In this document: piece after piece, positions 1 to 31,908 of the stretch
Numbering within the stretch: position 1 is the stretch's first letter
How the letters are laid out: each line of letters begins with the position of its first letter
Virus record (IMG/VR): IMGVR_UViG_3300036861_000148
Location: 1-31,908 of that record
Reading direction: 5' to 3' (one strand)
DNA: 31,908 bases
DNA from: a virus
Program-made: the position numbers and the translations under genes
The notes under the pieces: generated by a model
What the model saw: the letters and a program-made list of their open reading frames with translations, nothing else
Databases searched by the model: none
What the model was told of the DNA's origin: nothing

Positions 1-81
1 GGCCAAGATTTGATTGAAGAACATGCCAGACCTGGGTGGCGGCCTCCACAAGATCCTTGCCCATGGATATCGCCACGGGCC
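1..81. repeat. Terminal direct repeat (circle-closing overlap), left copy
   Basis: Bases 1-81 are identical to 31828-31908. The tape-measure reading frame continues across the join, so the repeat is best read as the overlap of a circular assembly. The unique circle is then 31,827 bp. The sequence cannot separate this from true terminal redundancy. Confidence 0.95.
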
Positions 82-928
82 TGACGATGTCCCATATCTT
101 CTGAAACCATTCAATGATGGGACCAAGAGCACTACTGCCCTCTTGCAGCGTTTCCCATAAGTCCGTGGCGAATTGTTTGGCTTCCCTGAATGCTGGCCCG
201 ACATTCGCCTGAAGAAATTGGGCAACAATCTGGAGCTTTTCAGCTAAGAACGTAAAGGCTGGGGCAACGAGCTTACCGACAGTTTCAGCCAGGTTGCCGA
301 GAGCCACAGACATCTTGCCGGATGCGGTGGCCTGGGCCTGGGCGCTGCCACCGAACTCCTTGTTCAGCTCATCCAGGATAATAGCCTGTGCTTTAGTTAC
401 CTCTCCGTGCTTGACGAGCGTAGCTATTTGCTTCTTGGTCTGTTCGTCAAACTGGACACCGACCCGCGTTAGGGATGTCAGTCCTGCGATGGGATCATTT
501 AGGGCCTTGCCAATCTGGATGGCCGAGGACTTCATGTCCTGGCCCATAGCCACAGACATATCGAGCACTGTGCTGGTTGCTCGGTCGAATGTGCCGGTGA
601 ACTCGCCCCCGACCTTATTCTTGATGTTCGTGAAGGTCAGGAGCAGGTTCTCGCCAGATTGGATCGCCTCATCGTCAATGCCCGTAAGGCTCGCTAGCCG
701 CTGAGCCATATCCGAGATGTCTTTCCCTGAGATGCGGGCAGCGTGCCCCGTCGACTCAAGTGCGGCGGCGGTCTGATTCTGGATCTTCTCGGATTCCTCG
801 AACTGGCTAAAGGCGTAGGCGGCGCCCGCTGCGAGGACAGCGAGACCGCCAGTGACAACCTTTAGGCCCTTCGAGAATTTGGATGTCCGCGTGGTGACAT
901 CTACGGTCAGGGTGCTAATCGTCGGCAT
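1..928 (-). CDS. Tape measure protein, N-terminal part (gene wraps across the window ends)
   Basis: This is the N-terminal 309 codons of a tail tape measure protein, which sets tail length and lines the tail tube before DNA ejection. The start is ATG at 928 (MPTISTLTVDVTTRTSKFSK), overlapping the end of the T chaperone frame by 14 bases. A hydrophobic stretch lies at about residues 22-40, followed by a helical region typical of the phage minor tail / TMP family (SLTGIDDEAIQSGENLLLTF, then NDPIAGLTSLTRVGVQFDEQ). The frame stays open through base 1 and continues at 31827. The joined protein is about 532 aa, short for a tape measure, so the tail should be short for a siphovirus. Location after the G/T chaperones supports the call. 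Confidence 0.9.
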   Translation of the reverse strand, partial: MPTISTLTVDVTTRTSKFSKGLKVVTGGLAVLAAGAAYAFSQFEESEKIQNQTAAALESTGHAARISGKDISDMAQRLASLTGIDDEAIQSGENLLLTFTNIKNKVGGEFTGTFDRATSTVLDMSVAMGQDMKSSAIQIGKALNDPIAGLTSLTRVGVQFDEQTKKQIATLVKHGEVTKAQAIILDELNKEFGGSAQAQATASGKMSVALGNLAETVGKLVAPAFTFLAEKLQIVAQFLQANVGPAFREAKQFATDLWETLQEGSSALGPIIEWFQKIWDIVRPVAISMGKDLVEAATQVWHVLQSNLG

Positions 929-1228
929 TCTCAGCCATCCTCATCAATGCCTCGAATCCTTGCCGTACAGCCTCGGGTTTGCGGTCAACCCGCTCGGTGA
1001 GTTCCTGGTACCAGCGAGGCATGAAGTCCCGGATGGTCAGTTTCTGTTTGGCCTTCGTCCACAGGCGGACCATCAGCCATTGCAGCTGGGCAAGGCCAAC
1101 ATCTACGCGGTCATGGACAAGGATGGGGCCATAGACGCGTTCATAGGCCATCCACTCCGTAAGCTCGGCCGAGGTCATCGCCTCACCCACCTCGTCCACC
1201 GTGCGCCCCAGAGCGAGGGCTACCCTTT
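915..1228 (-). CDS. Tail assembly chaperone T frame (expressed by -1 frameshift from G)
   Basis: This is the second half of a G/GT-type tail chaperone pair that guards the tape measure before tube assembly. The frame is offset by -1 from the G gene. It is open upstream of its own GTG at 1199 and reads RVALALGRTVDEVGEAMTSA directly from the end of G, then ELTEWMAYERVYGPILVHDR. The pattern 'ALGRTVDEV...SAELTEWMAYER' is typical of the T part of phage tail chaperones. The conserved motif beginning before the GTG argues that the natural product is a G-T fusion rather than a separately started protein. The 3' end overlaps the tape measure start. Confidence 0.8.
1220..1228 (-). promoter_or_regulatory. 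Probable -1 frameshift site joining G and T
   Basis: The last G codons are AAA GGG TAG. Slipping back one base around AAA/GGG gives AGG GTA GCC, which enters the T frame at its conserved motif. This is not a classic XXXYYYZ heptamer. The G-run plus adjacent stop codon is the best candidate. The exact slip point is inference. Confidence 0.5.
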
Positions 1229-1585
1229 GGAGCTGTACTCGTCCGGGGCTGGAGCGAAAGACTCCATCGCCTCCTCCAGCTCCTTAGTGGAAAGGCCGTT
1301 GAGCTTGGCGACAAAAGCGAACGCGCGGAGGATGACCGGGAAATCTTCCTCGGCGAGTGCTTCGGCGTCTTCCTCTTTTAGGATCGGTTCGCCGGCTTCA
1401 TCCACGAGACAATGCAGCAGCACCCGGATAGGCATCTCGGCTGGCTTCACTCCATCGGAGAGTTCCGCCTGATCCTTGGCCGAGAGCACCCGCACGTAGA
1501 CTTCCCCGCCCCATTCAGGTACCTCAAGCGGCACCGGCTTGCGGTCCTTGCGCGATGCCAGGATCTGTTCCCGCGTCAGGGTCAC
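1220..1585 (-). CDS. Tail assembly chaperone G
   Basis: 121-aa tail assembly chaperone (lambda gpG role). It starts MTLTREQILASRKDRKPVPL and is mixed alpha/beta with an acidic second half. The start is GTG at 1585, overlapping the tail-tube gene stop as GTGA. It ends ...AGC TCC AAA GGG TAG. The T domain lies in the -1 frame just past this point. Position between the tail tube and tape measure genes is diagnostic. Confidence 0.8.
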   Translation of the reverse strand: MTLTREQILASRKDRKPVPLEVPEWGGEVYVRVLSAKDQAELSDGVKPAEMPIRVLLHCLVDEAGEPILKEEDAEALAEEDFPVILRAFAFVAKLNGLSTKELEEAMESFAPAPDEYSSKG

Positions 1586-2007
1586 GAAGGTGTCACCACG
1601 CTGACGCCTGGCGAAACGATCTTGAAAGTTATGTGGGCTTCATATGCGCCATCGTCCGTCGCTTCTTCCTCGTACTGCGTCGTATAGGCGGGGAACCGCA
1701 GTGCCCGTGTCGCAAAGCCGGGATGCTGAAGCTCGTAGTTCTTGGCCACGGGAACGGTGGCGTCATAGTCGGTCTTCAGCGCCACATGCTGTGTATCAGC
1801 GGGGTCAAAGGCAATGGTCATTGATACCTCGGTGCCCTCTTGGCGACCAGGGAGGAAGTCCGACCAAGAATCCCCATGTGCGGACACATCAATCAGGCTC
1901 CGCTCCGAACCCACGGCACTAAGAGACATGATCTGGCCAACGGTGACGTAGGTGGAACCGGTTGTGTTCCGCTTCAGGAACCCGGTATAGCCAGCTACTT
2001 TGGTCAC
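1582..2007 (-). CDS. Major tail (tube) protein
   Basis: 141-aa candidate tail tube protein, the repeated subunit of the siphovirus tail. The sequence (VTVGQIMSLSAVGSERSLID, SWSDFLPGRQEGTEVSMTIA, ending HITFKIVSPGV) has the beta-rich, soluble character of small tail-tube families, with the 'D-S-A-H-G-D-S-W' and 'PGRQEG' features common in them. It sits just upstream of the G/T chaperones, the usual place. The stop overlaps the GTG of G by 4 bases. Confidence 0.75.
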   Translation of the reverse strand: MTKVAGYTGFLKRNTTGSTYVTVGQIMSLSAVGSERSLIDVSAHGDSWSDFLPGRQEGTEVSMTIAFDPADTQHVALKTDYDATVPVAKNYELQHPGFATRALRFPAYTTQYEEEATDDGAYEAHITFKIVSPGVSVVTPS

Positions 2008-2020
2008 TTATTCACCCCCC

Positions 2021-2371
2021 CTAGACGACGAAGACAGCGGCGGTAACCGTTGTCGTAAACGAATGAGTAATCGAGACGGTGCCGTTGGACTGGCGGCACC
2101 TTGGTAGCGGAATTCGGATGAGTCGGTCGCCCGTAGTTGCCGGAACGCTGACCGACAAATCGGGATTGAACGACTGCGCTCCCGCCGGACTGACTGAGTT
2201 GGGGTCGTCAACCGCAACGGTATCGGCCGAGCCTCCCGCGTTCTTCACATGCAGGATATGGACCCGGCTCTCATCCCCCGCTGCCGGTGTGAATGTGTCC
2301 GATGACCCGACTGCCGTGTAGGTCGGGTTCAACCCCGCCTCTACGATTGACTGCACGGTGTATGTCGCCAC
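2021..2371 (-). CDS. Small beta-rich virion protein, head-tail region
   Basis: 116-aa beta-rich protein starting MATYTVQSIVEAGLNPTYTA with FTPAAGDESRVHILHVKNAG in the middle. Proteins of this shape ('EAGL.PTY.A...D.F...LHVKNGG') are common in the connector/tail block of metagenomic siphoviruses; their exact role is unknown. It lies between the gp10-like and tail-tube genes, so a structural or completion role is likely. The start is ATG at 2371. Confidence 0.6.
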   Translation of the reverse strand: MATYTVQSIVEAGLNPTYTAVGSSDTFTPAAGDESRVHILHVKNAGGSADTVAVDDPNSVSPAGAQSFNPDLSVSVPATTGDRLIRIPLPRCRQSNGTVSITHSFTTTVTAAVFVV

Positions 2372-2380
2372 TCATTCCTC

Positions 2381-2740
2381 CTAGGTGATAGCGGCTCGGT
2401 AAATAGATGCCATGGCGGTCACGAGTGCCGTCGTGGATTCGTTCCCGGCCTCTTCCTCAAATGGCTGGGCAGCCATGAATGTCGTACCGAATTCAACGAA
2501 GCGGGCATAGGGAACGTCGGAGCCAACCTTGGAAGTAGCACCGTCTCCGAAGGAGCTCGTTTCCACTACACGAATGCTCGAGGCCAGCCGGCCGGTGTCT
2601 CGGGGTGCTCGAGCAATCATGGCCCTGGCCACAATCTCTCCGCCAGCCTTGGTGGCAGCGGGTGATGCAGCCTCGATCTCGGCCTTCACTCTGGCTAGTG
2701 CGGCCCTGGTCTGCGGGATGCCTCGGACGAATAGACTCAT
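2381..2740 (-). CDS. HK97 gp10-like tail completion / minor structural protein
   Basis: 119-aa protein with the HK97-gp10/tail-completion signature: VARAMIARAPRDTGRLASSI then VPYARFVEFGTTFMAAQPFE. The motif 'AP.DTG.L..SI...Y...VE.GT...A.PF' is diagnostic. It acts at the head-tail joining step. The ATG at 2740 shares its A with the stop of the upstream gene (TAATG); a longer start at 2752 is less likely. The terminator end is 9 bases before the next gene. Confidence 0.85.
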   Translation of the reverse strand: MSLFVRGIPQTRAALARVKAEIEAASPAATKAGGEIVARAMIARAPRDTGRLASSIRVVETSSFGDGATSKVGSDVPYARFVEFGTTFMAAQPFEEEAGNESTTALVTAMASIYRAAIT

Positions 2741-3600
2741 TAGCCCACCCACACCGCCATACCGCGAGTGGTAAGGACGTGGTCTACCTCAGGAATCCCG
2801 GTAGGCCGGGTGATGCCGAAGCCGGGCGATGTATTGCCCAGGTTGATTGGCCCGCGCACGTCTACGGCAGCGGACATGGCTTCGGCTGGCAGGCCCAGGT
2901 TGTCGCCTAGCAGCCTGTACTGGATAGCGCGGAGTGCCGCTTCGCGGAGCTCGGAGTCCGGTTCGTCTGCTCCGTACTCGTAGGTAATCTCGACGTTCCG
3001 GCTGCCTTCGGCGAAGGTACCCGTATCTCGCACCACACGGCCCGTGTTGTACAAGGCCCATGTAGCCGTTCCGGTCTGGGCTACCCCGGCGATCTTGGCC
3101 GAGAGGATGGTGCGGGGCTCGATGCGGTCCAGCAGGATGGTGTCGGTGTTGTCGCCGTCAAGCCTGTCTCTTCCATAGCGGGGAACGAAAGCTCGTTGAC
3201 AGTAGTCCTCGGCCATATCCTCGAACCAGCGGCGGGCCTCTTCCAGATCGAGGTTGGGGAAGTCGGTAGTGCTAGCTAGGCCCCTCATCCCCCGGATGTC
3301 TGCGATGCTCACGTAGAACGCGCCGGCAATCTCGGCGTACGAAGTGAGCTTCTGAGCCACGCCGCCGAAAGTGCCGGTCCAGACGAGCGTAAAGTATTCG
3401 AGGTTCGCCTGGGGTGCCAGGGTGTAGCGGTAAACACCAGTTGAAGGATTCGTGGTTGCTGCATCGGTGGCGAAGACAGTGCCGTCTGCCCTGGTGATGG
3501 TGACGGTGACCGCCCCATCGGCATTGGTCAGTACACCCCCCACATAGAACGGTTGGTCGAGGGGCACCTGTGTATTCCTGAGTGCGCGGACAACTGCCAC
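2740..3600 (-). CDS. Head-tail connector (gp6-like) with N-terminal beta domain
   Basis: 286-aa protein with two parts. Residues ~1-95 are a beta-rich Ig/BppU-like region (VTVTITRADGTVFATDAATT, YTLAPQANLEYFTLVWTGTF). Residues ~95-286 resemble head-tail connector/adaptor proteins: a helical pair (LEEARRWFEDMAEDYCQRAF), a D-L-D-R-I-E-P segment and SELREAALRAIQYRLLGDNL. Adaptors of this type sit under the portal. The start is GTG at 3600. It lies between the repeat protein and the gp10-like gene. The fused N-terminal beta domain is common in environmental phages. Confidence 0.65.
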   Translation of the reverse strand: MAVVRALRNTQVPLDQPFYVGGVLTNADGAVTVTITRADGTVFATDAATTNPSTGVYRYTLAPQANLEYFTLVWTGTFGGVAQKLTSYAEIAGAFYVSIADIRGMRGLASTTDFPNLDLEEARRWFEDMAEDYCQRAFVPRYGRDRLDGDNTDTILLDRIEPRTILSAKIAGVAQTGTATWALYNTGRVVRDTGTFAEGSRNVEITYEYGADEPDSELREAALRAIQYRLLGDNLGLPAEAMSAAVDVRGPINLGNTSPGFGITRPTGIPEVDHVLTTRGMAVWVG

Positions 3601-3604
3601 GCGG

Positions 3605-4327
3605 CTAGCTTCCGAGGTTGGTCACGGTAGCCATGTCGCCCTCGGTGGGGATGGTTTGGTTCGGGCCACCCTCCATGAGCGTGGGAGTGAGTGGATCTCC
3701 CTCGGAAAGGAACACAACAAGCCCACCGAGGACGGTGATGGTTTGACCTGTCCATGTGATGATTCCGGCATCAATCGAGACGAGGACGGGGCCTGATTCA
3801 GATACGGTGATGGTTTGACCAGCCCAAGTAACGGTCCCTGCGGTAATCAGGATGGCGCTTGTGAAGGTGACAGCGCCGCCGGTCCAGGTGATTACCCCGG
3901 CGGTAATCGGCACGGCGGTAGCGGTCTGCACCGTTATCGTCTGGCCGGTCCAGGTAATGGCCCCCTGGGTTATGAGGATGCCTGACGTTAGGGTGATCGT
4001 CTGTCCCGACCAAGTGACCGCACCAGCGGTGATGGCAAGAGATTGTGTGAGGTTGATTGTCGAACCAGTCCAGGTAATCGCGCCAGCGGTGATGGGGACG
4101 ACGGTGGAAACCTGGACGGTAACATCCTGGCCTGTCCAGGTAACGGCACCAGCCGTTATCGCAAGGGCTTGTGTGAAGGTAACAGCCTGACCCGTCCAAG
4201 TGATTACGCCAGCATCGACGGCGATGAACGACTCTCCGGCTGGAACAGCGCGGTCATAGAGGTCGGCACCACGGGGAAGCGGTGATCCGACGCTTCTACG
4301 ATTACGGCCTATCGCTGTCCTAGCCAT
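3605..4327 (-). CDS. Tandem-repeat beta protein (eight ITAGxITWTGQ repeats)
   Basis: 240-aa protein dominated by eight tandem repeats of 20-24 residues, consensus [AP]ITAGAITWTGQTITVxxxx, at about residues 34-205. The N-terminus is basic (MARTAIGRNRRSV) and the C-terminus loses the repeat. Similar 'AGxYxLTGQ' repeats occur in uncharacterised proteins of many phage head-tail regions; they probably form an extended beta structure or decoration. No enzyme motif is visible. The gene starts with ATG at 4327, which overlaps the upstream stop. Confidence 0.7.
   Translation of the reverse strand: MARTAIGRNRRSVGSPLPRGADLYDRAVPAGESFIAVDAGVITWTGQAVTFTQALAITAGAVTWTGQDVTVQVSTVVPITAGAITWTGSTINLTQSLAITAGAVTWSGQTITLTSGILITQGAITWTGQTITVQTATAVPITAGVITWTGGAVTFTSAILITAGTVTWAGQTITVSESGPVLVSIDAGIITWTGQTITVLGGLVVFLSEGDPLTPTLMEGGPNQTIPTEGDMATVTNLGS
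3690..4230 (-). repeat. Array of eight diverged coding repeats (ITWTGQ units)
   Basis: Period is about 60-72 bp, with a recurrent core reading 'ccggtccaggt(g/a)at' on the plus strand (for example near 3889, 3946, 4069, 4132). The repeats keep reading frame and diverge mainly at third positions, so they are selected as protein repeats. Confidence 0.8.
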
Positions 4328-5079
4328 TAGGCATCAGTGGGTCCGGGGTAGATGCTGCGATCAGGCATATGAAACATCGGGAACGGAACAGCCGCTGGCG
4401 CTTCCCTGATTTCCATAGTTGTGGCGACCCAACAGAAGTTTGCGCTGTCTGTACCGCTGAGGGTCATTACCCCGGGGTCTTCTGTGGCCGCTGGGTCGGT
4501 CCTATAGCCCAGCCCTACTTGGGATTGGCTCGTCTCGGTGGCATTGCCCACCTGGACTGCGTTCACCGTGTAGTTCGCTGGGAACGTGTATGTTCGGGCA
4601 GCGGTTGTGAATCCAGAGGCTCCGGCGATGACGACCCAGGTGCCAGTACCGCCCCACGTGATCGCCGGAGGATTTGGGTGCATGGTGTCTATGCCCGAGG
4701 CCTGTATGTTGGTGGTGTCTGGATCGAAGGCGGTGTCGACACCCCTGAACCCCATCGCCACTGCTGAGACACCCGCATCTGTACCACCGAGGCCGTCCAC
4801 TACCGCTGTAGCGTCGGGAGACGCGGGCATGAATTTGTAATAGACACCCAGGTTGATGTCCTGCTGTGTAGCTCCAGAACTGATGAACTGGTCCGTCACC
4901 TCGATGTAGCCCGTAGTAACCATGTTGCAGTTCTGGTCTACGGCGTCGTTGTCACCGATGGCATAAGCCACGAGGACCATGTCGTTCAACTGTAGAGTGC
5001 CGATATTCGACAGAGTCAGAGTGACATCGGCCCCATTGATCGCACTCCCCGAGGTGGAACCGATGAAGGAGATGGCCAC
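4327..5079 (-). CDS. Putative virion beta-sandwich (adhesin/decoration) protein
   Basis: 250-aa protein, MAISFIGSTSGSAINGADVT at the N-terminus, with the layout 'L..GDMVLVAYA', 'AVAMGFRGVDTAFDPDT', 'W.VIAGAS', 'GYRTDPAATEDPGVMTLSGT', 'WVATTMEIREA'. This jelly-roll-like pattern recurs in phage surface proteins and resembles in outline the two inserted domains of the 841-aa tail protein at 28635-31160. Probably a capsid or tail decoration. Sequence identity is low, so the relation is inference. Confidence 0.5.
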   Translation of the reverse strand: MAISFIGSTSGSAINGADVTLTLSNIGTLQLNDMVLVAYAIGDNDAVDQNCNMVTTGYIEVTDQFISSGATQQDINLGVYYKFMPASPDATAVVDGLGGTDAGVSAVAMGFRGVDTAFDPDTTNIQASGIDTMHPNPPAITWGGTGTWVVIAGASGFTTAARTYTFPANYTVNAVQVGNATETSQSQVGLGYRTDPAATEDPGVMTLSGTDSANFCWVATTMEIREAPAAVPFPMFHMPDRSIYPGPTDA

Positions 5080-5082
5080 TGG

Positions 5083-5268
5083 CTATGCTTTCGGAATGTC
5101 GCGGCTTCCTCCAAATGCGACAACCTCGACGAGGTCCACCACATCCAGCAGCCAGTCACGCAGATCCACAATAGTAAGAGTTTCGCCAGATGTACTCATC
5201 ACTTCGCGGAGGTCGTTAACCGTCCGACGGACCATAACCTCGGCCTCCGCCGACAGCGGCTCTCCCAT
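5083..5268 (-). CDS. Small acidic protein, unknown
   Basis: 61 aa, MGEPLSAEAEVMVRRTVNDL then GETLTIVDLRDWLLDVVDLV. Helical and acidic, with no recognisable domain. ATG at 5268 is preceded by an AAGGGGG ribosome site. It lies in the structural block between two beta-rich virion proteins, so it may be a small virion or chaperone protein. Confidence 0.55.
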   Translation of the reverse strand: MGEPLSAEAEVMVRRTVNDLREVMSTSGETLTIVDLRDWLLDVVDLVEVVAFGGSRDIPKA

Positions 5269-5277
5269 ACGGCCCCC

Positions 5278-5730
5278 TTACTCTTCCCAGATAAACGTGC
5301 CCGCGTACGTATTGGCAGTATCGGTCTGCTCAATCAGGGCAACACCGTTGGCGTCGGATGCTCCAGGGGCGATCCATAAGCCCTTGCCCTCGCCATAGTA
5401 CGTGTAGACGAAGCCTGAGCCGATGGCTGCACCTATCATCGCTACGTCAATATCGCCGGCCTGAATCGTAGGCGCGGTTGAGGAGTAGGTGTGTACGGCT
5501 GTCGCGGTAGGGGCGGTCGTGGTCGGGGTCATGTTGTTCTCGGTAATGGCCGTCCCGGTACCCGCCGTGGTGATCCTGACGATGCGGATGATGGCCGAGT
5601 TGGCGGCCTGGGTGAACAGCTTGATCTCGCGGATGATGGGGTTGTTTGCTGCCGTACCCGACCGCAAACCGGCGATGGGCAGGGTGGCCGTACCGGCTGC
5701 TCCGAAGAAGGCGGCTGAGTAGAGGGCCAT
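5278..5730 (-). CDS. Putative structural protein, unknown
   Basis: 150 aa, beta-rich and threonine-rich: MALYSAAFFGAAGTATLPIA, then IREIKLFTQAANSAIIRIVR and FIWEE at the end. Small phage virion proteins of this kind, with an 'I.EI.LF' core, are often found between capsid and tail genes and are uncharacterised. The start shares its A with the upstream stop (TAATG), so it is co-translated with the 158-aa gene. Confidence 0.6.
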   Translation of the reverse strand: MALYSAAFFGAAGTATLPIAGLRSGTAANNPIIREIKLFTQAANSAIIRIVRITTAGTGTAITENNMTPTTTAPTATAVHTYSSTAPTIQAGDIDVAMIGAAIGSGFVYTYYGEGKGLWIAPGASDANGVALIEQTDTANTYAGTFIWEE

Positions 5731-6206
5731 TATGCCCCCGTCACAATGCCCTGGAACAGGCCGTTGGCACCAGTCTGGAAGGTCACCGTGTTGCCGTCAG
5801 TAATAGTCATGCTGCCTGCGCCCACGTCGATGAAGCCATAGAGCGGCTTGATCGGTGGGCCGACGGTGACACTGTTATCGAATATGACGGCATATCGAAA
5901 TGGACCGATGGAGCCGCCCGAGGCCGTCCAGCTAAAGTCCGCGCAATCGAAGGTGGTGCGGTCGGTCGCATAGACGGCGGTCTTGGTGCCGAGAGCCTGG
6001 CCGTTGGCTGTATATCCGTTGCCCCCGGCGAGTTCGTTCGTTGCGTCAGCGAAGGCCTCGTTGGTATCGGTGTTGGGCACCCAGGTGTTGGTGTGCAATG
6101 TGACCCGGATATCGTTGGACAGGTAATCCGATACACCTGCATCGGCCGCAGCCTCGCCGCCGAGAACGTTTGCCGAGAATTTCCCGAATAGCTGCATCGT
6201 TGCCAT
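5730..6206 (-). CDS. Putative structural protein, unknown
   Basis: 158 aa, MATMQLFGKFSANVLGGEAA, with DIRVTLHTNTWVPNTDTNEA and FDCADFSWTASGGSIGPFRY. This pattern ('V.L.T..W.PN.DT...F.D....E..G.GY') is widely seen in head-proximal phage proteins annotated only as structural. Likely virion component; no catalytic motif is present. The ATG lies 2 bases past the stop of the tiny membrane ORF. Confidence 0.6.
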   Translation of the reverse strand: MATMQLFGKFSANVLGGEAAADAGVSDYLSNDIRVTLHTNTWVPNTDTNEAFADATNELAGGNGYTANGQALGTKTAVYATDRTTFDCADFSWTASGGSIGPFRYAVIFDNSVTVGPPIKPLYGFIDVGAGSMTITDGNTVTFQTGANGLFQGIVTGA

Positions 6207-6207
6207 G

Positions 6208-6297
6208 TCAGATCACGTCTCGCAGGAAGGCCAGCAGCAGGAAGCCAGCCGCGATACCAACCGCAATGGCTGCCGCAGTGATTAGGAATCCGCGCAT
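6208..6297 (-). CDS. 29-aa single-pass membrane peptide
   Basis: The protein reads MRGFLITAAAIAVGIAAGFL followed by LLAFLRDVI: one transmembrane helix with a basic N-terminus. It fits exactly between two structural genes (2-base gaps on each side), so it is probably translated with them. Function unknown; such tiny membrane peptides in head operons have no established role. Confidence 0.5.
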   Translation of the reverse strand: MRGFLITAAAIAVGIAAGFLLLAFLRDVI

Positions 6298-6298
6298 C

Positions 6299-6658
6299 TC
6301 ACGCTCCGTAGAAGTTGGCCGTCAGGGTCACATTGGTATTAGCCGAGTAAGCAAGCTTGAGAAACCGCCACTGCCTGGCTGGCAGCAGGTAGGTAGTCGT
6401 CACCGCCGTGGTGATGACGATGGCTGCATACGCCACCGTCTCGGGGCTACCCACCAGGGTATAGGGGATGTTGTAAAAGTTGATTCCGTCCACCGAACCC
6501 TGGATGTTCACGGTGACGGTCGGCGTGGCACCAATGGCCGAAGTGATGACGACCGCAGCAGGGGTGTTCGAGGCGTTACGCACCGCAGTGTTCGTGCTAT
6601 CGCCGTTCCCAGTCTGCGAGGTGCTCAGGTTTACAGATTCACCCTGGATGACGGCCAT
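6299..6658 (-). CDS. Putative structural protein, unknown
   Basis: 119 aa, MAVIQGESVNLSTSQTGNGD then VTVNIQGSVDGINFYNIPYT and LLPARQWRFLKLAYSANTNV. The 'V.I.GS.DG..F' and 'R.L.L....NTNVT' features occur in small beta-sandwich phage proteins near the capsid gene, possibly head decoration. ATG at 6658 shares its A with the upstream stop. Confidence 0.6.
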   Translation of the reverse strand: MAVIQGESVNLSTSQTGNGDSTNTAVRNASNTPAAVVITSAIGATPTVTVNIQGSVDGINFYNIPYTLVGSPETVAYAAIVITTAVTTTYLLPARQWRFLKLAYSANTNVTLTANFYGA

Positions 6659-6870
6659 TATTCCTCAGCCTTCTTCGGCCGGCCTACCGGCCGCTTCTCA
6701 CCCGGGGCCTTCGTGGCCCTCTCGACGCGGGCAGAATTCTCAACAGCCTCGAGAGATCCTTCGGCAATCAGTGCGCGGGCCAGCACATCATCGACCTCTA
6801 CGATCTCGCCGCCCACGCCTTTGATGCCGTGGGCCTCTGTCACCGTCGGATATAGAACCCTGCACTTCAT
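6658..6870 (-). CDS. Small protein with basic AT-hook-like tail
   Basis: 70 aa. The first half (MKCRVLYPTVTEAHGIKGVG) is beta-like; the second half is helical and ends EKRPVGRPKKAEE, where GRPKK resembles an AT-hook. ATG at 6870 has a clear AAGGAG site. It directly follows the capsid gene and a strong hairpin. It may be a head completion or DNA-contacting protein; this is inference. Confidence 0.55.
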   Translation of the reverse strand: MKCRVLYPTVTEAHGIKGVGGEIVEVDDVLARALIAEGSLEAVENSARVERATKAPGEKRPVGRPKKAEE

Positions 6871-6887
6871 GCCTTCTCCTTCCCAGG

Positions 6888-6910
6888 ATGGGGGGACCGA
6901 AGCCCCCCCA
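6888..6910 (-). terminator. Stable hairpin with cUUCGg loop just after the capsid gene
   Basis: On the minus strand an 8-bp stem (ATGGGGGG / CCCCCCAT) closes a CTTCGG tetraloop with one extra T. No U-tract follows, and the ribosome site of the next gene comes a few bases later. It may be a partial terminator or a 3'-end stabiliser that raises capsid mRNA over downstream genes. Confidence 0.5.
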
Positions 6911-6921
6911 TACCCGAGTCC

Positions 6922-8202
6922 TTATGTAGCGGACGCCACCAGCGATTTCGCGGCAGTCGTGTCAATCGGCTTCCCGTCAGTCCTGATGAGAACGCGGAAG
7001 GTAATCAGGTCGGTAGAGAATGCGAAGTCGTCGCTTCGCTCGAACCTGACCGAATCCACATCCCTGACCAGGTAGTACTGGCTGAAGTCACCGAAAGCTG
7101 CGACCTTGGCGCTGGCAGCAAACACCGCGACGTTGGGATCCGTAAACACCGGCCGTCCCAGGATCGTATCCGGCGTTCCAGCCGCGAGGCCGGGCTGCCA
7201 GAGGTACTGGTTGGTGGTGTCCTTGGTCTTCCGAATCTTGGCCAGAGTCGCGTCGTTCATGACCCAAACACCCCTAGCACGGTATCCCGTCACGATGCTG
7301 TGGTACAGGTCGAACAAGGCATCAATCGAACCGGCGGTAGTGAACCCCAAGGTGTTACCTGTCGGCAGAGTCACACCAGCCGTGATGTTGGTCATGATGC
7401 CTTCTGGCTGCGAGGTGCCGGTTCCGGTCACGAAGTGCGCACCAGATGCCAGCCCCACGTTGCGCCCACCCGACTCAGCGATGTAACCAAGAAGGTCAAC
7501 CGCCGTGTCCTGGACGAGTTCCGTAGAGAGCTGGATCAACTGGCCATACTTGTAGGCGTTCATCGTGACCTGACCGAATGCCGCGTCAGACGCAGCGATG
7601 GTACCGGCCTCAGCCACCAGGGCTGCGGCACCATGCGTAGTCGTCTTCGGCACCAGCAGGTTCTCGCCGGAACTCGTTGTCAGGTTGCCGGCGAATTGCC
7701 GCACTGTTGCAGCTTCCACCAAGTGCGCGTACAGCCGCTCGACGAAGCCAGTCGGCACAACGTTTCCACCAGCACCAGCAGTCAGCTTGCTGAGGACTCG
7801 CTGCTCTCGCTGCGCCATAACGCGCTGCTTCATCTCGTTGGTGAACTTGAACGTGATTGCCCTGGGGGCCCAAGTGTCCGAGTCGGGGAGAGAGGCACGG
7901 CAGAATTGCCGCAGTCTTTCCTCATCCGAATCGGCCTTGGCCGCGAACTCCGAGGGGCGGACCATCTTCTCGAACTCGGCCCGCTGTTCCTCTGACTCGC
8001 GGTTTCGCTTCTCGAGTTGCTCCTGCGCCTTGATGCGCTTGTCGAGCTTGTCGATGTCCTCGTTGGCCCTATTCCACCGTTCCTCGTCCTCGGCAGACCA
8101 ATCTCCGCCTCGGGTTTCAACGTCGAACTGGATCGCCTTAGCGGCATCAACAGCCCTCAAGCGCTCGTCGATCAAGCGCTTGGTAAATTCATCAGGAGTC
8201 AC
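6922..8202 (-). CDS. Major capsid protein, HK97 fold
   Basis: 426-aa HK97-type (Phage_capsid) major head protein. Residues ~1-75 are a charged coiled-coil delta/scaffold region (IDKLDKRIKAQEQLEKRNRE); the shell domain follows (GAGGNVVPTGFVERLYAHLV, FGQVTMNAYKYGQLIQLSTE, VTGTGTSQPEGIM, ILGRPVFTDPNV). The delta region is presumably removed by the upstream protease. I choose GTG at 8202, with AAGGAGG 9-10 bases upstream. A longer ATG start at 8223 would translate that ribosome site as GRRKK and has a poorer site of its own. The gene overlaps the protease end by 11 bases. Confidence 0.93.
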   Translation of the reverse strand: MTPDEFTKRLIDERLRAVDAAKAIQFDVETRGGDWSAEDEERWNRANEDIDKLDKRIKAQEQLEKRNRESEEQRAEFEKMVRPSEFAAKADSDEERLRQFCRASLPDSDTWAPRAITFKFTNEMKQRVMAQREQRVLSKLTAGAGGNVVPTGFVERLYAHLVEAATVRQFAGNLTTSSGENLLVPKTTTHGAAALVAEAGTIAASDAAFGQVTMNAYKYGQLIQLSTELVQDTAVDLLGYIAESGGRNVGLASGAHFVTGTGTSQPEGIMTNITAGVTLPTGNTLGFTTAGSIDALFDLYHSIVTGYRARGVWVMNDATLAKIRKTKDTTNQYLWQPGLAAGTPDTILGRPVFTDPNVAVFAASAKVAAFGDFSQYYLVRDVDSVRFERSDDFAFSTDLITFRVLIRTDGKPIDTTAAKSLVASAT

Positions 8203-9223
8203 TAGTTTCTTCCTCCTTCCCATGTTTCTCCTGAAAAGCCCTTAGCTTCTTGCGCATGCGCACTTGACGCATGGCGGCTTCTAGGGCTTCTTGGGCGGAG
8301 GTGTCGCGGGCGTCTTCGTCGAGTGCCTCAAGACGGGTCGGCGCAGACGGTGCGGCGGGCTCCAATCCGTAGACACCCTTGGAACGAATGCCTGCGGAAG
8401 TTGTCTCATAGGCCGGCCAAGTGACCGGCCCAAACTCATACAGTTTTACCTCAGTGATTGTACGCTCGCTGAAATCCTCGTTCCATTCCTGGCCGACAAC
8501 ATCGAACTGGAAACTCATCCCGTCAATGGCACCGGAGGCGAGCGAGGCCTTTAGGTCTTCGTTGTACGAAGTCTTGTCCAGTGGCGTCTCGGTATAGAGG
8601 CCCTCTTTGCGTTCCTCGAGCACGGCCGGCTTGCCAAGCGGCTTCATGCCGATCTGTGGGTCCATCCCGTGGTTGAACATCACCTTGATCTTGTCTTTGT
8701 TGTTTGCCAGGGTGCGCTTGAAGGCCCCAGGCATGACGCGCTCCTTGAATGACCCGGAGAATCCGTCGATATCCGCCCATGTGTCGAATACCGCCGCATA
8801 GCCGGTTAGGGTGTTCCCGTCATCGGCCGTCTCTGCTCTGGCAATAGAGTTCGGCACCATGCGGAACAATCCTTGACGAGGTTCCTGGCTACGATCTGGA
8901 TTGATTGCGGACATATGACGCTCCAGGTGAGCACGGGCCGCACCGGCATTCGTTAGGCCCTGGGTTTGGGATAGCCGAGCAAGTGCATTGCGGACCCCAG
9001 CGGCATTGGGGGCGGAGTCCGGGGTCTTGTGGTGAGGCAGGGCCCAAGAGGATTGAAGTTCGGGGTCACCGGATTTCCGCCCAGCGCAGATAGCGCGGAA
9101 GCATGAGGCTGGTGCGTCCGAGTTGGAGCATCGCGACATAGCCGCAGGTCCATCCCACGCACTGTTATCTACGTCGGCGCGGAAGTGCGAACCTTCCTGG
9201 CGGTGGTCAGGAAGTTTGGGCAT
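8192..9223 (-). CDS. Head maturation protease (HK97 prohead protease family) with N-terminal domain
   Basis: 343 aa. The prohead serine protease domain spans residues ~115-290: GYAAVFDTWADIDGFSGSFK, the catalytic His in KVMFNHGMDP (about H185) and catalytic Ser in GAIDGMSFQF (about S237). It cleaves the capsid delta domain during maturation. The first ~105 residues (NSAWDGPAAMSRC ... WALPHH ... PNAAGVRNALARLSQTQGLT) form a separate domain often fused to or found beside this protease in environmental and actinobacterial phages. ATG at 9223 has GAGGAAG just upstream; 9235 is an alternative. It overlaps the portal end. Confidence 0.9.
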   Translation of the reverse strand: MPKLPDHRQEGSHFRADVDNSAWDGPAAMSRCSNSDAPASCFRAICAGRKSGDPELQSSWALPHHKTPDSAPNAAGVRNALARLSQTQGLTNAGAARAHLERHMSAINPDRSQEPRQGLFRMVPNSIARAETADDGNTLTGYAAVFDTWADIDGFSGSFKERVMPGAFKRTLANNKDKIKVMFNHGMDPQIGMKPLGKPAVLEERKEGLYTETPLDKTSYNEDLKASLASGAIDGMSFQFDVVGQEWNEDFSERTITEVKLYEFGPVTWPAYETTSAGIRSKGVYGLEPAAPSAPTRLEALDEDARDTSAQEALEAAMRQVRMRKKLRAFQEKHGKEEETSDS

Positions 9224-10484
9224 TATCTTCCTCATTCACAGTTGGGGATTCTGGCGGGGGAGTCACGGGCGTGGGCGGAAGGCCGGTGAATGGCTGGAAG
9301 TTCGAGGGCATCCAGTGCTTTTCCAGCCCTGGCTTGGCCGGCAGATCCAACAAAGCGCGTACCTCGGCCTGGTTGATCCATCCGTTCTGGATGCCCCTGG
9401 CCAGGGCCTCGGCCTCAGACTTTGAGTCGGCACGTAACAGGCCCCGCACATTGAGCTTGACGAACTGTCCGCGTGGCAGCAATTGATCGAGGGACTGTTC
9501 GATGCGCAAGATATAGGGCATCAGTGCGTAGCGGACGAAGCCGATCGACATCTGTTCGACGCCGGTTCCCCAGGAACTCGTCTTCTCAACGTCACCAAGC
9601 ATGAAGGGCGGCACGCCGAACAGCCGAGCAATTTCCTCCACCTGAAACTTCCGGGTTTCGAGGAACTGCGCTTCCTCTGGTGTCACGGAGAGTGGCTTCC
9701 ATGTGGCCCCGCCGGTCAGGATGGCCGGCCGATGAGCCTTATCCGTGCCAGCGTGTTTGGCTTCCCAGTTCTCTCGGATCAGATTGATGTGCTCCTGGCT
9801 TTGCGGAGCGCTAGTCGCCGGCAATTCGATTGCACCCGACATCGTCTGGCCACGCCCGAAGAACTTGGCCCCGAACTTCTCACCGGCCAGAGCAACCCCG
9901 ATAGCCTGAGCAGCGGCCGAGATCGGCGATATACCGCGCAGACCACTGTTGCTCAGACCCCTGATGTGCAACACATCGCCACCAGGATTGGTGGGACCAA
10001 AACGTGAGAGTCGCTTGTCACCCTCCCAAACGAAGAATGTGGGCCCGCCGCCATCTGGGCGCTTTACGTCCACCGTCCGGGGGTTTAGGGTCCAGATCTC
10101 CGAAGGAAACCCCAGCATGTCTCGGACGGTAATGATGACGAAAGCGTTCCCGTCCAGTAGGAGGGATGTCATCACTTCCTCTGCGAACTCGAACCAGGTG
10201 TTTTCGGGATTCGGTACGGAAAGCCACCCGGGTTGACGCGGCACCAGCTCACGGTCGCCATTACGCGCGCGGAATGCATCGGCGGGAAGGCCCGCGATAG
10301 CCCCAGACAGGATGCGGACGCAGGCATATACGGCGGTGACAGCCATCGCCGTAGATTGATTTACCGAGACACCCGCATGGATACCCCACTCCTCCGCCTC
10401 ACCCCGAGCCCACAGGGCCATTTTGTCGATGCTGCGCTCCTCAACGAAGTGGAGGCCACGCTTGAAGTCAAATGCCAGGCTCAT
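9207..10484 (-). CDS. Portal protein (HK97 gp3-like)
   Basis: 425-aa portal, the dodecameric DNA gate at one capsid vertex. Family features: VTAVYACVRILSGAIAGLPA, LLDGNAFVIITVRDMLGFPS, EKFGAKFFGRGQTMSGAIEL, EEIARLFGVPPFMLGDVEKT and the late helix RIEQSLDQLLPRGQFVKLNV. Length matches the HK97 portal family. The ATG overlaps the terminase stop as ATGA, so translation is coupled. Confidence 0.95.
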   Translation of the reverse strand: MSLAFDFKRGLHFVEERSIDKMALWARGEAEEWGIHAGVSVNQSTAMAVTAVYACVRILSGAIAGLPADAFRARNGDRELVPRQPGWLSVPNPENTWFEFAEEVMTSLLLDGNAFVIITVRDMLGFPSEIWTLNPRTVDVKRPDGGGPTFFVWEGDKRLSRFGPTNPGGDVLHIRGLSNSGLRGISPISAAAQAIGVALAGEKFGAKFFGRGQTMSGAIELPATSAPQSQEHINLIRENWEAKHAGTDKAHRPAILTGGATWKPLSVTPEEAQFLETRKFQVEEIARLFGVPPFMLGDVEKTSSWGTGVEQMSIGFVRYALMPYILRIEQSLDQLLPRGQFVKLNVRGLLRADSKSEAEALARGIQNGWINQAEVRALLDLPAKPGLEKHWMPSNFQPFTGLPPTPVTPPPESPTVNEEDNAQTS

Positions 10485-11899
10485 AGCGCATACACCATCG
10501 GGAGCTCGGGAGGAACCTGAGTAGCCTGATGAACTGCTATAGCCACTGCGATCAGGGCGGCGGTCTGGGCGGTCGGCACCAGATACCAGCCCTGGACGGT
10601 TTCCTTGGTGCGCCCCAGCATCACCTGCGAGCGGAGCTCGGGCGAACCGTCATGGCGTAGCAGGCCAGCGGAGACAAGCCGCCACATAGTGGCCGTGGCC
10701 TGGGCAAGACGCATGGGACGCTGTGGAATCTCAATCATTGGCAAACCTCGTTCTGTCAGTAGCTCGGCGGAGCGCATGAATTGTTCGGGGTCATAGGCAA
10801 TTTCACGCACCACGTAACGGGTGCAGAGTTGGTGAAGGGTACGCTCGACTACCTCGAGGGGGATACGTCCGCCTGACGGTGGGGCCAGAATCTCGGCCTT
10901 GACGGCTACCGCACCATCCGGCTTCAGGGCGGCGATGCCGATCCCCATGCCGGCGGCGGCCCTGACGGCCAGAACAACCTCGTCGCCGTCCTCAATCCCA
11001 CCGATGTCCACAACCAGCTTGTCCCAGTCGGCCGGCTCAATCCAGGGGTCTTCGCCCTCGGTCCAGATCCCACAGGCGAATCGCATCCACTGGCCAGGGG
11101 TCATGGTCGGCGAGTTGTATCGCTCGGTCAGCCACTCCAGGGTGACCCAGGAAGCCGGGTTGGCCTTCTCAACCAGCTTCAGATTGGAAACATCGTCGGT
11201 ATCGAGCAGGCAGTATTCGATCCAGACGAACGCTCTGTCCTCGGAGGACGCCTCGTTCCGGCAATCCACCCTGCGGAAGTTTGGTAGGGCGTGGGCCTTG
11301 GCCCGGAGCTCACCAAGAGGCGAGGCCGTCCGGGCACCGGCCGTCGAGATGGTGACCATGCGCCCATTGCGAGGTCCCAGGCCGTCTCGGAAGACCCCGT
11401 ACAAATCGCCGGAGGGGTGGCGGTGCAGTTCGTCCACCAGGGCGAGCGTGGGAATCACGCCGTCGGCCGTGGCCGCATCTGCGGCGAGTACACGCAGCCG
11501 ACCCCCGCCATGGCGGATCTCCCTGTAGCCGGTTCGGACCCTGAACTCCTCCAGTTCCGCCTTCTGAACCAGGTTCTCGGCCTGGCGAAAGAGGATGGCC
11601 GCCTGATCCCTCGAGGACGCCCCAATCACGCATTCGGCGTCTTCCGTCCGCTGGATATGGAACAAGGCCATGGCGGCCATAAGCGTCGTCTTCCCGTTCT
11701 TTTTGGGCACCAGGATGACCAGCTCGCGGGTTCCATCGAAATGCGACCGAAGCATGCGCTTCTGGAACGGTTCGACCTTGATTCCCAGCTTCTTGCAGAA
11801 ATCCACGAATTCCACGAGCGAATAGGGACGATTTCTCGCCATCTGTGCTGACGTATCTCTGGAGCGTGTTTCTGAAGTTTTGACCCCCCCCTTATTCAC
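10481..11899 (-). CDS. terL: Terminase large subunit
   Basis: 472-aa packaging motor. The ATPase domain shows Walker A VPKKNGKT (about residues 64-71) and Walker B LALVDE (about 152-157). The C-terminal nuclease half includes EIAYDPEQFMRSAELLTERG. It is the HK97-like phage terminase type. The start is GTG at 11899, overlapping the upstream 38-aa ORF as GTGA; an internal ATG at 11842 lacks a ribosome site. No small terminase subunit was recognised. Confidence 0.95.
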   Translation of the reverse strand: MNKGGVKTSETRSRDTSAQMARNRPYSLVEFVDFCKKLGIKVEPFQKRMLRSHFDGTRELVILVPKKNGKTTLMAAMALFHIQRTEDAECVIGASSRDQAAILFRQAENLVQKAELEEFRVRTGYREIRHGGGRLRVLAADAATADGVIPTLALVDELHRHPSGDLYGVFRDGLGPRNGRMVTISTAGARTASPLGELRAKAHALPNFRRVDCRNEASSEDRAFVWIEYCLLDTDDVSNLKLVEKANPASWVTLEWLTERYNSPTMTPGQWMRFACGIWTEGEDPWIEPADWDKLVVDIGGIEDGDEVVLAVRAAAGMGIGIAALKPDGAVAVKAEILAPPSGGRIPLEVVERTLHQLCTRYVVREIAYDPEQFMRSAELLTERGLPMIEIPQRPMRLAQATATMWRLVSAGLLRHDGSPELRSQVMLGRTKETVQGWYLVPTAQTAALIAVAIAVHQATQVPPELPMVYAL

Positions 11900-12012
11900 T
11901 TTTCTTTATCCTTACGAAGCTTTTGCAGTTCATCTCGGATGATCTGGAGCAGGCGTTCTTCGGGTATCAAGGACTCAATGCGGATGGTTATCTTGGGCTT
12001 CTCGGGACTCAT
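11896..12012 (-). CDS. 38-aa charged protein between HNH and terminase
   Basis: It reads MSPEKPKITIRIESLIPEER then a helical, basic end LQKLRKDKEK. It overlaps the HNH gene by ATGA at its start and the terminase by GTGA at its end, so it is precisely built into the operon. Too short for a usual small terminase; it could be a minimal regulator of packaging or just a translational coupler. Confidence 0.55.
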   Translation of the reverse strand: MSPEKPKITIRIESLIPEERLLQIIRDELQKLRKDKEK

Positions 12013-12332
12013 CGCAGCCGGTTCCTTCCACCCTTGCGGATGTTGCATCCTTGGTGTGTCCACTGCACCTCACCCAGGGTGAGTGCCGTACCGCCTAGGG
12101 ATAGGGGGCGGATGTGGTCTAGGTGGGCTATCTGTCCCTCGAGGATGGGCCTACCGCATAGGCCACAGACCTTGGGTAGGGTGCACTCTGCGTGTTCCCT
12201 GAGCTTCTGCCACTGGTAGTCGTAGGGATTGGGGCCTTGTCTTGCTGGATTACTGGGGCCACACCTGCTACACCGTGACCGCCCTGCCACCGCTGGGTAT
12301 AGGCAGCCATAGGTAAGGCATTGTCTTGCCAT
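12009..12332 (-). CDS. HNH endonuclease
   Basis: 107 aa with two zinc features. The N-terminal part is CSRCG. The HNH core is VCGLCGRPILEGQIAHLDHI (C56, C59, H73) followed by GEVQWTHQGCNIRKG, the 'LDHI...Q.C...N..KG' pattern of phage HNH nucleases. HNH genes directly upstream of terminase are standard in HK97-like cos phages and take part in genome cutting with the terminase. Confidence 0.88.
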   Translation of the reverse strand: MARQCLTYGCLYPAVAGRSRCSRCGPSNPARQGPNPYDYQWQKLREHAECTLPKVCGLCGRPILEGQIAHLDHIRPLSLGGTALTLGEVQWTHQGCNIRKGGRNRLR

Positions 12333-12354
12333 GGTGCCTAGTGTTGGTATTAGG

Positions 12355-12495
12355 TCACGACTTGCTACTGCGAAGCATGGCCTCGAGCTTCTCGAAGACC
12401 TTCTTTCTGCGATCTGCTATGAACGCCGCTCTTAGGGCGTACCACCAGAGCATGAGCACCATGGTTGCTAGGACGAGATTCCAGAATACGGCCAT
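12355..12495 (-). CDS. 46-aa single-pass membrane protein
   Basis: It reads MAVFWNLVLATMVLMLWWYA then a basic helical tail (RAAFIADRRKKVFEKLEAML). One membrane helix with the basic tail inside. ATG at 12495; the ribosome site is weak. Last gene of the early operon before HNH. Function unknown. Confidence 0.5.
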   Translation of the reverse strand: MAVFWNLVLATMVLMLWWYALRAAFIADRRKKVFEKLEAMLRSSKS

Positions 12496-12633
12496 GAGGG
12501 CAGTGTTTCCCTTCAGTCACATCGAGGAGATCATCAGGGCAACTCAGTTCGTCCTCTTCTCTAAGCGTTTGAGGGCAAAGTCTTCTAGGCTGGCAGGTGC
12601 ATCACTGCGCGCGGCTATTTCCCGCAGGCCGTC

Positions 12634-12720
12634 CTAGAGCCAATGAACCTCAGCTTGTAGTCGCTCAATTTCTTCTCCCTGTTCCCGGATTCTGCGTGTC
12701 AGGTCACTCGGCGACGCCAT
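12634..12720 (-). CDS. 28-aa coiled-coil ORF, ending at an in-frame amber codon
   Basis: It reads MASPSDLTRRIREQGEEIER then LQAEVHWL and TAG. It has a good ribosome site (GGAGGTGG). The same frame stays open after TAG for 29 more codons (DGLREIAARSDAPASLEDFA..., ending TGA at 12544) and that extension looks protein-like. It matches the 'EVERLRA' coiled-coil mini-proteins in this operon. Either a truncated gene or amber readthrough. Confidence 0.45.
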   Translation of the reverse strand: MASPSDLTRRIREQGEEIERLQAEVHWL

Positions 12721-12748
12721 CAATCCACCTCCAATTCGCTCCGTAACG

Positions 12749-12904
12749 TCAAACAGATCGTCGGGGCAGGACATGGTCTAACAGCTCATACAGACACCAG
12801 GGAGCCTTGTCGTCTTCTAGCCGTTCTCCACACTTAAGGCATCGGGGCCGGTTATCGGGTATTGGTTCTGGTGGGGGGTATTGGCGGATTAGGGGGAACA
12901 TCAT
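12749..12904 (-). CDS. 51-aa protein with CxxC motif
   Basis: It begins MMFPLIRQYPPPEPIPDNRP then RCLKCGERLEDDKAPWCLYE. One CxxC pair plus a third cysteine suggest a small zinc knuckle. It overlaps the upstream 54-aa gene by 53 bases in another frame, and AGAGGAG sits just before the two ATGs. Function unknown. Confidence 0.5.
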   Translation of the reverse strand: MMFPLIRQYPPPEPIPDNRPRCLKCGERLEDDKAPWCLYELLDHVLPRRSV

Positions 12905-13016
12905 GCTCCTCTTGGGCGTGGGTATTTAGGTCGGCGGCGATGGTGTCTTCCGCTGAAGCGATAGCCACCCCACATACGTAGCAGGTGGCAATCGCCATAT
13001 CCAAGCTTATGTTCAT
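12852..13016 (-). CDS. 54-aa C2H2-like zinc-finger protein
   Basis: It contains CYVCG at residues 12-16 and NTHAQEEH at 31-38, giving C-X2-C-X17-H-X4-H, then a proline-rich end. The ATG overlaps the upstream stop (ATGA). One of many small zinc proteins in this operon; possibly DNA or protein binding. Target unknown. Confidence 0.55.
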   Translation of the reverse strand: MNISLDMAIATCYVCGVAIASAEDTIAADLNTHAQEEHDVPPNPPIPPTRTNTR

Positions 13017-13249
13017 AGAGCCTCAATGTCCTTCACGACTGATCTTTTGAAGCGGTCTTGCCGGGTACTAGCCCTAAGCTCCTTGTCCATAGCAACAGAG
13101 ACCTGATGGGAGAGCTTTGAAACCCGAGTCAGTGCTACAGCACCACCATCAGCTAGCGCCTCAATGATTCCCAGGGTTAGTCGAAGGGGTAGAGCACGGA
13201 GTAAGCGTCTTGATTCCTCCATTTTGGGCAATGTTGAATCTGGAGTCAC
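13013..13249 (-). CDS. 78-aa helical protein, unknown
   Basis: It starts MTPDSTLPKMEESRRLLRAL, with LPLRLTLGIIEALADGGAVA. Mostly helical with a basic C-terminus (STRQDRFKRSVVKDIEAL). The start is GTG at 13249, overlapping the upstream stop (GTGA). No recognised domain. Confidence 0.55.
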   Translation of the reverse strand: MTPDSTLPKMEESRRLLRALPLRLTLGIIEALADGGAVALTRVSKLSHQVSVAMDKELRASTRQDRFKRSVVKDIEAL

Positions 13250-13425
13250 GTAGTTCCCTTAAGGACTTGGCGGATAGCCTCAAGGTCCGCAGAGTCTTGC
13301 ACTAAGTCCAAAGCTGCTCGCAGGCGCTCGATATCCTTGCGCAATTCGACGCAGGTATCCGCCAACTGGGAACGGGTGCGCTTACAATCCTCGAAGTCCT
13401 GCTCGATGCTCACGATATCCACCAT
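13246..13425 (-). CDS. 59-aa coiled-coil protein
   Basis: It reads MVDIVSIEQDFEDCKRTRSQ then LRKDIERLRAALDLVQDSAD. It carries the 'ExERLRA' heptad block shared with other early genes here. ATG at 13425 has GGAGGAGA just upstream; the longer start at 13446 would lie inside the upstream gene. Probably an oligomeric helical protein; function unknown. Confidence 0.6.
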   Translation of the reverse strand: MVDIVSIEQDFEDCKRTRSQLADTCVELRKDIERLRAALDLVQDSADLEAIRQVLKGTT

Positions 13426-13556
13426 TCTCCTCCACAGCGAGAGCACTCCCAGTAATCCGATGTCCAGTGGTTAGCCCATGTGATCTTCTTACATTCCGGG
13501 CAGCGGGTAATGCTTCCGGGCCAGTACACCTCCCACTGGAGGGGCCATAGCCTCAC
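13410..13556 (-). CDS. 48-aa zinc-ribbon protein
   Basis: It reads (V)RLWPLQWEVYWPGSITRCPE then CPECKK ... CSRCGG and GEWWIS. Two CxxC pairs form a classic short zinc ribbon. GTG at 13556 overlaps the ParB-like gene stop (GTGA). Tryptophan-rich. Function unknown. Confidence 0.6.
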   Translation of the reverse strand: MRLWPLQWEVYWPGSITRCPECKKITWANHWTSDYWECSRCGGEWWIS

Positions 13557-14161
13557 GACGCCTCCAATTCCTCTGGCCCAAACGCCAGCTGCCGGATCAG
13601 CTCCATGGCCTGCTCAAGACGCTCCGTGGGAGTCTTCATCCCCTGGAGGTATGGTCGAATCTCCTCTAGGCAGTCCAGTGCTTCATCAGCCACTATCCAT
13701 GGATCTGCATTGGGTGCCAGCGGGTGCTTCGGTTGGATACGCTCTCGGAGTCGGTGCTCGCGCTGCCTTGCTGCTAGTGCATCGGGTTCATCACTTGCCG
13801 ATGGCTTCTTGGTCTTCTTGGGTTCTACTACTGGAGGGTCGTCGTAGCCCAGGTCCAGGCGTAACTGGTTGGCGATGGCTATCCACATGGTGCGCTTCAC
13901 GCCGGTTAGCTGCCGGCGATATGTGTTGAGAACGATTCCAGTCAGCTTTCGTTCTTCATCGGAGGCATACGAGCGGAAGCGAATCGGATAATCCTCGATT
14001 CCCAACTCCTCGCAAGCTCTTAGCCGGTGATGGCCATCTACTACCGTCTTGTCTTCGGCATCCACCTCGATAGGCACTAGCACGCCACGCTTGGCGATAT
14101 CGGCCTTCAGTGCCTGGTATTCCCAATCCTTCAGCGGGGAGAATCCCGGAATGTTAGTCAC
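13553..14161 (-). CDS. ParB-type (ParB/Srx N-terminal domain) protein
   Basis: 202 aa. Residues ~1-75 form a ParB/Srx-like domain: FSPLKDWEYQALKADIAKRG, VPIEVD, and the box-II-like DGHHRLRA (residues 42-49) that in ParB relatives binds nucleotide. The rest is basic and helical. Such stand-alone phage proteins often act as DNA-binding or nicking factors. I choose GTG at 14161 because AGGAGG lies 6 bases upstream. Starting at 14218 would translate that site as PRRKR and would overlap the zinc-ribbon gene completely. Confidence 0.75.
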   Translation of the reverse strand: MTNIPGFSPLKDWEYQALKADIAKRGVLVPIEVDAEDKTVVDGHHRLRACEELGIEDYPIRFRSYASDEERKLTGIVLNTYRRQLTGVKRTMWIAIANQLRLDLGYDDPPVVEPKKTKKPSASDEPDALAARQREHRLRERIQPKHPLAPNADPWIVADEALDCLEEIRPYLQGMKTPTERLEQAMELIRQLAFGPEELEAS

Positions 14162-14291
14162 TCTCTTCCTCCTCGGGTTCTTGTTGTTCGCCATCGTGGC
14201 AATAGCCGCATGGCTCAAGTTGTTCCTCTGGCGTATTGAAGTTGAGAATCAGCCGTAGGCTTCCACATCGCGGACATTCCTGGTAGGCCAT
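14154..14291 (-). CDS. 45-aa zinc-ribbon protein
   Basis: It contains CPRCG (residues 6-10) and CGYCH (28-32), then an acidic tail EQQEPEEEESD. GGAGGGAGG precedes the ATG. The end overlaps the ParB-type gene start (GTGACTAA). Function unknown. Confidence 0.6.
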   Translation of the reverse strand: MAYQECPRCGSLRLILNFNTPEEQLEPCGYCHDGEQQEPEEEESD

Positions 14292-14458
14292 CAGACCTCC
14301 CTCCTCTGCGCTAGCCACTCCAACCACCGATTCCGTCTCTGATTCAATTTGCGTTCCTGATAGCTATCAGTCACCCTGATGCCTGCACAACGGTTGCACC
14401 AGCCAGTTTCATCATCATCTATTTCTCTAAATCCGCAGCGGGGGCAGATCTCAAGCAT
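14291..14458 (-). CDS. 55-aa zinc-ribbon protein
   Basis: It begins MLEICPRCGFREIDDDETGW, then CNRCAG and a basic, tryptophan-containing tail (QRRNRWLEWLAQRREV). Two CxxC pairs. It overlaps its neighbours by 8 bases upstream and 1 base downstream (TGATG). Confidence 0.6.
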   Translation of the reverse strand: MLEICPRCGFREIDDDETGWCNRCAGIRVTDSYQERKLNQRRNRWLEWLAQRREV

Positions 14459-14690
14459 GGCCTTCAAGAGCTTGGCGGGCGTAATGCCGAAGTTCTTTAG
14501 CCCATTCAGGCATGGTCTCGGAGTCAGGCATGTTGGCCGCGTAGTCCACGACCGCCCGCAGGCGCTCGACTTCTGCTTCTACTGCCTTGAACTCCACCTC
14601 GATGCGGGAAAGGGCGGCGCGTTCGTCGGCGTCTTCCTCAACATCAAGAGTCGAGTACACCATTTCAAGGTCCCGCTCGAAGCATGCCAT
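14451..14690 (-). CDS. 79-aa coiled-coil protein
   Basis: It reads MACFERDLEMVYSTLDVEED then EVEFKAVEAEVERLRAVVDY and WAKELRHYARQALEGHA. Acidic N-terminus and the shared EVERLRA block. It overlaps the MT-A70 stop by TGATG. Helical; function unknown. Confidence 0.6.
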   Translation of the reverse strand: MACFERDLEMVYSTLDVEEDADERAALSRIEVEFKAVEAEVERLRAVVDYAANMPDSETMPEWAKELRHYARQALEGHA

Positions 14691-15280
14691 CAGAACAACT
14701 CCACCATTTCTAGGGCCTCATCGCCCCACGTATCCCAACCAAGCCTGTTGCGGCGAGCGAAAAGTTCGAGGTAGGGACCGGGAGAAACCTGCTCGACCAT
14801 ATCTAGGAACGCCTCTGGCTTGGCCGAATGGCCAGTTACTCGACGGTGTCCCATGCTGACTGGTGCTCCCCTGCGCCGAGACCATTGGAACCAGCGAGTC
14901 GGCACCCATGCTTTGGCTGGGAGTGAGCCTCGGCGGCAGAATTGCACGAACTCCACGGAACTGCCGAATGCACCACCAATAGGTAGCCCTAGGGGCTGCT
15001 TGCACCAGACAAGCGTGGCGCTAACTTGGAATCCCCATGCCCGGACAACAGCAAAGCTCTGCTCCAGGAACTTCGAGGTAGCCCATAGGTAAAGATGGGC
15101 ATCGCTGTCAGCCAGATCCCTTACCGGTAGGGCGGCAATATCGGCCATGGTCATAGTCGGATAGGGGAGCGGGATCTCCCGCACATCGGGAATAGCATGA
15201 GCAAATCCCCGTGTTAGACCAATACCCGTCTGACCCTGGGGCCAAGGTGGGTCAGCAACAATGGTTCGGTATTTAGGCAT
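14690..15280 (-). CDS. MT-A70 family N6-adenine DNA methyltransferase
   Basis: 196 aa. It starts MPKYRTIVADPPWPQGQTGI, with the catalytic DPPW at residues 10-13. It also has LYLWATSKFLEQSFAVVRAW, VSATLVWCKQPLG and the C-terminal HSAKPEAFLDMVEQVSPGPY typical of the family. It probably methylates adenine in phage or host DNA, either for protection against restriction or for timing. No cognate restriction enzyme is recognised beside it. ATG at 15280 overlaps the upstream zinc protein; a longer frame to 15451 has no support. Confidence 0.9.
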   Translation of the reverse strand: MPKYRTIVADPPWPQGQTGIGLTRGFAHAIPDVREIPLPYPTMTMADIAALPVRDLADSDAHLYLWATSKFLEQSFAVVRAWGFQVSATLVWCKQPLGLPIGGAFGSSVEFVQFCRRGSLPAKAWVPTRWFQWSRRRGAPVSMGHRRVTGHSAKPEAFLDMVEQVSPGPYLELFARRNRLGWDTWGDEALEMVELF

Positions 15281-15476
15281 TGTGATGCGATGTCCTGGGG
15301 TCATAGCCGTCCTTAGCGTGCACCGAACAATATCGCTGGCGGTTGTAGATCGACAGCACGGTGTCGCAGCCCCGGTTTGCACAGACACGACCAGGGGGGC
15401 TTCTACGCTCGGGCCGCTCTTGCATCCATCGCTGGCTGCCGGATCTACCAACGCGGGTTCCCTGGATGGGTTCCAT
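15273..15476 (-). CDS. 67-aa zinc-finger protein
   Basis: Basic, proline-rich N-terminus (RPERRSPPGRVCANRGCDTV) then SIYNRQRYCSVHAKDGY, giving C-X4-C...C-X2-H. This resembles the 'C..CG...P.R.RYCS..C' knuckles common in actinophages. It overlaps both neighbours (TGATG upstream). Probably nucleic-acid binding. Confidence 0.6.
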   Translation of the reverse strand: MEPIQGTRVGRSGSQRWMQERPERRSPPGRVCANRGCDTVLSIYNRQRYCSVHAKDGYDPRTSHHNA

Positions 15477-15742
15477 CAGAGCATCACTTCGAGCTCATCG
15501 ATGAAATCGACATCAAACAATGCACGCTGGCCGGCGAGAAGCCGATAGAACTTCTTCTCCGCTGTCTTTGGTTTCATGCCGTGGCGGCTTGCGAATGCAA
15601 GCGATAGAGCTCTTACGCTCGAATACTGGCGCAGTAGTTCGGCTGTCAGCTCTCGGGCATGGTCGGCATCAAGGCGAGCTTCAGCCTGCGTCTTGACGTT
15701 CTTGCGGCGACCACAAAGAGCGCAGGCGTCGTACTCCCTCAC
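15476..15742 (-). CDS. 88-aa zinc plus HTH-like protein
   Basis: N-terminal CALCGRRKN, then a helical region (DADHARELTAELLRQYSSVR ALSLAFASRHGMKPKTAEKK) that could be an HTH, with FYRLLAGQRALFDVDFIDEL at the end. The ATG overlaps the upstream gene by ATGA. It may be a small transcription or replication factor; the call is weak. Confidence 0.55.
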   Translation of the reverse strand: MREYDACALCGRRKNVKTQAEARLDADHARELTAELLRQYSSVRALSLAFASRHGMKPKTAEKKFYRLLAGQRALFDVDFIDELEVML

Positions 15743-16023
15743 TCCGCCTCCTCTTCAAGAACTGCCCTTGCCCGCTGGCACTCCCACGTGTCGCACTTGT
15801 CCAGGGGGAGAGGCCGCTCAGGGTCGGCGAAGTTGCAAACCTCATCGTGGAACGCACCGCGCAGCCAAACAACAGCTTTGCGTAGGCGGGTAACTCGGAG
15901 TTCTAGTTGCGCACGGGCCAGGTCTGCTTGGTCGTACAAGTTCCGCAGGCGCTCAAGCTCCCTGTCCTTCTCGGTTAGTGCGTCAAGCAATTTCTCCTCG
16001 GGGAAACGGTACCACCTCATCAC
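15739..16023 (-). CDS. 94-aa coiled-coil protein
   Basis: It reads RWYRFPEEKLLDALTEKDRE then LERLRNLYDQADLARAQLEL. A long heptad region, then CNFADPERPLPLDKCDTWEC with three cysteines. The start is GTG at 16023 or the next ATG (TGATG overlap). Shares the ExERLR block. Function unknown. Confidence 0.6.
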   Translation of the reverse strand: MMRWYRFPEEKLLDALTEKDRELERLRNLYDQADLARAQLELRVTRLRKAVVWLRGAFHDEVCNFADPERPLPLDKCDTWECQRARAVLEEEAE

Positions 16024-16349
16024 TTCTCCTCCAGGGCTTGACGGGCGATGGCGATGGCCCTCAGTGCTACCTCGCCACCACTACTGCCACGAACCCACGC
16101 CTTCTGTTCGAGGACGCGTACTTCCTCCAGCGCCGCCCGCAGGTGCTCGACCTCATCCGCCCAATCAGCGGCCATGCGTACGGTCTTGTTCGTCAGCCGC
16201 TCGACCTCTTCACGGTCTTCCCGCCACCGCGCCATGACGATGAGGTCATTGGCCCGCAGGCGCTCGACCTCGTCAGCCAGTTCGCTCATCTTCTCGACGG
16301 CTTCGGGCGTAATCGTCACCTTCGCCCATGGCACCTTGTCGCTAGTCAC
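16020..16349 (-). CDS. 109-aa coiled-coil protein with two EVERLRA blocks
   Basis: It reads (V)TSDKVPWAKVTITPEAVEKM, then ADEVERLRAND, REEVERLTNK and ADEVEHLRAALEEV. GTG at 16349 has GAAGGAG upstream and overlaps the previous stop (GTGA). A longer frame to 16538 would cover the nuclease-like gene and is unlikely. The internal repeats suggest duplication. Confidence 0.62.
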   Translation of the reverse strand: MTSDKVPWAKVTITPEAVEKMSELADEVERLRANDLIVMARWREDREEVERLTNKTVRMAADWADEVEHLRAALEEVRVLEQKAWVRGSSGGEVALRAIAIARQALEEK

Positions 16350-16759
16350 TTCTTTCTCCTTCGGATATCGACTACTGCAAAGTCGCCACGGAGAACCACA
16401 CAGGGGAGTGCTCCAGATCCGAACGGTACAGCCCGTTCCGATTGGGAGAGTGCTCGCCGAAAAAACTCGCTCGACACAAACGAATCCCATGACTTCGGAA
16501 TCTGCTGGCCTGTCTTCACCTCTGGCATCACCATGCACTCGATCTGGTATGGCCTCGCTGATTCTTCATTCGACGGGGTCCACCCTTGGCCACCAAGACG
16601 CTTATGGGTACGGGCTTGAGCTGCCTGACCCTTTCGCTTACTGCGCCTTCCAGTGCACGGACGACAACCGCACCCCACGACATGGCCTGTTTTCAACTGC
16701 GTCTTTAGGTTCAAGACTCCACAGCCGCAGATGCACTCAGGATTTGGTGCTGCCCGCAT
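16346..16759 (-). CDS. Possible small nuclease (PD-(D/E)xK-like) with N-terminal zinc ribbon
   Basis: 137 aa. The N-terminus has CICGCG and VGCGCRPCTGRRSKRKGQAA (zinc-like, basic). It is followed by HKRLGGQGWTPSNEESARPY, IECMVMPEVKTGQQIPKSWD and LPCVVLRGDFAVVDIRRRKK. The E-VKTGQQ-PK segment recalls the (D/E)xK strand and following region of Holliday-junction-type nucleases, but an upstream Asp is not obvious. It may be a resolvase or restriction-like nuclease. ATG at 16759 (AAAGGTG upstream) is preferred to 16780. Confidence 0.45.
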   Translation of the reverse strand: MRAAPNPECICGCGVLNLKTQLKTGHVVGCGCRPCTGRRSKRKGQAAQARTHKRLGGQGWTPSNEESARPYQIECMVMPEVKTGQQIPKSWDSFVSSEFFRRALSQSERAVPFGSGALPCVVLRGDFAVVDIRRRKK

Positions 16760-16862
16760 GGAGCACCTTTCCACACTCATGAACTACTCGAAGATTGCGA
16801 CGGATGAGAGGCATGATTTGGTTCAGGTCAATTAATTCGCAGCAGCCGCCACAAACTGCCAT
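16737..16862 (-). CDS. 41-aa zinc-knuckle protein
   Basis: It reads MAVCGGCCELIDLNQIMPLI then RRNLRVVHECGKVLHAGSTK. CxxC plus a late H-x-C. AAGGA lies 9 bases before ATG 16862. It overlaps the next gene's 5' end by 23 bases. Function unknown. Confidence 0.5.
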   Translation of the reverse strand: MAVCGGCCELIDLNQIMPLIRRNLRVVHECGKVLHAGSTKS

Positions 16863-16869
16863 GTTGGCC

Positions 16870-17160
16870 CTATCCTTCTTTGCCAACAGACTCCACCGCC
16901 CTACAGATACCGACGAACACCGCTTCTTCCCTACCCAAGGCATATTGGTAGCCCGTTGCAAACCTACGTAGTGATTCCAAGACAACTGCCTCACCGAAGA
17001 TGCGGAGCATTCTCCTGAGAAAGGGTCGGTTCAAGCCTGTCTTTCGCTGCAAGTAGTTGATGTCGTCGTTTGGAGAGATTGGTAAATCAACTCGCTCATG
17101 GAGATAGGGGTGAGTTTCCATGAGGGACTCGAGCACCTCTCCGACTTCAACTTCTTCCAT
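16870..17160 (-). CDS. 96-aa helical protein, possible HTH
   Basis: Acidic start (MEEVEVGEVLESLMETHPYL), then INYLQRKTGLNRPFLRRMLR, which has HTH-like spacing, and LESLRRFATGYQYALGREEA. No clear family. It stands after a 93-base gap, unlike its tightly overlapping neighbours. Confidence 0.5.
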   Translation of the reverse strand: MEEVEVGEVLESLMETHPYLHERVDLPISPNDDINYLQRKTGLNRPFLRRMLRIFGEAVVLESLRRFATGYQYALGREEAVFVGICRAVESVGKEG

Positions 17161-17253
17161 ATCCCAAGCTCACCTTTCGCAGCGTTTCGATTTGCGGCCT
17201 GCCAGCTTCCGGCGCTTAGCCTCCGTAGGGTTGGCTACCTGTTTTTGGTGGCG
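17161..17253 (-). other. 93-base gap in the operon; possible amber-readthrough tail of the upstream gene
   Basis: The frame of the 153-aa gene continues past its TAG (17254-17256) for 27 codons to TGA at 17170-17172, giving a very basic tail (RHQKQVANPTEAKRRKLAGR...). No independent start with a ribosome site was seen. No RNA gene or terminator is evident. Confidence 0.3.
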
Positions 17254-17715
17254 CTAATCCTTCATAGCGCCGACAGCTGCTAGCAGGCGGGCCTGCTCGC
17301 CCTTGGCTAGTGGCTTGCCCTTACCCCTGGGATTGTGGCCGCCAGATCCAGTGGCGCGATAACGGCTTCCACCAATTTTCGAACCACGTGGCGCACGGAG
17401 GACGAGGGTGGCAGGGCGTGCGGATGCCAAAATGTCGTGCTGTGCGATTTCTTGTCCATCCTTGGCCGACAAGATGTATCGCACCGCGGACTTCGGGGTC
17501 TCCAAGATGAAGACGCGTGTCTTGATAACCGAAGCTGCTAATACCTTGTGTGGGAAGGCCCTTTTATTGCGGATAATGCACTGTTGGTTCATGCAGGCGC
17601 CGGCCTTTCCAGGCTCGCCTTTCCAGATATCTATAAGTTCTCGCTTAATGGTGATGTCCTGGGTAGCGTCCCGATAGGGATAAAGCACGCCCTCAATCCT
17701 CACTCGATACTTCAT
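17254..17715 (-). CDS. 153-aa basic protein, unknown
   Basis: It begins MKYRVRIEGVLYPYRDATQD, with beta-like strands (KTRVFILETPKSAVRYILSA, ATLVLRAPRG) and a basic glycine-rich C-terminus (SKIGGSRYRATGSGGHNPRG). It suggests nucleic-acid binding. ATG at 17715 overlaps the HTH gene stop (ATGA), with AAGGAG upstream. The stop is TAG. The family is not recognised. Confidence 0.6.
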   Translation of the reverse strand: MKYRVRIEGVLYPYRDATQDITIKRELIDIWKGEPGKAGACMNQQCIIRNKRAFPHKVLAASVIKTRVFILETPKSAVRYILSAKDGQEIAQHDILASARPATLVLRAPRGSKIGGSRYRATGSGGHNPRGKGKPLAKGEQARLLAAVGAMKD

Positions 17716-18140
17716 TCCCCGAACTCCTTTGCTCGCAGTTGTCGCCAGCGCCCAGAGGGGCAATGGACATAACAATGGGTGCATTCAGCTTCCGGTGCGT
17801 CATTTGACGCAGCACCCTCCGTCGGACGAGCGAGGTCCTGTTGTAGCGGTGCGTCATTTGACGCAGCCTTTGTCCTTCGCACCGTGGGCTCGCTTACTCC
17901 AAGCACTTCGGCGATGGCACGATTTGACATGCCCTCATCAGCCAATTCAGCTATTGCCTCGCTCCGTTCAGGGATAGATAGGCGCACATAGCCCCCGAGC
18001 CGATCTTGCACCCACTCCTCAACTGAGATTCCGAGGGCTGCGGGTACTCCAAGCCGTTTGCCGAGTCCAACCTGACGCCAGCCACCCGCGACAACTTGTC
18101 CAAGTGCCTGCGTGTATTCCTCTGCGTCTTCGCGGTTCAC
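17712..18140 (-). CDS. HTH DNA-binding protein whose gene contains two parS-like palindromes
   Basis: 142 aa. Residues ~1-50 are helical (REDAEEYTQALGQVVAGGWR). A SIPER...EAIAELADEGMSNRAIAE VLGVSEPTVRR segment is a clear HTH of the kind seen in KorB/ParB-type and actinobacterial regulators. The C-terminal part has two AASNDAP peptides and a CTHCYVHC cluster. The two AASNDAP peptides are encoded by two identical 21-bp stretches that each contain a perfect 16-bp palindrome. I infer an autoregulator or partition-like protein. GTG at 18140 overlaps the upstream stop (GTGA). Confidence 0.7.
   Translation of the reverse strand: MNREDAEEYTQALGQVVAGGWRQVGLGKRLGVPAALGISVEEWVQDRLGGYVRLSIPERSEAIAELADEGMSNRAIAEVLGVSEPTVRRTKAASNDAPLQQDLARPTEGAASNDAPEAECTHCYVHCPSGRWRQLRAKEFGE
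17796..17811. promoter_or_regulatory. parS-like palindrome 1 (TGCGTCATTTGACGCA)
   Basis: A perfect 7-2-7 inverted repeat inside the HTH gene. It keeps the layout TGnnTCAnnTGAnnCA of the bacterial parS consensus (10 of 16 positions equal TGTTTCACGTGAAACA). The 21 bases 17793-17813 are repeated exactly at 17847-17867. Confidence 0.55.
17850..17865. promoter_or_regulatory. parS-like palindrome 2 (TGCGTCATTTGACGCA)
   Basis: Identical to the copy at 17796-17811, with centres 54 bp apart (about five helical turns), so both lie on the same face of the DNA. Binding by the HTH protein encoded here is inference. Confidence 0.55.
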
Positions 18141-18382
18141 TCCTGCACCACCTCTTCCACTACATCTCCGCGACGTTCCCACGGAAGCGGTATCCCGTTA
18201 TCTAGTAACAGGCGGGCCGCAGCACCCAGCTTTTTCTTGAGTCGCTCGTTCTCAATCCGCAGGCCCTCCATATCGACGACGAGGGCCTCTTCGAGTTCCC
18301 GCCGGTCCACCACGAGATTCAGTCTTTTGCGACGATGGAGGCGCACCGTCACGGTGCCCTCAGGGAAATACCTTTCGGTCAT
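18137..18382 (-). CDS. 81-aa coiled-coil protein
   Basis: It reads MTERYFPEGTVTVRLHRRKR, then VDMEGLRIENERLKKKLGAA and WERRGDVVEEVVQE. A short beta hairpin then a leucine-zipper-like helix. It overlaps neighbours by ATGA and GTGA. Function unknown. Confidence 0.6.
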   Translation of the reverse strand: MTERYFPEGTVTVRLHRRKRLNLVVDRRELEEALVVDMEGLRIENERLKKKLGAAARLLLDNGIPLPWERRGDVVEEVVQE

Positions 18383-18609
18383 TCCGCCAGCGTCCTTTCC
18401 AGTTCGTCGATTTGGTCCAGTGCTGCTATCGGATCGTCCTCTGAAAGGAATGTCCGCAACACCGGCACGGCTACACCGCCGGCTAAGAGTGCTAGGGCGT
18501 CCACCGCTTCTTCATCCGAAGCACCGTCTTGGCGTAGGGCTGCGGCGAACCGCCGCACGATGGCGCTGCCGATAATTAGGGCCACGGCCTCAACTTCTTC
18601 GTCGCTCAT
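18379..18609 (-). CDS. 76-aa acidic helical protein
   Basis: It reads MSDEEVEAVALIIGSAIVRR then GASDEEAVDALALLAGGVAV and IAALDQIDELERTLAE. ATG at 18609 has GAGGAG upstream and an ATGA overlap. A longer frame to 18741 lies over the next gene and is unlikely. Function unknown. Confidence 0.6.
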   Translation of the reverse strand: MSDEEVEAVALIIGSAIVRRFAAALRQDGASDEEAVDALALLAGGVAVPVLRTFLSEDDPIAALDQIDELERTLAE

Positions 18610-18755
18610 TTGGTGCTCTCCTCGAATGCGTACATTTCCTGAATGGCCGCTAGCGCATCCGCTGCCTTGCTGTAGATTCCCGCTGGCCCGATGCTGTGAG
18701 CCCGCAAGCATTCGATAGCGATTCGGATGGCGTCGCCCCACTCCATGTCACTCAT
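18606..18755 (-). CDS. 49-aa helical protein
   Basis: It reads MSDMEWGDAIRIAIECLRAH then IYSKAADALAAIQEMYAFEE. ATG at 18755 overlaps the upstream stop (ATGA). It resembles TPR-like helical pairs, but is too short to assign. Confidence 0.55.
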   Translation of the reverse strand: MSDMEWGDAIRIAIECLRAHSIGPAGIYSKAADALAAIQEMYAFEESTK

Positions 18756-19315
18756 CTTGGTGGGATATCCGGGTAGGGTTCGTCCCACCCCGCTGGTGGT
18801 TGGTTTGGACTACGTTTGACGGACGAAGGCGGGGCCGCTTCACGATGCGTGGGGCTATTCGATTGTCCCCCGCCCCCGTCCACGGTTTGACGAAGCCATG
18901 CGTAGAACATGTCGGCCGTTCCTAATATCTCGGGGTTGTAGACAGGTGCATCTGGCGTCTCTTCGCTGGGATGCGCTGTCACCGCCTGCATCAAGGCCGT
19001 GCGCCTATCCATCCGTTCCTGTTCGTACTTGGCTCCAGCTTCGGTATTACGCCAGGCGGTTTGCAAGGGATTACTGCGCCCCCCGCCTGGCGCACTATTC
19101 CGGGGCGCGGCAAGATACGGCTTCCCGGCCTTTGAAGTCTTGACTTCCCATCCTTCGGGAAGTGGTGTGTCCTCTTTCAGATCCTTCCCTCGGGGGTCGT
19201 AGCAGTTGACCTCTCGCTGGCCTATCTCGTTAACGAGGGTGACCCGGTAGGACGTAACGTCCTCGCCGTCGCGGTTCGTCCACTTCTCAACCTTGATCCG
19301 CTCAACGATGTCCAT
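18752..19315 (-). CDS. Possible ssDNA-binding (OB-fold-like) protein
   Basis: 187 aa. N-terminal beta-rich part (MDIVERIKVEKWTNRDGEDV TSYRVTLVNEIGQREVNCYD) resembles phage OB-fold ssDNA-binding proteins. A long disordered, proline/serine-rich linker follows, with an acidic terminal EPYPDIPPR that recalls the DxIPF tip of SSB proteins but lacks the final Phe. It may coat ssDNA during replication or recombination. No other replication protein is recognised here, so this would be the main one. Confidence 0.45.
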   Translation of the reverse strand: MDIVERIKVEKWTNRDGEDVTSYRVTLVNEIGQREVNCYDPRGKDLKEDTPLPEGWEVKTSKAGKPYLAAPRNSAPGGGRSNPLQTAWRNTEAGAKYEQERMDRRTALMQAVTAHPSEETPDAPVYNPEILGTADMFYAWLRQTVDGGGGQSNSPTHREAAPPSSVKRSPNQPPAGWDEPYPDIPPR

Positions 19316-19650
19316 TAGGAATCACCACCGTCGTCATCGAGCATGCAGGCATCGCACCCACAGGGGAACTCATGGGAGTAGGCCAGCAGCGTGCCGTAGT
19401 CGTCATGGGCCCGCTGGATGTGTTCCTTCTGTTCCCTGATTCCGTAGTAGTTGGAGCGGGAATATCCCCTGGGCAAGCCTTGGAACCTGCGGCGGATGAC
19501 GAAAACAAGTTCGTCAGGCCGGACCCCGTTCTCCTCGAACAGCCAACGAGACACGATGGAATCCCGTGGCCCACCAGCTTCGATAGCTAGTCCGGCAGTA
19601 CCCCGATGGGTACGGGTTGGGCGGTTGTACAACGCAATCGTTGTGCTCAT
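19315..19650 (-). CDS. 111-aa protein, unknown
   Basis: It begins MSTTIALYNRPTRTHRGTAG, has VRPDELVFVIRRRFQGLPRG, and ends CGCDACMLDDDGGDS with three clustered cysteines. ATG at 19650 overlaps the upstream stop (ATGA). The family is not recognised; the cysteines could bind metal. Confidence 0.55.
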   Translation of the reverse strand: MSTTIALYNRPTRTHRGTAGLAIEAGGPRDSIVSRWLFEENGVRPDELVFVIRRRFQGLPRGYSRSNYYGIREQKEHIQRAHDDYGTLLAYSHEFPCGCDACMLDDDGGDS

Positions 19651-19799
19651 AGGCCTTGTCGCCACCCGACGTAGACCAAGGAAACCGTGAAACCGACGAA
19701 GAGATAGCTATACCAACGCCCCCAGACCAGCACGGCAACGACATTGCCGCCAGCAAGGAAGGAATAGAAAGCAATCCACCAAGGGAACCGCTTAGCCAT
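19647..19799 (-). CDS. 50-aa two-helix membrane protein
   Basis: It reads MAKRFPWWIAFYSFLAGGNV then VAVLVWGRWYSYLFVGFTVS. Two membrane segments, aromatic-rich. It overlaps the 34-aa membrane ORF by 8 bases. Function unknown; possibly membrane-perturbing or superinfection related. Confidence 0.5.
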   Translation of the reverse strand: MAKRFPWWIAFYSFLAGGNVVAVLVWGRWYSYLFVGFTVSLVYVGWRQGL

Positions 19800-19896
19800 G
19801 CAGCACCGCCCACAAACTGATGATGACCGCCCACAAGGCCACACCGATTAGGAAGCAGACGACGATGCCTCGGGCAGGGGCTAGGGGATCGCTCAT
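19792..19896 (-). CDS. 34-aa single-pass membrane peptide
   Basis: It reads MSDPLAPARGIVVCFLIGVA then LWAVIISLWAVLHG. One membrane helix. It is joined to the upstream gene by ATGA and to the next by an 8-base overlap. Function unknown. Confidence 0.5.
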   Translation of the reverse strand: MSDPLAPARGIVVCFLIGVALWAVIISLWAVLHG

Positions 19897-20135
19897 ATCA
19901 ACCTCGCCGCCCCGCATAGGGCGCACGCCTCAGCCAACATGTCGTAGATCTGGACTCCACAATCCCCGCATGTCCATGTCTCATCGGGGGTGCGGGTGAA
20001 TTCCACCGCCATCCCGGTGGCGACCCCAATCCACTGATTGGCGGTGCGGAATGCCGCCTGCCATTCGGCATCAGCGAACTGGGCGGCAGCTACCACGTTG
20101 CCCTTGGTGTCTCGGGCTTGGACTCGGAGGCTCAC
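19893..20135 (-). CDS. 80-aa protein with C-terminal zinc ribbon
   Basis: It reads (V)SLRVQARDTKGNVVAAAQFA, then AFRTANQWIGVATGMAVEFT and a C-terminal CGDCG ... CALCG. The first part is beta-like. GTG at 20135 has GGAGGTGG upstream and a GTGA overlap; longer frames are not supported. Function unknown. Confidence 0.6.
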   Translation of the reverse strand: MSLRVQARDTKGNVVAAAQFADAEWQAAFRTANQWIGVATGMAVEFTRTPDETWTCGDCGVQIYDMLAEACALCGAARLI

Positions 20136-20326
20136 GGTGCCCACCTCCAGGGGTTGCCAGGGGCAGTTCTGGGGTCGTTTTGCGCCTTTTGCCGCCGGCG
20201 TAGTTGGGCGCAGACCAGCTTTTCGCACCAGAGACGCGGGCGGCCCTTCTCGGGCTGTATGAGGGGCTCTCCGCACCCCAGGCAGTAACGGCCCAGGGGC
20301 TGACGGCAGGTTGGGCAGGTCCTCAT
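20132..20326 (-). CDS. 64-aa double zinc-knuckle protein
   Basis: It contains CPTCRQPL, CLGCGEPL and WCEKLVC (three cysteine pairs) then a basic end (LRRRQKAQNDPR). The pattern 'C..C...G..YC..C...L....GR.R..C...C' is a common small actinophage zinc protein. ATGA overlap upstream, GTGA downstream. Confidence 0.62.
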   Translation of the reverse strand: MRTCPTCRQPLGRYCLGCGEPLIQPEKGRPRLWCEKLVCAQLRRRQKAQNDPRTAPGNPWRWAP

Positions 20327-20505
20327 TTCTTCCAGGACCCCACTACGAGGAGGGCACGGTCATTGCAGCCATCGAACTTGACGAACCAGGGCTCCCCTCC
20401 GTACGTCCTTGCCTGGAGCACCTCGGCATTGGCTGCACTACCCCGACGGATGAGGTCGAAATAACGGAGGTCGTCACAGGTATCGCAGTAGGCTGTCTCT
20501 TTCAT
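20323..20505 (-). CDS. 60-aa zinc-knuckle protein
   Basis: It reads MKETAYCDTCDDLRYFDLIR, then ARTYGGEPWFVKFDGCNDRA. CxxC followed by a late cysteine. ATG at 20505 overlaps the upstream stop (ATGA). Function unknown. Confidence 0.55.
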   Translation of the reverse strand: MKETAYCDTCDDLRYFDLIRRGSAANAEVLQARTYGGEPWFVKFDGCNDRALLVVGSWKK

Positions 20506-20924
20506 CGTCCCTGGCTTTCGATGGATGGGTTGAACGAGGTATCCGCCGGCCTCTTCTTGGGGGGCGGGGGAATGGCCCGGAACTCGGCTAGTGCGGCTTC
20601 CCGTAGGCGCTGGCCCTTGACACAGAAGTGGCTCTGTTCGGCCGTGTCCCCTACCCAACAGATGGGGCAGTCGTTGATCACGTAATGGCGCATCCAGATG
20701 GTGGATGCGGAATCCTTGTCATCGGGTGTTGGGAGAGAGTGCCCGCTAAGCCGGGTCTTTCCGGGTTTTGTACCTGCGGCATTCCCCGCCGGCCTTTGTT
20801 CCGGTAGTGGCGAGCCCAGTTCCCGGTGATCACCCGGTACTGCAGAGCTGCCGCTCTCCCCAACGGTGTTGGGCAGGGGGGCCCGTGCTTCCCCTTCACG
20901 AACCCCCCTGCCACGTTTGAGCAT
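20502..20924 (-). CDS. 140-aa disordered protein ending in a zinc knuckle (frame partly uncertain)
   Basis: The C-terminal 60 residues (CPICWVGDTAEQSHFCVKGQ, then RAIPPPPKKRPADTSFNPSI) look genuine. The N-terminal 75 residues (MLKRGRGVREGEARAPLPNT...) are low-complexity. ATG at 20924 shares TGATG with the upstream stop. Alternative: GTG at 20681 starts a 59-aa protein whose start overlaps, as GTGA, a competing frame at 20678-20914 (VITGNWARHYRNKGRRGMPQ). Only one of these N-terminal frames is likely real. Confidence 0.45.
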   Translation of the reverse strand: MLKRGRGVREGEARAPLPNTVGESGSSAVPGDHRELGSPLPEQRPAGNAAGTKPGKTRLSGHSLPTPDDKDSASTIWMRHYVINDCPICWVGDTAEQSHFCVKGQRLREAALAEFRAIPPPPKKRPADTSFNPSIESQGR

Positions 20925-21136
20925 CAGTGAGCCTGCCCGTTCCGGCAGTTCTTGCACTGCGTGAACGTGCTGAGGCTGGCTGACATCGGCGACCCGAAGA
21001 AACGGGGCTGCCAGGTGCCGCAGGTGGGGCAGAGCTGCTCGTAGTAGGCGTGCAGCTCTCCCATCTTCTTGCTGCGAACGGACAGAGCCGTTCGGTTGGA
21101 AACCTGACCATGCAGTTCTTGACGCGTGCGTGTCAT
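20924..21136 (-). CDS. 70-aa zinc-ribbon protein
   Basis: It reads MTRTRQELHGQVSNRTALSV, then CPTCGTWQP ... CKNCRNGQAH. A clean two-CxxC ribbon behind a basic helix, so nucleic-acid binding is plausible. ATG at 21136 overlaps the upstream HTH gene stop (ATGA). Confidence 0.62.
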   Translation of the reverse strand: MTRTRQELHGQVSNRTALSVRSKKMGELHAYYEQLCPTCGTWQPRFFGSPMSASLSTFTQCKNCRNGQAH

Positions 21137-21717
21137 CGAACTTCAACTCCTGAACGGATCTGCAGTTCAAGGCTGATTTCCTCGGCCTTGATCTGCTCGC
21201 GCTGCGTGAATGGTTTGTCCCCGAACTCGCTGCGGATGGTGTCTAGGAACTCCACCATCAGGTCGTAACGGGTGATCCTCGGGGCTGGTGCGGCCTCGAC
21301 CGAGGCGGCCTTGGTCTTGGGCTTGGCGGCAGCGATCTCCGCCTTCACGTCGGCCTCAGTCCACCCGTACTTGTCCTGTAGCTCACGGGCAGCCTGCTCG
21401 AGAACCATGGCAACGCCCTCATCGTTCTTAGGAAGGCGCTTATCTGAACCGCTGCTTTCCATGTTGATTTCGTAGTAGGCCTGGACGAAATCCTGTTCGG
21501 CCGTGGCGGCCGAAGCCTCAATCTTCACTAGAGCCTGGAGGCGGCGGCCTACCGTCCTCTCTCCGATGGAGAAACCAGCCGCTGTAACCTCAGCGGCGAT
21601 AGCCTTGGCACTCCAACCCTCCGCCCTCTTGGCGGCGTATTCCTGGGTGGCCTCGAAGATGAATCCGGCCGAACCCTTCTCCAACTTGGCGCACTTCTGC
21701 GCCCATTTCTCAGCCAC
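21133..21717 (-). CDS. HTH protein, first gene of the leftward early operon
   Basis: 194 aa. An HTH (WSAKAIAAEVTAAGFSIGER TVGRRLQAL, about residues 34-63) follows a short helical start. The middle is helical and acidic (GVAMVLEQAARELQDKYGWT), and the C-terminus is helical (TRYDLMVEFLDTIRSEFGDK). It is divergent from the repressor-like gene, the position of Cro-type or early activators. GTG at 21717 has AAAGGAG 8 bases upstream; longer starts to 21894 would run into the -35 region and lack a site. Confidence 0.7.
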   Translation of the reverse strand: MAEKWAQKCAKLEKGSAGFIFEATQEYAAKRAEGWSAKAIAAEVTAAGFSIGERTVGRRLQALVKIEASAATAEQDFVQAYYEINMESSGSDKRLPKNDEGVAMVLEQAARELQDKYGWTEADVKAEIAAAKPKTKAASVEAAPAPRITRYDLMVEFLDTIRSEFGDKPFTQREQIKAEEISLELQIRSGVEVR

Positions 21718-21733
21718 GTCGGTGGCTCCTTTC

Positions 21734-21747
21734 TGGCCTTCCGGCCA
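21734..21747 (-). promoter_or_regulatory. 5'-leader hairpin (GGAA tetraloop) before the first early gene
   Basis: On the minus strand TGGCC-GGAA-GGCCA forms a 5-bp stem with a GNRA-type loop. It lies a few bases upstream of the AAAGGAG ribosome site of the HTH gene, so it could protect the leader or tune translation. Confidence 0.45.
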
Positions 21748-21761
21748 ATGGGGGGGTTGTT

Positions 21762-21828
21762 CGGACCGGGAGGGGTGTCTCAACGCCATGCGAGCGGAGG
21801 GCTCCCAAAGGAGCGGCCTCCCGGCCCG
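21762..21828. repeat. Imperfect 12-bp inverted repeat flanking an operator-like site
   Basis: CGGACCGGGAGG (21762-21773) pairs with CCTCCCGGCCCG (21817-21828), 11 of 12 bases, across a 43-bp spacer. The spacer holds the operator-like copy at 21782 and an inner GCTCC-CAAA-GGAGC hairpin. It could fold in the leftward leader mRNA. Confidence 0.5.
21782..21794 (+). promoter_or_regulatory. Operator-like repeat copy 1 (AACGCCATGCGAG)
   Basis: One of three copies in the divergent control region; identical to 21977-21989. It contains a short CGC-CAT-GCG dyad. It lies in the leader of the leftward early operon. Confidence 0.6.
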
Positions 21829-21849
21829 AACGCTCTGTGGAGGGGTTTG

Positions 21850-21862
21850 CTCGCATGACGTT
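21850..21862 (-). promoter_or_regulatory. Operator-like repeat copy 2 (AACGTCATGCGAG, inverted)
   Basis: Same motif as copies 1 and 3 with one change, in opposite orientation. It covers the expected start of transcription from the leftward promoter with -10 at 21866-21871, the classic place for repression. Confidence 0.6.
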
Positions 21863-21865
21863 GCA

Positions 21866-21894
21866 AGGATGCCATGGCAGGGGGCCGGTGTCAA
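21866..21894 (-). promoter_or_regulatory. Candidate leftward early promoter (TTGACA - 17 bp - CATCCT)
   Basis: On the minus strand a perfect -35 TTGACA (21894-21889) is followed after 17 bp by CATCCT (21871-21866; 3 of 6 matches). It points into the early operon and its start region coincides with operator copy 2. Confidence 0.5.
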
Positions 21895-21932
21895 GGGAAC
21901 ACTGTCCGCGTTCCTAGAAATCCCCCAAATGG

Positions 21933-21961
21933 CCGATAGCGGGCCATCCCTGGTATGTCAA
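21933..21961 (-). promoter_or_regulatory. Second candidate leftward promoter (TTGACA - 17 bp - TATCGG)
   Basis: A perfect -35 TTGACA (21961-21956 on the minus strand) with TATCGG (21938-21933) at 17-bp spacing. Operator copy 3 lies about 16 bp upstream. The -10 is a weak match, so this is tentative. Confidence 0.4.
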
Positions 21962-21976
21962 GATAGGCACACCAAG

Positions 21977-21989
21977 AACGCCATGCGAG
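21977..21989 (+). promoter_or_regulatory. Operator-like repeat copy 3 (AACGCCATGCGAG)
   Basis: Identical to 21782-21794. It lies 21 bp upstream of the ATG of the HTH-metzincin gene, in its 5' leader, so binding here could give autoregulation. Confidence 0.6.
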
Positions 21990-22010
21990 GCAGAGAGAGG
22001 AGCGGGAAAG

Positions 22011-22880
22011 ATGACCCAGGAACAGGTGGAAGACCTGGTCCGGACCATCCTTCTTGAGAAGAAGGGCTGGGCCGAGAGGCTGCCCATCATCCGCGAGGAG
22101 ATGAAGCGGCTGAGCATCAGCCAGTTCGATCTCACGAGCTGGCTACGGGAGCAGGGAATCAGAACCGGCCGTGGGCCGGTGTCCAATGACACCGTGGGCC
22201 GGTGGCTCCGGGGATCGGACCCCGGTGTCGATGCTCAGGACGCCATCGTAGATATGCTGGTCGAGGCCAGTATGGGGAAGTGGTCTAAGGCCAGGTACCT
22301 CAGTTGGCACCGGGTGGCCGATGCCATCCGCCCTACCCTCTCCCCCCGAAGGTGGGCACTCGCTGCGGTACTTGCGGGGCTGTTCCTGACCATCCTTCCT
22401 AACCCGGCTTGGGCCCTGACCGACTATGGCCCGGGCTCCGGGGCCGAGGCCTCGAGCACCCCGACGACCTACACCATGCCTATTCCGGTAGTGGACGGAC
22501 TGATCGGTACCCTGAACGCCAAGCATCGGAAGATCTGGCGGCAGGCCAGGAACACCGCCCTTGCCAACTGGACCACAGGATGCGTGTCCTTCACGGTGAC
22601 CTCGGGATCGACAGATCTTATCTCTGGCACGATTACCCTCTCGCGTGGATCTCAGGATTGGGGTGGCTGGGACGATGTCTCAGGCGGTGGCTACGCCCGC
22701 TTCGCACCATGGCGGGGATGGTGGGACGACTTCTACGCTAAGCACCAGCTCAAGGGTCTCATCGGCCATGAGGTCGGGCACGCCCTTGGCTTCGGTCATG
22801 GCGGCAACGGCATCATGATGCTGGATACCAACGTGCCAAATGCCACCGACCTCTCCCTACTCCGCTCGTACTACTGCTGA
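22011..22880 (+). CDS. Membrane-anchored HTH-metzincin fusion, candidate lysogeny repressor
   Basis: 289 aa in three parts. Residues ~30-70 (LSISQFDLTSWLREQGIRTG then VSNDTVGRWLRG) look like an HTH of the repressor type. Residues ~113-135 (RRWALAAVLAGLFLTILPNP AWA) are a membrane segment with inside-positive RR and an AxA site. Residues ~155-289 are a metzincin-like protease with HEVGHALGFGH (zinc ligands H253, H257, H263; E254) and a Met-turn GIMM. The predicted topology is HTH in, protease out. The position divergent from the early operon and before the integrase is that of a CI repressor. ATG at 22011 has GAGGAG 8 bases upstream. An internal ATG at 22272 could make a plain secreted form. 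DNA binding and protease targets are inference. Confidence 0.75.
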   Translation: MTQEQVEDLVRTILLEKKGWAERLPIIREEMKRLSISQFDLTSWLREQGIRTGRGPVSNDTVGRWLRGSDPGVDAQDAIVDMLVEASMGKWSKARYLSWHRVADAIRPTLSPRRWALAAVLAGLFLTILPNPAWALTDYGPGSGAEASSTPTTYTMPIPVVDGLIGTLNAKHRKIWRQARNTALANWTTGCVSFTVTSGSTDLISGTITLSRGSQDWGGWDDVSGGGYARFAPWRGWWDDFYAKHQLKGLIGHEVGHALGFGHGGNGIMMLDTNVPNATDLSLLRSYYC

Positions 22881-22941
22881 GTCCTCCGGTGCGGGGATAC
22901 GCTTCCGCCCTACTACATGCCGATAAGGGGGATGTCCCTCA

Positions 22942-23790
22942 ATGAATCGGGAAGATGCCTTGCACCTAGCCCGCTGGTCCGAATTCCTCCAGGCCTCCGG
23001 CATATCCGCCAACACCATCCGCCAATACCGCTACGCCATCCTCCGTCTAGTAGCCGAGGCCAATGTGGCCCTCATGGATGTCACCGAGGAGCATGTGGTG
23101 GCCTTCCTGGCCAGCTTGGGGAAGCGGGCGCATAGCCGGCAACTCTACCTCCGGGCCTTCCGCTCCTTCTATGGGTGGGCCGTGGAGCGGGAGCTAATCG
23201 CAAGGAATCCGGCAGCACACATCCGCCCAAAAGCACCGACTGACCCGCCGCCCGACGCCTACACCCCGGAGGAGATTCACAAACTTTATCTTGCGGCTAG
23301 CGTAAGAAACGAAAGGTACGGAAACGCTATCTTAGCCTGCTACGCCCTGGGACTCAGGCGCTCTGAGCTCTGTGGGATCACTCCGGAGGACATCGACTGG
23401 CAGGGTCGGCGGGTGTACATCCGGTGCGCCAAGGGGGATCGGCCTAGGTGGGTTGAGATGAACGGCTTAGCAAGGGAAGCACTCATATCCTTATCTAAAC
23501 CCCCAGCTAAGATAAGGCTGCCTGACTCCTACAGCCTGGTCGGCTTCCATCCCCAGTGGTTCACCATGATTGTCCAACGGGCAGCAGCGGATGCCGGCCT
23601 ACCCAAGAATCGGCGGCGGGCTCACATGCTCCGTGCCAGCTTCGTCACTGGACTCCTAGATCAGGGGGTGCCAGTCTCCGTAGCTTCCCGGCTGGTCGGT
23701 CATGCCAACTTGGCCACTACGCACAGATACGCTAGCGTTCGTCCTGAGGACAAGAGGAGAGCTGTGGACGCTCTCCCGGTCCCGGCTTGA
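22942..23790 (+). CDS. int: Tyrosine integrase
   Basis: 282 aa site-specific recombinase that integrates and excises the prophage. N-terminal SAM-like core-binding domain (ANTIRQYRYAILRLVAEANV). The catalytic domain has Arg in YALGLRRSELCGI (about R139), Lys164 in CAKGDRPR, H228-x-x-R231 in HMLRASFV, H254 in LVGHANLATT and the nucleophile Tyr263 in HRYA, so it should be active. ATG at 22942; a GGGGG stretch lies upstream. Length is typical of the small, XerC/D-like phage integrases. attP was not identified; no tRNA-like segment was seen nearby. Confidence 0.95.
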   Translation: MNREDALHLARWSEFLQASGISANTIRQYRYAILRLVAEANVALMDVTEEHVVAFLASLGKRAHSRQLYLRAFRSFYGWAVERELIARNPAAHIRPKAPTDPPPDAYTPEEIHKLYLAASVRNERYGNAILACYALGLRRSELCGITPEDIDWQGRRVYIRCAKGDRPRWVEMNGLAREALISLSKPPAKIRLPDSYSLVGFHPQWFTMIVQRAAADAGLPKNRRRAHMLRASFVTGLLDQGVPVSVASRLVGHANLATTHRYASVRPEDKRRAVDALPVPA

Positions 23791-23801
23791 GAGGAGTAGT
23801 C

Positions 23802-23963
23802 ATGAACAGAATTCTGCTATGGCCCTGGGCCTTCATCAAGTGGCTGGGTCGTGTCTTGTTGTGGCTTGTGTTCCTGCCGGTGGGCATCTGGCGGTCGATC
23901 CGCCATAGCCGGAAGAAGGCGGTAGCCGAGGCGGTCAGGGCTTCCAGATCCTCGGAGGCTTGA
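23802..23963 (+). CDS. 53-aa membrane protein after the integrase
   Basis: It reads MNRILLWPWAFIKWLGRVLL WLVFLPVGIW, a tryptophan-rich membrane segment, then a basic cytoplasmic tail (RSIRHSRKKAVAEAVRASRS). GAGGAG lies 6 bases before ATG. Last gene of the rightward block; its 3' end overlaps the end of the exonuclease gene on the other strand by 29 bases. Possibly a lysogenic conversion or exclusion protein; no family is recognised. Confidence 0.55.
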   Translation: MNRILLWPWAFIKWLGRVLLWLVFLPVGIWRSIRHSRKKAVAEAVRASRSSEA

Positions 23964-24501
23964 GCATTCCCCGCTCCAGTAGGACAGCCCGCAAGGCCAG
24001 CACCGTTTCGACATCCCGAATGTTGTACTCCTTGAGACGGCGAAGATACTCGGGGTCGCCCTCGTAGGCCCTCTCCCATGCGTACTCTGACATGCTGCCC
24101 TTGGCCTGGATACCGAACCTCTCGGCCATGTTCCCCAGGCTCTTGGAGTAGGCATAATCGGACTTGACTAGGTGGGCGTAAGTATCACTAACGAGGACGG
24201 GTGTTAAGGGTTCCAGACCAAGCTTGACTAAGGTGCCGTTCAACATGGGCAAGTCGTAACGCACCGCGTTATGCCCCACCACCAGAACGTTGCCCTCACG
24301 CAGCGGCATGATGAGGCGTTCGAGTGCGTACTTGAGGAATCCCGGTGCTAGATAGGCAACGGGCTTGCCCTCGAAACCAGCGGCGATAGACAACATGTTG
24401 CGGAATACGAAATCACCCCCACCCCAGGGACCTGGCCTGGCCTCCAGATCAAACGCCCAGACTCGCCGGGGCTCTCCCCAACTAGTCCTGACTGTCGTCA
24501 T
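23935..24501 (-). CDS. DEDDy 3'-5' exonuclease (DnaQ/RNase H-like fold)
   Basis: 188 aa with three exonuclease motifs: ExoI VWAFDLEARPG (D18, E20), ExoII VGHNAVRYDLPML (N78, D83) and ExoIII YNIRDVETV (Y159-x3-D163). The Tyr in ExoIII makes it DEDDy, as in polymerase proofreading domains. It probably degrades or proofreads 3' ends. No polymerase is seen in this genome. It is the last gene of the late leftward operon, far from other DNA genes. ATG at 24501 (GAGGA upstream) overlaps the upstream gene. Confidence 0.85.
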   Translation of the reverse strand: MTTVRTSWGEPRRVWAFDLEARPGPWGGGDFVFRNMLSIAAGFEGKPVAYLAPGFLKYALERLIMPLREGNVLVVGHNAVRYDLPMLNGTLVKLGLEPLTPVLVSDTYAHLVKSDYAYSKSLGNMAERFGIQAKGSMSEYAWERAYEGDPEYLRRLKEYNIRDVETVLALRAVLLERGMLKPPRIWKP

Positions 24502-24712
24502 CCGGGTCCTCGGCGATCTCGAAGGTAGGCAACTCACCTAACACGGTGATTCTCTTCTCGAGTGCCTGGAGCCCGGGCTTCAGGATGTCGAACTCGAAAT
24601 CGATGTCCGCCAGACGATTCTCCAGCCGCCTTTTGGCTCGCTGGATTGCGAGGTACTTGGCGCGGGCACGCTTGACTTCATCTGAATCGCTTGTGCCAGC
24701 GATTTCAGGCAT
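24482..24712 (-). CDS. 76-aa coiled-coil acidic protein
   Basis: It reads MPEIAGTSDSDEVKRARAKY then NRLADIDFEFDILKPGLQAL and ends EDPDDDSQD. A helical hairpin with an acidic tail. AAGGAGG lies 7 bases before ATG. It overlaps the exonuclease by 20 bases; possible partner of it. Function unknown. Confidence 0.6.
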   Translation of the reverse strand: MPEIAGTSDSDEVKRARAKYLAIQRAKRRLENRLADIDFEFDILKPGLQALEKRITVLGELPTFEIAEDPDDDSQD

Positions 24713-25098
24713 TCAGCTTCCTCCTTCTCGAGGGATTGGAGCTTGACCCGAATAGCCTCTCGCTGTCCCCTTAGTTGCTCCTTTCGCTTCAATTCCCACC
24801 ACCTATAGGTGGCACGGCGGCGGGCACCATAGGCTCGGATTTGTTCGCGGTGCGCCTCTCGGTAAAGGACTCCACGTTCCCGGAGTTCCTTCCGATGTCT
24901 TTCGCGATAGCGCGTCCGCTGTTCACGCCGCTCCTTCGGGTGGTCCGCCTGCCATTGAGCAGAGCGCTCGCGGATGCAGAGCATGCAGCGGCCATTGGGG
25001 TAACGGTTTTCAGGAACGCGTGGATGACCCCTTTTGCAGAGCCTTACCCCGTCTTCGGCCAGGGTGCTCTCCTCAGTTAATGACAGCTCCGTAGTCAA
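24580..25098 (-). CDS. Zinc-motif coiled-coil protein (HNH/endonuclease-VII-like N-terminus)
   Basis: 172 aa. CKRGHPRVPENRYPNGRCML C has the 'C..GH....N.Y..GRC..C' pattern that opens many phage recombination endonuclease VII/HNH-type proteins, but no catalytic H-N-H follows. A long, very basic helix comes next (RYRERHRKELRERGVLYREA). The start is uncertain: TTG 25098 or a CTG at 25062 with GAGGAG. The last 133 bases overlap the next gene in another frame, which is unusually long here. Confidence 0.5.
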   Translation of the reverse strand: MTTELSLTEESTLAEDGVRLCKRGHPRVPENRYPNGRCMLCIRERSAQWQADHPKERREQRTRYRERHRKELRERGVLYREAHREQIRAYGARRRATYRWWELKRKEQLRGQREAIRVKLQSLEKEEAECLKSLAQAIQMKSSVPAPSTSQSSEPKGGWRIVWRTSISSSTS

Positions 25099-25249
25099 GC
25101 TGGTGCCCGCAGGCCCAGCAGTAGTAGTCCATCGGCAACTGGGGCTGCCCGCATCGGGGGCATGTGTTCGGTTCTGATTTCTCGTGGGGGTGTGGAGTCA
25201 TGGTAAGTAGTGGGTAGATGGCGCACCAGCACGGAGCGCCCTGGCCCAT
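25073..25249 (-). CDS. 58-aa zinc-ribbon protein
   Basis: It contains CPRCGQPQLP and CWACGHQLDYG (two CxxCG knuckles). ATG at 25249 with GGAAGGG upstream; a later ATG (MTPHPHEKSEP) is possible. A seven-codon ORF (MRKKRKG) precedes it. Function unknown. Confidence 0.55.
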   Translation of the reverse strand: MGQGAPCWCAIYPLLTMTPHPHEKSEPNTCPRCGQPQLPMDYYCWACGHQLDYGAVIN

Positions 25250-25271
25250 TAGCCCTTCCGTTTCTTTCTCA

Positions 25272-25460
25272 TCAATGCATCACAACATCAAAGTGATAGG
25301 CCAGCCAGACGACGCCGGCGAGGATGAGCGCCTTGGGTACGTACTTCTTGATGTACTCGGTGAGGGGTAGCCACTTGTCCCGCTTGTTTAGTAGTCCTGC
25401 GCCCTCGAGAGCTACCGCTGCGGCGATCACGATTGCCCAGAGCAGCTCGTTGAATGTCAT
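25272..25460 (-). CDS. 62-aa two-helix membrane protein, holin candidate
   Basis: It reads MTFNELLWAIVIAAAVALEG, then KWLPLTEYIKKYVPKALILA and GVVWLAYHF. Two membrane segments with a basic loop, a shape common in actinophage lysis cassettes. ATG at 25460 overlaps the upstream stop (ATGA); a longer frame to 25763 is a shadow. Could be holin or antiholin. Confidence 0.55.
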   Translation of the reverse strand: MTFNELLWAIVIAAAVALEGAGLLNKRDKWLPLTEYIKKYVPKALILAGVVWLAYHFDVVMH

Positions 25461-25657
25461 GCCGCTGGCTCCGCTCTTTCCACAATCATCTCCAGCTCGT
25501 CGTCCCAGTTCCAGAACTGGTGGTTGAGACGGCAGGTGAACTCCAGGCCAACCCGCACCAGGTCGCTGGGACATCCACACGTCATGCACTGGGCCATGGC
25601 GTAGCTGGGTGCTCGATTCATCGGGTCCATGCAGGCGTAGATGGGCGGATATGTCAT
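25457..25657 (-). CDS. 66-aa zinc-binding protein
   Basis: It reads MTYPPIYACMDPMNRAPSYA then CMTCGCPSDL and CRLNHQFWNWDDELEMIVER. A CxxCxC cluster. It lies between two membrane proteins, with ATGA overlaps on both sides. Function unknown. Confidence 0.55.
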   Translation of the reverse strand: MTYPPIYACMDPMNRAPSYAMAQCMTCGCPSDLVRVGLEFTCRLNHQFWNWDDELEMIVERAEPAA

Positions 25658-25845
25658 CGTGTCTTGAACCATGTAACAACAGCGGGCACGGCACTGAGCA
25701 GTACCACGATGGCACCAGCCTGGGCTGGTGAAACATCCACACCGAACAGGGCCAGGGCTGCACCGACTACCACAGACAGCGACACCCCGGCAGTCTCGGC
25801 TGGCCGTTCGGCCACCAACCCTTTCGCCTTCTTTACTGGTTTCAT
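25654..25845 (-). CDS. 63-aa membrane protein, holin candidate
   Basis: Basic N-terminus (MKPVKKAKGLVAERPAETAG), then VSLSVVVGAALALFGVDVSP and AIVVLLSAVPAVVTWF. Two membrane helices. Near the endolysin, as expected for a holin. Confidence 0.55.
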   Translation of the reverse strand: MKPVKKAKGLVAERPAETAGVSLSVVVGAALALFGVDVSPAQAGAIVVLLSAVPAVVTWFKTR

Positions 25846-25855
25846 GTCATCCCCC

Positions 25856-25999
25856 CTAAAGCAGTAAGGCCACAGCTAGACAGCCAAGGCCAAGTGCTAG
25901 TTCCTTCATCGAGCTGAGGCCCAGTACCTCCGCGCCGAACAGGGCGAGAACAGCAAGGATCAGTGCTGCGATAACCAGTGCCTTGCGAATCACGTCCAC
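25856..25999 (-). CDS. 47-aa two-helix membrane protein, holin candidate
   Basis: It reads (V)DVIRKALVIAALILAVLALF, then MKELALGLGCLAVALLL. GTG at 25999; a GGGGGTGA stretch precedes it. Two helices with a short loop. It is a third membrane protein in this cassette. Confidence 0.5.
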   Translation of the reverse strand: MDVIRKALVIAALILAVLALFGAEVLGLSSMKELALGLGCLAVALLL

Positions 26000-26012
26000 C
26001 TATCTCACCCCC

Positions 26013-26336
26013 TCAACATTCCAAGATGTCGAGTGCTTTCAGCGTCTCCTTCTGACGCTGGATACTGGCTTGGATGGTTGCGGCGGGGAGGCCGGGGATA
26101 CCGTCAGGATTCTCCTGTATGAATTCCTCGGAAGTGGCTACCTGTTTCTCGATGTTGTCCCGGAAGAGACACAGCGCTTGTTTGGTCGTGGTAGTGACCT
26201 GGTCAATCTTCGCTAGGTCATGGGCACGGGCAACATAGCCATACGTACCCACCCCGATCAATGCCGCGTACAGGAACACCGTGGCAGCTACCAGCGTGCG
26301 GAATCGGGTAGCGAGGGACTGCTCCACGGTCTTCAC
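26013..26336 (-). CDS. 107-aa single-pass membrane protein
   Basis: It has a basic N-terminus, one membrane helix (LVAATVFLYAALIGVGTYGY) and a helical outer part (CLFRDNIEKQVATSEEFIQE, IQASIQRQKETLKALDILEC). It overlaps the coiled-coil gene by ATGA. Probably part of the lysis cassette; exact role unknown. Confidence 0.55.
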   Translation of the reverse strand: MKTVEQSLATRFRTLVAATVFLYAALIGVGTYGYVARAHDLAKIDQVTTTTKQALCLFRDNIEKQVATSEEFIQENPDGIPGLPAATIQASIQRQKETLKALDILEC

Positions 26337-26752
26337 TTCTCCATCTCCTTCTTCTGGGCCCTGGCGGCGTCGGCTAGCGATTCGAGTGATCGTCTCTGCC
26401 CCTTGATGTTGTTCTCCAACGTCCTGACCAATGCCTCCAGTGTTGCGATGCTCGCCTCATGGGTCTTGACAAGTGCCCGACAATGCAGAACTTCTACCCT
26501 CAACTCGTAGTTCTCCTTGGAAAGCGTGTCCTTATCCCGCTCCAGGGTCTCGATTCGTTTATCAAGCAGAGCGATCCGCGCATCACGCTCCGAGAGTTGC
26601 TCGCGGTAGTCAGAACGAATGGCACGGGACTCCTCCCACAAAGCATTCGCATCTGTCTTTGCAATGTCTCCACTGAATCTGCGAGCGGCCAGTAGGTACG
26701 CGCCAACCGGTGCGACGATGGCTGCTGCGAGGGGAATCCATCCCCAATCCAT
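26333..26752 (-). CDS. 139-aa membrane-anchored coiled-coil protein
   Basis: N-terminal membrane segment (WIPLAAAIVAPVGAYLLAAR), then about 100 residues of heptads (LSERDARIALLDKRIETLER). This shape is common directly after endolysin genes in actinophages and may act like a holin partner or membrane-spanning lysis factor. AGGTGA precedes ATG 26752. Confidence 0.6.
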   Translation of the reverse strand: MDWGWIPLAAAIVAPVGAYLLAARRFSGDIAKTDANALWEESRAIRSDYREQLSERDARIALLDKRIETLERDKDTLSKENYELRVEVLHCRALVKTHEASIATLEALVRTLENNIKGQRRSLESLADAARAQKKEMEK

Positions 26753-26769
26753 TTAGGGCTCACCTGCTA

Positions 26770-27591
26770 TCACGCGTTGGTTGTCGGTGGCCCCGCTACT
26801 TCCACCGTTGGATGGCTATGGCTTCCCACGCTGATGGTAGTTGGCTGGGGGAGCGTAGCGGCCGTAGCAATGCGCTTCTCGGTTCTCCAACCACGCTTCT
26901 TATCAGCCGACCAGTCTGGGTTGATCTCTTTGCCAGCCAAGAATGCGTCCTGTCCGTCTGCGAATTCAGCGAATGCCATTTCATCGGAGCCTGAGTCACC
27001 AGTCACGTCGAGCACCATTCGGAATAGCTGCGCATACTCAAGGGAGCCGGGGTCCCAGTGGTCGTTGTCGGGAATATCCACGTGGCCGTACACGCCGGCA
27101 GTACTAGGCCACAAGTTAGCTTGTCGCCGGTAGTAGGTGCTCGTTGCCTGCGGTCCCCGATCCAGCTTGTCAGCCCAGTTGGTGGGCCGTGTCACCGCCG
27201 ATTTCACCAAGCCCCGCTGTTGGAACCAAGCCATCAGTGCGACGAGCGGGCCGAGTGACCCGGGCTTGGGCAGCCACAAGTCGAGCTGTGACCGCCCTAC
27301 GATCTCGATCTGCATGGCGTAGGGGTCGTTGGTCGTATCGCCCTTCAGCGCCTCGCCCTTGGCCCATAGCGGCCGGTGCTGACCGATGATCCCCTCGCCT
27401 ACCTGCCACTGGGATGGATACTCGAGGTGCTCGACATAGCCATCTGTTTCAGTCGTGTGCAAAACAAGGTTGGGTTTAACTTGGGCCAGCGAATAGTAAG
27501 GCCCCTGGGCGAAACGTTTAATTGGGTACTCCTTATCCCCGGGACCGGGGAGTGTCCCGCTAACCCATCCCTCACTGATGGTTACGCTCAT
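26770..27591 (-). CDS. Endolysin, N-acetylmuramoyl-L-alanine amidase (PGRP/Amidase_2)
   Basis: 273 aa. It cuts the bond between MurNAc and the stem peptide at lysis. Zinc ligands fit H45 in LVLHTTET, H170 in GVYGHVDIP and D180 in DHWDPG; AMQIEIVG is the conserved central strand. After residue ~195 a short region (MAFAEFADGQDAFLAGKEIN) and a Pro/Thr-rich tail follow, perhaps for binding. The start overlaps the metzincin stop (ATGA), so both are made together. No signal peptide, so a holin is needed. Confidence 0.88.
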   Translation of the reverse strand: MSVTISEGWVSGTLPGPGDKEYPIKRFAQGPYYSLAQVKPNLVLHTTETDGYVEHLEYPSQWQVGEGIIGQHRPLWAKGEALKGDTTNDPYAMQIEIVGRSQLDLWLPKPGSLGPLVALMAWFQQRGLVKSAVTRPTNWADKLDRGPQATSTYYRRQANLWPSTAGVYGHVDIPDNDHWDPGSLEYAQLFRMVLDVTGDSGSDEMAFAEFADGQDAFLAGKEINPDWSADKKRGWRTEKRIATAATLPQPTTISVGSHSHPTVEVAGPPTTNA

Positions 27592-28097
27592 GCCAGATAC
27601 GCCTCTCTCACGCTGGATAGGTCAAGCTCGTCTGGACCCATCTTGATGGCCGGCGATCTCATGCAGGTCTTATCTGGATAGGGCCGATGATCCAATCCGA
27701 GGATGTGCCCGAACTCATGGGCGAGGGTGTACTGCACATGGCTCAGCGGGCAGTCCTTGCTGATCCACACATCCGCCGAGCCCACTAGATTGCCGGGATA
27801 GACATGGGGATTCATGTAGCCGTACCAGTTCTGCCCCGGTGTCTCCTTGACCGGGTCCTGCACGCTCACTTGAAGCACCCCTGTAGCTGCGGGGTAGATG
27901 TAAGGGGTGTCGGGCTCGAAGCTAGTAGTGAATGCCACTACACCGCTCTGTGCCCATTGGTCGCAGGCCCAACGTACTGCCCTGCGCCATGTTGCGGGAC
28001 TCCATCTCCACTTCTTAGGGTCCACTGCACTGAGCACCTTCACGACGCGGACCTCACGATTGTTAGTGGGATCCCAGGCCCAATAAACTTCTCTCAC
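27588..28097 (-). CDS. Second metzincin (matrixin-like) metalloprotease
   Basis: 169 aa. It carries HEFGHILGLDH (H127, E128, H131, G134, H137) and a downstream Met in TCMRSP as Met-turn. The N-terminal part has WSPATWRRAVRWACDQWAQS, the helix-then-strand order of matrixin domains. No signal peptide or membrane segment is present. It lies between a fibre-like gene and the endolysin, so it may be a tail-associated protease acting on surface proteins or a lysis factor. GTG at 28097 overlaps the previous stop (GTGA). Confidence 0.8.
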   Translation of the reverse strand: MREVYWAWDPTNNREVRVVKVLSAVDPKKWRWSPATWRRAVRWACDQWAQSGVVAFTTSFEPDTPYIYPAATGVLQVSVQDPVKETPGQNWYGYMNPHVYPGNLVGSADVWISKDCPLSHVQYTLAHEFGHILGLDHRPYPDKTCMRSPAIKMGPDELDLSSVREAYLA

Positions 28098-28627
28098 GCC
28101 AGCTTGACGCCCCAAAGCGTCGAATTAGTCTTTACCGTTGTTGCGGTAGCGTTCGAGGTGTTTTGCGCCCACCGGTAAGTGATCACACCGGCGGTTCCCG
28201 CATTGATATAGAGAACCTCGACAGGAACCAACTTTGTGTTATCCAAAATGGCCGTCTGTGTAGGGGTATCCGATGCTGTTAGTTCGTCATCCTGCACGTA
28301 TACGCTTCCTGTGGCGCTATTCGAGGTGGAGGTCATGTCAAGTGTTCCGCCCGCTGGAAACGAAAATGTGTGCTTTAGGTCTCCACCGGATATGCCGCTG
28401 ACACGAATACGTAATTGAAACCACCAGACCTCATTAGCAGCGATTGATGGGGTTACGAGCGCCGAATCACTTACCAGCGTTGTCGATGAGGTAACCGACT
28501 GATCTGAGGTTTTCCGCACAAGTAGGTGGGGACCGAAGGAGAGCTGGTTGTCGCGGATATAGGTGTTGAAGTTCGCCGCCGTCAGCGTCTCGCCGGCACT
28601 CCAGGTTTTCGGTGCTGTGAAACCCAT
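28094..28627 (-). CDS. Tail fibre / minor tail protein
   Basis: 177 aa. It starts MGFTAPKTWSAGETLTAANF NTYIRDN, the hallmark opening of many siphovirus minor tail or receptor-binding proteins, then a beta-rich C-terminal part (TASDTPTQTAILDNTKLVPV, ending WGVKLA). It is expected at the tail tip, contacting the host. Seven bases separate it from the 841-aa tail gene. Confidence 0.75.
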   Translation of the reverse strand: MGFTAPKTWSAGETLTAANFNTYIRDNQLSFGPHLLVRKTSDQSVTSSTTLVSDSALVTPSIAANEVWWFQLRIRVSGISGGDLKHTFSFPAGGTLDMTSTSNSATGSVYVQDDELTASDTPTQTAILDNTKLVPVEVLYINAGTAGVITYRWAQNTSNATATTVKTNSTLWGVKLA

Positions 28628-28634
28628 TTATCTC

Positions 28635-31160
28635 CTACCTAAGAATCGCTGTTGAATCCAGCAGGCCATACACCGGGTCATCCAGGACGCCTGCCACGAT
28701 CAGACTGCTCGGTGCCACTGCAAGCGTTACGGTCCATGACCCGTCACGACCGATATCGTGGGAGAGTCCTTCGATAGATGAGATTTGGGATGTGGCCGTC
28801 TGGGATTCGATGACCTTGGTGATGTCGTTGATGTCCCGCACCAGGACTCGGTCCCAGAGGTCGTGTTGCATCGCGTTATCAACCAGACTTTCGAGCCGAA
28901 GAACGGGCTGGGCATAGCGCCCAATCTGGGCCGTAGCTCGATCTAGGACCGCTGCATCGGATACAAGTTGGATATCCGTTTCCGAACTTGAGCGGATGCC
29001 ATATTGGGTTTTGGACGCCTCGTCTGTGGCAACCTGCTCAACTCCTCCCGCCCGAGTCAGATGCACATCATTGAGAATCAAGTCATCACTCAGGGTGGGC
29101 ACGATTTCTCGGTAGCTCATCCCGGTGCCATCATCGGCCCATATGCGGGTTGAGATATCTGGATTTGTCTCCACATCCTGCCGAAAGACCGCCTTCCCGT
29201 CCTTACCGATGAAGAACCGGCCGCCCTCAGCATGGGCTATCTGCTGGATATGCTCGAGTGCTGAAACGTTGTCCAGCGTGATCGCTGGAACCGTTGCGGT
29301 GCCAACATCGATATCTCGATCATGGGATTCGACTAATACCTTCAATTCGGCAGCGATACCGAGGTAGCCCCGGCTAACTCCGTCCCAAGTAGCGGAAGCC
29401 GTCGTCTCGAAAGCATCGCTTCTATATTGCGTTTCTAGAATTCGGATACCCGTCAAGGGCGTTTCGTCTGCCTCGGTCCAACTAGCCCTTGGTGTTATGC
29501 CCTGCACGTTGATGGTCCATGCAGATATTGGGCGGTTGTTTGTATTGGCTGGAGCGGCAAGTGTAATGCTCCCAGAGGTTGCAGTTGCGTCTACGGTTGG
29601 AGCCTGTACGAAGGCGGCGGGCACGCCGGTCGATAAGTCCACGCCGTCTGCGTGCATGAATGCCATGTGGATCGAGGTCTGAGACTGCCCCCCGAAATCG
29701 ACGGTGGTTGTTCCAGTAGTAGAACCGGATGCTTTAGCACCAAATAAGGTCATGCGCCGGCTTGCGCCAGAGTTCACGATCGTAGCTATGTTTACCCAGG
29801 TTAGGTTGTTTCCTGTGACTGTTGGGATATTCGGGGCTGTCGCCAGCACGCTCACTACGTAGAGGATAATGAGGCCGCTTGTTGGAGGCGTCCAACTGCT
29901 ATTGGTAAGAGAGGTGCCGCTACTTGCCCACGCATCGGGATTGCTGGTCGCACCAAGGTTGTCGAATGTGATCGGCGTGACGTCAATGGTGTTTGGCCAA
30001 TTCACTGCATCAAGGATGGCATTGATCCTTGCTCCGCTTCCCTGTTGAGAGAAGCTTCCAGAGACATTGGCCAGGGATAGCATCTTCATGCCGTCGACGA
30101 GGGACACCCTGGTTTCCATGTCCTTGTCACCAGGGAAAGCGACGGGCCACTCTTCCACGAATCCGGTGAGTACTGGATATGTAATTGCGTTATCGCTCTT
30201 CAGCTCGGCGGCAATGCCTTCCCAGTCACGTGCTGCCCCATCCCACGTAGCAGAAGCGGTTGTCTCAAATGCGTCAGGTCGTTCCTGTGTTTTGAGCTTA
30301 TGATAGCTTGCTGATCCAGCAGTCAACGTGTCGAACTCAATCCAGTTAGTTCGTGGTGTCATGGGTACGTTGCCCACGGCGAAAGCAGCTATAGGTCGAT
30401 TAGCACTATTACCAGCCGCTGACAAAGTAATCGAGGCAGATGTCTGCGCAGTACCGAAGCCAGTTGGGGCTTGCACAAAAGCTCCAGCCACGCCACCACC
30501 AAGATCAACCCCATCTGCATGCATGAATGCCATCTTGACATTAGCCTGAGACTGCCCAGCAAAGTCTGCTGTCGTGGCTCCCACAGAAGCCCCAGACGCA
30601 TCCGCACCAAAGAGCGTCATGCGAGTATTGGCGGTGCCCAAAACAGTTGCAATCTGGACCCAGGTAATTCCATTGCCACTCACCGTGGGTACGTTGGGGG
30701 TACCAACGAAGTTATTCAGGACGAACAGAACGATGAGCCCGCTCGTGGGTGGACCCCAACTTGTGTTGCTAAGAGAAGTGCCGGAACCCTCGGCATCGGG
30801 ATTGTCACTAGCGCCGAGATTGTTGAGGGCGATAAAGCGTGGCCATGTCCCACTAATGCGGATACGCCGCATCGGGAGGATGTACGGGTAGTAGGGTGAA
30901 GCAGAGTTGAATGGCGTGAATCGTCCATCTCGATTGTCCAGGGCGACGCTGCCTGTTCCAGCTTCAACCCGCTCGAGTTCACGATTAGCCCCACGGTGAG
31001 TCGATGCTTCCCGAACATAGGGCGTGATGTCCTGGCTAAAGGTTGGGGTGATTGGGCCGAGAACGGCCGAGTCAAGCTGAGCATTTGTAGCGTCGTCCAG
31101 CTGCGCCCCACTGATGTAGCCGCCGAGATCGAGCGCAACCGTAAGCGTCGGGGTACTCAT
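28635..31160 (-). CDS. Tail-tip/baseplate protein with duplicated inserted domain
   Basis: 841 aa. The framework (residues ~35-108, ~323-397 and ~610-841) resembles siphovirus tail-tip proteins: TPTFSQDITPYVREASTHRG, VALDNRDGRFTPFNSASPYY, then VSALEHIQQIAHAEGGRFFI GKDGK. Into it are inserted two copies of a ~210-aa jelly-roll-like domain, at residues ~110-322 and ~398-609. They share MTLFGA, MAFMHADGVDL, AFVQAPT and RxDAFETTASATWDG. The inserted domains are probably host- or sugar-binding. ATG at 31160 overlaps the tape measure stop. The gene is intact. Confidence 0.75.
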   Translation of the reverse strand: MSTPTLTVALDLGGYISGAQLDDATNAQLDSAVLGPITPTFSQDITPYVREASTHRGANRELERVEAGTGSVALDNRDGRFTPFNSASPYYPYILPMRRIRISGTWPRFIALNNLGASDNPDAEGSGTSLSNTSWGPPTSGLIVLFVLNNFVGTPNVPTVSGNGITWVQIATVLGTANTRMTLFGADASGASVGATTADFAGQSQANVKMAFMHADGVDLGGGVAGAFVQAPTGFGTAQTSASITLSAAGNSANRPIAAFAVGNVPMTPRTNWIEFDTLTAGSASYHKLKTQERPDAFETTASATWDGAARDWEGIAAELKSDNAITYPVLTGFVEEWPVAFPGDKDMETRVSLVDGMKMLSLANVSGSFSQQGSGARINAILDAVNWPNTIDVTPITFDNLGATSNPDAWASSGTSLTNSSWTPPTSGLIILYVVSVLATAPNIPTVTGNNLTWVNIATIVNSGASRRMTLFGAKASGSTTGTTTVDFGGQSQTSIHMAFMHADGVDLSTGVPAAFVQAPTVDATATSGSITLAAPANTNNRPISAWTINVQGITPRASWTEADETPLTGIRILETQYRSDAFETTASATWDGVSRGYLGIAAELKVLVESHDRDIDVGTATVPAITLDNVSALEHIQQIAHAEGGRFFIGKDGKAVFRQDVETNPDISTRIWADDGTGMSYREIVPTLSDDLILNDVHLTRAGGVEQVATDEASKTQYGIRSSSETDIQLVSDAAVLDRATAQIGRYAQPVLRLESLVDNAMQHDLWDRVLVRDINDITKVIESQTATSQISSIEGLSHDIGRDGSWTVTLAVAPSSLIVAGVLDDPVYGLLDSTAILR
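29334..29969 (-). repeat. Inserted domain copy 2 of the tail-tip protein
   Basis: It encodes residues ~398-609. It aligns along its whole length with copy 1 (for example MAFMHADGVDL and DAFETTASATWDG identical), with many substitutions between, so the duplication is old or the copies were acquired separately. Confidence 0.75.
30195..30833 (-). repeat. Inserted domain copy 1 of the tail-tip protein
   Basis: It encodes residues ~110-322. See copy 2 at 29334-29969. Together the two copies are about half of the protein. Confidence 0.75.
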
Positions 31161-31908
31161 AAGCCAGTAGTAGCGTTCCTGGCCTTCAACTTAAGTAGGC
31201 CATCACGGACCTTGCGGACTACTTCCTCACCGGTTACGTCACCGTTGATGATTATGGTGAGGCCACCACCGAAGCCCATCTCGTTATTTACACCGCTAAA
31301 GACTTCGCCCTTATGAACCAGTGCCAGGCCGGTGCTAAGCACTTCACCGCCATGCTGGAGGCCGCCGGCTCTCCGTGGGCCATGAGGGGCCAGGGTCGTG
31401 GTACCGCTGCCGATGTGCGCGAGGTCCGTAATGAAATCAATGGCCGTTTTCACGGCGTCGATGATGCGCTGAATCCATCCAAGAATATTATCGATGACGG
31501 CCTTGATCGGGCCGAGGATGAATTGCCACGCTTCGACAAAACGGTCTTTGATCCAGCCAACCACCTTGCCGATAACGTCGATAATGCGCCCGAAGAAGTT
31601 GACAATTGGTTCCACGAACTTGTCTCGGAGGAACGTCACCACGGACAAAGCGGCCGTAATGATCTTGGCAAGCCATTCAATGAGCTTGGTGATGAGGAAA
31701 ATGACGATGGGGAGGACTTCCGTTATCACCTTGAACGCTATGTACAGTTGAATACCGATGACGATGGCCAGGGGCTTGAAGACATCCCAGAGCTTCTTGA
31801 GTAGGGTCCACAATGCGGCGAACATCGGGCCAAGATTTGATTGAAGAACATGCCAGACCTGGGTGGCGGCCTCCACAAGATCCTTGCCCATGGATATCGC
31901 CACGGGCC
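31157..31908 (-). CDS. Tape measure protein, C-terminal part (continues from base 1)
   Basis: This is the C-terminal part of the tape measure gene that starts at 928. It includes the 81-base overlap; without it the part is 31157-31827. The sequence is strongly hydrophobic in the middle (IVIGIQLYIAF, VLPIVIFLITKLIEWL), then helical repeats (DKFVEPIVNFFGRIIDVIGK, WILGPIKAVIDNILGWIQRI) and a glycine-rich end (GVNNEMGFGGGLTIIINGDV) common near the C-terminus of phage tape measures. The stop overlaps the ATG of the next tail gene by 4 bases (ATGA at 31157-31160). Confidence 0.9.
   Translation of the reverse strand, partial: PVAISMGKDLVEAATQVWHVLQSNLGPMFAALWTLLKKLWDVFKPLAIVIGIQLYIAFKVITEVLPIVIFLITKLIEWLAKIITAALSVVTFLRDKFVEPIVNFFGRIIDVIGKVVGWIKDRFVEAWQFILGPIKAVIDNILGWIQRIIDAVKTAIDFITDLAHIGSGTTTLAPHGPRRAGGLQHGGEVLSTGLALVHKGEVFSGVNNEMGFGGGLTIIINGDVTGEEVVRKVRDGLLKLKARNATTGL
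31828..31908. repeat. Terminal direct repeat (circle-closing overlap), right copy
   Basis: Exact copy of bases 1-81. It lies inside the tape-measure gene on the minus strand. Confidence 0.95.

What the first reader, a model, noticed from the sequence alone, without database searches (positions are those of the whole stretch)
22011..22880. One protein joins a repressor-like HTH, a membrane anchor and an outside metzincin protease
Seen: a single uninterrupted 289-aa frame with an HTH-like N-terminus, RR plus a hydrophobic segment ending in AWA, and HEVGHALGFGH with a Met-turn. It sits where temperate phages keep the CI repressor, next to an integrase and facing a leftward early operon with repeated operators. 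Known: phage repressor control by metalloproteases (ImmR/ImmA, DdrO/IrrE type) uses cytoplasmic HExxH proteases acting on a separate or fused XRE protein. Here the family is a metzincin and the predicted topology puts it outside the cell. Inference: an outside signal, substrate, self-cleavage, or cut at the AxA site could release or destroy the tethered DNA-binding part and so switch lysogeny to lysis. I do not know of a described system of this layout.
Basis: partly seen in the sequence, partly recalled or inferred. Interest (0 to 1): 0.87.

Follow-up and report, generated by a model that had tools for sequence, protein, structure and literature searches.

The report
Phage repressor fused to exported protease
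In a temperate phage, the gene in the place of the lysogeny repressor encodes one protein with a repressor-like DNA-binding part at the start and an exported zinc protease at the end, a combination for which I found no described system, so a virus may tie its lysogeny switch to an enzyme outside the cell.

Summary
The 289-aa frame (22011-22880) is real. A full-length relative with the same order (HTH, signal-type hydrophobic segment, metzincin, then integrase) lies in a second phage contig (64% identity), and both halves are under purifying selection. The N-terminal 109 residues model as a lambda-repressor/XRE-like fold. The control region carries three operator-like copies (+,-,+) in both phages, with a different sequence in each but the same geometry. 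The gene fills the repressor slot upstream of a tyrosine integrase, as in actinophages with integration-dependent immunity. A third phage keeps the HTH part (98% identical over the 41 residues present) but has no exported protease. So this is very probably the immunity repressor, joined to an exported metzincin. The conserved AxA suggests signal peptidase releases the protease outside, leaving the HTH on a short membrane stub. What the protease cuts, and whether it feeds back on repression, is unknown. No attachment site was found inside the gene. The family is tiny: three contigs in 2.9 million viral ones, none in reference phages or in 84,980 genomes at the sensitivity used. Nothing has been tested at the bench.

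The parts
22011..22880 (+). 289-aa gene: HTH domain, signal-type hydrophobic segment, metzincin
   Evidence: full-length homologue L002:6001-6945, 64% identity
22068..22271 (+). HTH domain core, residues 20-87; predicted recognition helix at residues 59-66
   Evidence: AF2 model of residues 1-109, pLDDT 75, pTM 0.69; PDB fold matches HipB, P22 c2, TP901-1 CI, POU-specific
22263..22274 (+). possible internal ribosome site GAGG (22263-22266) and start ATG (22272)
   Evidence: sequence; codon is TTG in L002 and L003
22342..22347 (+). C6 tract at the HTH/export junction, the only homopolymer run of 5 or more in the gene; also present at this junction in both relatives
22347..22415 (+). signal-type segment, residues 113-135 (RR, 15-residue h-region, AWA); predicted cleavage after residue 135
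   Evidence: A133 and A135 conserved in L002
22416..22877 (+). ectodomain, residues 136-289, two conserved cysteines (191, 289)
22767..22799 (+). zinc site HEVGHALGFGH (residues 253-263)
   Evidence: invariant except V/L in L002
22815..22820 (+). Met-turn (M269-M270)
21782..21794 (+). operator-like repeat O1 AACGCCATGCGAG
21850..21862 (-). operator-like repeat O2 AACGTCATGCGAG, about 30 nt downstream of a leftward TTGACA
21977..21989 (+). operator-like repeat O3 AACGCCATGCGAG, 21 nt before the gene's ATG
21889..21894 (-). leftward TTGACA (-35 candidate), matched by an aligned TGTCAAGG in L002
21956..21961 (-). leftward TTGACA (-35 candidate), matched by an aligned TGTCAAGAT in L002
22942..23790 (+). 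tyrosine integrase, downstream of and codirectional with the fusion gene
   Evidence: Pfam PF00589 E=2.9e-21; PHROG 1 E=3e-51
21133..21717 (-). first divergent early gene (likely GTG start 21717), HTH-like protein in the Cro position
   Evidence: start chosen from its Shine-Dalgarno AAAGGAG (inference from sequence)

Best explanation
The gene is the phage's immunity (lysogeny) repressor, translationally fused to an exported metzincin. The XRE-like N-terminal domain stays in the cytoplasm and binds three operators between itself and the leftward early operon, shutting off early genes and limiting its own expression. The hydrophobic segment sends the C-terminal half through the Sec pathway. Signal peptidase I most likely cuts after the AxA (residue 135), so the disulphide-bonded protease is released or displayed outside, and the HTH remains on a short membrane stub. 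One lysogeny gene would thus give two products with two jobs: repression inside, and a lysogen-specific protease outside (perhaps altering the cell surface or excluding other phages). The shared gene also places the repressor at the membrane and makes its level depend on export. Shown: frame, conservation, modularity, operator repeats. Inferred: DNA binding, export, cleavage, protease activity, role.
For: Full-length homologue in a second phage contig, with purifying selection on the HTH half (dN/dS 0.25) and the ectodomain (0.45). XRE/lambda-repressor-like fold model. Three operator-like repeats, oriented +,-,+, in both phages with different sequence but the same spacing logic; 0 of 120 shuffles of each region gave three. 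Recognition-helix residues differ between the two phages as the operators do. The repressor-then-tyrosine-integrase order, divergent from early genes, is that of phages with the nearest integrases and of Brujita and phiT45-1. A third phage has the HTH part without the protease in the same slot. The AxA and the two ectodomain cysteines are conserved, and the HTH part has no cysteine. Apart from the integrase and a small ORF it is the only + strand gene recognised.
Against: No HTH profile reaches significance by sequence, and Foldseek E-values are above 1. No metzincin profile reaches its curated cut-off (Matrixin 12.8 bits against 24). The hydrophobic segment is short and scores borderline (KD19 1.62 and 1.82), so export is a prediction. 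A membrane-bound phage immunity repressor with no known way of release is unusual. Only two full-length members are known. Neither host nor prophage state is known.
Confidence: 0.5

Rival explanations
1. One reading: the tethered repressor is regulated from outside. The metzincin senses or cuts something (or itself), or the stub is removed by intramembrane proteolysis, so that the HTH is released or destroyed and lysogeny flips to lysis.
For: Topology and order of domains; metalloproteases control repressors in ImmA/ImmR and DdrO/IrrE systems (general knowledge).
Against: The protease would lie on the far side of the membrane from the HTH. The conserved signal-peptidase site would separate them constitutively. 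A relative does without the protease.
Confidence: 0.15
2. Integration-dependent immunity: attP lies inside the gene between HTH and export segment, so integration cuts off the protease half. The viral form would be membrane-bound and inactive, the prophage form soluble and active.
For: Same layout and related integrases as phages with attP in rep (PMC4557955, PMC8092301). The third phage's HTH-only tail is about 31 aa and ends GVAA, like an ssrA-type degron. The longest block shared by all three phages is at about 22282-22305, and homology in the third phage weakens sharply just after it.
Against: No tRNA T-arm-like sequence at a plausible site in the gene. The 21-base core of the block has no exact match in 84,980 genomes. 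Excess synonymous conservation is not significant (permutation p 0.21).
Confidence: 0.12
3. Uncoupled products: an internal start at ATG/TTG 22272, or slippage at the C6 tract, makes separate secreted protease and soluble HTH protein, and the fusion is partly incidental.
For: GAGG plus ATG/TTG/TTG start-type codon at the same place in three phages. C6 tract at the junction in all three, in a different codon phase in L002; out-of-frame tails in window and L002 end within 13-21 residues.
Against: TTG is 11% of Leu codons in this phage, so the start-codon match is weak; C6 is short for efficient slippage. In the unslipped frame there is no stop after the HTH, so the full-length chain is always an option.
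Confidence: 0.18
4. The HTH is an excisionase or other recombination directionality factor rather than a repressor.
For: Position beside int; very weak Exc match of the L002 N-terminus (E=0.059).
Against: Lambda-repressor-like fold, divergent operator array at its own promoter, repressor slot in related phages.
Confidence: 0.05

Closest known systems
Integration-dependent immunity repressors of actinophages (BPs gp33, Brujita gp34, M. abscessus prophage Rep)
   Same: Repressor divergent from early genes, tyrosine integrase directly downstream; short HTH protein whose C-terminus has regulatory meaning (PMC4557955, PMC8092301)
   Different: No sequence similarity to Brujita gp34 (hhalign probability 0.8%); C-terminus is an exported metzincin, not a degron; no attP found inside the gene
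Listeria cI-cro/mtz-tim locus of phage origin (PMC8235301)
   Same: Phage regulatory switch genes next to a secreted metzincin; experiments there show a phage-type metzincin acting outside the cell and sensitising it to lysis
   Different: Separate genes, with a TIMP-like partner protein; here repressor and metzincin are one polypeptide and no TIMP-like gene was recognised
ImmR/ImmA and DdrO/IrrE (M78-type) repressor-protease systems
   Same: Phage or mobile-element XRE repressor linked to a zinc peptidase (general knowledge)
   Different: Those peptidases are cytoplasmic and cut the repressor; this one is a metzincin placed beyond a signal sequence
ToxR/CadC-type membrane-tethered one-component regulators
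   Same: Cytoplasmic DNA-binding domain, hydrophobic segment, extracytoplasmic domain in that order (general knowledge)
   Different: Their DNA-binding domain is an OmpR-like winged helix and the outer domain a sensor; here the HTH is XRE-like and the outer domain a protease behind a cleavage site

Membership tests
Phage immunity repressor (XRE/lambda-repressor-like) | HTH of the lambda-repressor fold | tested here: met
   Model and fold search; predicted only, no significant sequence profile and no significant Foldseek E-value
Phage immunity repressor (XRE/lambda-repressor-like) | Located beside int, divergent from early operon, with repeated operators | tested here: met
Phage immunity repressor (XRE/lambda-repressor-like) | Binds operators and gives immunity | not testable with these tools
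   needs bench work
Metzincin metalloprotease | HExxHxxGxxH zinc motif and downstream Met-turn | tested here: met
   Residues 253-263 and 269-270, conserved in L002; leading PDB sequence matches are metzincins though none significant
Metzincin metalloprotease | Reaches a curated metzincin family cut-off | tested here: not met
   Pfam Peptidase_M10 12.8 bits against 24, Metallopep 15 against 27
Integration-dependent immunity system | Tyrosine integrase directly downstream of rep | tested here: met
Integration-dependent immunity system | attP inside the repressor gene | tested here: inconclusive
   No tRNA-like core; conserved 21-mer absent from genome contigs; host unknown
Integration-dependent immunity system | C-terminal ssrA-like -AA tag on viral form (typical, not universal) | tested here: not met
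   Ends SYYC; L002 ends YYCDP; only the HTH-only relative L003 ends VAA
ImmA/IrrE-type (M78) repressor protease | Cytoplasmic HExxH peptidase acting on repressor | tested here: not met
   Extended metzincin motif after a signal-type segment; no M78 match
ToxR/CadC-type tethered regulator | OmpR-type winged-helix DNA-binding domain | tested here: not met
   Fold matches are lambda-repressor-like

The most novel reading that the evidence does not exclude
A phage lysogeny repressor that is a membrane-tethered protein with its own protease outside the cell, so that export, signal-peptidase cleavage or ectoprotease action controls repressor activity and couples the lysis-lysogeny decision to the cell surface.
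Probability: 0.25. Interest if true: 0.88.

Novelty: new variant of a known kind. Interest (0 to 1): 0.66.

Why it matters
Known phage repressor control acts in the cytoplasm (RecA, ImmA, antirepressors, degrons, small peptides taken up). A repressor made as one chain with an exported protease would be a new way to link lysogeny to the envelope, or to guarantee that an exported protease is made only in lysogens. It is small, single-gene and directly testable by DNA binding, topology fusions and active-site mutation.

Tried and rejected
Chance ORF or chimeric assembly: rejected by the L002 homologue. HTH-only guess from reading: replaced by a model and fold search; the full-length single-sequence model was useless (pLDDT 38). 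attP inside rep at the best-conserved block: no exact genome match, no T-arm at a plausible site; one weak match at 22211-22221 is not conserved and would cut the HTH. Synonymous-site excess at codons 82-100: not significant. Homology to the Brujita repressor: none. More relatives through N-terminal, C-terminal, full-length, L002 and DNA-block scans of IMG/VR, and through phages, plasmids and genome contigs: none beyond L002 and L003. Defence-system membership: no convincing PADLOC match. Literature searches for membrane-bound phage repressors or HTH-metzincin fusions found none, in an open-access library only.

Full report
Observation. The frame 22011-22880 (+) is open for 289 codons from an ATG with a good ribosome site. 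The window is a virus record. Its first and last 81 bases are identical, so it is probably a complete circular genome of 31,827 bp although catalogued as linear. Nearly all recognisable genes run leftward; the recognisable + strand genes are this one, the tyrosine integrase 62 bases downstream and a 53-aa membrane peptide ORF.

Relatives. Scans of 2.9 million viral contigs found two other loci. L002 (contig 25.5 kb) has a 314-aa protein, 64% identical, with the same order of parts and followed by an integrase 85% identical. L003 begins at residue 58 of the protein, where its contig ends. It is 98% identical to residue 98 and recognisably related to about residue 114, then ends in a short basic tail (...RRDRRQHRPIHLGVAA*) with no hydrophobic segment or protease; its integrase lacks the N-terminal domain. 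No match was found in 50,697 phage records, 72,556 plasmids (ectodomain only) or 84,980 genomes at the sensitivity used.

Selection. Between window and L002, dN/dS is 0.25 for codons 1-110, 0.72 for the hydrophobic segment and 0.45 for the ectodomain. In codons 41-70 synonymous sites are saturated while protein change is low. Both halves are therefore translated and useful, and in the unslipped frame there is no stop between them.

N-terminal part. No profile library recognises it. A three-sequence AlphaFold2 model of residues 1-109 has pLDDT 75 (about 88-93 over residues 21-70) and pTM 0.69. Foldseek against the PDB lists HipB (TM 0.71 on the target, 1.8 A over 66 columns), P22 c2, TP901-1 CI and POU-specific domains. 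E-values are above 1, but nearly all matches with probability of at least 0.2 share the lambda-repressor fold, and many of the viral-library matches are XRE proteins. The turn of the HTH carries a small hairpin (residues 50-57).

Control region. The 13-mer AACGYCATGCGAG occurs at 21782 (+), 21850 (-) and 21977 (+). L002 has a different element, TGTCAWGRACGA, at 5730 (+), 5821 (-) and 5955 (+). No triple appeared in 120 shuffles of either region. In both phages the middle copy lies about 30-35 nt downstream of a leftward TTGACA, near the expected transcription start (geometry read from the sequence). Recognition-helix residues differ between the phages (SNDTVGRW and SDATVRRW), as the operators do. 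This is what a repressor diverging together with its operators would show; it is inference, not proof of binding.

Slot. The phages with the nearest integrases (27-28% identity) and Brujita carry an HTH repressor upstream of and codirectional with int and divergent from early genes. Several end in -AA, and the M. abscessus and BPs papers describe integration-dependent immunity with attP inside rep (PMC4557955, PMC8092301, PMC9934374). I tested this for the window: no T-arm-like sequence at a plausible site, and the longest block shared by the three phages has no exact genome match. Membership is therefore not claimed.

Export part. Residues 113-135 have RR, a 15-residue hydrophobic core and AWA; L002 has KR, a hydrophobic core and ASA, and both alanines are conserved in an otherwise fast-changing stretch. 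The ectodomain has exactly two cysteines, conserved, while the HTH part has none, which fits an oxidising outside location. HExxHxxGxxH and a Met-turn are intact in both. Family cut-offs are not reached, but the weak sequence matches are archaemetzincin, astacin-like myroilysin, reprolysin and MMP-1.

Mechanism. The most economical reading is one lysogeny gene with two jobs: an operator-binding domain inside and a protease outside, separated by signal peptidase. The Listeria mtz-tim locus shows that phage-linked metzincins beside cI/cro-type switches can act on the cell envelope (PMC8235301), but those are separate genes. Whether export or proteolysis feeds back on repression is open. An internal start (ATG/TTG/TTG) and a C6 tract at the junction are further ways to uncouple the halves.

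Verdict. Observation confirmed, interpretation partly supported. Architecture new as far as these searches go; the switch model is untested.

Noticed in passing
1-81 and 31828-31908: Exact 81-bp terminal direct repeat, with the tape-measure gene running across the ends: the record is probably a complete circular genome of 31,827 bp.
   Followed up: yes
27588-28115 (-): A second, different metzincin-like ORF (HEFGHILGLDH; NCBIfam MXAN_2677 family E=1.6e-5) directly upstream of the endolysin gene; not found in L002's or L003's contigs.
   Followed up: partly
L003:279-818: Relative's integrase reads MNRE then PEEI: the N-terminal SAM-like domain is missing in frame, next to the protease-less repressor gene.
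   Followed up: partly
22342-22347: C6 tract at the HTH/export junction in all three phages, in a different codon phase in L002: possible slippage site.
   Followed up: partly
23802-23963 (+): Small ORF (53 aa) with one hydrophobic segment and a GAGAGGAG ribosome site just after int; L002 has no room for it.
   Followed up: no
3605-4327 (-): Protein built of about seven imperfect ITAGAVTWTGQ-type repeats, in the structural gene region.
   Followed up: no
28635-31160 (-): 841-aa tail-type protein with an internally duplicated segment (LGASDNPDA.../LGATSNPDA...).
   Followed up: no
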